42,252 bases of DNA from a virus: IMG/VR virus record IMGVR_UViG_3300024353_000002, positions 1 to 42,252 of that record. One strand, given 5' to 3'. A program made the position numbers and the translations under genes. This document shows positions 1 to 42,252 of the stretch, one piece after another (position 1 is the first letter of the stretch; every line of letters starts with the position of its first letter). The notes beneath the pieces were generated by a model. The model saw nothing but the letters and a program-made list of their open reading frames with translations, did not search any database and was not told where the DNA came from.

Positions 1-127
1 CGACTATCGCTTTGGAAGCAACTGAAGCCAGAGTCGGCGTGAGTCGCTTCACCATAGAGGCTGGTTGGTCGTCATACACTTGGACATGGGCAGTGGCTAA
101 AGGAGCATTCTTGTTCTTGGATTGAGC
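1..127. repeat. Terminal overlap of a circular assembly (left copy)
   Basis: These 127 bases are identical to 42126-42252. An exact direct repeat of this size at contig ends is the usual mark of a closed circle. An open reading frame continues through the join without interruption, which supports circularity rather than a true terminal repeat. Confidence 0.9.
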
Positions 128-430
128 TACGGTAACTATTGTCTCGGCATGGCTCAAATCTATCCATGCGGGGAAATAATATAGAAGAGGTCCGGAAGGT
201 GGCTGCCAAGATGGTTTATGCAGAGGACCAGCAGAGGTGAGAAGATAGCCAATTGTTCCAGGCTGAAGTTTATCCAGGACAGTATCTCCCCTGACAGTAA
301 GGTCACCCTTTGCCATAGCTAAAGCCAGTTCTTTAAGATTAGAGATGCCCATAGCCTGCCAGTTCTTATCAGCATCTATAATAAGCTCCGATAGCCTAGT
401 GATTCCTCCGCCTTTGGTTTCTACACTCAT
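1..430 (-). CDS. Tail-fibre-like protein, N-terminal part (gene crosses the circle junction)
   Basis: This is the first 143 codons of a 304-residue protein that continues through position 1 into 42125-41641. It starts at ATG 428-430 with GGAG about 10 bases upstream, overlapping the stop of the gene before it. The N-terminus carries the GGGITRLSELIIDADKNW motif shared with the proteins at 427-663 and 1593-1838. Then comes a GDL...D-L-PGTIGYLLTSAGP...PSW segment that resembles the short modules found in phage tail fibres. The remainder is probably a beta-rich receptor-binding or decoration domain; this is inference from context. It is the last of the fibre-like run before two paralogous structural proteins. 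Confidence 0.85.
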   Translation of the reverse strand, partial: MSVETKGGGITRLSELIIDADKNWQAMGISNLKELALAMAKGDLTVRGDTVLDKLQPGTIGYLLTSAGPLHKPSWQPPSGPLLYYFPAWIDLSHAETIVTVAQSKNKNAPLATAHVQVYDDQPASMVKRLTPTLASVASKAIV

Positions 431-663
431 GGATGACTCCAGATTGGGTCAGCCCCCAATCCCTGAGTAGTTAATATTGTGCCTATTGGCCCGGGACTGA
501 ATATGACTATTCCGACTCCATCAAATAGTGCCAAGTCGCCTTTCTGCATAGCCGCTGCTACCTCTCTAATGTTGCTTATACCCATAGCCTGCCAGTTCTT
601 ATCGGCATCTATGATTAGTTCCGACAGGCGAGTAATACCACCACCTAGCTCTTCAAGACTCAT
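427..663 (-). CDS. Small fibre-like protein with the shared GGGIT docking motif
   Basis: About 78 residues. I prefer the ATG at 663 because GGAGG lies nine bases upstream and the paralogues start at the same point (MS-E---GGGIT); an ATG at 705 would add 14 residues. Residues 7-30 match the LSELIIDADKNWQAMGI motif of two neighbours. The C-terminal half has the GDLALFDG...GPIGTILTTQG...P-W pattern of tail-fibre modules. It ends in ATGA overlap with the junction-crossing gene, so the two are probably translated together. Likely a virion surface or adaptor protein; exact role unknown. Confidence 0.8.
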   Translation of the reverse strand: MSLEELGGGITRLSELIIDADKNWQAMGISNIREVAAAMQKGDLALFDGVGIVIFSPGPIGTILTTQGLGADPIWSHP

Positions 664-722
664 CACATAGCCTCCAACATATGCCAAAAGCTCGGATAGT
701 TTCATCTGTTTTCATCCTAAGC

Positions 723-1211
723 CTAAGCTACCCTTTTCCAAGCATAGACTACACAGTAAGGTGGCAAGTGGCTAGGAGAATTATGACTCTGGGCTGCATG
801 TTGGCTTGGTTGAGTAAAGCTTGGAGCTGGATGAGTATGAGCTTCATCAGCGGCACCAGAGCCAGAAAGTCCTTTAACACCCGCCACGGCAGTCACACCT
901 ATTGCTCCAACTGCTCCTCCAGAGTGGGTGAGAGCAGGATGGTCAGCATGGGTATGAGTCTTTGCTCCGCCAGTTTCCTCAGCCACATCAAAGTCAGTAT
1001 CAGTCGCCTTTTGTCCAACTAGAAACTCCCCCTGTGCTATCTGACTCCAAGTTCCATAACCAAGGAGTGTACTCGGATTAGTAGCTACTACTGCCAAGAA
1101 TACTGAGCCAATAGGGAAGGCTTCACCACCTCCACCAGGATGGCTATGTAACACAGTCTGCCCCCCGCCAGTCAAAGCTGGATGAGCTGGATATTCCTTT
1201 TCCACAGCCAT
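723..1211 (-). CDS. Tail-collar/tip-like receptor-binding protein
   Basis: 162 residues. After a short glycine- and histidine-rich N-terminus comes FPIGSVFLAVV-TNP-TLLGYGTW-QI-GEFLVG, the hallmark of phage tail-collar or baseplate tip domains, and the protein ends in PPY-VVYAWKR as those domains do. Many His residues in H-H pairs between residues 80 and 150 recall the metal-binding His repeats of fibre tips. The ATG follows the TAA of the upstream gene directly and in the same frame, so translation is coupled, and readthrough would give one 285-residue fibre. Expected on the virion surface for host attachment. Confidence 0.88.
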   Translation of the reverse strand: MAVEKEYPAHPALTGGGQTVLHSHPGGGGEAFPIGSVFLAVVATNPSTLLGYGTWSQIAQGEFLVGQKATDTDFDVAEETGGAKTHTHADHPALTHSGGAVGAIGVTAVAGVKGLSGSGAADEAHTHPAPSFTQPSQHAAQSHNSPSHLPPYCVVYAWKRVA

Positions 1212-1580
1212 TTACGGCTCCACGGTATCGTTCTGCTCTATTTCGGTCTTGCCATCGGTATGCGTTTGAATCGCAATAATCTTCTTTTGCCCTGATGTCG
1301 GTCGGGAAATGACTATCTGCCTATCCAAGTCGGCTATGCCAACAATCTCATCACGGATCTGTGTTGCCGATGGATTGACCTCTGCGCCGTCTTCAATAGT
1401 ACTTAGCTTTTCCCCTTCTACAACCGTATAGGCTAGGTTTGTCGTGCCGTCCTGGAGGGCATCTGCGCTCACAGCAGTGGCTCTAGTCACCTGGTTAGAG
1501 GCGGCGTTTACCTTGTCTACTATCTGGTTATCTGAGTAGGTTTGCGCGTTGGGGTCTAAATATACCTTTTGAATTGCCAT
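1212..1580 (-). CDS. Tail-fibre-like protein with GAEVN module
   Basis: 122 residues, ATG at 1580 behind AAGGAGG. Residues 56-80 read KLSTIEDGAEVNPSATQI, the spacer module (KL-GIE-GAEVN) widespread in phage tail fibres and side-tail fibres. The first half is alpha-helical and Asn/Ala-rich, as in trimeric fibre shafts. Its stop TAA is followed at once by the in-frame ATG of the collar/tip protein. I infer a shaft segment that carries the tip. Confidence 0.85.
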   Translation of the reverse strand: MAIQKVYLDPNAQTYSDNQIVDKVNAASNQVTRATAVSADALQDGTTNLAYTVVEGEKLSTIEDGAEVNPSATQIRDEIVGIADLDRQIVISRPTSGQKKIIAIQTHTDGKTEIEQNDTVEP

Positions 1581-1592
1581 ATTAACCTCCTT

Positions 1593-1838
1593 CTAAGGCG
1601 CAGGGGTATCATCGTACTCTACGGCTACCAAGTTTATCGCAGGGTCAAAGTAGATATTTTTTATCTTGTACTTGTTGCTAGGCGGTAATGATAGCACTGT
1701 TATGTCCTTAACAGATGGTTCCTTTCCGTTAATAGGCTCTGGTAGATTTACGATGCGATGGACTTCCCAGTTCTTATCAGCGTCTATAATAAGCTCTGAC
1801 AACTTGGTGATTCCTCCGCCTCTGGTTTCTACACTCAT
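1593..1838 (-). CDS. Small protein with the shared GGGIT docking motif
   Basis: 81 residues from ATG 1838 (GAGG eight bases upstream; the start overlaps the preceding TGA). Residues 6-25 carry GGGITKLSELIIDADKNW, the third copy in this gene run. The rest does not resemble the other two copies: it is a short beta-rich domain ending in VAVEYDD. Because only the N-terminal motif is shared, it may be a docking peptide that places different surface domains on the same virion partner. No family recognised for the C-terminal part. Confidence 0.78.
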   Translation of the reverse strand: MSVETRGGGITKLSELIIDADKNWEVHRIVNLPEPINGKEPSVKDITVLSLPPSNKYKIKNIYFDPAINLVAVEYDDTPAP

Positions 1839-2842
1839 CACATTTCCTCGAGCATATAGCTGTAAGCAAGAGTCTTGGGGTTGTCGGCGGCATTATCACT
1901 CTGACAGGTCACTCTCAGCACATCAAAAATACCGACCGTGCCGTTAATTGTCCACCGACCAGGACCGTTCGCTGCAACGGTGAATGCCTGGCTGTATACT
2001 TGTGTCTCAACTCCGATGATTGGATGATACATTCTGATGGTGAGACTGCCGACGATGGTAGTCATATCAATAAATAGGCTGTGAACTTTATATCTCGTAT
2101 TTGCAGCGCCGATTAACACCAGATTAGTCTCTGCTGCCTGCCAGTTAGCAGCAAGGGAACCTCCAATTGGGGGTAGCCCCGCAAAGTTCATTATTCTGGC
2201 GAGAAAGGGATGAATAATAAGTATCTCATCTCCGATATCTACTGGCACTGTAAAGGCATTTGCTGTGAAATTTCCGGTGGCAGTACCGTAGTTTGTAATC
2301 AGCTGAGACTCGCCCTGCGGTGCTACGCTACCCCCAGCAGCATCCCTAAAGACAAAAGCATAGTATTGACCCAATCCACCGACTTCGGTGAACTTCCCGG
2401 CTCCGAGGCCAGCCAAAGTCGGTATGGTAAACTGGTTAGCGGCGGGGACAGCGGTGACTACACCATAATAGACAAGACCCTGATTGACACCAGTTGGGCC
2501 AACGGCTGCTAGTATAGCAGCAACCCAAGCAACCGGTATGGTACTGATATTGGGATGTAGCAAAAGGAGCTGGTCGCCAACAGCTAGAGGGGCCGTATAG
2601 GCGGCATGGGTGAAAGTTCCCGAGCCACTGACATAAGCACTAACCGCTGGCTGCTCGGCGTGGGGGGCTGTTGTTGTGCCGTTCGCCTTAGCCAGCACAT
2701 AGGCTGCATAGCCAACCAAAGCGCCGTCACCAAGTCCCGCCAGCCCAGCCGCCACAAACTGAGTAGCGCTGATAACCCGGGTAACTACTCCATAGTAGGC
2801 TAGGTCAGTTCTTATTTTGGGAAAGCTACTTGGGTCAGCCAC
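1838..2842 (-). CDS. Beta-rich virion protein with two tandem repeats
   Basis: 334 residues, GTG start at 2842 with AAAGGAG upstream. Residues about 12-115 and 120-230 are two copies of one domain: each starts YYGVVT-V--A-QF, has LAGLG-G, then a Y-AYV/YYAFV strand, and ends in VGDQLLLLHP or IGDEILIIHP. The last 100 residues form another beta-rich domain. No signal peptide or catalytic motif is visible. The position between probable capsid proteins and fibre modules suggests a spike or capsid decoration protein. Confidence 0.8.
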   Translation of the reverse strand: MADPSSFPKIRTDLAYYGVVTRVISATQFVAAGLAGLGDGALVGYAAYVLAKANGTTTAPHAEQPAVSAYVSGSGTFTHAAYTAPLAVGDQLLLLHPNISTIPVAWVAAILAAVGPTGVNQGLVYYGVVTAVPAANQFTIPTLAGLGAGKFTEVGGLGQYYAFVFRDAAGGSVAPQGESQLITNYGTATGNFTANAFTVPVDIGDEILIIHPFLARIMNFAGLPPIGGSLAANWQAAETNLVLIGAANTRYKVHSLFIDMTTIVGSLTIRMYHPIIGVETQVYSQAFTVAANGPGRWTINGTVGIFDVLRVTCQSDNAADNPKTLAYSYMLEEM

Positions 2843-2845
2843 CTC

Positions 2846-3391
2846 TTAGCTCCTTTGCTCCGCAGTGAATATTGCTATGGAGCCAGCTATGTTCGTACTG
2901 ACATAAATTACATTTGCGTTCTTGACGTAGTAAGTTATAGCCTCATTAAATACCAGCGGCCAGGCTGAATTTGGATTCGTACATTCTGCAGGAGTTCTCG
3001 CCACGAATATCAGAGAGCCCACAGCATTAAGAGGGGACGCCTTAATTGCTAAAGCCATGCCATCCGGTATTTCCATGTCAGAGGCTTGATAAGGCGTAGC
3101 GGCCGCAACGCATAGGATTGAGAAAGAGCGAGTACCTTTGGCGTTCGGCGGCCATCCCAACCCGCCTTCCAGCATAAGTGCCTGGATAGCGGCAACAGTC
3201 GCCAGTGTGTTCTCGTCAACTTTTTGCGCCGAGTCGGCGATGGCTATTACCAGCTGCATCAGCTCTTCGGGAATAGTCCCGGGGGGAGCTGCCTCTGCCT
3301 TGCCTGACTTTAGCCAAGCGAGAGCAGCCATAATAGCGGCAGCGGTGCTCATGCCGGCGGCGACTTTAGAAGATTGGTCGTCCTTAGACAT
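2846..3391 (-). CDS. Virion protein with helical N-terminus and beta-sandwich C-terminus
   Basis: 181 residues, ATG 3391 behind AAAGGAGG. The first 80 residues are alanine-rich and helical, with a possible amphipathic or membrane-touching stretch at residues 14-28. Residues 85-181 alternate hydrophobic strands ending in GSIAIFTAEQ, which suggests a beta-sandwich. It overlaps no neighbour and is evenly spaced in the late operon. I do not recognise a family; a base or fibre-anchoring protein is one possibility. Confidence 0.78.
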   Translation of the reverse strand: MSKDDQSSKVAAGMSTAAAIMAALAWLKSGKAEAAPPGTIPEELMQLVIAIADSAQKVDENTLATVAAIQALMLEGGLGWPPNAKGTRSFSILCVAAATPYQASDMEIPDGMALAIKASPLNAVGSLIFVARTPAECTNPNSAWPLVFNEAITYYVKNANVIYVSTNIAGSIAIFTAEQRS

Positions 3392-3403
3392 GAAGCACCT
3401 CCT

Positions 3404-3781
3404 TTAGCCGATTACAGCTACTTCTAACATAATGTCAATTGTGCCGCCACCTGCTAGAGCTGCTGGCCAGGCGACGATATCGGCGAACGACTCTACCTCG
3501 GGCAGGTTATCATAGATATCCTCAAGGTTGTTCATAGAAGCCATCGCCGGCAGCAGGACCGGTAGCCCTACAGTAGGTAAACCATTGCCTATTAAGACCC
3601 AGGTATTGCCTGCAGTGTTGTTGAACAGGTGCACCTTGAGTATTTTCACCGACTTGACGCCGACGAGCTGGCCAACGAGCACCGGTATGGTGAAGACAAC
3701 CAGTGAACCGCCAACACCGGCAGCAACCAAGTTGACAACGGGTCCAGTTACAACAATTCCCTCTTTATTTGCCAGTAACAT
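3404..3781 (-). CDS. Small beta-rich virion candidate
   Basis: 125 residues, ATG 3781 preceded by AAAGGAGG. It is strongly hydrophobic but patterned as beta strands (VVTGPVVNLVAAG, SLVVFTIPVLVG, TIDIMLEVAVIG) rather than as long membrane helices. It sits in a run of similarly sized beta-rich genes that follow the duplicated RNA leader. A minor capsid or turret protein is inferred from context only. Confidence 0.78.
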   Translation of the reverse strand: MLLANKEGIVVTGPVVNLVAAGVGGSLVVFTIPVLVGQLVGVKSVKILKVHLFNNTAGNTWVLIGNGLPTVGLPVLLPAMASMNNLEDIYDNLPEVESFADIVAWPAALAGGGTIDIMLEVAVIG

Positions 3782-3792
3782 TTTTACCTCCT

Positions 3793-4389
3793 TTAGTCAC
3801 CTATTCCCCGACCGGAGCACCAGACATCAGTGCACGGCGCCTTACCCATCTTGATAGCATTCACCAGCTCAGGGTCGGCGTTCTTGCCATCTCCCTCAAG
3901 GTTTACGGTGTGGAAACGGTAGCCGATGGCAATAAGGCGAACTGCGCCAAGAGCAAAGGCATGGCCGTTGATTGCCTCAACTGCGGGACGGTTATTCTGC
4001 CATACCGCTATCTCGGTCGAGACAAGATTGGGGTCACGGAACAGAATATTCATATCGACCGGGACCTGCAGGTTGCGAAGTTGGTATTTGGCGATGCCGG
4101 CGGGGTGGTAGAGCCGTATCTGTGCGTCATCGATGGGGTACCAGCGCCAGAGGCCGAACTCGCCGTCGGCCATCTCGAGGTTGACGATATTGACTCGGCC
4201 GCTCGGGGTTACTGGCGCCAAGCCAAGGCCGGCGGTAATGTCTATGCACTGAAATGGGGGGATACCCTCGAGGAAATCGACCTTTCGATAGTAGGTCTTC
4301 TGCTGGTAGTGGATGCCGACACTGTGATTTTGCAGGGCGACGGGATCGAACATCCCGACCTGCGCTTTGAAGATATAAAGATCAGGCAT
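3793..4389 (-). CDS. Virion candidate, possible capsid protein
   Basis: 198 residues, ATG 4389 with AAGGAGG. The sequence is soluble and beta-rich, with conserved-looking blocks FGLWRWYPIDDAQIRLYHP and YQLRNLQVPVDMNIL in the middle and two cysteines near the C-terminus. No enzyme motif. An antisense ORF spans the whole gene but has no ribosome-binding site and is ignored. Third after the leader of its transcription unit, so probably abundant; whether it is a capsid subunit cannot be told from sequence alone. Confidence 0.8.
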   Translation of the reverse strand: MPDLYIFKAQVGMFDPVALQNHSVGIHYQQKTYYRKVDFLEGIPPFQCIDITAGLGLAPVTPSGRVNIVNLEMADGEFGLWRWYPIDDAQIRLYHPAGIAKYQLRNLQVPVDMNILFRDPNLVSTEIAVWQNNRPAVEAINGHAFALGAVRLIAIGYRFHTVNLEGDGKNADPELVNAIKMGKAPCTDVWCSGRGIGD

Positions 4390-4445
4390 ATCAACCTCCT
4401 TTTCTGTCTCTATCTTCGGAGTTTGAATCCGATTATTTACTTATG

Positions 4446-4478
4446 AAGTTGGGGGGGGGTTGCCCCCTCCCAACTTTT
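4446..4478. terminator. G/C-run hairpin, terminator-like on the plus strand
   Basis: A near-perfect inverted repeat (AGTTGGGGG...CCCTCCCAACT) has a TTTTT tail on the plus strand and lies between two minus-strand late genes. On the minus strand it lacks a T-tail, so for the late mRNA it may be a stabilising or processing hairpin. On the plus strand it could stop antisense transcripts. Confidence 0.5.
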
Positions 4479-4488
4479 TCTACTTGGA

Positions 4489-4971
4489 TTAGTCACCAAC
4501 GGCGGTGGCTATTATGACACGGCACGATGTTAAGCCGACAGCTCCACCAACAGGGTTAGTCACAACGCTGTATGCCACTCGGCTACCGGGGTCAACAATA
4601 TCTACCGGTATTTTGACAGGGTATGGCAGTATAGCCGGTGCTATGTTTCCCGATGCTGTGGCTGCAGCGATGTGTATAAGGCTGAAATACCAGCCGGTGA
4701 CTATTACTGTTGTTGCCGCTACGGCGGCACCATCAGCACCACCATAGCCTAGGCTTACCCGCCAGCCCTGCTCCACAACAAGACCCCCAGCGGCGCTTAC
4801 AATGAAGCCGCATATCCACCATGGGACTGCTGGAGAGGCAGCGGCGGCAAATAGCTGCGCCCATGCACCTACGGCACAGGGAACCTCTGCGATCGGCAGT
4901 ACCTGGTAGCGGATATTGCCTGACTCAACTGCAGCCAGATATAGTTGGTCTACCTCAGACTTTAATGCCAT
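4489..4971 (-). CDS. Beta-rich virion candidate
   Basis: 160 residues, ATG 4971 with GGAG upstream. The N-terminus (ALKSEVDQLYLAAVESGNIRYQVLPI) resembles a scaffold-contacting helix followed by strands. The rest is glycine/alanine-rich beta structure with WWICGFIVSAAGG and VIVTGWYFSLIHIA segments. No catalytic residues are seen. Second gene after the probable capsid gene at 5037-5696. Function inferred only from position. Confidence 0.78.
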   Translation of the reverse strand: MALKSEVDQLYLAAVESGNIRYQVLPIAEVPCAVGAWAQLFAAAASPAVPWWICGFIVSAAGGLVVEQGWRVSLGYGGADGAAVAATTVIVTGWYFSLIHIAAATASGNIAPAILPYPVKIPVDIVDPGSRVAYSVVTNPVGGAVGLTSCRVIIATAVGD

Positions 4972-5036
4972 AGCTTTTTCTCCTTTCTCCCTTTCGGGTT
5001 ACTTGCCTAGATTAAGCTCGACCTTATTTAATTAAG

Positions 5037-5696
5037 TTAGGCTACGACAAGACCGCTGGTCTCAAACAGGAAGTTGTGGACATGGACTCGCGCACCAGCA
5101 GCGACAACAGCTCGGCCCAGAACCTGGATGGCAAAGAGTTCCTGTGGGTCTATAACCACAGCCTCGGAGAAGAAGGCGTCAGGCTCCCACCTTACCCCCA
5201 ACTGTTCCATGTCAAACTGCGCGATGATATTGCCTAGAGCGCCGCCCCTCCGGAAGATAAGGCGGGAAACGGGCATCGGAACAATGGGCGACTCAACGGA
5301 AACACCGTAGCAGACCATCAGCTTGCCCACGAGAAGCGTGTAAGCTGCCAGTGCGTTCAAGGCGCTGACAACACCGCCGACTGCCAAGGCTACCGTCAGC
5401 CATGAGTCCTGGGCAGCCGCCAAGGGGGCAGCGCCGAAGTCGGTCAGGGGTGCCAGCTCACGCTGGTCTATTGACCTCGGCCATTGGCCAGTCATTATAT
5501 AGTCGTGGATGAGCTGGACCCTGCTCTTCTTATTGGCCAGCGGAATGGGCTGCAGGTTGGGGACGTCGGCGTTGATATCGCCGATGCCTTTCAGGCCGCA
5601 CCTCTCCAGACCGGCTGCTAGGGCATTTAACCGGTATTCTTTCTTCTCCATCAGGGACATATCGCCGGACATAACCAGATAATTTCGTGAAGCCAT
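5037..5696 (-). CDS. Candidate major virion (capsid) protein
   Basis: 219 residues, ATG 5696 with AAGGAGG ten bases upstream. The N-terminal 85 residues are mixed, including a basic stretch (ANKKSRVQLIHDYI). Residues 90-219 are a run of hydrophobic strands ending RVHVHNFLFETSGLVVA. It is the first soluble gene after a dedicated promoter and the long RNA leader, the place where the most abundant virion protein is often encoded. There is no HK97-fold signature that I can recognise. The capsid role is inference; virion proteomics or structure prediction would decide it. Confidence 0.8.
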   Translation of the reverse strand: MASRNYLVMSGDMSLMEKKEYRLNALAAGLERCGLKGIGDINADVPNLQPIPLANKKSRVQLIHDYIMTGQWPRSIDQRELAPLTDFGAAPLAAAQDSWLTVALAVGGVVSALNALAAYTLLVGKLMVCYGVSVESPIVPMPVSRLIFRRGGALGNIIAQFDMEQLGVRWEPDAFFSEAVVIDPQELFAIQVLGRAVVAAGARVHVHNFLFETSGLVVA

Positions 5697-5746
5697 CAGT
5701 GTAAACCTCCTTCAGACTTCTTTTTTTCTCGCACTCCAGCTTTATT

Positions 5747-6169
5747 CTAGAATGCGACTGCCTGTTCCAATTCAGGCTGATAGGTTCTTTGCGTTACCCT
5801 ACCCTCAGCGAGTTGTTTGGTGGCTCTGGCTCTCTCGATAACTCGCTGCGCCTCCTGGATTGCTGCCGATCCGGCTCCACCCCTGCTCGCGGCACCCATG
5901 GACGTGGACAGGTTGTAGGCGAATCTGGGCAGGTCATAGAGGAAGCCGTGGGAGACATGCTCCGACCAGCGCTCCCAGCGTTTCATCCACCCGAAGACGC
6001 TGATGAGAGTGGCGGCGAGGCCGACGCCGAGATAGGTGTAGAAGGACGCCTTCTTGAAGATGTCCTTGCTGGTGATTTTGCCGTCGGCAATACGCTTGTT
6101 ATCCCACCACTCGGCAAGGGTAACGGCACCGCCATAGGCAATTTCGCCAAAATCCTCAATCCTGATCAT
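5747..6169 (-). CDS. Membrane protein with YDLPxFAY domain
   Basis: 140 residues, ATG 6169 with AAAGGAGG. One membrane helix at about residues 44-62 (YTYLGVGLAATLISVFGW). The C-terminal region holds YDLPRFAYNL followed about 20 residues later by EAQRVIERARATK. The same arrangement occurs in the early protein at 16420-16644. First gene of the second late transcription unit, directly behind leader units 1-3. Possibly a virion membrane or internal protein. Confidence 0.82.
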   Translation of the reverse strand: MIRIEDFGEIAYGGAVTLAEWWDNKRIADGKITSKDIFKKASFYTYLGVGLAATLISVFGWMKRWERWSEHVSHGFLYDLPRFAYNLSTSMGAASRGGAGSAAIQEAQRVIERARATKQLAEGRVTQRTYQPELEQAVAF

Positions 6170-6183
6170 AATTTCCTCCTTTA

Positions 6184-6563
6184 TCTGAAATACCGCACTC
6201 GACCTGTGCGGTGGGAAGCAACTCTCTCCAAAAGGAAAGCCGGGAAGCTTTCAACCTTTTATTGAAAGTTGCTTCCCGGCTTTCCTCAATTTTAAGTCTA
6301 TCTGTGCGGTGGGCGAGCACTCCGGTCAAAAGAAGAGAGGGCTAGCTCTCAGACTCTCGCCCGAAAGTGCTAGCCCTCTCTTTAACTATTTTTACTCTAA
6401 ACCTATTTTAGAAAGGTGATTTTCCTGATTATTATTCCCTCCCTCACTAAGAATTACTGCACTCGACCTGTGCAGTGGGCGAGCACCTTGTCTAAAAAGC
6501 GAGAGGGGTGAGCTCCCGAGCCTTCTTAGCTCAAGAGTGCTCACCCCTCTCTTTAACTACTCT
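6184..6563 (-). promoter_or_regulatory. Leader A: three terminator-like hairpin units ahead of the virion genes
   Basis: Unit 1 has a 15-bp hairpin (6234-6248 with 6271-6285) and an 11-base strand at 6213-6223 exactly complementary to 6267-6277. Unit 2 has a 13-bp hairpin (6334-6346 with 6369-6381). Unit 3 has a 13-bp hairpin (6501-6513 with 6539-6551). Units 1 and 3 also have a small stem, ACCGCAC/GTGCGGT or ACTGCAC/GTGCAGT, around the fixed seven-base loop TCGACCT (plus-strand reading). The C/G to T/A change on both sides keeps the stem. Read on the minus strand, each main hairpin is followed by a strand that can open it, then the small stem. Most of it recurs at 15160-15394. Confidence 0.75.
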
Positions 6564-6569
6564 AACTTA

Positions 6570-6598
6570 AAAATATCACTAAGCTAATTGTTTGTCAA
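6570..6598 (-). promoter_or_regulatory. Late promoter 2, minus strand
   Basis: On the minus strand TTGACA (6598-6593), a 17-bp spacer and TATTTT (6575-6570). It lies just past the stop of the gene at 6609 and directs transcription into leader A and the virion genes. The expected start is near 6563. Confidence 0.7.
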
Positions 6599-6608
6599 GC
6601 CTTTACAC

Positions 6609-7319
6609 CTATTTCTTTTTAGACATGGCTTTCACGGCGATAACGCCAACGCCGAGCGCCGCAACTCCACCAATAACCCACGGCCATATAGAAGGCTTTG
6701 TCACTACTTCTTCTTCAGCTATTTGGTCAAGGTACCCCCGCAGCTCCGCCTCAGACATTGCCTCTAGGGTATCTATAGGAGTTGGTGTTCGTTCCCAGTA
6801 TTCCTCAGAGTCCTGAATAGTCATGATTAAAGTTTCTTTACCCCAACCTGGCTTGACATCTTTGAGTGCTGGATTACGTTTATAGGTGAAAGGCTTGATT
6901 AGACAATTATATATCACTATGATGAGGCCGATTGAAGCCAGAATAAGAAGAAGCGGTCCCACCCACCAGACTACTCCGGTAGACATTCCTAATCCCGCTG
7001 CTACCGTTGGGGATGTGCCGATGATTTCTATCCGCCAGTTGGTCCACGGGCGCCAAGGGTCCTCGTCAACATAGACCCTCGTCTCCATGACCCGACCACC
7101 CGCCTTTCTCACCTCATCTTCACAATGGGCTGCAAATCTACCGGCTACCCAACTAGCCGGTGTGAACGGGATAGTCGTGAAGGTAAAGGTGACAGTATCG
7201 CACGGGCCGTCATAGATATAGGCGTAGGGGTAAATAGTCTCCTCTAGGAGCACAAGAGTAGGAGGAACCCCGACAGCATTTAATACTACCCCTTCCCATT
7301 TATCAAGAGTAGTTGTCAT
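6609..7319 (-). CDS. Membrane protein, two helices
   Basis: 236 residues, ATG 7319 with AAGGAG. Residues 1-105 form a soluble domain with strand pattern and two cysteines. A helix at about 115-140 (VVWWVGPLLLILASIGLIIVIY) is followed by a charged linker, and a second helix lies near 212-230 before a lysine-rich tail (MSKKK). Last gene of the first late unit. It could sit in the host or virion membrane; no family recognised. Confidence 0.82.
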   Translation of the reverse strand: MTTTLDKWEGVVLNAVGVPPTLVLLEETIYPYAYIYDGPCDTVTFTFTTIPFTPASWVAGRFAAHCEDEVRKAGGRVMETRVYVDEDPWRPWTNWRIEIIGTSPTVAAGLGMSTGVVWWVGPLLLILASIGLIIVIYNCLIKPFTYKRNPALKDVKPGWGKETLIMTIQDSEEYWERTPTPIDTLEAMSEAELRGYLDQIAEEEVVTKPSIWPWVIGGVAALGVGVIAVKAMSKKK

Positions 7320-7328
7320 TTCTACTCC

Positions 7329-7859
7329 TTAATATGCGTAGTAGGTTACCACTGCTGACCAGTAACCAGCTAGGTCAACGACAGCAATGTTAATTCTCGC
7401 TCTGAGTTTCACATTTACACCTTGGGCAAGTAAAAACCAATCAATCCCTGCAGGAGGGCATACTAGGGTGGTCCCATCAGGCTTGGTAACTACGATCCCA
7501 ACGCCGGTTTTTATGGCTGCGGTTGACAGATTGGTTACATCAACATGAAGCTCAAAGCTTTCCCCAAACTTCTTCACTGTTACCGGGGCAGTCTTGACAG
7601 ACACCAATCCTGTTTCGCCTTTACTGACGAAAACATCATCAATGCGCCCAGCTAAGGTTGCAACCGCATCTAGCACTTTTCCTGACCAAGTTTTCAAAAT
7701 AGTTGAGCCAGGTGCAGCTGTGCGGTATACGCCTTGAGGTGTAACCACCACTTCGTCTAAAGCAAAAGCATTCTCAATTGCTGAAGGTATTGGTGTCCGA
7801 AAAGTGGGTGGCACCATTCGTACTTCCCCTTCAATATCCCACTGCTCTCTGTTTAGCAT
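7329..7859 (-). CDS. Ig-like domain protein
   Basis: 176 residues, ATG 7859 behind AAGGAGG. Residues 90-176 read as one Ig-like/CARDB-type domain (VSVKTAPVTVKKFGESFELHVDVTN pattern, then a strand ending YWSAVVTYYAY). The first 85 residues are a separate region with AVATLAGRIDDVF. The gene has its own promoter and tandem operator just upstream. Probably a virion surface or adhesion protein. Confidence 0.8.
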   Translation of the reverse strand: MLNREQWDIEGEVRMVPPTFRTPIPSAIENAFALDEVVVTPQGVYRTAAPGSTILKTWSGKVLDAVATLAGRIDDVFVSKGETGLVSVKTAPVTVKKFGESFELHVDVTNLSTAAIKTGVGIVVTKPDGTTLVCPPAGIDWFLLAQGVNVKLRARINIAVVDLAGYWSAVVTYYAY

Positions 7860-7888
7860 GAGTTACCTCCTTACTCTATTACTCTAGC

Positions 7889-7917
7889 ACTTTGGGTGAC
7901 CACTTTTGGGTGACCAC
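7889..7917 (-). promoter_or_regulatory. Tandem 13-bp operator
   Basis: Two exact copies of TTTGGGTGACCAC (7891-7903 and 7905-7917) spaced by 14 bp lie just downstream of the promoter at 7932-7961, where a bound repressor would block transcription of the Ig-like protein gene. Confidence 0.6.
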
Positions 7918-7931
7918 ATTCCCTCCCTACT

Positions 7932-7961
7932 ATCATAAAGAATACGGGATGATATTGTCAA
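7932..7961 (-). promoter_or_regulatory. Minus-strand promoter for 7859 to 6609 genes
   Basis: Minus strand TTGACA (7961-7956), an 18-bp spacer and TATGAT (7937-7932). The start would fall near 7925, just before the tandem operator. Confidence 0.65.
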
Positions 7962-7967
7962 TACTGT

Positions 7968-8573
7968 TCACCATGACACCTCTTTGAGCAGGTTATCGAA
8001 AGTTCCCTTGGCGACATCCTCAACCACCCTGGCAGCCACATCGGTCATAGCTTCGGCGTGGGCTTTGGATAAATCCTCGGCAGAACCAGTCTGACGGTAC
8101 TCCCGGTGGTGTCCCAGCTCGTGCACCAGGGTGTCCACCGTGGTGCGCCCGCTGTAGAGTTGGTCAAGATTGATGTAGATTACCCCTGTGGTAGTACCAT
8201 AGAGACCGGCCGTCCTCACACGGTCGCTGGCGGGAGGGATAACAGCCGCATATACGGATACTGGGGTGGCTACCACTCTAGCCAGCTTCAGGTGGCTTAG
8301 TTGTCGTGAGCCCAGTTTCTCATCCGGGACAACCTCTGCGCTCCTTAGCCGTTTTTGGGAGTCATTTATAATATCTGCATCAGTGGGAATTGATTTTCCC
8401 AGCCCGTTTAGTTCTTCTTGAGTGAAACTTACTGACTCATAGCCAAGGTGTTTTATAGTGTTGTCAAATTTCCCACTAGTACGGATAACTGCGTTCTCGG
8501 GAAGCTCCTTGGGCTTCCGCGGCACTCGGGGTTCGGGGATTTCAGGCTTAACCTCTGGGGTGGGTGTAACCAT
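7968..8573 (-). CDS. HExxH zinc metalloprotease
   Basis: 201 residues. HELGHH at residues 151-156 is the zincin HExxH motif; H172 or E174 in AHAEAMTD could be the third zinc ligand. The first 60 residues are proline-rich and likely disordered. Its ATG follows the TAA of the large upstream ORF in the same frame, so it is translationally coupled and could be a readthrough domain. In a late virus operon a protease of this kind may mature virion proteins or open the host envelope. The substrate is unknown. Confidence 0.85.
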   Translation of the reverse strand: MVTPTPEVKPEIPEPRVPRKPKELPENAVIRTSGKFDNTIKHLGYESVSFTQEELNGLGKSIPTDADIINDSQKRLRSAEVVPDEKLGSRQLSHLKLARVVATPVSVYAAVIPPASDRVRTAGLYGTTTGVIYINLDQLYSGRTTVDTLVHELGHHREYRQTGSAEDLSKAHAEAMTDVAARVVEDVAKGTFDNLLKEVSW

Positions 8574-10700
8574 TTAACCCCCCTTGGCTCTGGCTATTGC
8601 TGTTTCAAAGGCTGTGTCCAGCTTCTCCCGGTACCCGATATCGTCTATGGTGAATGCTAAGTATTCTGGGGAGTCGGAGACAAACTCCAGCTCCTGTTTG
8701 GGGCTTGGGAGTAAAGGCTCGGTGGGAATGACGGCAGGTTCTAAATTACTAGGCTTGTGAGCTACTATTGTATCTTCAAAGACACGGTTAGTAGTTATAC
8801 CATCAGTAACCTCAACTTCTAGTATAGGTTGACCCCCCCATGTAGTAGTATAAACTCCCTTGACAGTAAGCCAGGGTAAGCCCCCAATTTCTTTCCATGC
8901 ACTGGATTTAACCTTGTCACCTACTCTTAGGGATTTTTTGCCATCGGTGGGGATGACGGCTGATGATAGCTCTCTTTGCAATTCAGGATAATCCTTCAGC
9001 ACTTCAGCAGCCACGGGCTTGCCTTCTTTAAGTGCTCTTTGTACAGCTGTTTTGTGAGAGCGGTAAGTCTCGCCATAGCCCGCTTTTATCCAATCTATTC
9101 TAGGCTTTCCATGTCCATACTTACTTGCCTCAGCATAGGCATACTCTTCAAGCGTCATCTGCCACGGCTCTTTCAAACTAGACGGCTCGGTGGGAATGAC
9201 GGCGGGCATCCCAGCCTCGGCTCTGGGGATTGCTGGTATAGTCTTCTCTATCCTATCTGCATCCCGTCTGGCTTGCCTAGCATTTTGATTTAATATTCTA
9301 GCTTTGCTTTCAGTTGTAGCTAATGCCCTTGCCTCCGCTTCATTTGCCTGTCTTCTCAACTCTGCTACAAATGCTCTCGCAGCAGGTATATTATCTGGAT
9401 TAGCAACAAGTTCCCTCCCCCTCTTTATGACACCTTTGGTAATATCAATAACCTCTGGGGTAACAGGTGTAACTGCCACTTTTCCCCACAAGCCCGGGTG
9501 TTTCGCCTTGTAGTGGTGTCTGAGCCAGGCTATTCTCTCGGGGAACTTACCCTCCTCGAGGAGCTCCTTCGGTGCGCACTCGCCACACTGTCGGCAACAA
9601 AACTTTCTCAGGGGGTCGCCTTCAGTGGCAGCCAGAAGATTGATAATGTCCGGGGGGAAGGTCCCTTCCTCTACTGTTAACCCTATAATTGCTTTCTTTC
9701 TTGCCCATAGCCCGCCACTAATATAATCAATATCTCTATCGTCAACGCCTGCAAGGTAAAGCACTCTCATTATCATGTCAAGCTTCTGCGGGTTCTGTTT
9801 ACAGAATTGCGTTAGTTTGGATAAATCCTTGACGGTAGCCAGAAACTCTAAATCAGAGAAGGATACTTCCTTTGGTTGATGCACCCATTCCCCTGAATCC
9901 ACCATTTTATCCATTGTTACAACATCTAACCTTACCCGTTTGCCCTCTGGCTCATAAGTGACTACCCACTTCCTATCAGCCCCAGCATAAAAATCAAGTA
10001 TTACTTCGCCTCTCGGAGTTTTGAACACATCCCCCACCTTAAAAATTCCCTCTTCGGGTAATGAAATTGTCTCACTCTGGGGGAGTCGTCTGGGTTTCCC
10101 CTCTTCCCAGACTTCGCCGGTCGCTGGATTCTGCCCCAGCTTTCTGACCCTCTCGTTTTCCTTGTTAAAGGATTCCTTGAGGACGAGGTCATCAAAGTAA
10201 AAGACAGTCTGGCCAGGGCTCAGGACCCTGACGTATTTTTGGCTGGTAGTTTGGGTAGAATAAACAGGGGCTATCCTAAAGGCCTTGTGGAGACCTCGTC
10301 TTCTCAGCTCGCTCAGTAGTTGGTCTCCCGTAGTCGTTGGCTGATAGGCTGGCAAGTGGCCGTCTTGGAGCCTGAAGGTGTCCTTGGGATTCGGAGTGTA
10401 AATACCCTGGATTTCTAACCTTGGTTCGTAGCCTCGTCTGTAGCTTCGCAGGTCAATAACGGAATATTCTTTGTGAGCCTTGGAGTAACCCTCAATCGGG
10501 TGTGGACGAGTTGCTTCTGTGACGTAAAGAACATCATCGCGCTGCAAGCGCTTTACTGGAGTGAAAGGAATTGGCTCTCTCTCTCCAGCCAGTTGCTCAT
10601 CAGTGAGTTTAGGGTTGCCAGTAGTAGAATACTGTGCAGTGCCCCCATGCTGCTCATGAGTAGCCGCCAGATACTTAGACTCTACCTGACGGCCAGTACT
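8574..10700 (-). CDS. Large late protein, made as a -1 frameshift extension of the 10682-11275 gene
   Basis: The frame is open from just upstream of 10700, but its first usable start is a TTG at 10547 without a ribosome-binding site, although the preceding 51 codons look coding (KYLAATHEQHGGTAQ, PKLTDEQLAGERE). Entry by a -1 slip at A AAA AAA (10706-10700) would give a 708-residue extension and a 900-residue fusion with the three-helix membrane protein. Residues about 365-400 hold a cluster of cysteines and histidines (CCRQCGEC...HHYKAKH), a probable zinc site. No ATPase or portal signature is visible. It is the largest protein of the element and probably structural or DNA-delivering. Confidence 0.85.
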   Translation of the reverse strand, partial: STGRQVESKYLAATHEQHGGTAQYSTTGNPKLTDEQLAGEREPIPFTPVKRLQRDDVLYVTEATRPHPIEGYSKAHKEYSVIDLRSYRRGYEPRLEIQGIYTPNPKDTFRLQDGHLPAYQPTTTGDQLLSELRRRGLHKAFRIAPVYSTQTTSQKYVRVLSPGQTVFYFDDLVLKESFNKENERVRKLGQNPATGEVWEEGKPRRLPQSETISLPEEGIFKVGDVFKTPRGEVILDFYAGADRKWVVTYEPEGKRVRLDVVTMDKMVDSGEWVHQPKEVSFSDLEFLATVKDLSKLTQFCKQNPQKLDMIMRVLYLAGVDDRDIDYISGGLWARKKAIIGLTVEEGTFPPDIINLLAATEGDPLRKFCCRQCGECAPKELLEEGKFPERIAWLRHHYKAKHPGLWGKVAVTPVTPEVIDITKGVIKRGRELVANPDNIPAARAFVAELRRQANEAEARALATTESKARILNQNARQARRDADRIEKTIPAIPRAEAGMPAVIPTEPSSLKEPWQMTLEEYAYAEASKYGHGKPRIDWIKAGYGETYRSHKTAVQRALKEGKPVAAEVLKDYPELQRELSSAVIPTDGKKSLRVGDKVKSSAWKEIGGLPWLTVKGVYTTTWGGQPILEVEVTDGITTNRVFEDTIVAHKPSNLEPAVIPTEPLLPSPKQELEFVSDSPEYLAFTIDDIGYREKLDTAFETAIARAKGG

Positions 10701-10706
10701 TTTTTT
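10661..10706 (-). promoter_or_regulatory. Programmed -1 frameshift signal
   Basis: Minus strand: slippery A AAA AAA in the correct register of the upstream gene (ACA AAA AAA GTA), a four-base spacer, and a 10-bp stem TGGCCGTCAG (10695-10686) / CTGGCGGCTA (10670-10661) with two G-U pairs and a 15-base loop. The zero-frame TAG lies in the loop. Confidence 0.8.
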
Positions 10707-11275
10707 GTCTCTGGAAGCCTAGTTCCCCCGCGCTCTATGTACTTCACGGCTGGCCCTCGGACAATTATAGCTATCCCAATAATCCCGATAACGCTAACAA
10801 TTAATATCGGTAACAGTGCTTGGCTAATTGTCTCGATCTTCATAATACCGAAGGCAATTAGCCCGATGGTGAAAAGGGGAACGAGAATTGGGATGATAAT
10901 CTGCCACTGGGGTGACCCTTTTTGCAAAACAAACTCAGTGGTGGGTATGCCCTCAACCAGTGCGGCAGTTGGTCTAGTTAGATGGCAACCAGTTTCCACC
11001 ATTCCCAGGAACATGTAGTCGAGCTCCTCTTCAGTTGGCATGCCTTCGGTGCAGATGGTTATTCTGGCTTTCTGTCCCATATCAATAGTGGACTCCATCA
11101 CCTCAAGAGCAGTAGCAAGGTCTTCTCTGGAATAGCCGACTATCTCTGCGACTTCCATAGGATACCTCCCTTCGGTCTCTGTCGGCCGTGCGGCAACGTT
11201 AATAAGTAGGCTGGTAAGCGCCCCTATTGCAGTGCTGAAAATAAAGTGCTCCGGCCGCAGATAACCTTCATCCAT
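10682..11275 (-). CDS. Three-helix membrane protein, zero-frame product of the frameshift pair
   Basis: 197 residues, ATG 11275. Helices lie at about residues 10-27, 125-142 and 150-170 (ALLPILIVSVIGIIGIAIIV); the loop at 35-120 is acidic with two cysteines. It ends ETKKVLAVR after the slippery lysine codons, and a -1 slip at those codons replaces VLAVR by the long extension. A promoter lies so close upstream that the mRNA may be nearly leaderless. Likely anchors the 900-residue fusion in a membrane. Confidence 0.85.
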   Translation of the reverse strand: MDEGYLRPEHFIFSTAIGALTSLLINVAARPTETEGRYPMEVAEIVGYSREDLATALEVMESTIDMGQKARITICTEGMPTEEELDYMFLGMVETGCHLTRPTAALVEGIPTTEFVLQKGSPQWQIIIPILVPLFTIGLIAFGIMKIETISQALLPILIVSVIGIIGIAIIVRGPAVKYIERGGTRLPETKKVLAVR

Positions 11276-11282
11276 TTACCCT

Positions 11283-11312
11283 ATTATTGTCCGCAAAATG
11301 GGCAAATGTCAA
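11283..11312 (-). promoter_or_regulatory. Minus-strand promoter before the frameshift gene pair
   Basis: Minus strand TTGACA (11312-11307), 18-bp spacer and AATAAT (11288-11283). The start would fall within a few bases of the ATG at 11275. Confidence 0.5.
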
Positions 11313-11338
11313 TACGAGGGCTATCTTACGGCTGGACA

Positions 11339-11713
11339 TCACTTCCCCTTCTTCTCTTTACGCTCAGTCATGATAGCGTTATAGGCTTCAGTTGCTTGCT
11401 GAAATTTCGTGGGGTCTGGTTTAGTCCCTGTATCGGGGTGGTATTCTCTGGCTAAAGCGCGGTAGGCTGACCGAACCACCACATCCATAGCTTCAGGGTG
11501 AATGCCGAGTATAAAGTAAGGGTTATCAGGTGCTAACTCTCGCTCCTCGGGACCGGCAAACCAATTGGCTGCCTTTTTTGCTAACTCCTCGCCAAAGATA
11601 TTTATCGTCCTTCCGGCGACATACTTTAGACGCCTGCCGGTGCAGATGTAGAGGATATCATCGAAGTTTCTCAAGCCTTTCTTAAATTGGGTTGCTCTTG
11701 TTTTTGTTGCCAT
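11339..11713 (-). CDS. J-domain (DnaJ-like) protein
   Basis: 124 residues, ATG 11713 with AAGGAGG. The C-terminal 65 residues are a J-domain: NPYFILGI, helix II ending in YHPD (HPD at 92-94), then KFQQATEAYNAI. J-domains recruit and stimulate host Hsp70 (DnaK). The first 55 residues are specific to this protein and may choose the client. Lying between a transglutaminase-like protein and the frameshifted membrane fusion, it may bring DnaK to virion assembly or entry. A J-domain protein encoded in a virus late operon is uncommon. Confidence 0.88.
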   Translation of the reverse strand: MATKTRATQFKKGLRNFDDILYICTGRRLKYVAGRTINIFGEELAKKAANWFAGPEERELAPDNPYFILGIHPEAMDVVVRSAYRALAREYHPDTGTKPDPTKFQQATEAYNAIMTERKEKKGK

Positions 11714-12611
11714 AGGTTACCTCCTTGGCCATTACCTCTGCCATTTCCACAGGCTTCAAATCAAACTCACGAAGCCCGATATCTGTGGCAAAACAATACT
11801 GATCATTAAACATGCCGTGTAGGATATATTTACCCCTGGATGATTTCTCCGGTCCAGCGGTAGCTTCTAAGATACGGTCGTCGCCGTCCTCTCCCTCGGT
11901 TATGTCCCACATATGACCGGTTGTCTTATCGCCCATTTTCCACAGGCCGAAGGCGCAGTAGACCTTGTCCGGCGGAATATAGTTTCGGAGGATGCTACAG
12001 AGAAGAATGGACTTGTCGTCACAGTCCCCCGCCGTCTCTGCCAAAGTCTCTTTAGGTTCGGCCCAGTAGTCGCCAACCTCGGATCGGTAAGTGGTAAAAG
12101 AATTAACGAACTCCTGGGCGGCAGTGATGAAATCAGGGGCTTGCACCAGCACCCTGGCGATATCCCTTACCTCCGGATCGTCTGGTTGCACCAGTGAGCG
12201 GATAGAATGATACTTTTGGTCATACCGCACATCGGCTAAGAGGTCATCATACTGTTGAAGTTTGCTATCCCCGGCGACTATGGAAATGGCGCCATTTTTC
12301 AGCATCTCTTTCACCGCCACCTGGTCAGTCTTAAAGTAAGCCATAGCTTCCTCCATTGTTCTAAAAGTTTGAGTGGATTCTTTGACGGGATACCAGGGGA
12401 AGGTTCCCTCTAGCTCACGAGCATAGTCCTCTACCGGGACATATTCTACCGGGGGTCCGAAAACTGTGTGGTTGACAAGCCATCCCATGAAGGACAAGCC
12501 AGTACGCCCGCCGCTTCTGAAGATAGGTAACGCGAAGGACTCCACTGCTAGAAGCCCGAGAAACAAACGAGGAGCGACCCTTTTTAATTCCTTAACTCTT
12601 TCAGGTTCCAT
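11682..12611 (-). CDS. Transglutaminase-like cysteine protein
   Basis: 309 residues; ATG 12611 lies inside the end of the preceding gene. C197 in GDCDDKS, H233 in TGHMWDI and E249 in ILEATA match the Cys-His-Asp/Glu triad of transglutaminase-like peptidases. A hydrophobic N-terminal segment (residues 14-30) may anchor it. In phages this fold is often a protease or structural crosslinker; here it could process or crosslink virion proteins. Its C-terminus overlaps the J-domain gene by 32 bases. Confidence 0.82.
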   Translation of the reverse strand: MEPERVKELKRVAPRLFLGLLAVESFALPIFRSGGRTGLSFMGWLVNHTVFGPPVEYVPVEDYARELEGTFPWYPVKESTQTFRTMEEAMAYFKTDQVAVKEMLKNGAISIVAGDSKLQQYDDLLADVRYDQKYHSIRSLVQPDDPEVRDIARVLVQAPDFITAAQEFVNSFTTYRSEVGDYWAEPKETLAETAGDCDDKSILLCSILRNYIPPDKVYCAFGLWKMGDKTTGHMWDITEGEDGDDRILEATAGPEKSSRGKYILHGMFNDQYCFATDIGLREFDLKPVEMAEVMAKEVTYGNKNKSNPI

Positions 12612-12831
12612 GTGCCCTCAATGCCTCCTCGTAAGCGTCTCTGGCAAGCCGTTCGGCTTCCGAATACGGAAGGTGTGGGTGACCAAAGGGACTATCCGGA
12701 GTAAGATTAGTCGAGTCGTGGAGAAGTCTCCAGAAATTTACTCCATCGTGCCGTGAATGGCTAGCTCCACGCCAGATTGGAAGTATACTGGCAACTCCTA
12801 AGATACCTAGTCCGATGAGAAGTTTATTCAC
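12601..12831 (-). CDS. Small membrane-anchored protein
   Basis: 76 residues, GTG start at 12831 with GGGGGA upstream. Residues 3-18 (KLLIGLGILGVASILPI) form a signal-anchor or single membrane helix. The remainder is soluble and His-rich (HSRHDG, LLHDS, GHPHLPY), ending in a helix ERLARDAYEEALRAHG. Its end overlaps the transglutaminase-like gene, so the two are coupled. No family recognised. Confidence 0.75.
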   Translation of the reverse strand: MNKLLIGLGILGVASILPIWRGASHSRHDGVNFWRLLHDSTNLTPDSPFGHPHLPYSEAERLARDAYEEALRAHGT

Positions 12832-12891
12832 GGCTATCCCCCGTTAGCCAAAGTATACATCGCTAGGGGGAGCTTGACAAGGACTAGCTAG

Positions 12892-13131
12892 TTACCTCCC
12901 TCTGACCTCACCTGCGGTTACCTGCAGGTGGAGCCCCAGGGCGATACCGCTTCTAAAGGCATTGATAACCACCTCATCTACGGGAGCCTTGCGCTGGACC
13001 CCCAGCCTTAGTATTGCCTCGGTGCCTAGGCTACAGTAGTGCCTCAGTATGTCCCTCTCATCGTTCTGGAGGGAGTCGATATCTCTCTGTCCCTCTTCCT
13101 GATGTTGCTTCATCTCTTCAAAGTCTATCAT
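12892..13131 (-). CDS. Small helical protein, unknown
   Basis: 79 residues, ATG 13131 with GAGGT upstream, almost touching the previous stop. It is mainly helical: an acidic N-terminus (DFEEMKQHQEEGQRDIDSLQNDE) then a hydrophobic helix (AFRSGIALGLHLQV). No motif recognised. Confidence 0.75.
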   Translation of the reverse strand: MIDFEEMKQHQEEGQRDIDSLQNDERDILRHYCSLGTEAILRLGVQRKAPVDEVVINAFRSGIALGLHLQVTAGEVRGR

Positions 13132-13135
13132 CGGT

Positions 13136-13441
13136 TTACCTCAGTGCACCTAATCCCTTTATTTCTGATCCAGAGCGGTGCTGTATCGTTACTGGTACCG
13201 AAATTATCTCGGCTTTGGTGCAGTACCGGGTGCCGCACCTAGCACAAATATCGAAGTGGAGTAGAATTCCCTTAACTGTGGGGGTAGTGATTTTGTTTAA
13301 GTCTTGGATTGGGGTGAAGACCTTGTCCAGGGAGACGAAGGTGCCCTTGGGGATAGAAGGTTCATCGGCACAGGCATGCCGGCAGATGGTATCAGCGCAA
13401 CGGCAGATGGGGCATCGTGGGAACTCCATAGGGAAATACAT
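13136..13441 (-). CDS. Zinc-ribbon protein
   Basis: 101 residues, ATG 13441 with AGGAGG ten bases upstream. Cysteines come as CPICRC near residue 10, ICRHAC near 19, and CARCGTRYC near 68-77, consistent with two zinc sites. The central DEPSIPKGTFVSLDK block is well ordered. Probably a DNA- or protein-binding late factor; function unknown. Confidence 0.8.
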   Translation of the reverse strand: MYFPMEFPRCPICRCADTICRHACADEPSIPKGTFVSLDKVFTPIQDLNKITTPTVKGILLHFDICARCGTRYCTKAEIISVPVTIQHRSGSEIKGLGALR

Positions 13442-13468
13442 TTGGTATTAACCTCCTATTAAATCTTG

Positions 13469-13990
13469 TCAGGCTGCGTGACAGAAAGGACACTCCTTGA
13501 TAGATGAGGCTTCTTCCTTGGGTATAGGAAAGGAATTTCCGCACTGGTCGCAGGTTGCTTTAACCATTCCACCCTTTGGCTCATACTCAGTTGACTCTGC
13601 CAGAGGCTTCTCCGGGTGTTTGACCAACTTGAGGAGGTGGAGCCGCAAGTTTACCAAGTATTCGGCACCCTGCGCGCCCATCTTCTGTATCGCTTTGACT
13701 AAGTCTGGCCGGGCTTCGGCTAGATACTCCACGAGTGAAGGCTTTTTACTGGGAGGCAGTGTGACTAAAGGCACTTTCTCAAGGTGCTCGGCATAGTCGC
13801 TCATTGCGGAGAAGTCAAGATGCTCCAGTGATGGGAATGTGCCCTTTCTGACCATCTCGGGGATATCTTCAAGCTGTATCGGAGCCAAATAATCTCGGAG
13901 TCCCGCAATAATCTTGTCATGATTCATTTCAACGAGAAACCAAAAGGTAAAAATACTGACTGCTTTGACAAGGCGTTTTTTGACTGCCAC
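13469..13990 (-). CDS. Protein with N-terminal hydrophobic segment and C-terminal zinc ribbon
   Basis: 173 residues, GTG 13990 (TAGTG overlap with the upstream gene; GGAGGAG upstream). Residues 8-22 are hydrophobic, the middle is helical, and the C-terminus has CDQCGNSF...CPFC, a classic CxxC-CxxC ribbon. Translationally coupled to the winged-helix protein, so perhaps part of one complex. Function unknown. Confidence 0.8.
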   Translation of the reverse strand: MAVKKRLVKAVSIFTFWFLVEMNHDKIIAGLRDYLAPIQLEDIPEMVRKGTFPSLEHLDFSAMSDYAEHLEKVPLVTLPPSKKPSLVEYLAEARPDLVKAIQKMGAQGAEYLVNLRLHLLKLVKHPEKPLAESTEYEPKGGMVKATCDQCGNSFPIPKEEASSIKECPFCHAA

Positions 13991-15141
13991 TATTTTTTCT
14001 CCTCCTCTGCCATGTGGGAAAGGGCTCTACCTGTCTTATCCAATAGCTCTTTGAAGCCCTTGCTTATATCCATCCTCGTCTTGTGGCGGTCTTCCTCTCT
14101 TCTTTCCTCAACAAGAAACTTGCGCAAGTCCAAAACTTTAGTTAAATCCATAACGCTTGGCTGCCCATCCAGTCCAGTTATTTGAGCCGGAAAAAATGAA
14201 TTTGAAGTTTGCTCAGGGATGCCCAGTATTGACTTCAGCATTGGACCGGCCTCCTTCACTTGACTCATAGCACTGATGAAGTCAGTGAGCTGCTCCATAA
14301 AGGACTTAGGCTGAGTAGCTAACCCCGGTTGGGGTATATGGCTTAGTATCTCCTGCCTCTGTAGCGCCAGCTTGTCGGCGAGAATCTCTTTTAATGAAGC
14401 AATATCAGAGCCCTTATTGATATAAGGCTCAAGGGCTGTAAGGATCTCCGAGACCTTTTCCATGGCTGCTGGTTGGGTACCCCCTGCTTGCACGGCGCCC
14501 CCTAGTCTATTCTTTAACGCCCTTATAGCCAGGATATCCTTGGCATCTTGCATGGTGTAGTCACCAAGACCAGTGCCCACCCTTACCGGTATATCCTCGG
14601 TGATAATGTAGTCCCTGTCAGGGACTTTAGTCCGAGCCACACCAAGTTCGCCTTCCCCCGCGGCTAGCTTGGCCGCACCGGTGAGCTCAGTTAAAAGCTC
14701 AGGTGGAATTGCTTTTTGAAGTTTGGCACGCCAAGCGTTGACCCACAGGCTTTTCACATCAGCGGCAAGATTAGCCTGCCCCAGGGCTTCCCATACCCAC
14801 TTGATATCGGCGTAATCTCCGCTCCAGACAATGTCGGCAGCCAGGACAATCCTGTCTCCCAGTATGCCTATGCGCTGGCCTATGGCCTCGAACTGTTGTC
14901 TCGGGGTGACACCCTCATCTATCATAGTTGGGTGAACCCCCCTCTCTAAGGCCTCCCTACCTACATCGGTTATCAGCCAGCCTTCTTTAACGTTGCCATC
15001 TACATTTCCCTTTTCCTTCTCCCTTTTTAGTTGTGTTAGCGTCGTCTCCGTTGTAGCCCTCAGTTCCTGAGACAATTCACTCGAGGAAACTGGTGCTGCC
15101 TTGGTATTTAATGCCTCCAGTAGCTGCTGTATAGATGCCAT
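13990..15141 (-). CDS. Winged-helix protein, first gene of the late arm
   Basis: 383 residues from ATG 15141, which has AAGGAGG seven bases upstream; an earlier in-frame ATG at 15282 lies inside the RNA leader repeat and is rejected. Residues 3-70 look like a winged helix (IQQLLEALNT, SSSELSQELR, TLTQLKREKEKG, GWLITDVGREAL). The remainder is helical, and the C-terminus is a charged coiled coil (LVEERREEDRHKT). It could regulate late genes or bind DNA in the virion. Confidence 0.82.
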   Translation of the reverse strand: MASIQQLLEALNTKAAPVSSSELSQELRATTETTLTQLKREKEKGNVDGNVKEGWLITDVGREALERGVHPTMIDEGVTPRQQFEAIGQRIGILGDRIVLAADIVWSGDYADIKWVWEALGQANLAADVKSLWVNAWRAKLQKAIPPELLTELTGAAKLAAGEGELGVARTKVPDRDYIITEDIPVRVGTGLGDYTMQDAKDILAIRALKNRLGGAVQAGGTQPAAMEKVSEILTALEPYINKGSDIASLKEILADKLALQRQEILSHIPQPGLATQPKSFMEQLTDFISAMSQVKEAGPMLKSILGIPEQTSNSFFPAQITGLDGQPSVMDLTKVLDLRKFLVEERREEDRHKTRMDISKGFKELLDKTGRALSHMAEEEKK

Positions 15142-15159
15142 ATTCCCTCCTTTTTCTGA

Positions 15160-15394
15160 ATTACTGCACTCGACCTGTGCGGTGGGAAGCAACTCTCTCC
15201 AAAAGGAAAGCCGGGAAGCTTTCAACCTTTTATTGAAAGTTGCTTCCCGGCTTTCCTCAATTTTAACGAGCACTCCGGTCAAAAGAAGAGAGGGCTAGCT
15301 CTCAGACTCTCGCCCGAAAGTGCTAGCCCTCTCTTTACTTAATAGACTAAACCTAAATTAGAAAGGTGATTTTCCTGATTATTATTCCCTCCCT
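15160..15394 (-). promoter_or_regulatory. Leader B: second copy of the hairpin leader, ahead of the first late gene
   Basis: It repeats most of 6191-6445. The small stem (15163-15169 with 15177-15183, one T-G pair) encloses the same TCGACCT loop. The 11-base strand at 15184-15194, the 15-bp hairpin at 15205-15256 and the 13-bp hairpin at 15287-15334 also recur, as does the stretch before GGAGGGAAT (15350-15394). Compared with leader A it lacks unit 3 and a short piece between the two hairpins. It ends directly at the ribosome-binding site of the gene at 15141. Confidence 0.75.
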
Positions 15395-15398
15395 CTTT

Positions 15399-15822
15399 GT
15401 CTTGGTGTCTTGTCTTGCCTTATATATCTAGTAAAGCACAAACAAGACAAAAATGCAAGACACGTCTTGCCATTAGTAATCGGTATTGGTTTGGTTCATA
15501 CTCCGATGACCTCAGGTGGCAAGACAGTTTTAGGCACAATGTCTTGTGTCTTGTCTTGCTCTTTTGTATCTAAACAAGACAACAAACGAGACACTGTCTT
15601 GCCACCAGGAAGCGGTATGGGTTACCCCATCTTTCATCAGCTTCAGTCCAAGTCCAAGTCCAGCAAGACAAGACACGAAAATTAGATAGTCTTTGCCGTC
15701 TTGACTTGGTGTCTTTGTCTTGCTGTCTTTTGAGGCGTAAAGCCATTGTTTCTTGGACTTATGCTGAATGGGGTGTATAATAGAGCCAAGAGGGTCTGAC
15801 GGCTTGACAATTTGTTGTCTTG
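15399..15822. repeat. Cluster of 17 GTCTTG/CAAGAC hexamers in the divergent control region
   Basis: In about 425 bases I count 17 copies, in both orientations. They include a perfect inverted pair GCAAGAC-AC-GTCTTGC (15455-15470) and a 13-bp inverted repeat GGTGGCAAGACAG ... CTGTCTTGCCACC (about 15516-15528 and 15595-15607). The cluster lies between the divergent early and late arms. It looks like an iteron-type origin, a multi-site operator, or both. No gene is seen in this stretch. Confidence 0.75.
15753..15781 (+). promoter_or_regulatory. Early promoter 1
   Basis: TTGGAC (15753-15758), 17-bp spacer and TATAAT (15776-15781), reading toward the first early gene. The GGCGTAAAGCCATT motif lies just upstream. 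Confidence 0.5.
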
Positions 15823-15832
15823 TCTTTTATCT
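15804..15832 (+). promoter_or_regulatory. Early promoter 2
   Basis: TTGACA (15804-15809), 17-bp spacer and TTATCT, close to the ATG at 15858. Two GTCTTG-type repeats fall in the spacer, so a protein binding them would block it. Confidence 0.5.
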
Positions 15833-15857
15833 TTTGGTGTGAGAGGAGGTGCTAACT

Positions 15858-16439
15858 ATGAATTGGATGGCACTCATTACCAGCATTGTAGACTACCTGC
15901 CGATTGAGAGAGCCTTGTTCCCCCCCCGGGACAACACCAAAGCCTTAGAGAAATTGGCGGACAGTATGAGAGACACCAAGATCCCCCCCCAAACCCATGT
16001 TTCAGAAAAGACGACTTCTACCATCACCAGACTCCCTATAGAATCCGCAGTACCGACCACTGAGGAGACCATCGCCCAACTGAAGCGGCGACTGGGTAAG
16101 GAACTCTACAAGTTGGAGCTGGATCTGGCCAATGAGCTGAGGATAAACGGTAAGCCCTGCGATTGCCTCAACTCCAAGCATAGCCTTCTCTTTGAAGCTG
16201 TTGCCGAGGAGCTAATACCACTTGACCCACACAATCCTATTTACCGTGAAATACTAGACTGGGTAACGACTGCCATGCCTAGAGGGACTTTTGAGGCTAT
16301 CAGTAGCGGCCGATATGATGCTGAGTACCCGCTGATGGCATCGGAGGTCAGAGACTTTCGCAAGAGACTTTTGGGTAACATCTCACGTGTTGCTATGATA
16401 GAACCAAAGGAGCCAGTCTATGAAACACATAATATATGA
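15858..16439 (+). CDS. Early protein with CDC-KH motif, unknown function
   Basis: 193 residues; I choose ATG 15858 because AGGAGG ends eight bases before it. The N-terminus is amphipathic (MNWMALITSIVDYLPIERALF), then a disordered Thr/Pro linker to about residue 65, and a helical domain with KPCDCLNSKHSLLFEAVAEEL and IYREILDWV. The Cys/His pair could bind a metal. First gene of the early operon. Confidence 0.82.
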   Translation: MNWMALITSIVDYLPIERALFPPRDNTKALEKLADSMRDTKIPPQTHVSEKTTSTITRLPIESAVPTTEETIAQLKRRLGKELYKLELDLANELRINGKPCDCLNSKHSLLFEAVAEELIPLDPHNPIYREILDWVTTAMPRGTFEAISSGRYDAEYPLMASEVRDFRKRLLGNISRVAMIEPKEPVYETHNI

Positions 16440-16644
16440 CCTGCCCGAGTTTGCATATCGGTTACTCAAATTTGCGCCCAAAAGACAAGGCTTGCCTTCC
16501 TACCCTAATGCTGTTGCAGATGCACAGAGAATTTTGAGAGAAAGATTAAAGGCTACTAACTGCCCAAATTGTGGTGGACCGCTGGATAAAGACGGTTGTT
16601 GCCCTGTATGTTTGCTCTGCCCGCTACCAAAACCGATAAAATAG
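16420..16644 (+). CDS. Small zinc-ribbon protein with YDLPxFAY domain
   Basis: 74 residues, ATG 16420 inside the end of the previous gene. YDLPEFAYRL and DAQRILRERLKAT repeat the arrangement in the late membrane protein at 5747-6169. The C-terminus adds CPNCGG...CCPVCLLC, a zinc ribbon. Sharing this domain between an early and a late protein suggests both bind the same partner. Confidence 0.82.
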   Translation: MKHIIYDLPEFAYRLLKFAPKRQGLPSYPNAVADAQRILRERLKATNCPNCGGPLDKDGCCPVCLLCPLPKPIK

Positions 16645-16658
16645 GTCGTTTGCCCCTC

Positions 16659-16687
16659 TTGACAAACTTTCCCCTTTGTGCTACTGT
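16659..16687 (+). promoter_or_regulatory. Promoter and GGCGTAAAGCC repeats
   Basis: TTGACA (16659-16664), 17-bp spacer and TACTGT (16682-16687). Just downstream (16702-16728) are direct repeats of GGCGTAAAG inside a TAATGGC...GCCATTA inverted repeat, a likely operator; GGCGTAAAGCCATT also occurs at 15734-15747. Confidence 0.55.
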
Positions 16688-16779
16688 TTTATTAAGTGTA
16701 ATGGCGTAAAGTGGCGTAAAGCCATATTATAATGGCTTACCACCGAGAGCCACCAAAAAGAGGAAAGGAGGAAAGCACC

Positions 16780-17028
16780 ATGGCAGGTATTTATGCCAAC
16801 CTTGCACAGTTGATGTCGAGCCGGGAAATGTCCATCAGCCGTACTCCCTTCAACCCCGATATCGTGGTAGTCAAGAGGGCCAGCTTCCCCAAGGGAACAG
16901 TTCCCAAGCACCTCACTGGCTTTCTCATCAAGAAGGGCGAGTGCGCTGGTAGGAACGGAACCCTAGTCTATAAGGGCAGACTAGTGCCGGCGACCGCAGC
17001 TTGTGTTGCGGAAAAACACGGTAGATAG
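16780..17028 (+). CDS. Small basic early protein, unknown
   Basis: 82 residues from ATG 16780 with AAAGGAGG; an upstream in-frame ATG at 16732 lacks a site. It is basic with beta pattern (DIVVVKRASFPKGTVPKHL, GTLVYKGRLVPA) and two Cys. No family recognised. Has its own promoter and a terminator, so it is a single-gene unit. Confidence 0.78.
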   Translation: MAGIYANLAQLMSSREMSISRTPFNPDIVVVKRASFPKGTVPKHLTGFLIKKGECAGRNGTLVYKGRLVPATAACVAEKHGR

Positions 17029-17062
17029 CTCGCCTGAGAGCATCTGACAACTGAAAAAGAAC

Positions 17063-17095
17063 AAAAGGCAGCCTTGACACGGTTGCCTTTTGTGT
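17063..17095 (+). terminator. Terminator whose loop is the next promoter's -35 box
   Basis: AAAAGGCAGCC (17063-17073) pairs with GGTTGCCTTTT (17081-17091), one G-U pair, followed by a T-rich run. The loop is exactly TTGACAC. Confidence 0.7.
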
Positions 17096-17102
17096 TTATA
17101 AT
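17074..17102 (+). promoter_or_regulatory. Consensus sigma70-type promoter
   Basis: TTGACA (17074-17079), 17-bp spacer and TATAAT (17097-17102): both hexamers perfect. Confidence 0.85.
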
Positions 17103-17118
17103 GCCTTTAGGTAATGGC

Positions 17119-17421
17119 ATGGTCGAAGAAATCAAGCTCGTAAAAGTAGAATACTACCGCCAGGTGAAGCCCCCCACCCTGAGGCAATATCTCTACCGGA
17201 GGGCAGTCCATGAAGCGATGGCTAAGATAAAGGGCAAGGTTGGAGTGACCCTGAATCCTGAGACTGGGAATCCAATCCCTGAGTCAGCCCTGGCAGCTAG
17301 GGAAGCCTTAAAAGGGCTCACCACGGAGAAAATACTGGCTGAATATCCAACTTGGAAGGAGGACTATGAGAGAGATGTCGAACAACGAAGAGGAAGAGAG
17401 GAAGATATACATCCTCGATGA
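17119..17421 (+). CDS. Basic early protein, unknown
   Basis: 100 residues if it starts at ATG 17119; ATG 17101 overlaps the -10 box and is less likely. The mRNA leader would be only about ten bases with no clear Shine-Dalgarno. The protein is basic and helical (RQYLYRRAVHEAMAKIKGKV), with PETGNPIPESALAAREALKGL in the middle. Overlaps the start of the thioredoxin-like gene. No family recognised. Confidence 0.72.
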   Translation: MVEEIKLVKVEYYRQVKPPTLRQYLYRRAVHEAMAKIKGKVGVTLNPETGNPIPESALAAREALKGLTTEKILAEYPTWKEDYERDVEQRRGREEDIHPR

Positions 17422-17734
17422 CGAGGAATGTACACCCTGCGAGGAAGTAAAACAGGCACTCAAAGCCGAGATAGAATCAGGCAAAGTTCAGGTGCTCCAG
17501 ATTACGTCGGATGAAGCCCTGGAGTTGCTTGATAAAGCGGGCGCTGGGGATAAGATAGAGTTCCCTTCAGCCCTGGTTAAGGATGGTAAAGGGGTGAGAC
17601 TCTGCCAGATTTACCACAGCAAGGACATTACTCTGTCCAAGTGCGGGGACGAGATTATCGCTATTCGGGAGCCCCCGGGAGAGCAATCGGCTACCCCCCA
17701 GTCTGAAGCACCGCCTCTACCGCCCACCGGTTGA
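17366..17734 (+). CDS. Thioredoxin/glutaredoxin-like protein (CTPC)
   Basis: 122 residues, ATG 17366 with AAGGAGG. KIYILDDEECTPCEEVKQAL places a CxxC redox site after the first strand, as in thioredoxin-fold proteins; EFPSALV supplies the cis-Pro turn. Residues 105-122 are a Pro-rich tail. It faces, tail to tail, a minus-strand ferredoxin:thioredoxin reductase-like gene, so I infer a redox pair in which the reductase charges this protein. Targets might be host enzymes such as ribonucleotide reductase. Confidence 0.82.
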   Translation: MREMSNNEEEERKIYILDDEECTPCEEVKQALKAEIESGKVQVLQITSDEALELLDKAGAGDKIEFPSALVKDGKGVRLCQIYHSKDITLSKCGDEIIAIREPPGEQSATPQSEAPPLPPTG

Positions 17735-17957
17735 TGTAACTCTCAAAGTAAGACCGCTTTTTACCGCGATAAAATACGGCATATCTGCCCGAGGCGCCAA
17801 CCACCTTCCAGACATTTGTCTCCACTTCCTCAATGATAATCTCAGCTATCGTCTCGGCACCCCTGGGACGCAAGGTTAGCGTATTATCTTCCTCGGTGAT
17901 AGAAAATCCGTTTATGCTGATTTTCTTGAGGAATTCCCCTTTGGCTTTCGGGTCCAC
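17691..17957 (-). CDS. Small protein coupled to the FTR-like gene, unknown
   Basis: 88 residues, ATG 17957 inside the end of the FTR-like gene (46-base overlap) with a GGAG upstream. Alternating strands (SINGFSITEEDNTLTLRPRG, TIAEIIIEEVETNVWKVV, YAVFYRGKKRSYF) suggest a small beta domain. Its 3' end overlaps the plus-strand thioredoxin-like gene by 44 bases. Confidence 0.7.
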   Translation of the reverse strand: MDPKAKGEFLKKISINGFSITEEDNTLTLRPRGAETIAEIIIEEVETNVWKVVGASGRYAVFYRGKKRSYFESYINRWAVEAVLQTGG

Positions 17958-18238
17958 TTCTTTTTCTCCTTCAACTGAGCAGTCAGCATGTTATACTCTT
18001 CAATGTAAGCTCCGTTCACAAGCAGTCCGCAGCGGCATCGGTTTAGCTTTTTGATATCCTCCAGGGCAAACTCGCAAGGGCAGTGATTCCGTCCGGGCAC
18101 ACAAGGGCAACCTCCCTTCTCTATCACCAGGTCAGCCCACCTAAGAGACTCTTGCCCAGGGTGGATTTTGAGGTTGTTCTCCTCAGCGAATTTAACGATC
18201 CTGGCAGCGATTACCTCCCTGGCTGCCGTCAAAGACAC
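17912..18238 (-). CDS. Ferredoxin:thioredoxin reductase catalytic-chain-like protein
   Basis: 108 residues, start GTG 18238 (no Shine-Dalgarno; the upstream bases are CAAGA repeats). Cysteines at 44/46 (CPC), 53/55 (CPC) and 68/70 (CRC-GLL) match the three CxC motifs of the FTR beta subunit, which holds a 4Fe-4S cluster beside the redox disulfide; the first gap is shorter than in plant-type FTR. Length fits the family (about 110). The C-terminus is a basic tail. Probably passes ferredoxin electrons to the thioredoxin-like protein next door. Confidence 0.8.
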   Translation of the reverse strand: MSLTAAREVIAARIVKFAEENNLKIHPGQESLRWADLVIEKGGCPCVPGRNHCPCEFALEDIKKLNRCRCGLLVNGAYIEEYNMLTAQLKEKKKWTRKPKGNSSRKSA

Positions 18239-18239
18239 T

Positions 18240-18287
18240 GTCTTGTCTTGTCTCGTCTTGTCTTGTCTTGTGTCTTGTCTTTGTCTT
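18240..18287. repeat. Second GTCTTG cluster, upstream of the FTR-like gene
   Basis: Seven GTCTTG copies (one of the series is GTCTCG) in under 50 bases, mostly at five-base steps, matching the hexamer of the 15.4-15.8 kb control region. They occupy the minus-strand leader just before the GTG start. Confidence 0.7.
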
Positions 18288-18319
18288 GCCGTCTCTGTGC
18301 CTCCTCTGTTATAAGCTCA

Positions 18320-18348
18320 TTATAGCACCCTCACCCCCTCTTGACATC
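18320..18348 (-). promoter_or_regulatory. Minus-strand promoter of the FTR-like operon
   Basis: Minus strand ATGTCA (18348-18343), 17-bp spacer and TATAAT (18325-18320). Its -35 uses the same bases as the plus-strand TTGACA at 18342-18347. Confidence 0.5.
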
Positions 18349-18369
18349 CTAAAACAGTTATGGTAGACT
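18342..18369 (+). promoter_or_regulatory. Plus-strand promoter of the recombinase operon
   Basis: TTGACA (18342-18347), a 16-bp spacer and TAGACT (18364-18369), followed by GGGGGTG and the ATG at 18415. Confidence 0.65.
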
Positions 18370-18414
18370 AAAACTAGATTACCTATTATACTCCAACTGT
18401 GTAGGGGGTGTCAA

Positions 18415-18687
18415 ATGAAAGCATACAAACTACCAAAATGGCGACAGGAAGTAGAGGCAATTCTCAGAGAACAATATAAGGGCACCGAGCTGGAACAGTG
18501 GCTCAAAGCGGCCGATGAGCTTATTGACCTTGCCTTGGAGGTAGAGGTCCCTTCTAGAGATTCTGGGAAAGTGGTAACCACATTCCTTAGACTAGCAAGC
18601 GTGGAGCTCCGACCCTTAGCAGCTGTCTATGCCGGCTTCCAACTCGGAGTGGCATACGAGAGGCTTCGGAATGCAAACCGAACTTGA
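18415..18687 (+). CDS. Small helical protein before the recombinase, unknown
   Basis: 90 residues, ATG 18415 with GGGGGTG upstream. Helical throughout (YKLPKWRQEVEAILREQY, LEQWLKAADELIDLALEVEV, RPLAAVYAGFQLGVAYERL). Overlaps the start of the recombinase gene, so the two are coupled. Could be a recombination directionality or regulatory factor by position; no direct evidence. Confidence 0.75.
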   Translation: MKAYKLPKWRQEVEAILREQYKGTELEQWLKAADELIDLALEVEVPSRDSGKVVTTFLRLASVELRPLAAVYAGFQLGVAYERLRNANRT

Positions 18688-19570
18688 GAACTTAAAGCTG
18701 GTCCTGAGCTCCCCGCGACTCCGGGCTCCAAGCACTCTCACCAACTATCTTTCCATAGCCGGACAGTTTTTGACATGGTTGGGGGACCGGCTGCCGCCTG
18801 GGGAAATGGATCTCCGCCGATACTTCTTGCATAGGCGAGATGAGGGAATAAGCGAGGGCAGCCTCAGAACTTACTATGCTGTGCTGGAAAAACTTTATCG
18901 CGCCAACCATTGGGACTGGCCACTGGAAAAGGGAGACCGTCCTGAGTCACCATCAGTGGCAACCACGCCGGGGTTCACCAGGGAAGAGGTGGAGCAACTA
19001 ATCAGAAACCGTGAGCTCTACTCCAAAGGTGAGTGCTTCTACCTGTCGATAGCCACCATCCTTGCCCCCAGGAGAATTGAGCTGGCCCGAATTAAGAAAC
19101 GGGACATAAAGGGCAATACTCTCTACATAGACACCGCTAAGGGGGGGGAAAAGAGAACACATCTGGTCCCCGATGCGATAATGCCTTACATTGAGGCTTA
19201 CCATCCCAAGGAGCATAATGTAAGAGCACTAACCTTTATGTTTGACCGGATATGTGTCAAGGGACTGGGGGAGAAGAAACCAAGCTATGGATGGCACAGC
19301 TTTCGCCGGACACTGGTCAACGAGTTACCGATAGCCCTGGCTAAAGCCGACAAGCCTCTAACCTATATCGGTTACTTCCTTCGCTGGAGCAGGAAGTCCA
19401 CCGGCGCCACATTTATGGGAACACCGATGGGCGGGATATATGGCCGACCGGAGATATTAAACTCCGACCCCTTCTTTACTGACCGAGTGGGCTCCGACCC
19501 CTTCTTTGTTGACCGAGAGGTGTTTGCCGTTCACCCATTCCTACCGCTGTGGGCTAATACAAACAAATAA
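18671..19570 (+). CDS. Divergent tyrosine recombinase
   Basis: 299 residues from ATG 18671, inside the preceding gene; a GTG/ATG at 18629 would extend it. The N-terminal domain (residues 20-95) is SAM-like and helical. The catalytic part shows APRRIELARI (Arg I), WHSFRRTLV (HxxR) and YFLRWSRKSTGATF, but the usual H-x-N-tyrosine segment is poorly conserved, the best nucleophile candidate being Y257. The C-terminus contains a 9-residue tandem repeat (SDPFF-DR). Either an integrase of a divergent family or a partly decayed one; the second recombinase at 27625 is canonical. Confidence 0.78.
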   Translation: MQTELENLKLVLSSPRLRAPSTLTNYLSIAGQFLTWLGDRLPPGEMDLRRYFLHRRDEGISEGSLRTYYAVLEKLYRANHWDWPLEKGDRPESPSVATTPGFTREEVEQLIRNRELYSKGECFYLSIATILAPRRIELARIKKRDIKGNTLYIDTAKGGEKRTHLVPDAIMPYIEAYHPKEHNVRALTFMFDRICVKGLGEKKPSYGWHSFRRTLVNELPIALAKADKPLTYIGYFLRWSRKSTGATFMGTPMGGIYGRPEILNSDPFFTDRVGSDPFFVDREVFAVHPFLPLWANTNK

Positions 19571-19651
19571 GAGGGGCACTGCCCCTCTCCTTGAAAGGAG
19601 AGGTTGAAGGGGCTTAGCCCCTTCAAAGTGGGGCGTGCTCCCTACTACCAA
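19571..19651 (+). other. Three short perfect hairpins after the recombinase
   Basis: GAGGGGC-act-GCCCCTC, CTCCTT-gaa-AGGAG and TGAAGGGGC-tta-GCCCCTTCA follow one another directly ahead of the terminator. They may slow 3' decay or fold as one RNA. Confidence 0.5.
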
Positions 19652-19694
19652 AGTAAGCCAGCCCGATAATAGGCTGGCTTACTCCTTTTATTTT
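19652..19694 (+). terminator. Intrinsic terminator of the recombinase operon
   Basis: AGTAAGCCAGCC (19652-19663) pairs perfectly with GGCTGGCTTACT (19672-19683), then a T-rich run. Confidence 0.85.
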
Positions 19695-19965
19695 GGCAAT
19701 TCTTATATCCTTTATATCATCATATCAAAATCAATCATAGCCATATCTAAAATAAACTTGACAAATTATATTGTCTTGTGATTAGATATAATCGTATCTA
19801 GATTACCTCTTATTAGAGTAAGAGGAAAGGTAGGCAAGACAAGCTAAAATACCAGTCCATCATAGGATTGCTAGCCTGGCAAGCTAGAGCACCTTAAGAA
19901 TTGAATACTGGAAGCCGAAGCCGGGAACGCTTGCCCTCTTTGGGCAAAACGAAAGGGGGGAAGCG
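19695..19965 (+). promoter_or_regulatory. AT-rich leader and promoter region of the sigma-like gene
   Basis: No gene is seen. It has repeated ATATC/TATCTA words, a TTGACA at 19758-19763 with TTAGAT or TAGATA 18-19 bp downstream, two more CAAGAC/GTCTTG hexamers (near 19771 and 19838), and small hairpins (CCTCTTA/TAAGAGG; TGCCC/GGGCA just before the GGGGGG ribosome-binding site). Possible regulated promoter or accessory origin. Confidence 0.5.
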
Positions 19966-20700
19966 ATGAGACAAGCGGAACTAACAGCCGAAATCAAGGC
20001 TTATGCCCGCAAGGTAGCCAATGAGTTACCAGAAAGGTTACTTAAAGGCGAAAAGCATAAGCATAAGTCAAGGACTAGACCAAGCCAAGCCAAGCCGATA
20101 GCCGATATTGAAGCTAGTTATAATCAGCTTGCGGGGGAGTGGCGGGACTGGTTAGAGGTAGCCCTCAAATATGAGCATAGAGTCCCTAGCCAAGACCGCT
20201 ATGATATACGCCATACCATACTACTGGAGCTTCACAAGGCAAGGCAAAGAGACGGTCAACCGATACCGATACTCCGAGCTTATCGGATAGCTAGCTTGAC
20301 GGTAGCCTTATATTGGCGGCAAATCATTAAGCCGCTAGTCAAGGTCTGTGTTATAGACGGTATAGCCAAAGAGCCTAATAATGGTAACTGTAGCTTTAAG
20401 GACAAACCGTCTAAATGCCGACAATGCCCCTTCCTAGCGGTGCGACCTATACAAAGCCTTGACCAGTCAACTACCGACTACGATGGCTATGAGTGCCGAC
20501 TGCTGGATACCGTAGCCGATGATAAGGCTATTGAGGCAATTGACATTGATAGTCGTGTTGACGCTAGCCAATGGTTGCTCGGTTGCAAGGTGCGACTTAT
20601 TGAAATAGCGACAAAGAAGCTAGACGGTATTCCGCTAAACAAAAACGACCAGAAGTATCTGGAACGCTATCGGAAGCGTTACCAACTAGCTTTAGTCTAA
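19966..20700 (+). CDS. Sigma-factor-like protein (candidate)
   Basis: 244 residues, ATG 19966 behind AGGGGGG. The order recalls sigma-70 proteins: a region-2-like helix pair (YDIRHTILLELHKA ... RAYRIASLTVALYWRQII), a linker with SLDQSTTDYDGYE...LLDTVADD as seen between sigma regions, and a C-terminal helical part (RLIEIATKKL...KYLERYRKRYQ). Between them sits CSFKDKPSKCRQCPF, a possible zinc site. If real, it could direct host polymerase to virus promoters. Confidence in the function is limited. Confidence 0.8.
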   Translation: MRQAELTAEIKAYARKVANELPERLLKGEKHKHKSRTRPSQAKPIADIEASYNQLAGEWRDWLEVALKYEHRVPSQDRYDIRHTILLELHKARQRDGQPIPILRAYRIASLTVALYWRQIIKPLVKVCVIDGIAKEPNNGNCSFKDKPSKCRQCPFLAVRPIQSLDQSTTDYDGYECRLLDTVADDKAIEAIDIDSRVDASQWLLGCKVRLIEIATKKLDGIPLNKNDQKYLERYRKRYQLALV

Positions 20701-20838
20701 AATGTCGCATTTGACCCTCAGTTTACAGTATAGATAGTGGAAGCACTGTATAAGCTAGCGTGTCGCAGTTATACAGTAGTTTACTACTAGGTGAAGCTGG
20801 TAGCCTTGCCCACTACCAGATAGCCAAAAGGGGGTCAA
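20701..20838 (+). promoter_or_regulatory. Leader of the sliding-clamp gene
   Basis: ACTGTATAA (20745-20753) and TTATACAGT (20769-20777) form a 9-bp inverted repeat, with a further ACAGTATA copy just upstream, and TGTCGCA occurs twice. A likely operator or RNA hairpin ahead of the GTG start. Confidence 0.45.
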
Positions 20839-22125
20839 GTGGAAAAATTGAATATCGTGGGCAAGCGTTCAGGCGAGGGCTTTGTAGCTCATAAGGCTAT
20901 GCTGGTAAGTGCCCTGTCTAGGGCACTAGCCGATAGAGTGATATTGAACGATGTTACTCTAGGGCGTAAAGGCTTACTCGGATACCTAAAGGCTTTGGGG
21001 GGTAGTAACATTGTCAAGGTTACCCCCTCAAATGGTAGTGCTAGCGAGTCGCAGGCTATCGGTAAGAGGCTTAAAGCTATCTGCGGAGCTAATACCAGTT
21101 ATCTAGCCGATATGGACTGGATAGGTGAAAAAACGCCTTTGACCCTTTGCGATGTTAGGGTTAGCCCCTGTAACACCGTCAAGCCTAATGTGGGAGCTAT
21201 TGAGTTAGCCGACGCACTAAATAGAGTGCTACCGTTTACCGCTACTGATGACGCTAGACCTATACTCCAATGCGTCAAGTTTGTGGCAAAAGACGGTAAA
21301 TTGACGCTGGTTAGTGCCGATGGCTTTATGCTAGCAATAGTTACCCTTGACTATGATGATGGGGAAGGGGAAGCCCTGATAAACCGTAACGACCTTAAAG
21401 GTATAGCCAATGCCTTAAAGCGGGCAAAGCGGGCTAGGGTTAGCTTTGGGAAAGAGGATGTTACCATACCGTCAAGCCTCATTATAGACACCGAGCTAAT
21501 CCGCTATAAGTGGGTTAGCGTGGGCGGTAGCTTCCCCGAATATCAGAAGCTAATTCCTACCGAGTTTAACACGGTAGCCCACTTTGACACGGTAGAGGCA
21601 ATCAAGGCGGTCAATTCGCTTAAAGCCATATCCGATAATCCGAAAGCCTATCCGATAGACTTGACCATTGGCGACGGTAAAATAGTGATGGCTAATCCTG
21701 ATGATAAGGGTCAAGCCGAGCTGACCGCTGATACCGATGGCGAAGGCTTTGTGCGGATAGACGGTCAATACCTTGCTCAAGCCTTGCGGGCTTGTGGTGG
21801 TATGGTAGATTTTAAGCTCATCAATGCCTATTCACCGACTCTATTCACTACCGACGGTTATCAGTTGGTAGTAATGCCAATGATGACCGATAAGTCACAA
21901 GCCGAGCAAAAGGCAAAAGCCAAGCCAGCCAAAGCCGAGCAACCTACCGAGCCAACCGAGCCGATGTCGTGGGCGGAAGCCGAGAAGGTAGCCAAAGACC
22001 GTTCCCTAGCCGAGCAAGCCGAGCCGGTAGCAGAAGCGGAAGCGATAGCGGAAGCGGTAGCCGAAGCGGAAGCCGAAGCCAAGCCGAAGCGTAGCCGAAA
22101 GAGGGACAAAGTAGCCGTAGCCTAG
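20839..22125 (+). CDS. DnaN-like DNA sliding clamp
   Basis: 428 residues, GTG 20839 behind GGGGGTC. DARPILQCVKFVAKDGKLTLVSADGFMLAIV matches the second-domain signature of bacterial beta clamps, and SPTLFTTDGYQLVVMPM matches the clamp C-terminal end (family SP--F----Y-YLLMPM). The first 110 residues are divergent. After residue 365 comes an Ala/Glu-rich repetitive tail ending KPKRSRKRDK, not present in normal clamps. It would tether polymerase and other partners to virus DNA; no virus DNA polymerase is seen, so the host enzyme is the likely partner. Confidence 0.85.
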   Translation: MEKLNIVGKRSGEGFVAHKAMLVSALSRALADRVILNDVTLGRKGLLGYLKALGGSNIVKVTPSNGSASESQAIGKRLKAICGANTSYLADMDWIGEKTPLTLCDVRVSPCNTVKPNVGAIELADALNRVLPFTATDDARPILQCVKFVAKDGKLTLVSADGFMLAIVTLDYDDGEGEALINRNDLKGIANALKRAKRARVSFGKEDVTIPSSLIIDTELIRYKWVSVGGSFPEYQKLIPTEFNTVAHFDTVEAIKAVNSLKAISDNPKAYPIDLTIGDGKIVMANPDDKGQAELTADTDGEGFVRIDGQYLAQALRACGGMVDFKLINAYSPTLFTTDGYQLVVMPMMTDKSQAEQKAKAKPAKAEQPTEPTEPMSWAEAEKVAKDRSLAEQAEPVAEAEAIAEAVAEAEAEAKPKRSRKRDKVAVA

Positions 22126-22162
22126 AACGCTTGAACTCACAAAACAAAACAGCCACGCAAGA

Positions 22163-22188
22163 ATAGGGGTGGATAGCCCCTATTTTTG
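22163..22188 (+). terminator. Intrinsic terminator after the clamp gene
   Basis: ATAGGGG/CCCCTAT stem with TTTTT tail. Confidence 0.75.
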
Positions 22189-22196
22189 CTATTTTT

Positions 22197-22242
22197 AGGG
22201 GGTATTCTTCCCCGAAGGCGTGGGAAGGATACCCCTCTTTTT
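22197..22242 (+). terminator. Second intrinsic terminator
   Basis: GGGGTATTCTTCCC pairs with GGGAAGGATACCCC (one mismatch), then CTCTTTTT. Confidence 0.75.
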
Positions 22243-22262
22243 GTGGCTAGAAAGCGGGGTAG

Positions 22263-22433
22263 ATGAAGCACACTACAGCTTGGAATGTATGGGGTAGATA
22301 TTTTGTCTGTTTCACCTGTGGGGCAGAGTGGGCATATAACGGAGAAGGTATGCCCCGAACCATAGGTGACATTGACCCGCAATTCAGATGCCCAAACGAA
22401 AAAATATCTATCCAGCTAAAGCTAGACCTGTAA
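22263..22433 (+). CDS. Small CxxC protein
   Basis: 56 residues, ATG 22263 with a weak GGGG site. CFTCGAEW near residues 16-23 and a further Cys at 43 suggest one zinc site. It lies between terminators, so expression is uncertain; no family recognised. Confidence 0.5.
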   Translation: MKHTTAWNVWGRYFVCFTCGAEWAYNGEGMPRTIGDIDPQFRCPNEKISIQLKLDL

Positions 22434-22478
22434 CCAAGCAAAGGTTGATGTCTGAAAGTAAAAACTGAATAGCGAAGA

Positions 22479-22497
22479 GAGGGGCTTCGCCCCTCTT
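22479..22497 (+). terminator. Short GC hairpin
   Basis: AGAGGGGC-ttc-GCCCCTCT, without a strong T-tail; just before the next terminator. Confidence 0.45.
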
Positions 22498-22507
22498 ACC
22501 AAAGCCA

Positions 22508-22546
22508 GGGGGGCGGAAGCCTTAGACTACCGCCCCCCTCTTTTTG
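22508..22546 (+). terminator. Intrinsic terminator
   Basis: GGGGGGCGG (22508-22516) pairs with CCGCCCCCC (22530-22538), then TCTTTTT. Confidence 0.8.
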
Positions 22547-22576
22547 CTCCAAATCAGATAGAAAGGAGGGGAGAAA

Positions 22577-22666
22577 GTGAGAGTGAATTGGAGACAGGTA
22601 GTAATCATAGTAGGCTTATCTACCATCGCTATACTTATCTTACTATGGTTAGCTAATCTAAGCTAG
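22577..22666 (+). CDS. Single-helix membrane peptide
   Basis: 29 residues, GTG 22577 with GAAAGGAGG upstream. After RVNWRQ the sequence is one hydrophobic helix (VVIIVGLSTIAILILLWLA). Strong ribosome-binding site supports a real peptide; role unknown. Confidence 0.6.
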   Translation: MRVNWRQVVIIVGLSTIAILILLWLANLS

Positions 22667-22724
22667 GAGACCTTAACTAACCTAAATCTGAAGGGATAAC
22701 TATGCCAAGAAAGGAGGTGAAACT

Positions 22725-23045
22725 ATGCCTATCAGATGGAGTGCGGTAAAGGTTAGCGAGGCTATGGATATGGCAGAGGAGTTTGTCAATCAGGCAGCCG
22801 AGCCACTAGAGCAGGCAAGGCTTGTCTTGCGGGAAGCCCGCAAGATAGACAATCTACCGGGGTATGTTGACGACCGCCTTATCCGCATCCTTGGCGAGAT
22901 AGAGCGGGCAATCGGGGGAAGCCAGCTTGAGCCAGTGGGACGACTGAAAGCTGGAATAGAGGCAGTCCGAAAGTCTATCCCTAGCCAAACACTACAGAGG
23001 GAGCAGGCAAAACTCAAGAACGGTAGCACACTTAAACTGATGTAA
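22725..23045 (+). CDS. Helical early protein, unknown
   Basis: 106 residues, ATG 22725 with AGGAGGTGA. Almost wholly helical and amphipathic (AMDMAEEFVNQAAEPLEQARLVLREARKI; LIRILGEIERAIGG), likely a coiled-coil oligomer. First of three genes sharing a leader motif (see 22690-23698). No family recognised. Confidence 0.8.
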   Translation: MPIRWSAVKVSEAMDMAEEFVNQAAEPLEQARLVLREARKIDNLPGYVDDRLIRILGEIERAIGGSQLEPVGRLKAGIEAVRKSIPSQTLQREQAKLKNGSTLKLM

Positions 23046-23090
23046 AGTGTCGCAAAGTAGTGCAAAGTAGTGCAAAGTGTATCACTTTGA
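23043..23090 (+). repeat. Tandem repeats of about 10 bp between early genes
   Basis: GCAAAGTAGT-type units occur three times in tandem (CGCAAAGTAGTGCAAAG...), then an inverted CACTTTG. One helical turn per unit suggests side-by-side protein sites. Confidence 0.55.
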
Positions 23091-23134
23091 ACAGGTAGCT
23101 ATGCCCAAAAATAGCAAAGAAGGAGGTGAGACAG

Positions 23135-23617
23135 ATGACAACCCAGCTCGGACTTTTTGAGGAGGCTAAGGTTGAGGTGGGAGAGCCAGAGCCGATGACC
23201 CCAGTCAGAGTAGGCAGTAGGGTAGCCCAAATCCCGCTCCATAAGAGACGGAGGGAAGCCTGTAATAGGCTAATGGAAATCCTTGCCGAGCTTGAGGGGA
23301 AGGATGTCCATATTGGTTCGTATGATGCTGGGGGAAAACACTTCTGGCTTGACAACCTCAAGCTCCCCAGGCTCAAGCTGGACTGGTATCCCCCAGGCAG
23401 GCACACTAAAGACTATATCCCTAGCGTGGTAGTCCTCTGGGGAAGCAGGTCAGCACAGGTCAGGATATTCACCGACTACCTGGTGGCGGTCAGAGAGCAA
23501 GAATACCAGGGCTACTGGCTTTACCTTTTGGACTTCCGCAACGGCTTGTGGGAGCACCCGATAGATAATTACCGGTCCCACTATGCGTGTCTAACGATAA
23601 CCAAGTTTAAGGACTAA
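23135..23617 (+). CDS. Early protein with N-terminal clamp-binding motif
   Basis: 160 residues from ATG 23135 (AAGGAGG upstream fits better than for the GTG at 23126). Residues 4-8 are QLGLF, the pentapeptide by which bacterial proteins bind the DnaN clamp. The rest is a compact alpha/beta domain (VVVLWGSRSAQVRIFTDYLV; GYWLYLLDFRNGLWEHPI). Because the virus encodes its own clamp three genes upstream, I infer a clamp partner. Enzyme activity unknown. Confidence 0.8.
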   Translation: MTTQLGLFEEAKVEVGEPEPMTPVRVGSRVAQIPLHKRRREACNRLMEILAELEGKDVHIGSYDAGGKHFWLDNLKLPRLKLDWYPPGRHTKDYIPSVVVLWGSRSAQVRIFTDYLVAVREQEYQGYWLYLLDFRNGLWEHPIDNYRSHYACLTITKFKD

Positions 23618-23618
23618 A

Positions 23619-23662
23619 CTGTGACAAAACTGTAACAGAATTGTAACAGAATTGTTACAAAA
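23619..23662 (+). repeat. Tandem TGTAACAGAAT repeats with palindrome
   Basis: Related 11-bp units (CTGTGACAAAA, CTGTAACAGAA, TTGTAACAGAA) end in TTGTAACA-gaat-TGTTACAA, a perfect inverted pair, just upstream of the gene at 23699. Confidence 0.55.
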
Positions 23663-23698
23663 TTGAAGGGGTAACTACGCCCGAAAGGAGGTGCTATT

Positions 23699-23890
23699 GT
23701 GCCAGATTTAGAAGTAGAACTTAACCTAGCGGAAGCAAAAGCCTGGCGCGCCCTGGGTCAATACAAGTTTATGATGTTTGGCTACTGGGCCGCAATATGG
23801 GTACATCTAAACAAGATTGGGGGGTTTAACCAGCGAAATCCCTTCAGCCCACTGGTGGAATTAGCTCAGCAAGAGAAGAAAGGAGGTTGA
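23699..23890 (+). CDS. Small early protein, unknown
   Basis: 63 residues, GTG 23699 with AAAGGAGG. A helical N-terminus (ELNLAEAKAWRALGQYKF) continues into an aromatic stretch MMFGYWAAIWVHL that could touch a membrane. Followed within five bases by the next Cys-rich gene. No family recognised. Confidence 0.72.
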   Translation: MPDLEVELNLAEAKAWRALGQYKFMMFGYWAAIWVHLNKIGGFNQRNPFSPLVELAQQEKKGG

Positions 23891-23894
23891 TTAT

Positions 23895-24050
23895 ATGACT
23901 GAAGACAAGGGTGTGAGAGTAGCCAAGTGCCCGATTGGGCGGGAGTATTGTTATCCGTCTTGCTACTGGCGCAAAGGTAACCGATGTTGCTACAGAAGCA
24001 AGCGGGGCAGGCAGATACCCGAACTAAAAAAGAAAGGAGATGATAACTGA
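23895..24050 (+). CDS. Small Cys-rich protein
   Basis: 51 residues, ATG 23895 with AAAGGAGG in the end of the previous gene. CPIGREYCYPSCYWRKGNRCC places five cysteines in the middle, probably a metal site or disulfide knot, followed by a basic tail. Stop is next to the start of the following gene. Confidence 0.7.
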   Translation: MTEDKGVRVAKCPIGREYCYPSCYWRKGNRCCYRSKRGRQIPELKKKGDDN

Positions 24051-24052
24051 AT

Positions 24053-24550
24053 ATGACTCAATCAATTGAGAAAGGCATCTCCGAGATAGTGGGATGCCTT
24101 ACAGACCCCATCCTTGTCTTTCCCGGGGGCTGGGGCGACAGTCTTCCCGAATGGTTAAAGAATACTATTACCCTAGAGAGACTAGCGATGAATATGAGGG
24201 CACTCAAGGGGGAGGAGATGACAGGGACGGATGCTGAAGCCTGCGCCTATCTCTATACTGCTGCCTTAACTCAGCCTATGGACCACGACTGGGGGCAAAT
24301 CTACCTCTACATCGCCACCAAAGTCTATGAGAAGTGGCGCACCAAGGAGTCGGGGGTTACAATGCCGCCGGATATCGCCGTGGACAAGCTGGATGATGAG
24401 CAAATGCGGGATCTCAATCGGCTCAAAGAGTGGCTCTACCGCAAGAGAATCCAGGTAAGGCTCGAACGAGACCGAGCTGAGAGGCGGCAGAAGAAAGAAG
24501 AAGAGGCAGCCGCGAAAGAGGCGGCGCAGCCGGCACTGTTTACTTTTTAG
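24053..24550 (+). CDS. Early helical protein with possible C-terminal clamp-binding motif
   Basis: 165 residues, ATG 24053 with AAAGGAG. Helical, with residues 45-90 forming EEMTGTDAEACAYLYTAALTQPM and WGQIYLYIATKVYE, then a long charged coiled coil (residues 115-155). It ends QPALFTF; QxxLF is close to the clamp-binding consensus and sits at an exposed C-terminus. May be another partner of the virus clamp. Confidence 0.8.
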   Translation: MTQSIEKGISEIVGCLTDPILVFPGGWGDSLPEWLKNTITLERLAMNMRALKGEEMTGTDAEACAYLYTAALTQPMDHDWGQIYLYIATKVYEKWRTKESGVTMPPDIAVDKLDDEQMRDLNRLKEWLYRKRIQVRLERDRAERRQKKEEEAAAKEAAQPALFTF

Positions 24551-24590
24551 TATATTACTTGTAGTGATATACTAGAAGGGAAGGAGGTAA

Positions 24591-24779
24591 ATGCAGGAGC
24601 GATATCTTCGCCTAAAAACGGGGGATTTTGAGTTTACGGGTATATTCCTGGACAATAAAACCATCGTGTTGGGCTGGGTTGCCGAGACGGAGGTCCAGAA
24701 TATAATATTGATGCGTATTATCACAATCAAGTGGAGTTGGCCACTAGTTAAATGCGTTACCTGTTTCACCGATAGGTAA
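24591..24779 (+). CDS. Small early protein, unknown
   Basis: 62 residues, ATG 24591 with AAGGAGG. Beta pattern (YLRLKTGDFEFTGIFLDNKTIVLGWV) with a C-terminal CVTC. A TAGTATAT/ATATACTA hairpin precedes it. Followed by a strong terminator. Confidence 0.7.
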   Translation: MQERYLRLKTGDFEFTGIFLDNKTIVLGWVAETEVQNIILMRIITIKWSWPLVKCVTCFTDR

Positions 24780-24799
24780 ACAGAACTAGACTACCGTTT

Positions 24800-24831
24800 G
24801 GGGGGAGCGGATTTCCGCTCCCCCCTTTTTG
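24800..24831 (+). terminator. Intrinsic terminator
   Basis: GGGGGGAGCGG pairs with CCGCTCCCCCC, then TTTTTG. Ends the operon before the pilin unit. Confidence 0.85.
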
Positions 24832-24880
24832 TCCAAAAATTGACAATTACACCCCAAAAAGTAACATTACTTTTTACCTA

Positions 24881-24909
24881 TTGCATTCGTGTGGGAGGTG
24901 CGTTATACT
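24881..24909 (+). promoter_or_regulatory. Promoter of the pilin gene
   Basis: TTGCAT (24881-24886), 17-bp spacer and TATACT (24904-24909). Confidence 0.7.
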
Positions 24910-24916
24910 TTGGTAT

Positions 24917-24935
24917 ATTGTCTCGGCGAGACAAT
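24917..24935 (+). promoter_or_regulatory. 19-bp palindromic operator at the pilin transcription start
   Basis: ATTGTCTCG-G-CGAGACAAT, perfect, beginning about eight bases after the -10 box. A dimeric repressor there would block the start. Confidence 0.7.
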
Positions 24936-25077
24936 TACTACCTCAAGAGTAATAAAAATGAAGAAAGCCGAGGTACCGTTGCTAGTGGCTCTCGGCTGAA
25001 AGGGGGTAATGCTAAGAGTAACCGCATCACATTTTCAGTATACCACAGAAAAGTCTTAAAAGAAAGGAGGTAATACC
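24936..25077 (+). promoter_or_regulatory. Structured leader of the pilin mRNA
   Basis: About 140 bases. AGCCGAG pairs with CTCGGCT around a 16-20 base loop, followed by GAAAGGGGGTAATG and a small GGT/ACC hairpin; AAGAGTAA occurs twice. It may be regulatory, but I cannot match it to a riboswitch class. Confidence 0.4.
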
Positions 25078-25533
25078 GTGACGAGGTTTCTAAAATCGTT
25101 CCGCCATGGTGAAAAGGGATTCACGCTAATTGAACTCCTAATCGTGATTCTCATCCTCGGTGTCCTGGCGGCAGTAGTAGTGCCCAATGCTGCTAGGTTC
25201 CTGCAGTCGGGACAAAAAGGAGCCGCCGAATCAGAGCTGGGTAGCGTTCAGGTAGCAGTGTATGCCGGTATGGCTGACGCCGGCGTAGGGACTATCGACG
25301 GAAGTGATGCTGTTTCTAGTGCCGCTGGCGGTGGCGTGATTAACGCCGACCCAGCGATTGATATAGGTGAGTACCTCCAGGGTAGCATTGCCCGACTCAA
25401 GGGAAGCTGGACAGTTGACGAAACTGGCTTAGTTACCGACGGTACGTTCCCAGACAGTAGCACGACCGAGACCTATTGGGCGTATACAACACCTGAAGAC
25501 ATACCCACGTGGACTCATTACCCGACGGCGTAA
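25078..25533 (+). CDS. Type IV prepilin-like protein
   Basis: 151 residues, GTG 25078 with AAAGGAGG. EKG-FTLIELLIVILILGVLAA is a complete prepilin signal: Gly before the cleavage site, Phe after it, Glu at +5, then the hydrophobic helix. The rest is a small pilin-type head ending TTPEDIPTWTHYP. The host PilD peptidase and assembly ATPase would be needed, as none is encoded here. The gene is a single unit with its own promoter, operator and terminator, suiting a prophage-expressed surface-changing gene, for example to hide the pilus receptor. Confidence 0.9.
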   Translation: MTRFLKSFRHGEKGFTLIELLIVILILGVLAAVVVPNAARFLQSGQKGAAESELGSVQVAVYAGMADAGVGTIDGSDAVSSAAGGGVINADPAIDIGEYLQGSIARLKGSWTVDETGLVTDGTFPDSSTTETYWAYTTPEDIPTWTHYPTA

Positions 25534-25541
25534 GAAGACTT

Positions 25542-25626
25542 ATGGCGGGCTCTGCCAGGGGAAACAAGGGTTCTAGGAGTTAGCAGCTCCCTAGAAGGGT
25601 GAAGCACCCCTCCCGTGTGCCGCCAT
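25542..25626 (+). ncRNA. Structured RNA candidate downstream of the pilin gene
   Basis: ATGGCGG (25542-25548) pairs with CCGCCAT (25620-25626), enclosing TTCTAGGAG/CTCCCTAGAA and GGGTG/CACCC stem-loops. It resembles a closed multi-branch fold. Bases 25627-25736 continue without a gene. Class unknown. Confidence 0.4.
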
Positions 25627-25736
25627 TGGCGTAATCGGGCAAGTGGCATCCCGCCGCCAGTTAGGGAATACTAAACCATTAACCAACCCTGAAAATGCTT
25701 GGATTTTGATTCTGGTGCGTCTGCTGTGGCAAAACA

Positions 25737-25777
25737 GGGACTCTGAGCGATGTCAGCTTAGAGTCCCCCCTTTTTTA
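25737..25777 (+). terminator. Intrinsic terminator of the pilin unit
   Basis: GGGACTCTGAGC pairs with GCTTAGAGTCCC (one G-U), then CCCTTTTTT. Confidence 0.85.
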
Positions 25778-25803
25778 TCCCTAAAATTGACCAAAGGGGG
25801 GGC

Positions 25804-25833
25804 TTGACAAGCTACCCCGAAGTGTAATAGACT
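25804..25833 (+). promoter_or_regulatory. Promoter of the excisionase-like gene
   Basis: TTGACA (25804-25809) with TAGACT 18 bp downstream (or TAATAG at 15 bp). The start codon at 25841 lies about where transcription would begin, suggesting a leaderless mRNA. Confidence 0.55.
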
Positions 25834-25840
25834 ATTACGT

Positions 25841-26056
25841 ATGAAAAGAACAACTGGAACTGACAGTAACTTTGTCAATCTCTCAGAAGCTAGTCGGCGA
25901 CTGGAGATTAGCTATGTAACCCTCTGGCGATGGATAAAGCAGGGGAAGGTTACCCCAGTAAGACTTTTAGGGCTACCTTTCCTAACGCTTGATCAAGTGG
26001 AGTCTCTGAAGAAGGAGAAAAACAAGCAAGCCACCGGGGTTGAGCCGGTGACTTGA
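25841..26056 (+). CDS. MerR/excisionase-type helix-turn-helix protein
   Basis: 71 residues, ATG 25841 with no ribosome-binding site. LSEASRRLEISYVTLWRWIKQGKVTPVRLLGLPFLTLDQVESL is the short winged HTH of excisionase/MerR-like proteins: helix-turn-helix followed by a strand pair that sets the wing. Such proteins act as recombination directionality factors or repressors. It is the nearest such gene upstream of the canonical integrase. Confidence 0.85.
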   Translation: MKRTTGTDSNFVNLSEASRRLEISYVTLWRWIKQGKVTPVRLLGLPFLTLDQVESLKKEKNKQATGVEPVT

Positions 26057-26140
26057 ACAAGGAGACAATGAGGCCGTGCAACCTCAAACCTTATATTATT
26101 CTAGCACGATGAAATAAAAGAGTAAAGGAAAATTCTAAAT

Positions 26141-26395
26141 ATGAACACTGACGAAGACGAAGACAAGAAACGCCATGAGGCAGAAGAGCTACTTAAACCA
26201 AAGCTAACCGATGAGTTTCTAGACACATTGGTTCAAGCAGCTAACACCTGCAACTGGAGTGTTGATTTTATAGAAGCCGCGTATTTCGTTGATTGGTGTT
26301 TCAATGTCGCCGGCAAGCCAATACCCCCTCTCGATGTCTATAACGATGAGGAAAATAATAGTCGGAGGGAGGCTGCCAGAATAAACAGTAAGTGA
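26141..26395 (+). CDS. Small acidic protein, unknown
   Basis: 84 residues, ATG 26141 with AAAGGAAA. Acidic N-terminus (NTDEDEDKKRHEAEE), then helices LTDEFLDTLVQAANTCNW and VDFIEAAYFVDWCFNVAG. Ends in overlap with the next small frame. No family recognised. Confidence 0.75.
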   Translation: MNTDEDEDKKRHEAEELLKPKLTDEFLDTLVQAANTCNWSVDFIEAAYFVDWCFNVAGKPIPPLDVYNDEENNSRREAARINSK

Positions 26396-26446
26396 ATAGG
26401 GAAAATTCTAAGAGCAAAACTCACAGAAGGAAAGCCAGAGGAAAAG

Positions 26447-26617
26447 TTGAGAGGATTAAATATCATACGACACCCCGATACAAGACTTTGGAGATGGGCC
26501 ATTATCAGAGCGTGGAGCTGGTTAGTTAACCATAAGCTAATGCCCCGGTGGTTACATTCCTTGGTGATGCGCTTTCTGTATAGGAATGTGGTGAGAGTGG
26601 ATGAAGACAAAGTTTAA
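26447..26617 (+). CDS. Small basic protein (tentative)
   Basis: 56 residues if it starts at TTG 26447, which has AGAGG upstream; the frame is open further back to 26397 without a normal start. RHPDTRLWRWAIIRAWSWLVNHKLMPRWLHSLVMRF reads as an amphipathic basic helix protein. A second frame from GTG 26392 (45 residues, basic) overlaps it, and I cannot decide which is translated. Confidence 0.4.
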   Translation: MRGLNIIRHPDTRLWRWAIIRAWSWLVNHKLMPRWLHSLVMRFLYRNVVRVDEDKV

Positions 26618-26741
26618 GTTTAAGAAGCCTGTAGAAATAAAGGCTGGAGAGGGAGTCAGGCTAACAATACAGGCAGAATTAGACCCCAATAGCTTGATTC
26701 CCAGGAAAATCAAGAAGGTGCGAATAGGGAAACAAAAGTGA
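26601..26741 (+). CDS. Small lysine-rich protein (tentative)
   Basis: 46 residues, ATG 26601. KTKFKFKKPVEIKAGEGVRLTIQAEL then IPRKIKKVRIGKQK: a basic beta-rich peptide. Its TGA overlaps the GTG at 26738 that opens the methyltransferase frame. Confidence 0.5.
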   Translation: MKTKFKFKKPVEIKAGEGVRLTIQAELDPNSLIPRKIKKVRIGKQK

Positions 26742-26764
26742 GAACCAGACTTTTAGCTAGGCAG

Positions 26765-26846
26765 TGGGGAAGGGGGGATTTGAACCCCCACGCCTTTCGG
26801 CACCAGAGCCTAAATCTGGCCCGTCTGCCAATTCCGGCACTTCCCC
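26765..26846 (-). tRNA. tRNA-Leu(UAG)
   Basis: Minus strand, 82 bases: acceptor GGGGAAG/CTTCCCC, D stem CCG/CGG, anticodon stem CCAGA/TCTGG with loop TTTAGGC (anticodon TAG), a class II variable arm GCC-GAAA-GGC, and T stem GGGGG/CCCCC with TTCAAAT. Discriminator A; CCA is not encoded. All stems pair, so it looks functional. It reads CUA codons. It lies antisense to the 5' end of the methyltransferase frame. Confidence 0.93.
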
Positions 26847-26879
26847 GAATACAACATGATCCTAAGTCATGCTGTATTC
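26847..26879. repeat. 13-bp inverted repeat touching the tRNA 5' end
   Basis: GAATACAACATGA (26847-26859) and TCATGCTGTATTC (26867-26879), one mismatch, seven-base spacer. It begins at the base next to the tRNA. Could be a recombinase core site, an operator, or a 5' processing hairpin. Confidence 0.6.
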
Positions 26880-27628
26880 ATCATAAACCAAAACTATTAG
26901 ACCTCTTTTGCTGCGCCGGTGGTGCTTCTGTAGGCCTAGCAAGGGCTGGTTTTGAAGTAACCGGTGTCGATATAAAACCTCAGCCAAATTATCCCTTCAA
27001 GTTCATCCTTGCTGATGCTCTAACCTGTCCACTTGATGGCTATGATGCTTATTGGGCAAGTCCAATTTGCAAGGGCTTCACTAAGGCCAAGTCTATTTGG
27101 AAGCGAGAATATCCTGACCAAATTACACCTATCCGACAGCGATTATTGGCTACAGGCAAGCCCTTTATTATAGAGAATGTCCCAGGAGCACCGTTAATTA
27201 ACCCCCTCACACTTTGCGGAACTATGTTCGGCCTGAAAGTGAAACGGCACAGGCTTTTTGAGCTTCATGGTTTTGAAGTCTGGTTTTTGCCTGCTACTTG
27301 TGCCTGTAAAGGCAAAGTCGGCTATACGGCTGCCAGTGATGGCTTTTCCAGCTTTGCCAACAAAGCCAAACTCATATCAGTTGCAGGGCATAACTTTTGT
27401 GTGAAAGATGCCAAACAAGCTATGCAGATTGATTGGATGCCTCAATCCGAGCTTTCACAGGCAATCCCACCGATTTATGCGGAGTTCCTGGGTAAACAGC
27501 TCATAAACGCACTAGCAATAGACCCCCCACTTAAGTACCAACTGAGCCAGCTTTGCTCAGTTGGTTTTTTATTTGCATCGCCCACGATGGCAGGGTATAG
27601 AACAGTGGATGAGGAGGTGTCATCGTGA
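26876..27628 (+). CDS. C5 cytosine DNA methyltransferase (phage Dcm type)
   Basis: About 250 residues. Motif I LLDLFCCAGGASVGLARAGF binds S-adenosylmethionine; YWASPICKGF holds the catalytic cysteine (motif IV, here SPIC for PPC); IIENVPGA is motif VI (ENV); VKRHRLFE is motif VIII. The start is unclear: the frame opens at GTG 26738, but that part is complementary to the tRNA. I begin it at ATT 26876 for lack of an ATG/GTG/TTG. The end is odd too: a perfect terminator lies inside the last 30 codons, and the frame then overlaps the integrase start. Probably protects virus DNA from host restriction. Confidence 0.85.
   Translation: MHHKPKLLDLFCCAGGASVGLARAGFEVTGVDIKPQPNYPFKFILADALTCPLDGYDAYWASPICKGFTKAKSIWKREYPDQITPIRQRLLATGKPFIIENVPGAPLINPLTLCGTMFGLKVKRHRLFELHGFEVWFLPATCACKGKVGYTAASDGFSSFANKAKLISVAGHNFCVKDAKQAMQIDWMPQSELSQAIPPIYAEFLGKQLINALAIDPPLKYQLSQLCSVGFLFASPTMAGYRTVDEEVSS
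27538..27570 (+). terminator. Intrinsic terminator inside the methyltransferase 3' end
   Basis: CCAACTGAGC pairs perfectly with GCTCAGTTGG, seven-base loop, then TTTTTT. Confidence 0.85.
27573..27601 (+). promoter_or_regulatory. Integrase promoter
   Basis: TTGCAT (27573-27578), 17-bp spacer and TATAGA (27596-27601), directly after the terminator, so the integrase is transcribed separately. Confidence 0.65.
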
Positions 27629-28530
27629 GGACAGAGCAAGCTACCAATAATTTTCTCGACTCCCGCACCGCGGCTAACCTGAGCCCGGTAACTATCACTT
27701 GGTATAGAGACAAACTACGGCGATTTGCCCAAGCTTGTCCCGAGCTCCCGGAAGAACCGAGCCCTGTTGAAGCATTCCTATCCAAGGTGCAGGGCTCCCC
27801 CGAAAATAGGCATGCCTATTTCAGAGCTCTAAGAGCCTTCTATAGATTCATTAACGCCCGATACGGAACTGCCAACCCCATGGAAAAGGTTACCCCTCCA
27901 CGCTGCCCCAAGAAAGTCATGGCTACCCTCGAGCCCGAGGAGTCGATGAAGTTGCTTAACTCAGCATCAGACTTGCGAGCCAGGACAATATTGACCCTTT
28001 TTGTCGACAGCGGTATGCGGTCAGGCGAAGTAGCCAGTCTCCGCAAGCAAGACATCAAGACCGAGACAGTGACGGTTCGCGGCAAATGTGGCCAGCGTGA
28101 AGTGCCCATCAGTGACGAGACAAGGAGATTGCTCCTCACCCTCATAGCTCAAGATGGGAACGACGAGTATGTTTTCCTTGGCCACAAAGGGCATTTAACC
28201 AGGCACGGTATCTACCACATTGTCCGTGCTCACATGGAAAAGACCGGCATCCCTGGACCAAAGCTTGGTGGTCACCGTATCAGGCATGCCTTTGGCAAGG
28301 GCTACTTAGTAAACGGCGGTGACCTTCGCTCCCTGCAAAAGCTTATGGGTCACGCCAACATATCCACCACCGAGAAATACGCTGCGCTAAATCTAACAGA
28401 TGTTATCACCAAGCATCAACGCTTTACCCCTCTCCGAGCTGCCCATGCCGCAGCTCAGGAGAGCTTTTTTGATACACACCTAGCCATAAAAGAGGCTGAA
28501 GCCATATTAAAGGAGAAAAGGTGTCTATAG
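27625..28530 (+). CDS. int: Tyrosine recombinase/integrase (XerC/D type)
   Basis: 301 residues, GTG 27625 with GAGGAGG. The N-terminal SAM-like domain covers residues 1-95. The catalytic residues are complete: R132 (SGMRSGEVASL), H217 and R220 (GGHRIRHAF), H243 (LMGHANISTTEKY) and nucleophile Y252. Likely integrates the circle into the host chromosome; the tRNA-Leu and inverted repeat 750 bases upstream are candidate attachment sequences. With its own promoter after a terminator it can be expressed independently of the lytic genes. Confidence 0.93.
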   Translation: MRTEQATNNFLDSRTAANLSPVTITWYRDKLRRFAQACPELPEEPSPVEAFLSKVQGSPENRHAYFRALRAFYRFINARYGTANPMEKVTPPRCPKKVMATLEPEESMKLLNSASDLRARTILTLFVDSGMRSGEVASLRKQDIKTETVTVRGKCGQREVPISDETRRLLLTLIAQDGNDEYVFLGHKGHLTRHGIYHIVRAHMEKTGIPGPKLGGHRIRHAFGKGYLVNGGDLRSLQKLMGHANISTTEKYAALNLTDVITKHQRFTPLRAAHAAAQESFFDTHLAIKEAEAILKEKRCL

Positions 28531-28691
28531 TAAGCAAGCCTGAGCCGAGGAATGAGAAGGGATACTGGTATACAGTATCGGGGTTGGTAGGCTCAGGCTC
28601 AACGAAGCCCTGTGGGGTAGGTGCTAGGCAGCACTGGCAACTTACAAGCCTGCTCCACAGGGCTACAGTAAAAGAGGCAAACGGCAGTTAG
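28521..28691 (+). CDS. Small protein overlapping the integrase end (tentative)
   Basis: 56 residues, GTG 28521 with AAGGAG. Contains GYWYTVSGLVGSGSTKPCG. The same DNA holds two long-range inverted repeats (AGCCTGAGCC/GGCTCAGGCT and AGCCCTGTGG/CCACAGGGCT), so the stretch may instead serve as structured RNA or recombinase arm sites. Confidence 0.45.
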   Translation: MSIVSKPEPRNEKGYWYTVSGLVGSGSTKPCGVGARQHWQLTSLLHRATVKEANGS

Positions 28692-28711
28692 ACCAATAGT
28701 AGAGTAATACT

Positions 28712-29617
28712 GTGAAGATTTTACTCATGGACTTAGACATATCAAATAGACGGAGGCCATCACCAAACTTGGCTTTGATGAAGCTGTCTGCTTATCACAA
28801 AGCTCAGGGCGATGAGGTATATCTGAACTTCCCCCTCAAGGGACCGGATATCACCTACGCATCCTGCGTCTTTACCTGGAACGCCAAGAGGAGAACCAGT
28901 GTCCCCGATGGAGCCACTGTCGGTGGCTCTGGGATTGACCTAAAGGCTGATCTCCCACCAGGGGTGGAACACATCATGCCCGATTACAGTCTCTACCCCA
29001 GTGTGAATTTCAGTATGGGCTTTACCTCGAGGGGGTGCATCAGGATGTGCCCCTGGTGCATCGTGCCGGTAAAGGAAGGGCAGATAGAGCCATGGACTAG
29101 AATCTATGAGTTTTGGGATCGCCGACACCGAAAGATAGTTTTGCTGGACAACAACCTTCTGGCAGGTCCTAACTGGCGGCAGACGATGGGCGACCTGATA
29201 ACCGAGGCGCTTGAGGTGGACTTCAATCAGGGTTTGGATATTAGACTACTGAACAAGGAGAATATTGAGTATCTAAAGCAGGTGAAGGTAAAGGAGCTAC
29301 GGTTTGCCTTTGACCATATCGGCTATGAAAAGGCGGTAAGAGAGGGGATTGAGCTACTGCTAGCTAACGGGCTAGGCTCAAGGAAGATAAGCTTTTATCT
29401 CTTGTATGGATTTCCCGTCATCGAACAGGAGTGTGTGGAGAGGGTAAAAATCCTCGCCTCCTACAATGTGGAAGTCTACCCGATGGCTTATAAGGGACCG
29501 GATGGCAAGGAACCACCGAGAAGAGTATTAAAGGGCATTGAAGATATCCCCCTTTTGCATGGGGCACGGCAGAACATAGACAAGTTCCTACGGCTAGTGG
29601 GAAGGCTGCCGGAATAG
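28712..29617 (+). CDS. Radical SAM protein
   Basis: 301 residues, start GTG 28712. C109, C113 and C116 in SRGCIRMCPWC form the CxxxCxxC motif that binds the 4Fe-4S cluster; later strands (KIVLLDNNLL, ELRFAFDHI, ISFYLLYGF) fit the TIM-like barrel. The first 95 residues may be a small Rossmann-like domain as in B12-binding radical SAM proteins, though without an obvious cobalamin motif. Substrate unknown; could modify nucleic acid or a peptide. Needs an anaerobic host. Confidence 0.9.
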   Translation: MKILLMDLDISNRRRPSPNLALMKLSAYHKAQGDEVYLNFPLKGPDITYASCVFTWNAKRRTSVPDGATVGGSGIDLKADLPPGVEHIMPDYSLYPSVNFSMGFTSRGCIRMCPWCIVPVKEGQIEPWTRIYEFWDRRHRKIVLLDNNLLAGPNWRQTMGDLITEALEVDFNQGLDIRLLNKENIEYLKQVKVKELRFAFDHIGYEKAVREGIELLLANGLGSRKISFYLLYGFPVIEQECVERVKILASYNVEVYPMAYKGPDGKEPPRRVLKGIEDIPLLHGARQNIDKFLRLVGRLPE

Positions 29618-29654
29618 ACAGTAATCATACACCGAAATAAAAGGGAGGAAAAAC

Positions 29655-29933
29655 ATGGTAATACAACGACCGGAAGACCCAAGACCACAGGTGAACATTC
29701 AGAGCATTGAGAAGCTATCCTGGAGTACAAGGAAGAAAATTGTAGATGAGGAGTCCTGTGTGGTGACCAAGTTCTCCTTTGAAGGAGAGCCTACCGCTGA
29801 CCAGCTACGGACTCTCCACACCCTGCTCAAGAGCGGTGGGTCACTAACGGTCACTATCACCTCCCCCCAGCTGATGATGGACCTCCAGGTTACAGAGGCT
29901 CAGGAGAAGGCTCGGGAACAAGCTGAAAAGTAG
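29655..29933 (+). CDS. Small early protein, unknown
   Basis: 92 residues, ATG 29655 with GGGAGGA. Residues 45-80 alternate strand/helix (CVVTKFSFEGEPTADQLRTLHTLLKSGGSLTVTI) and the end is a charged helix. No family recognised. Confidence 0.78.
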   Translation: MVIQRPEDPRPQVNIQSIEKLSWSTRKKIVDEESCVVTKFSFEGEPTADQLRTLHTLLKSGGSLTVTITSPQLMMDLQVTEAQEKAREQAEK

Positions 29934-29957
29934 CGGCGCCGCGGCGTGGAGGTAAGT

Positions 29958-30182
29958 ATGGAGAGTGATTTTAACGAATGGCGGTCCCAGTATCCGGATG
30001 GCACCCGCATTCTCTGGCATGATTATTACTTAGAGAAGAAGTGGCTGCCTGGTAGAATTACCGGAACGCGGTATTGGGGAGGAGAAACCGTGCTTTTATT
30101 CCGGCTGGATTCAGACCCCCCCAGGAGCCGGCTTCCTCACATGCTAGCTTTCAAAAACAGAAAACTAATCAAGAAACAGTAG
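29958..30182 (+). CDS. Small early protein, unknown
   Basis: 74 residues from ATG 29958 (GGAGG seven bases upstream; the GTG at 29946 contains the site itself). Tudor/SH3-like strand pattern (WLPGRITGTRYWGGETVLLFRL) with a basic tail. Confidence 0.75.
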   Translation: MESDFNEWRSQYPDGTRILWHDYYLEKKWLPGRITGTRYWGGETVLLFRLDSDPPRSRLPHMLAFKNRKLIKKQ

Positions 30183-30204
30183 CCGATACTAGGAAAGGAG
30201 AGAA

Positions 30205-30414
30205 ATGGAAAAAGCTATCAAAGACGTGGAGAGCGAAATTAGCAGACGCCTTATCCCAGGGGCCGATGAATACTCGCCCATGACGGTCTCAGCCGTTAAG
30301 ATTGCGGAGCTAGCATTGTGTTCCCACTCCGGCGACCTCCTGGATAAAGCGTTGGCTATCTCAAAGGCCATAGTCGAATATGAGGACGCGCTAAAGCTCT
30401 CAGTTAGACAGTAG
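30205..30414 (+). CDS. Small helical protein, unknown
   Basis: 69 residues, ATG 30205 with AAAGGAG. Two helices (KAIKDVESEISRRLIPG; VKIAELALCSHSGDLLDKALAISKAIVEYEDAL). Confidence 0.75.
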   Translation: MEKAIKDVESEISRRLIPGADEYSPMTVSAVKIAELALCSHSGDLLDKALAISKAIVEYEDALKLSVRQ

Positions 30415-30424
30415 GTGAATACTG

Positions 30425-30577
30425 ATGGATGTTAAGGAGATAGAAGTATTAATTCATTACCACCAGGCTGGGCTTCAGCAATACCGCCACCACATTAGCC
30501 CTTCAGCTCAATATCTCGAGGAGCAGACCATCAAAGCCCTCGAGGAGCTGAAGAAGTCCAAAGAAGGATTACAGTAG
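30425..30577 (+). CDS. Small helical protein, unknown
   Basis: 50 residues, ATG 30425, with AGGTG nearby. Two amphipathic helices: KEIEVLIHYHQAGLQQYRHH and AQYLEEQTIKALEELKK. Lies in a compact run of same-strand genes. Confidence 0.65.
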   Translation: MDVKEIEVLIHYHQAGLQQYRHHISPSAQYLEEQTIKALEELKKSKEGLQ

Positions 30578-30611
30578 TTAGATACTGTTGAAACTTAGAG
30601 GAGGTTGAGCG

Positions 30612-30725
30612 ATGACCCATAGCCCACAGAAATGTAAAATTTGCGGAGAATATCACTGCCTCGCTGGGTGCGTGCCAATAAAGATATGCCAAGCAAAAGT
30701 AGCTAAAAGGGAGACCGAAGACTGA
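30612..30725 (+). CDS. Tiny zinc-finger-like protein
   Basis: 37 residues, ATG 30612 with GAGGAGG. CKICGEYHCLAGC...C has five Cys and one His, a probable zinc knuckle, followed by a basic tail. Confidence 0.65.
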   Translation: MTHSPQKCKICGEYHCLAGCVPIKICQAKVAKRETED

Positions 30726-30739
30726 GAAAGGAGAGCCAA

Positions 30740-31024
30740 GTGGTTGTGAAATTGCACCTATTTGGTGGTTTTGAAAACAAAGCTCTGGGAATTACGCCAG
30801 ATATGGAGTTGGGACATTTATACGAGGATACGAACTCACTGGCTATTTTAGCGTATGCTGCGGAAAAGGTCGGGCTTAAATCTAGCTACCAGCAAGAAAC
30901 TGGTGGTTTAGTTCACTTTGACCTCTGGGGTAAACCTCTAGAGAGGGCAAAACAAATGTTCGCAATCGTATCCGATGAGGAACTCTACCAAGATATGGTT
31001 AACATGAATAGGAAAGGAGGTTGA
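30740..31024 (+). CDS. Early protein, unknown
   Basis: 94 residues, GTG 30740 with AAAGGAG. Alpha/beta pattern (VVKLHLFGGF; LAILAYAAEKVGL; LVHFDLWGK). Stop lies next to the following start. No family recognised. Confidence 0.75.
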   Translation: MVVKLHLFGGFENKALGITPDMELGHLYEDTNSLAILAYAAEKVGLKSSYQQETGGLVHFDLWGKPLERAKQMFAIVSDEELYQDMVNMNRKGG

Positions 31025-31027
31025 GCT

Positions 31028-31240
31028 ATGAAGTGCCCAATAATGAAAGATTGGCATCAGACTGATAGTGGGGGATTTTACTATGAGCATGTACAGTGTA
31101 TCCAAGAGAGGTGTAATTGGTGGGATGAAAAGAATGGGGAGTGTGACTTTAAGGTTGCTCGGCGTAATCTAGGTTTAATAGCTCTAGCTCTATCTGAGAT
31201 TGTAAATAAAATGTCCTCCGGTCAGCCATTCGTGAAGTAG
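31028..31240 (+). CDS. Small Cys-rich protein
   Basis: 70 residues, ATG 31028 with AAAGGAGG. Four cysteines (CPIMKDWH, VQCIQERCNWW, GECDF) suggest a metal site, then a helix (LGLIALALSEIVNKM). Confidence 0.75.
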   Translation: MKCPIMKDWHQTDSGGFYYEHVQCIQERCNWWDEKNGECDFKVARRNLGLIALALSEIVNKMSSGQPFVK

Positions 31241-31252
31241 AGGAGGTTGCAA

Positions 31253-32419
31253 ATGTCACCAATCTATGAGGATGAAAACACAACCAGGGAATACCTTTTT
31301 GAACTCCGCAAGAAGAACCGGTGCCAGGAATGCCATGGGAGACTGGACGTCCTTATGGACTTTGACCGCGGTAAGGCTTTTCTCGCCTGTGCCGAGTGGA
31401 ATAGAAGTCACCACGAGGGCATTGAGAGGGAGGCTCCGCCTCTCTTTGAACCAAATATACCAACAAGGAGGGAAGATATGATAGGAGCAATGGGAGAAGA
31501 GAAAGCGATGAAGCTGGAGAGGTACCAAGGGGTGGTATCCCTTACTAGGGTGGAGGCCATGGAGATATTAAAGACCATCTGGCCTGAGGCGCCGGAGGTT
31601 GAGGTTTTGAAGGCGGCAATAATCTGCCACCAGTATGGACTCAACCCCCTGATGAAGCACATCTTCCTCATCTCCTTCAAGCGGAGAAAGGAAGGAAAGG
31701 TCATCGGCGAGACCTGGGCCGTCGTTCAGGGTATTGGCAGCAATCGGCTGATAGCCCGCCGAAAGCACAACTACTCCTACTTGGACATGACCCCGCGGCG
31801 GATGACCGAGGAGGAGCAGCAGAGAATCAACGGCGAGGTTGATGACACTAAAATCTGGGCTCTAACCAAACTAAAAGACATGGAGACCGGGGCTGAGGCA
31901 AACGGGGTAGGCTCCTGGCCAGTGGACGAAGTGCCCTATGGCACGGAAAAGGGGAACACCAAGCTCAATATGGCCAAAATACGTTCTGAAAGACAGGCCC
32001 TGGATCGCCTCTACCCTGCAGAGATGCCCCAGGGTGTGGAGGTGATGGAGGAGAAATATATTGAAGGCGACTTCACCTTATTAGCCGAAGGTGCTGGAGT
32101 AAAAACCATGCCTGGGGAGGCGGTGGGAGAAAGTAGGACTAGCGTGGGGGTTACTCCAGCACAGAAGGCGGAGAATAAACCCAAAAAAAGCGGAGCGCCG
32201 CCCGCCGAACCCAAGGCGAAGCGGGACCCCGAGACAATAAAGACTATCAATCAGCTTTACCACGCCTGTAACGAAGATTTCACCGTCATCGACGAGAACG
32301 GGAAGCCCAGGAAGATGCAGCCAAAGGAAGTGCTGAAGGAGCTGGGCTACAGCTCCCAGGAGGACATAGCCGATACCCCAGCCAATTGTTATCGGCAAAT
32401 AGCGGCAGTGAGACAGTGA
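31253..32419 (+). CDS. recT: RecT-family single-strand annealing protein
   Basis: 388 residues from ATG 31253 (GAGGAGG). The central domain has the RecT pattern: LKAAIICHQYGLNPLMKHIFLI followed by WAVVQGIGSNRLIARRKHNYSYLD. It pairs complementary single strands during virus recombination. Unusually, residues 20-55 contain C-x2-CH...C...SHH, a possible zinc site, and after residue 285 there is a Pro/Lys linker and a second helical domain. No partner exonuclease is recognised nearby. Confidence 0.85.
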   Translation: MSPIYEDENTTREYLFELRKKNRCQECHGRLDVLMDFDRGKAFLACAEWNRSHHEGIEREAPPLFEPNIPTRREDMIGAMGEEKAMKLERYQGVVSLTRVEAMEILKTIWPEAPEVEVLKAAIICHQYGLNPLMKHIFLISFKRRKEGKVIGETWAVVQGIGSNRLIARRKHNYSYLDMTPRRMTEEEQQRINGEVDDTKIWALTKLKDMETGAEANGVGSWPVDEVPYGTEKGNTKLNMAKIRSERQALDRLYPAEMPQGVEVMEEKYIEGDFTLLAEGAGVKTMPGEAVGESRTSVGVTPAQKAENKPKKSGAPPAEPKAKRDPETIKTINQLYHACNEDFTVIDENGKPRKMQPKEVLKELGYSSQEDIADTPANCYRQIAAVRQ

Positions 32420-32571
32420 TACCAAGCAAGCCTGAGAAGTGCTACTGCGGCGGCGTTGAATTCTGGCTGAGAACAGCCTGGGGGCCACCGGAGTGGCTGT
32501 GTTGCCGCTGCCATCCAAAGCCGAACAAGGAGGTAAGTGATGCTCAATCAAGGGAAACGCCAACCCATTGA
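32416..32571 (+). CDS. Small zinc-finger protein
   Basis: 51 residues, GTG 32416 overlapping the recT stop (GTGA). CYCGG...CCRCH forms a likely zinc site. Its end overlaps the HNH gene. Confidence 0.7.
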   Translation: MIPSKPEKCYCGGVEFWLRTAWGPPEWLCCRCHPKPNKEVSDAQSRETPTH

Positions 32572-33013
32572 TTATCAACAATACTTGGCATCTCGAGAGT
32601 GGAGAGTCAAGCGTAAAGAGGTTATTGAATTAGCTGATAGCATCTGCGAAAGATGCGCTTCCCGCCCCATTAAGAATGTCCATCACCTTACCTATGAGAA
32701 TCTTGGCCAAGAGTCTCCGCTTGACCTGATAGGAGTATGTCGCCCATGCCACGAATATCTCTCTGCGGAGCGTGAGGATGACCCCGCTCTTGAGATTATC
32801 CAACGAATCATTGCCGAACATGGGCTATTCCCAGCCAAAGTATGGCCAGGGATGGATAAATATTTATATCCGCCATTTATAAGTGGGGACTCGGAATATG
32901 GTCTCACATTGTGGATGCGTCTCGTCCCTGAAAATGAGCATATGCATTATGAATTAGGGCACCCTAGGTGGTTATTAGCCCCAGGTGTGATGGCCATCTT
33001 TCTCTGGCTTTAA
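32540..33013 (+). CDS. HNH endonuclease-like protein
   Basis: 157 residues, ATG 32540 with AAGGAGG. Residues 16-75 form an HNH domain: CERC, NVHHL-YENLG, and VCRPCHEYLSAE, giving two CxxC zinc pairs and the catalytic His. The C-terminal 80 residues are unrelated and aromatic. In this block it may be a recombination or homing nuclease. A packaging role, as for some phage HNH proteins with terminase, cannot be supported because no terminase is seen. Confidence 0.82.
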   Translation: MLNQGKRQPIDYQQYLASREWRVKRKEVIELADSICERCASRPIKNVHHLTYENLGQESPLDLIGVCRPCHEYLSAEREDDPALEIIQRIIAEHGLFPAKVWPGMDKYLYPPFISGDSEYGLTLWMRLVPENEHMHYELGHPRWLLAPGVMAIFLWL

Positions 33014-33021
33014 GGAGAGTT

Positions 33022-33927
33022 ATGAAAAGGATCGTTGCCCGCGGAAGGGTCTTTCCCCAAAGTTACTCGACCGACAGGCGATACGGTCGCCTGTCCTTAA
33101 AAGCTGGCTTCCTCTTTCCTATGGTGTGGGCTAACGCCGATGACCAAGGCCGACTATGTGGTGACCCAGAAGAAGTCAAGTACGCCGTTTGCCCCAATAT
33201 TGACCACATAACCAAGTCAGACATACCCGAAATACTGGATGAACTGCAACGAAACAATCTTATAAAGGTATATGAAACGCCGAAGTCTGCTGTCATTCAG
33301 TTACTCGACTGGTGGGAGGTACACCGCCCCCAGTGGGCATACCCGTCCGAGTACCCGCCGCCTGAGGGCTGGAAGGACCGACTGCGCTATCATCCAACCC
33401 CCAAAGAGATAGTTACTGAGAACTGGGTGCCGCCAAGCCAATTTAATAGAGAACTACCTAGTGCACTACCTAATAACCTACCTAGAGAACTACGTAGTCA
33501 GGCTACAACACTCCCCCATACCCCCACCGGAATAAGGAATAAGGAATACGGAATAAGGAATAAGGAAGAGAACGTAGTCAATACTAACGGTCTACGTAGT
33601 GCACCACCTACTACTACCGAAAACGAACTTTTAGATTTCCTCTCAAAGTTAAAAAACTGGAAATTTAAAAAGGACGATGACCTTGATTGGTTGAGGGACT
33701 TTAGCCAGCAAGAACCAAAATTTAGTATTGCACTGGCGAAAGAGTGTCGGGACTGGCATTCTGGGCGGGCGCCACCAAAACACAAGGGCCTCTGGAAGAA
33801 TCGATTTCGGAACTGGATGACCAAGAAGCAGGAATTTGATAAAGATAAGACGGGCAGGCATTACCCAGGGAGGGTGCCGACTGAAGCAGAGCTGGATGCT
33901 CAAGAGAAAGCGAAGGGATTACGTTAA
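33022..33927 (+). CDS. Phage-type replication initiator
   Basis: 301 residues, ATG 33022 with AAGGAGAG. Residues 15-100 (FLFPMVWANADDQGRLCGDPEEVKYAVCP, SDIPEILDELQRNNLIKVYE, VIQLLDWW) are the winged-helix pattern of phage replisome organisers. A linker encoded by repeats separates it from a C-terminal helical domain (residues 195-270). It is followed by the helicase-loader gene with a TAATG overlap, as in lambda O/P-type modules. The linker-coding DNA (33450-33620) looks like an origin. Confidence 0.85.
   Translation: MKRIVARGRVFPQSYSTDRRYGRLSLKAGFLFPMVWANADDQGRLCGDPEEVKYAVCPNIDHITKSDIPEILDELQRNNLIKVYETPKSAVIQLLDWWEVHRPQWAYPSEYPPPEGWKDRLRYHPTPKEIVTENWVPPSQFNRELPSALPNNLPRELRSQATTLPHTPTGIRNKEYGIRNKEENVVNTNGLRSAPPTTTENELLDFLSKLKNWKFKKDDDLDWLRDFSQQEPKFSIALAKECRDWHSGRAPPKHKGLWKNRFRNWMTKKQEFDKDKTGRHYPGRVPTEAELDAQEKAKGLR
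33450..33680 (+). repeat. Candidate replication origin inside the initiator gene
   Basis: Repeated ACTACCTA/CTACGTAGT words: a TAGTGCACTACCTA near 33460 recurs as TAGTGCACCACCTA near 33600; ACTACGTAGT is a perfect palindrome at 33490-33499. Between them GGAATAA is repeated five times, and an A/T-rich stretch follows (33645-33672). Confidence 0.6.
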
Positions 33928-34583
33928 TGGGAACAAAGCAAATTATGCCGGGGGTCTTTGAATTTACTGATACTCTTGATGATGATTCAGAAAGGTTAGA
34001 GGTACTAATCAGGCTGTCTAATCTACCGCTTGAGACGCGGCTAACCAAACGTCTCACGACTTTTGAAGCGGTGCTTGGTAGAGAAGAGGGGCTGGAGGCT
34101 GCGATAGCGTTTATCCGGGGTGAGATCGACCCGCCCTTGCTTTTACTCTACGGCGAACCAGGCAGGAGCAAGACTCATCTGGCGGTGGCTATCGGGTGGG
34201 CTTTTCTAGCACAGTTAAAGTCGGTCAGTTACTACCATGTTGGGGATTTGCTGGATGCCCTCCGTCAAGGATATCGCGTTACGAATTCACTAGCCCCTGG
34301 GGAATTTCACAGGGATAGCTTCGATGCCATAACGAACTACGTCAAAAAATGCTCCTTGTTAATTCTTGATGACCTCGGAGTGCAGAAGGACACTGCGTTT
34401 GTGGCAGAAAGGTTGGATACTATCATTGACCACAGGTATGTTAATAATCTACCGACTGTGGTTACAGCTAATACACTGGAATTACCGGAAAGGATATTTG
34501 ATAGGATGAGAGAAGGTAGGGTAGTCAGACTGCACGGCGAAAGCTATAGAGCTATTAGGCAAAGGAGAAAACAAGAGAGATGA
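33927..34583 (+). CDS. DnaC/IstB-like helicase loader (AAA+ ATPase)
   Basis: 218 residues, ATG 33927 overlapping the initiator stop. The Walker A region is LLLYGEPGRSKTHLAVAIG, in which the glycine before Lys is Ser (GRSKT instead of G-GKT). Walker B is LLILDDLGV, followed by DTIIDHRYVNNLPTVVTAN (sensor region) and an Arg finger near the end. Loads the host DnaB helicase at the origin. It is the only recognisable P-loop ATPase in the element. Confidence 0.88.
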   Translation: MGTKQIMPGVFEFTDTLDDDSERLEVLIRLSNLPLETRLTKRLTTFEAVLGREEGLEAAIAFIRGEIDPPLLLLYGEPGRSKTHLAVAIGWAFLAQLKSVSYYHVGDLLDALRQGYRVTNSLAPGEFHRDSFDAITNYVKKCSLLILDDLGVQKDTAFVAERLDTIIDHRYVNNLPTVVTANTLELPERIFDRMREGRVVRLHGESYRAIRQRRKQER

Positions 34584-34960
34584 GGGTAGAGATACCGATG
34601 TTGCCGCCTCGGGAGCTAAACCCGAACTTTCATGGACACTGGGCAAAGAAAGCCAAGGCAACCAGGGATTTCAAGACCGCTGCTTTCTACTGCGCTCAGC
34701 CCCATAGGGGTTCAGTGTTTAGGGGTTCAGTGTTTATCAAAGCTGAGGTATCAATCACCTTTGTTATCCGTGACGGGCGTGGTTATAAGGATACAGATAA
34801 TGCCTTGAGTGCTTTGAAGCCAGCAATAGATGGCTGTGTAGCTGCCGGACTTATTTTTAATGATGACGACCAGCACTTGCGTTACAAGCTGCCAATTATG
34901 TATGAGATTGATAAAGATAGGGCACCAATGACGATACTAGAGTTTAAGGAGGTCAAGTGA
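34580..34960 (+). CDS. RusA-like Holliday junction resolvase
   Basis: 126 residues, ATG 34580 (ATGA overlap with the loader). LPPRELNPNFHGHWAKKAKA, then GYKDTDNALSALKPAIDGCVAAGLIFNDDDQ, matches RusA: the aspartates in D-DN and NDDDQ bind the catalytic metal. Resolves recombination intermediates made with RecT. Confidence 0.88.
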   Translation: MRVEIPMLPPRELNPNFHGHWAKKAKATRDFKTAAFYCAQPHRGSVFRGSVFIKAEVSITFVIRDGRGYKDTDNALSALKPAIDGCVAAGLIFNDDDQHLRYKLPIMYEIDKDRAPMTILEFKEVK

Positions 34961-35139
34961 ACAATTTAGGTAGATGTCAGGTTGAAGGCTGTAATAGTGT
35001 AGCTAAGTATGGTCTATACCACACCAGCGCTAATGGCAAAAAAGTGTGGTTAAATGTATGTAGAGAGCACGAGAGAATAATAGGCGACGAAAATATGCGG
35101 CGAGCCGGTGGTAGGTATGAACAACCTAATAAGGGCTGA
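34957..35139 (+). CDS. Small zinc-finger protein
   Basis: 60 residues, GTG 34957 (GTGA overlap with the resolvase). CQVEGCNSVAKYGLYH...VCREHE gives three Cys and two His in a zinc-binding spacing. Coupled translation with RusA. Confidence 0.72.
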   Translation: MNNLGRCQVEGCNSVAKYGLYHTSANGKKVWLNVCREHERIIGDENMRRAGGRYEQPNKG

Positions 35140-35287
35140 CGAGACCGATAAGTGCCCTCCACACTGGTGGAAAATCACAACAGACAAGGATGGCAATCAA
35201 GTCCACCAATGTTATAAGTGCCCGGCTCGAAAGTTCGTTAAGAAGGAATCACGGGTGAAATCGAATAGAGGGAGTCGAGCAAAATGA
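35117..35287 (+). CDS. Small zinc-finger protein
   Basis: 56 residues, ATG 35117 in the end of the previous gene. KCPPHWWKIT...HQCYKCPARKF is a probable zinc ribbon with a basic tail. Its stop overlaps the next ATG (ATGA). Confidence 0.65.
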   Translation: MNNLIRADETDKCPPHWWKITTDKDGNQVHQCYKCPARKFVKKESRVKSNRGSRAK

Positions 35288-35985
35288 GTAGGATGTTTAA
35301 GTCAATCACACGGACATGGAATGTCTTTGTCGGGTGTGAGTTCGACTGCATCTATTGTAACGCCAGGAGACTAGCGCTGACTAGGCTCAAGCACACGCCA
35401 CGCTACAAGGACGGCTTTAAGCCACACCTAGTAGAAAGTGAGCTAAAACGAACCTTCAAACCAGGGGAGTTTATCTTCGTAGGCTATATGGGAGACATAT
35501 CCTTTGCTAACCTTGATGAACTTCTGTCAATCCTCTCAATCATCAAACTATGCCCCGATACTAACTTCCTTCTACAGTCCAAAAACCCTTCCTATTTCTG
35601 GAAGTGCCCAAAACCTTTTCCTCCTAATGTCTATCTTGGCACCACCATTGAGACCAACTGGGACTATCACCTAACCAAAGCACCACCGCCTATTGAACGC
35701 TTTAGGCAACTAGCACGTCACCCACACCCTCACAAATTCCTCTCTATTGAGCCAGTAATGGACTTTTACCTTAAGAAACTTACTGACTGGGTAGAACTTA
35801 TAAACCCTGACATCATTGAGGTAGGCGCTGATAATTACCACAACCACCTACAGGAGCCGCCCTGGTGGAAGGTCGAGGCATTATTGGAGAGGCTGAGGGT
35901 GATATGCCCCCTGGTAATAGAGAAAGAGGGGTTGGAGAGGCTGAAAGGGGACACCATGGCAGAGGAATTGAGGGAACATAGCTAA
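35284..35985 (+). CDS. Radical SAM-like protein, phage DUF5131 type
   Basis: 233 residues, ATG 35284. GCEFDCIYCNARRLALTR has C18, C22 and C25 (CxxxCxxC), followed by FVGYMGDISFANLDELL, TNFLLQSKNP and FLSIEPVMDFYL, blocks typical of the phage family (also called Gp37/Gp68). Reaction unknown. Second radical SAM protein of the element. Confidence 0.85.
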   Translation: MSRMFKSITRTWNVFVGCEFDCIYCNARRLALTRLKHTPRYKDGFKPHLVESELKRTFKPGEFIFVGYMGDISFANLDELLSILSIIKLCPDTNFLLQSKNPSYFWKCPKPFPPNVYLGTTIETNWDYHLTKAPPPIERFRQLARHPHPHKFLSIEPVMDFYLKKLTDWVELINPDIIEVGADNYHNHLQEPPWWKVEALLERLRVICPLVIEKEGLERLKGDTMAEELREHS

Positions 35986-36332
35986 TGACTATCAGCAGTC
36001 AGGCACGTCACGATGAGGCAGTTAAGTTGCACGAGGCTGGCCTTACTTATGCCGAAATTGGTCGAAGATGGGGCATAAGCAAGCAGCGGGCGAGGGTAAT
36101 TGTGAAGGGTAAACCTAGACGACGAGATAAGCCTGGCCTGGACTCGAAGGTTATGCTTACGCCAAGGGACGTAGCTCGTCTCTTGGGAATCCATGCTAAT
36201 ACAGTGAGGCGGTGGAGCCAAAAGGGGATACTGACAGGATACCGTATTTGTGGCCGGGGTGATAGGAGATTCCGGCGAGAGGATATCGATAGATTTCTCA
36301 AGGAAAGGCAGATAGGGTCAGAGAAGCAATGA
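35985..36332 (+). CDS. Double helix-turn-helix regulator
   Basis: 115 residues, ATG 35985 overlapping the previous TAA. Residues 10-42 (DEAVKLHEAGLTYAEIGRRWGISKQRARVIV) are a sigma-region-4-like HTH; residues 58-108 (TPRDVARLLGIHANTVRRWSQKGILTGYRICGRGDRRFRREDIDRFL) are a MerR/excisionase-type HTH with wing. Two DNA-binding units in one chain would bind paired sites. Possible late-gene activator or directionality factor. Confidence 0.85.
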   Translation: MTISSQARHDEAVKLHEAGLTYAEIGRRWGISKQRARVIVKGKPRRRDKPGLDSKVMLTPRDVARLLGIHANTVRRWSQKGILTGYRICGRGDRRFRREDIDRFLKERQIGSEKQ

Positions 36333-36532
36333 AATTATGCCTTTACGGTAGACAGCAATGCAAGTGGCCTGATAAAGGCTGCCCCAGGGAGGAGGAGCTG
36401 CGCCCTGTGTTTGCCTCAGAGCCTGAAGCGGCAGTGCGCCGGGTGTGGAGTTGTGAGTGGGCGGGCAGCCGGCTAACGACAGGTGCTTACCTAATCTATT
36501 TGGCCGAGGAGAAGTTAAAAGTGAGGAGGTGA
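36329..36532 (+). CDS. Small Cys-containing protein, unknown
   Basis: 67 residues, ATG 36329 (ATGA overlap). CLYGRQQCKWPDKGC near the N-terminus and a further Cys at about 42 may bind zinc; C-terminal half helical. Confidence 0.72.
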   Translation: MKLCLYGRQQCKWPDKGCPREEELRPVFASEPEAAVRRVWSCEWAGSRLTTGAYLIYLAEEKLKVRR

Positions 36533-36556
36533 AAGCCTCCCCAAGGATGAGTGGTA

Positions 36557-36820
36557 ATGTCGGCAGCGATATTCATAGGGTTGAATATTATAGACGCCTA
36601 TTTAACCAAGATGGGCTTGGCTATGGGGGCAGAGGAGTTTAACCCGTTAATGATACATCTTGGAAGTAGTGCGTTGGCAAAGGGGCTAATAGCTCTAGGT
36701 ATTATTATTGCTCTTTACTGGTTTAGAAAAGAGCGAGCTTTGTGGTTGCTCAACCTTGCATTTCTCGGGGTGGTTTTATGGAACCTGGCTATTATAGGTG
36801 TGCTAAAAGTGGCTATATGA
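36557..36820 (+). CDS. Membrane protein, about three helices
   Basis: 87 residues, ATG 36557 (AAGGA upstream). Hydrophobic helices at SAAIFIGLNIIDAYLTKMG, LAKGLIALGIIIALYWF and LWLLNLAFLGVVLWNLAIIGVL, with AEEFNPLMI between the first two, the pattern of DUF5658-type small membrane proteins. A GGAGG...GCCTCC hairpin lies just before it and could hide the ribosome-binding site. Confidence 0.8.
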   Translation: MSAAIFIGLNIIDAYLTKMGLAMGAEEFNPLMIHLGSSALAKGLIALGIIIALYWFRKERALWLLNLAFLGVVLWNLAIIGVLKVAI

Positions 36821-36860
36821 GTAACAGCGTTCCGAGGCAGAACGCTAGGGAGAGAGTAAA

Positions 36861-37121
36861 ATGGAGATAACTCAATTAAGTGAGGACATAGTTGAAATTA
36901 AACTTGAGAGTGGGAAGAAGAATAGCCCACAATTTATGGACTACTTGATAGCTATTCCAATCTCCATCATATATTGGTGGCAAGGCTTGAGAAAAGAGTG
37001 TCCTGAAAGCCCTGATGGTAGGCATGGTCTTATACTAGTCAGGGCTAACAAAGCCGGCTGTCAATACTGTGGTAAGCCACCGAAGAGAGTAGCACCAGAT
37101 GCCAAAGGAAGAGACAGATGA
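36861..37121 (+). CDS. Small protein with CxxC, unknown
   Basis: 86 residues, ATG 36861. Hydrophobic aromatic segment FMDYLIAIPISIIYWWQGL in the middle and CQYCGKPPKR near the end. Ends in ATGA overlap with the next gene. Confidence 0.75.
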   Translation: MEITQLSEDIVEIKLESGKKNSPQFMDYLIAIPISIIYWWQGLRKECPESPDGRHGLILVRANKAGCQYCGKPPKRVAPDAKGRDR

Positions 37122-37300
37122 TTGCCTATTGTCTGAGATGTCGTAAGAAGGTAGAGATGGTGGAGCCGATTACTAGGAGGCATACTAAACACAACCGCTT
37201 TATCTACATTGGAAGATGCTATCAGTGTGGTTGGAAGACCTCAATGATTAGGAATGAACCAGGCAACCAAGATAAGAAGGCTCCTAGTTTCGACCGCTAG
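37118..37300 (+). CDS. Small zinc-ribbon protein (DUF5679-like)
   Basis: 60 residues, ATG 37118. YCLRCRKKVEM...RRHTKHNRFIYIGRCYQCGWK: two CxxC pairs around a basic loop, the DUF5679 layout. Confidence 0.82.
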   Translation: MIAYCLRCRKKVEMVEPITRRHTKHNRFIYIGRCYQCGWKTSMIRNEPGNQDKKAPSFDR

Positions 37301-37350
37301 AAGCCTTCGTGGTATACTAAAAAGGAAGAAGGAAATGAGAGGTAAAGTAT

Positions 37351-37548
37351 ATGCAACTTGAGCGTGGTGTTGATGCGGTTATAGAATTTATAGTGCTATT
37401 GCCTTTTGCCATTTTGATGATTCCTTTATTCATTTGGGATGAAATAGATGAAATAAGGGATAAGAGAGAATTGCGAAGGAGAAAATATGTTAACTATTCA
37501 GAAAGCCCTAACCCTCAGAGCTTATCCTGGCGACATCTGAATATTTAG
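37351..37548 (+). CDS. Small membrane protein, end of the early arm
   Basis: 65 residues, ATG 37351, weak site. One helix FIVLLPFAILMIPLFIW followed by a charged stretch DEIDEIRDKRELRRRK. Last plus-strand gene; it meets the late arm with only 13 bases between, and I see no terminator there. Confidence 0.7.
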   Translation: MQLERGVDAVIEFIVLLPFAILMIPLFIWDEIDEIRDKRELRRRKYVNYSESPNPQSLSWRHLNI

Positions 37549-37561
37549 CTGGTTATTACCC

Positions 37562-38767
37562 TCAAACTACCTCCACAGTTATACCACTATCTACATTTTG
37601 CCACACCGGACCGTCATCCCCACCCACTATTGATGTTGCTGTTACGCTGTCAAAAGTTCTCCACCAAAGAGTTGAAAGGACTCTATAAGTGCCTGGCGGG
37701 AGGGGGGGATGCCCACGCTCGCGACTAACTGCTTCCGCTGGCTCGCATACCAGTTTATAGCAGCGGATACCTCTAGCAATATACTCGCCAGTATGGTCAA
37801 GTGGTAGACATTTATTGTTAAGTGTTGTGTTAGCATCCTGGAATGAATTCTCAATTATATCCGAACTCCAATCACCAACCCCCAAATACCCGTCACTTCG
37901 GTAAAGCTGTGCAGTAAAGGTGTAAATCATTTTTGGTTTGTATGGAAGCCAAAGGGTAGTACTTGCCCAAAACTCACTACCTGATTCTATTACTGGAGGA
38001 ACATCGAGGCTAATAATCCTCTCGCCTTCTCCAATGATAAATTCGATACCATCATCAAAAGTAACACTATCAAGTAGAGTGGTATTCTCATAAAGGTAAA
38101 CTGTGGGGCTGTATTTTCTAATTCCACCCCAATAGAGTATCTCCCACCAACTCTCGCCTTTAGGCTTACCATATCGTACCTGGTCAGCAACAATATAGAA
38201 AGCAAGCTCAATCGTGGAGATACCCTGGGGAAAAGTAATGTTCCAGGTTTTGGGGTCAATAGCAGTGGCAATGTTATCAAGGTGGGCAGCTACATACTTA
38301 TCGTAAGAACTCTTGACTGTTCCTCCATAGTAGAATCCATCAATCCTAGGTCTGGCAAGCACCCTCTCAAGGTGAAGAGTTCTATCGTGTATACAAACTT
38401 CATTTCCTTCGCAAGCGGCTAGGTTATCCTGGGCTTGGGCAATCTCAGCCTGCCATTCATTGTAGTTTAGGAGAGTAACCTTGGCTATGTCTCCGGGTAA
38501 AGATATATTTAATTTGCCATTAAATTCTCTCGGACTTGAGACTCCAATGGTAGCTTTTACTAAGTATCCACCAAGAGGTCCCTCAACAAATACTACCGAC
38601 CAAAGAGCATTGGTTATTTGAGGTATTACCTCTGCAGCAGCAATAAAGCTACCGCTTAAACCATCCACTGATACCTGGTAAGCTCTTGCTTCAGCAGGAG
38701 TAAATACGAAACTTGCTACTTTGCTCTGGCCTGGAGTCAAGCTGACACTCTTTTTTAATATAGTCAT
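37562..38767 (-). CDS. Tip protein starting with half of an Ig-like domain
   Basis: 401 residues, ATG 38767 directly after the TAA of the upstream gene, in the same frame. Residues 4-43 (KKSVSLTPGQSKVASFVFTP...YQVSVDGLSGSF) are the second half of an Ig-like CARDB-type repeat. The remaining 350 residues are beta-rich with several cysteines, resembling an exposed binding protein. Its missing first half is exactly what the upstream protein ends with. Probably the distal, receptor-facing part of a surface filament. Last late gene. Confidence 0.85.
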   Translation of the reverse strand: MTILKKSVSLTPGQSKVASFVFTPAEARAYQVSVDGLSGSFIAAAEVIPQITNALWSVVFVEGPLGGYLVKATIGVSSPREFNGKLNISLPGDIAKVTLLNYNEWQAEIAQAQDNLAACEGNEVCIHDRTLHLERVLARPRIDGFYYGGTVKSSYDKYVAAHLDNIATAIDPKTWNITFPQGISTIELAFYIVADQVRYGKPKGESWWEILYWGGIRKYSPTVYLYENTTLLDSVTFDDGIEFIIGEGERIISLDVPPVIESGSEFWASTTLWLPYKPKMIYTFTAQLYRSDGYLGVGDWSSDIIENSFQDANTTLNNKCLPLDHTGEYIARGIRCYKLVCEPAEAVSRERGHPPLPPGTYRVLSTLWWRTFDSVTATSIVGGDDGPVWQNVDSGITVEVV

Positions 38768-39037
38768 TTACAGCACCTCACATGTTACTTCATAACTGCC
38801 AGCCAAAGTGCTGACATTGGTAACCACGACCGAGATAAATACCTGTTCCCCAATGTAAACCTCGGTCGGGTCAATAACTAGATTGCTGACGACAAATTCA
38901 GTCCCAGGGATTGGTAGGGCGACAAAACTGCCCGTTAGCCCATCTACACTAACCCCGTAGCCTTTGGCTACAGTGGGAGTAAAGGTAAAGCCCACCACTT
39001 TTGATTCGCCTGGATTGAGTGTTACCGTTTTCTTCAC
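38768..39037 (-). CDS. Linker protein made of two opposite half Ig-like domains
   Basis: 89 residues, GTG 39037 (TAGTG overlap). It starts with a second half (KKTVTLNPGESKVVGFTFTP...YGVSVDGLTGSF) and ends with a first half (VVSNLVIDPTEVYIGEQVFISVVVTN...SYEVTCEV). Neither is a whole domain; together with its neighbours two complete domains could form. Suggests a link in a chain held by domain complementation. Confidence 0.85.
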   Translation of the reverse strand: MKKTVTLNPGESKVVGFTFTPTVAKGYGVSVDGLTGSFVALPIPGTEFVVSNLVIDPTEVYIGEQVFISVVVTNVSTLAGSYEVTCEVL

Positions 39038-39273
39038 TATATCACCTCACAGGTTATCTCATACGACCCAGCCGTTCCTCCAATATTAGTGGCAACAACG
39101 CTTATTGAGACCGGGTCACCAACATAGACCTCACTAGGAGAAATAGTTAAGTTAGATAGAACAATATTTTCAGGAGGAATTGGTGGCTTCTTTTTAGCAA
39201 GGACGACCGCGCCAGCTACTGCAACTAGGACTAAGCCAACGCCTACGGCTACCGCTTTCTTTTTATCTTTCAT
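39037..39273 (-). CDS. Membrane anchor ending in a first-half Ig-like domain
   Basis: 78 residues, ATG 39273 with AAGGAGT. Residues 7-26 are a membrane helix (VAVGVGLVLVAVAGAVVLA) between lysines, then a proline linker (KKKPPIPPEN) and a first-half domain (IVLSNLTISPSEVYVGDPVSISVVATN...SYEITCEV). Fits the base of the chain formed with the next two proteins. Confidence 0.85.
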   Translation of the reverse strand: MKDKKKAVAVGVGLVLVAVAGAVVLAKKKPPIPPENIVLSNLTISPSEVYVGDPVSISVVATNIGGTAGSYEITCEVI

Positions 39274-39284
39274 CTATTACTCCT

Positions 39285-39512
39285 TTATAATCCTAGTGCA
39301 CTACTAATCATAAACCATATAGCTGAACCGGCAACCGATATAGCAATTACCCAGGCTGGTTTAACAATAGAGTTGACCCGATTATTAAGTTTATCTGCCA
39401 TCATACCAATTGCAGCTAGAGTCACTGCATTCTGGGAAGCATTCTTCCAGCCGTGATTACTGACCTCCTCAATTGCCTCCTTAATCATCGAGTCAAATAA
39501 ATCTGAATTCAT
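39285..39512 (-). CDS. Small membrane protein
   Basis: 75 residues, ATG 39512 (overlaps the previous stop). Helical N-terminal 45 residues then one membrane helix (PAWVIAISVAGSAIWFMISSALG). Holin-like or virion membrane protein; undecided. Confidence 0.78.
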   Translation of the reverse strand: MNSDLFDSMIKEAIEEVSNHGWKNASQNAVTLAAIGMMADKLNNRVNSIVKPAWVIAISVAGSAIWFMISSALGL

Positions 39513-39730
39513 TCCTTTACTCCTTTACTGTTCTTAGCCTTAAAATAGGTTCTATCCCCAAACCACCATACTACCATTCCCCATACCAGCCAGGTAAAGG
39601 CGGCTGGTATGTCAAAGCCATTGGCAAAGAGCATTACCCAGCTAACCAAGCCAAAGAAGGTAAGGGCCGGGCGGGTGAAGCCTCTCACTATGTTCATCAT
39701 CCCCTCTGATAGTGGCTCTTTCGTACTCAT
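39509..39730 (-). CDS. Holin-like small membrane protein
   Basis: 73 residues, ATG 39730. Two helices (ALTFFGLVSWVMLFANGF; AAFTWLVWGMVVWWFG) and a basic C-terminus (FKAKNSKGVKE), the layout of class II holins. No endolysin is recognised beside it, so the lysis role is tentative. Confidence 0.78.
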   Translation of the reverse strand: MSTKEPLSEGMMNIVRGFTRPALTFFGLVSWVMLFANGFDIPAAFTWLVWGMVVWWFGDRTYFKAKNSKGVKE

Positions 39731-39946
39731 TTAGTTGAACCTCGCTTTATATTTTAGATAGTGGTTAATTAGAGTATTGGTAATCTCGGTGGCTTTATCG
39801 CACCAATCATCGCAGGGAGTTGGACATGCCGTGCAGAATGTTTTCTTTGTTTCTTGCACAGCCGTAAACAAAATATTCTGGACGATTAGGTTTACTGAGG
39901 CTTTTAAGAGTTCTTTGATGTGTTCCTCTGTTAACACTATGCTCAT
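39731..39946 (-). CDS. Small Cys-rich protein, unknown
   Basis: 71 residues from ATG 39946; a TTG at 39988 would add 14. Helical (HIKELLKASVNLIVQNILFTAVQE) then CTACPTPCDDWC, four cysteines likely binding metal, and a final helix. Starts seven bases after the stop of the peptide upstream. Confidence 0.72.
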   Translation of the reverse strand: MSIVLTEEHIKELLKASVNLIVQNILFTAVQETKKTFCTACPTPCDDWCDKATEITNTLINHYLKYKARFN

Positions 39947-39953
39947 TCTCGTT

Positions 39954-40046
39954 TCAGAATACTCTGCCCCCCCAAAATGCAAATACAAAGTGCCCTCTTA
40001 TTAGCAATACTCCCACACCTGCTAGTATGTAAATATCTACCACCAT
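39954..40046 (-). CDS. 30-residue membrane peptide
   Basis: ATG 40046 lies inside the end of the next upstream gene (GGTCATTTATGG). One hydrophobic segment (IYILAGVGVLLIRGHFVFAFW). Translation plausible by coupling; role unknown, perhaps lysis-related. Confidence 0.5.
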   Translation of the reverse strand: MVVDIYILAGVGVLLIRGHFVFAFWGGRVF

Positions 40047-40258
40047 AAATGACCTACTACTACACCTAGTCCAAACATAAGTAGCAATTGCCACCAATAC
40101 CGTCTACAGAAGCCAATTACCACACCCAGAATAAGAGCTATCAATATATACAGAAGTGGATGCTTCCTCTGGTCTTTCTGTATCAAGCTAGTCCAAGTTC
40201 TACCACCACTTGTTTTACCACAGATCCATTTATATAATCTGTCTATTAGGTTGCCCAT
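40037..40258 (-). CDS. Small membrane protein behind the ribozyme
   Basis: 73 residues, ATG 40258, whose leader is the hammerhead ribozyme ending five bases upstream. No Shine-Dalgarno other than GGCAG. Basic N-terminal half (LIDRLYKWICGKTSGGRTW), then two close helices (LLYILIALILGVVIGF; WWQLLLMFGLGVVVGHLWW). Ribozyme cleavage would give its mRNA a new 5' end about 30 bases before the ATG. Confidence 0.78.
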   Translation of the reverse strand: MGNLIDRLYKWICGKTSGGRTWTSLIQKDQRKHPLLYILIALILGVVIGFCRRYWWQLLLMFGLGVVVGHLWW

Positions 40259-40262
40259 TACT

Positions 40263-40313
40263 GCCTCATCAGCACGGGGATTACCCGTGAAGCGGGGATT
40301 ACCCGCTTTCGGC
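40263..40313 (-). ncRNA. Type II hammerhead ribozyme
   Basis: Minus strand. Core bases present in order: GAAA (40310-40307), stem III GCGGG-TAATC-CCCGC (40306-40292), U16.1 and H17 = TT (40291-40290), stem I CACGGG-TAATC-CCCGTG (40289-40273), CTGATGA (40272-40266), and stem II GCC/GGC (40313-40311 with 40265-40263). Stems I and III are closed by identical loops and stem II is open, the type II arrangement. Cleavage is expected between 40290 and 40289. Stem II is only three base pairs. Confidence 0.8.
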
Positions 40314-40315
40314 TT

Positions 40316-40948
40316 TTAGACTGTGATTTGGGGTACATAGGTTACTCTCAATATCTCACCATTATTTACCGTTACTGCGGCAAACACATCACGGGCAATG
40401 CAGAAGCTGTAGAGCAGAGCGGAAGTTAGGGCAGAGGCGTATATACCTGCTTCTACGACTGCAATTGCCCCGCCGGCAACATTGGTGAAATACCGTCTAA
40501 TCGTAAACTGCCCGTTGGGGTTAGCGAATGTTAGTCCGTATAGCTCACATCCGCCATAAAGTAGCTGTCCTGCACCTTCTCCGTGAGCTATTTTGGTCTG
40601 TAGGGCATCCTGTATGGGAGTTACAGCCAGGTTGCCAGTTCCCACTACGATACCAAAATCTTGCCCTATTTGCTCCCCCTTGTTGCAAGCACTACCTATC
40701 ATACATGGGAAATTAACATTTCCAGGTGGAGCACCAACCTGCAATGCGTTAATAGGGGTGGGTGTGTAGACAATCTCTCTCGGGTTGCCACCGATGTCGT
40801 TTACATTAGCCAGGGACACAGATTCGTTGTGCAGGATGTAAAGTATGTCAAAGAGGTGTTTGAGCCAGCTTTTTGACTCCTGCTCCCGACGCTCAATGAG
40901 CTGCCCATCCTTATCAAATCTGGCTAGGATTAACTTCATTCTAATCAT
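40316..40948 (-). CDS. Structural protein, paralogue of the next gene
   Basis: 210 residues, ATG 40948 or 40939 with AAGGAGG. A shared plan with 40959-41630: an N-terminal helix (SWLKHLFDILYI), then GIVVGTGNLAVTPIQDALQTKIAHGEGAGQL, FTIRRYFTNVAGGAIAVVEAGIYA and a C-terminal ARDVFAAVTVNNGEILRVTY. Beta-rich; I believe this repeated type is a virion tube, spike or fibre component. Confidence 0.85.
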   Translation of the reverse strand: MIRMKLILARFDKDGQLIERREQESKSWLKHLFDILYILHNESVSLANVNDIGGNPREIVYTPTPINALQVGAPPGNVNFPCMIGSACNKGEQIGQDFGIVVGTGNLAVTPIQDALQTKIAHGEGAGQLLYGGCELYGLTFANPNGQFTIRRYFTNVAGGAIAVVEAGIYASALTSALLYSFCIARDVFAAVTVNNGEILRVTYVPQITV

Positions 40949-40958
40949 ACAAACCTCC

Positions 40959-41630
40959 TTATATTACTGCCTGCTCTCGGTAGTTAACGGTTAGCGTTTG
41001 ACCTGCTGGTACAACGATACCGCCGAAGTTAGCGTCCCGAATCGTCATGAAGTATCTATCTGCGCCATCATAACCTATCACATATAGACCTATTTCATTA
41101 ACAGTAATGCCTCCAACATTGGCGGTAAAGTTCCTGGTTAGAGTAACTTGAGAAGTAGTAGCGTCAGCCCCAGGAGCACCAAATGTCATAGCGCTATATT
41201 GCATCTGACCGCCAGCAACTCCATGAGCGATTGGCGCTAACAGGGCATAGTGAGTGATAATGGGTGCGGTGTTGTCCGTGCCAACGATAATGCCATTAGT
41301 AACAATCCCCGCTCCAGCATTACAGGCTAGCGAGTGAAGAGTGACACCCAGAGGCCTAAAAAGGTAGACATTTCTCAATATATTTGAGGTGTCCCTGATG
41401 CTGACAGTGCTTAGCGATATGTTGCAAATCATCTTGGCAAACAGTAATTGTAAGAACTGCTGCACGAAGCTCTTTGATGGTATTACCCGATGCTCGGTGA
41501 CCTTGCCAGTTTTAGGGTCGGTAACCGTCAGTTCCAGCACAACCCCCAGTTCCCCTGGTTCCAGCAGGTGGTGAATCTCCTCTGGCTTGATGACTTTCAA
41601 GTCGTGCTTTAGTCCTATTTCAGTTCTCAT
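40959..41630 (-). CDS. Structural protein, paralogue of the previous gene
   Basis: 223 residues, ATG 41630 with AAGGAGG. Shares with 40316-40948 the blocks GIIVGTDNTAP...PIAHGVAGGQMQYS, LTRNFTANVGGITVNEIGLYV and GGIVVPAGQTLTVNYRE. The N-terminal 60 residues differ. Duplication with divergence suggests a hetero-oligomeric assembly. Confidence 0.85.
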   Translation of the reverse strand: MRTEIGLKHDLKVIKPEEIHHLLEPGELGVVLELTVTDPKTGKVTEHRVIPSKSFVQQFLQLLFAKMICNISLSTVSIRDTSNILRNVYLFRPLGVTLHSLACNAGAGIVTNGIIVGTDNTAPIITHYALLAPIAHGVAGGQMQYSAMTFGAPGADATTSQVTLTRNFTANVGGITVNEIGLYVIGYDGADRYFMTIRDANFGGIVVPAGQTLTVNYREQAVI

Positions 41631-41640
41631 ATTTCCCTCC

Positions 41641-42252
41641 TTATGCTATTGAAACAAAGATTTGTGAGCCTAGTGGCTTAGTAACCTGGCTAGTAAAAAC
41701 ATCTGTTCGTATCATCATCCAGTAAAGGTTCATTCCCTGGATTACACTCAATGCCCAGTCGCCTTGAGGTGTATGGTCAATGCGCCTGATACCCGCCGCT
41801 GCAAGGAAACTCCCAGTTTGGTCACTCGCACCAACACAAGCAGCCCAAGCTCCATTCCAGTAATAGGCTTCATTTAGCCAGTTATCCGACCCAGCTTGGC
41901 TATAGTTCATCCACACACGCCAAAACTTGTAATTGCTGCCGATATAAATTTTATCCAGGACAGTCGGCACCATCGGGCACAGATTGAGGTCACCGGCGGC
42001 AGCGCTTCTCGCCTCAACTGTATGGTTAGTTTGCACACCGGCCGCCGTTTCCTCAACAAAGCCATCTACAAGTATGGATAAGTCTGACCCCATAGGTGCG
42101 TTTTTATTATATGACTGGGCAACAGCGACTATCGCTTTGGAAGCAACTGAAGCCAGAGTCGGCGTGAGTCGCTTCACCATAGAGGCTGGTTGGTCGTCAT
42201 ACACTTGGACATGGGCAGTGGCTAAAGGAGCATTCTTGTTCTTGGATTGAGC
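41641..42252 (-). CDS. Tail-fibre-like protein, C-terminal part (gene crosses the circle junction)
   Basis: Continuation of the gene that starts at position 430. From the junction the protein runs through SYNKNAPMGSDLSILVDGF, FWRVWMNYSQAGSDNWLNEAYYWNG and ends PLGSQIFVSIA. Beta-rich, aromatic, probably a sugar- or receptor-binding domain. An internal SKNKNAP...SYNKNAP pair (one copy on each side of the junction) suggests a small duplicated strand motif. Bases 42126-42252 duplicate 1-127. Confidence 0.85.
   Translation of the reverse strand, partial: AQSKNKNAPLATAHVQVYDDQPASMVKRLTPTLASVASKAIVAVAQSYNKNAPMGSDLSILVDGFVEETAAGVQTNHTVEARSAAAGDLNLCPMVPTVLDKIYIGSNYKFWRVWMNYSQAGSDNWLNEAYYWNGAWAACVGASDQTGSFLAAAGIRRIDHTPQGDWALSVIQGMNLYWMMIRTDVFTSQVTKPLGSQIFVSIA
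42126..42252. repeat. Terminal overlap of a circular assembly (right copy)
   Basis: Identical to 1-127. Remove one copy to obtain the 42,125-bp circle. Confidence 0.9.

Follow-up and report, generated by a model that had tools for sequence, protein, structure and literature searches.

We identified, on the minus strand of a 42-kb uncultured virus record, a slip signal that is very probably real and not a sequencing error. Judged from the sequence, a −1 programmed ribosomal frameshift at this site is highly likely to produce a membrane-anchored fusion to a large modular protein. The window referred to below is the whole stretch of DNA analysed (positions 1–42252), and L002 is an independent virus contig (IMGVR_UViG_3300024262_000007) that covers the same site. 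The locus is laid out in the window as follows:

10682–11275, minus strand: zero-frame membrane protein, 197 aa from ATG 11275, ending in KKVLAVR-stop, with a homologue in L002
11158, minus strand: alternative start ATG of the membrane protein, preceded by the Shine–Dalgarno sequence GAAGGGAGG, giving a product of 158 aa
10700–10706, minus strand: slippery heptamer A_AAA_AAA (zero frame ACA AAA AAA), identical and in the same register in L002
10661–10695, minus strand: predicted hairpin with a 13-bp stem (10695–10683 with 10673–10661) and a 9-nt loop, after a 4-nt spacer following the heptamer
10682–10684, minus strand: zero-frame stop TAG, sharing bases with the end of the 5′ stem arm
8574–10706, minus strand: −1 frame of 710 codons (KKSTGRQVE...ARAKGG) plus stop (8574–8576), without a start codon at its front; it contains a C2H2-like Cys/His cluster, a PWQMT...EGKPVPAEVLKDYPEL module and a conserved C-terminus
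7968–8573, minus strand: downstream gene of 201 aa with a HELGH (HEXXH) motif, a candidate zincin-like metallopeptidase

Slip site and overlapping reading frames

The zero frame in the window ends in ACA AAA AAA GTA CTG GCC GTC AGG TAG, and its reading of ACA AAA AAA places A_AAA_AAA in the register for −1 tandem slipping. A heptamer of the form X_XXY_YYZ, as used in −1 programmed ribosomal frameshifting, is thus present in the window, and likewise in L002. The initial annotation had the membrane protein end just past an in-register A AAA AAA, and this was borne out, the stop TAG lying 8 codons after A7. Only three A7/T7 runs occur in the 42-kb window, and the one at 10706–10700 is the sole A7 in slip register within a putative late gene.

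After the slip, the −1 frame reads KKSTGRQVESKYLAA... and continues for 710 codons to the stop at 8574. Both the window and L002 contain a long open −1 frame that overlaps the zero-frame end and has no start of its own. No ATG, GTG or TTG was found in the first 53 codons of the window −1 frame, no Shine–Dalgarno sequence lies upstream of its first TTG (10547–10545), and its first ATG is codon 265; the long start-less frame described previously was therefore recovered. Position-specific GC content in the 53 start-less codons (0.60/0.49/0.40) was broadly like that of the remaining frame (0.56/0.43/0.47). In the other late genes read in their correct frame (g430 set aside), the −1 frame beyond the stop stays open for 128 codons at most. 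The predicted fusion comprises 900 aa, the length given in the initial annotation, or 861 aa if translation begins at the internal ATG 11158. A weak TAGG is located ~12 nt upstream of A7 in the window, with no counterpart seen in L002; an upstream Shine–Dalgarno-like stimulator, an optional element as in dnaX, was dropped from consideration as not conserved.

A predicted hairpin downstream of the heptamer

Folding of a 71-nt piece with RNAfold gave a stem of 13 bp with a 9-nt loop, 4 nt past A7 (MFE −25.6 kcal/mol, z −3.55), and none of 200 dinucleotide shuffles was as stable. A second control used synonymous recoding, and only 6 of 3000 and 4 of 3000 versions folded as stably, the figure of 6 being that for codons of the −1 frame swapped for synonyms at the virus's own usage. 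The 4-nt spacing agreed with the initial annotation, whereas the 10-bp stem and 15-base loop proposed there were replaced by the longer stem and shorter loop found by RNAfold. The zero-frame stop, earlier placed in the loop, straddles the stem end and the loop: its G is in the loop, and its U and A are paired in the stem. A stable predicted RNA structure of 13–14 bp, a few nucleotides downstream of the heptamer, is common to the window and L002.

Conservation of the signal in a diverged relative

The membrane proteins of the window and L002 are identical at 85 of 141 aligned residues (~60%), and neighbouring genes are also common to both. In L002 the zero frame ends in TCA AAA AAA GCA CTG GCC GTC AGG TAG, so that the tail KK[V/A]LAVR-stop is shared, and the −1 frame reads KKSTGRQVEKENYLAA... 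and is open for 831 codons. The −1 peptide KKSTGRQVE..YLAA is retained in both genomes. L002 has no start codon in its −1 frame for 187 codons, and the first GTG there has no Shine–Dalgarno sequence. L002, the one relative covering the site, therefore provides neither a start codon nor a ribosome-binding site for the long frame, and it keeps the slippery run, the hairpin and the −1 frame; either a start or the loss of the run in relatives would have spoken against the original proposal. Conservation thus extends to one diverged relative, two genomes covering the site in all.

Both stem arms are base-for-base identical between the two genomes, so no compensatory stem changes were found and the stem offers no covariation readout. 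In L002 the hairpin is closed by one additional pair, and 3 nt are inserted between its arms (MFE −23.2, z −4.02). Between A7 and the loop the two genomes differ by a single substitution, which is synonymous in the −1 frame but replaces Val with Ala in frame 0; translation of the −1 frame would lead one to expect this pattern. The cassette is conserved even though the modules on either side of it differ: L002 has an extra segment of ~85 codons directly before A7 and, after A7, a region with a weak ferritin-like match, an ArdC N-terminal domain and an M78 peptidase domain.

Constraint was also visible at the codon level. Among residues identical between the window and L002, the same codon was used for 12 of 13 at the site, as against 30 of 81 in the membrane protein, 38 of 102 in the downstream gene and 65 of 131 in the transglutaminase-like gene. 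The binomial chance of 12/13 at a background of 0.35–0.4 is about 3e-5 to 1.4e-4, a value that applies to a segment picked because it looked conserved. A further 17-nt identity between the window and L002 (ACAGTATTCTACTACTG) is found at the next module border, and shared ancestry or recombination at borders may therefore contribute to the local DNA identity. Shared ancestry or recombination leaves the start-less −1 frame and the exact A7 unexplained.

Probable ribosomal slipping and alternative explanations

The retention of A7, hairpin, −1 frame and codons in L002 argues against a homopolymer error, chance or a hidden start. Under the preferred mechanism of −1 programmed ribosomal frameshifting, most ribosomes would end the small membrane protein at TAG 10684, and a fraction would pause at the 13-bp hairpin while AAA AAA occupies the P and A sites. 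These paused ribosomes would slip one base back on A_AAA_AAA and read 708 more codons, yielding a fusion that carries the membrane segments N-terminally and the large modular protein C-terminally. Lacking a start codon at its front, the long protein would exist only as a membrane-anchored fusion. The slipping itself, its ribosomal nature, its efficiency and its purpose are what we infer here, and the terms 'late protein' and 'virions' of the initial annotation are to be read in the same way.

As the main competing explanation, the same product could arise by transcriptional slippage on the homopolymeric A run, with RNA polymerase adding one A or losing two on A7 so that some mRNAs encode the fusion in a single frame, and the hairpin could assist such an event. 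Transcriptional slippage has been linked to A runs longer than 7, and the same study measured frameshifting of about 10% for a 7-A cassette in a reporter (PMC3711429). The run is exactly seven in both genomes, and together with the tandem-slip register and the conserved hairpin at 4 nt this favours ribosomal slipping; we regard the transcriptional route as unlikely.

Considerably less probable is that the long frame is initiated non-canonically or re-initiated, giving two separate proteins; candidate sites are CTG 10670, within the 3′ stem arm, and TTG 10547. The CTG belongs to YLAA and is conserved in L002, and the zero-frame stop is 12 bases upstream, but a CTG start is of a rare kind, would lie inside the 13-bp stem without a Shine–Dalgarno sequence, and would leave unexplained why the −1 peptide KKSTGRQVE, upstream of the CTG, is conserved together with its codons. 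For TTG 10547, the absence of a Shine–Dalgarno sequence and the 187 start-less codons of L002 speak against its use.

An indel, through sequencing error or decay, with the true gene being one continuous frame or dead, is very unlikely: homopolymers are a classic site of error and the window is a contig from an uncultured virus, but exactly A7 recurs in the same register, with the same stop and frame relation, in an independent contig whose membrane protein is only ~60% identical, 710 and 831 codons are still open, and the KK[V/A]LAVR-stop tail is conserved too.

The membrane protein and its start

The second in-frame ATG, at 11158, is preceded by the strong Shine–Dalgarno sequence listed above, which is conserved in L002. 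Translation from ATG 11158 would give 158 aa with two helices, and from ATG 11275 three helices. L002 encodes the N-terminal hydrophobic segment as an ORF apart (30 aa, 2672–2764), which TAG terminates; GAAGGGAGG and the start ATG of the main membrane protein follow. In the window (11158–11275, minus strand) the corresponding single-helix segment is fused in frame, with no TAG before ATG 11158. The conserved Shine–Dalgarno sequence and ATG, together with the separate ORF in L002, indicate that the anchor of the fusion would be at least a two-helix hairpin. The three-helix anchor initially proposed thus holds if the start is ATG 11275, and not from ATG 11158. With that Shine–Dalgarno sequence retained ahead of the internal ATG, a single frame may yield two products. 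A structure model of the membrane protein was of low confidence and had no significant PDB match.

The long frame and its relatives

Comparison of the two long frames by tblastn showed that their shared part is confined to the C-terminal 47 residues, which are 70% identical; visual comparison adds the beginning of the −1 frame and a short QYSTT block. The long frame of the window had no Pfam or PHROGs match, and its structure model was unusable (mean pLDDT 40). It contains a module of roughly 80–100 aa (PWQMTLEEY...EGKPVPAEVLKDYPEL) that is shared with a 2,566-aa virus protein of L003 and was matched in L003 to L005. In L002, the long frame matched ArdcN (2.3e-14) and Peptidase_M78 (3.8e-5) and carries a second HEXXH motif; several disparate domains are thereby combined in one chain, as in polyvalent proteins. 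Downstream of the long frame are the peptidase candidate, whose ATG abuts the stop of the long frame in both the window and L002, and genes for small unknown proteins; no tape-measure gene is among them.

Viral contigs were scanned with the membrane protein, the long frame, two DNA-motif patterns, a structural protein and the transglutaminase-like protein as queries. Two relatives came out of these scans: L002, which spans the site, and L010/L014, which begins downstream of it. The record IMGVR_UViG_3300020171_000140 (L014/L015) is closer to the window in the structural block, with 69–83% identity for several proteins, and its contig starts just downstream of the frameshift gene. Another contig, L006, matched a DNA pattern, but its frames and genes are unrelated and the match was discarded as chance. 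No relatives were found in scans of genome contigs. Searches of phage and plasmid proteins gave no match for the membrane protein or the window long frame, and the L002 long frame matched there over the ArdC/peptidase region only.

Genomic context

For the proteins of the window (1–42252) that were scanned against Pfam and PHROGs, no match to a terminase, portal or major capsid family emerged. A sliding clamp, a RecT-like protein, a DnaC-like loader and a Gp10-like baseplate domain were recognised. Adjoining the frameshift gene (11339–12611, minus strand) are a DnaJ-domain protein and a transglutaminase/CEP76-peptidase-like protein, which are among the best conserved of the group (67–70% identity to the L002 record). 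Two segments, 6305–6411 and 15267–15335, upstream of the 140-aa and 430-aa late genes, both match one stretch of the relative (L017 13415–13523) and look like a duplicated, conserved leader or promoter of late operons. A tRNA-Leu gene (26764–26846, minus strand) lies, in surroundings spanning 24800–28530, near a type IV pilin-like ORF (25078–25533) and ORFs that by eye are integrase-like (18629, 27625); an attachment site or DNA of host origin may be marked by this group.

Comparison with known frameshifting systems

The site resembles that of bacterial dnaX (A_AAA_AAG with a hairpin) in its A-rich tandem-slip heptamer, a hairpin a few nucleotides downstream and a zero-frame stop soon after. 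It differs in its heptamer, A_AAA_AAA, in having no conserved Shine–Dalgarno-like stimulator and in the unrelated gene; moreover, the −1 product is an extension of 700–800 codons, whereas that of dnaX is a truncation. In the portions of the literature considered here (PMC5009743, PMC10885494), phage frameshifts are mostly those of tail assembly chaperones and of capsid or tail extensions, with Cro among the further cases. Like the G/GT tail chaperones and the Ig-like extensions of capsid and tail proteins (reviewed in PMC5009743), the present case concerns a gene of a viral structural region with a minority, C-terminally extended product. Here, however, the zero-frame product is a membrane protein, the extension is far longer, and neither fusion part matches a tail or capsid family; a tail assembly chaperone of the G/GT kind is not indicated, neither part having a PHROGs or Pfam tail match.

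In its logic the arrangement is similar to retroviral gag-pol, in which a small abundant protein is accompanied by a rare, long, enzyme-carrying fusion that is the only route to the long part. Unlike gag-pol, it would belong to a DNA virus of prokaryotes, shows no sequence relation, uses a transmembrane-helix anchor and has a putative function. With polyvalent proteins (Iyer et al., 2017, PMC5512222) it shares the ArdC N-terminal and M78 domains of L002, the second HEXXH, the swapped modules and the module in common with the 2,566-aa virus protein, but the long frame has no start codon, and ribosomes would enter it by shifting out of a membrane-protein gene. The main text of PMC5512222 uses neither 'frameshift' nor 'transmembrane', and a literature search on polyvalent proteins together with frameshifting gave a single paper, which mentions frameshift once. 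The portions of the phage frameshift literature considered (PMC5009743, PMC10885494) contained no precedent for fusing a polyvalent-type protein to a membrane anchor. As a recoding device the signal is of an ordinary kind, unlike the pair of parts it would join and its apparent role as the sole route to the long protein.

Biological implications

Of the possible purposes, a gag-pol-like one seems most likely, such that few effector copies would be tethered among many small membrane proteins, and the tethered effector is possibly cut loose by the peptidase encoded directly downstream. More tentatively, and with somewhat less than even confidence, we suggest an undescribed lineage with gag-pol logic in a prokaryote DNA virus, in which −1 frameshifting would extend a fixed minority of a small membrane protein to give a polyvalent effector that swaps modules, is tethered to the membrane and is released or trimmed by the adjacent downstream metallopeptidase, with the frameshift cassette as the fixed joint for module exchange. 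If the proposed frameshift is true, annotation pipelines would miss the N-terminus of such proteins. The cassette is compact, at about 60 nt, and the shift is apparently the only way to make the largest protein of the gene cluster, tying that protein to a membrane anchor. This suggests that the loading or anchoring of effectors is under stoichiometric control in a group of viruses for which the protein scans recognised no terminase, portal or capsid gene.
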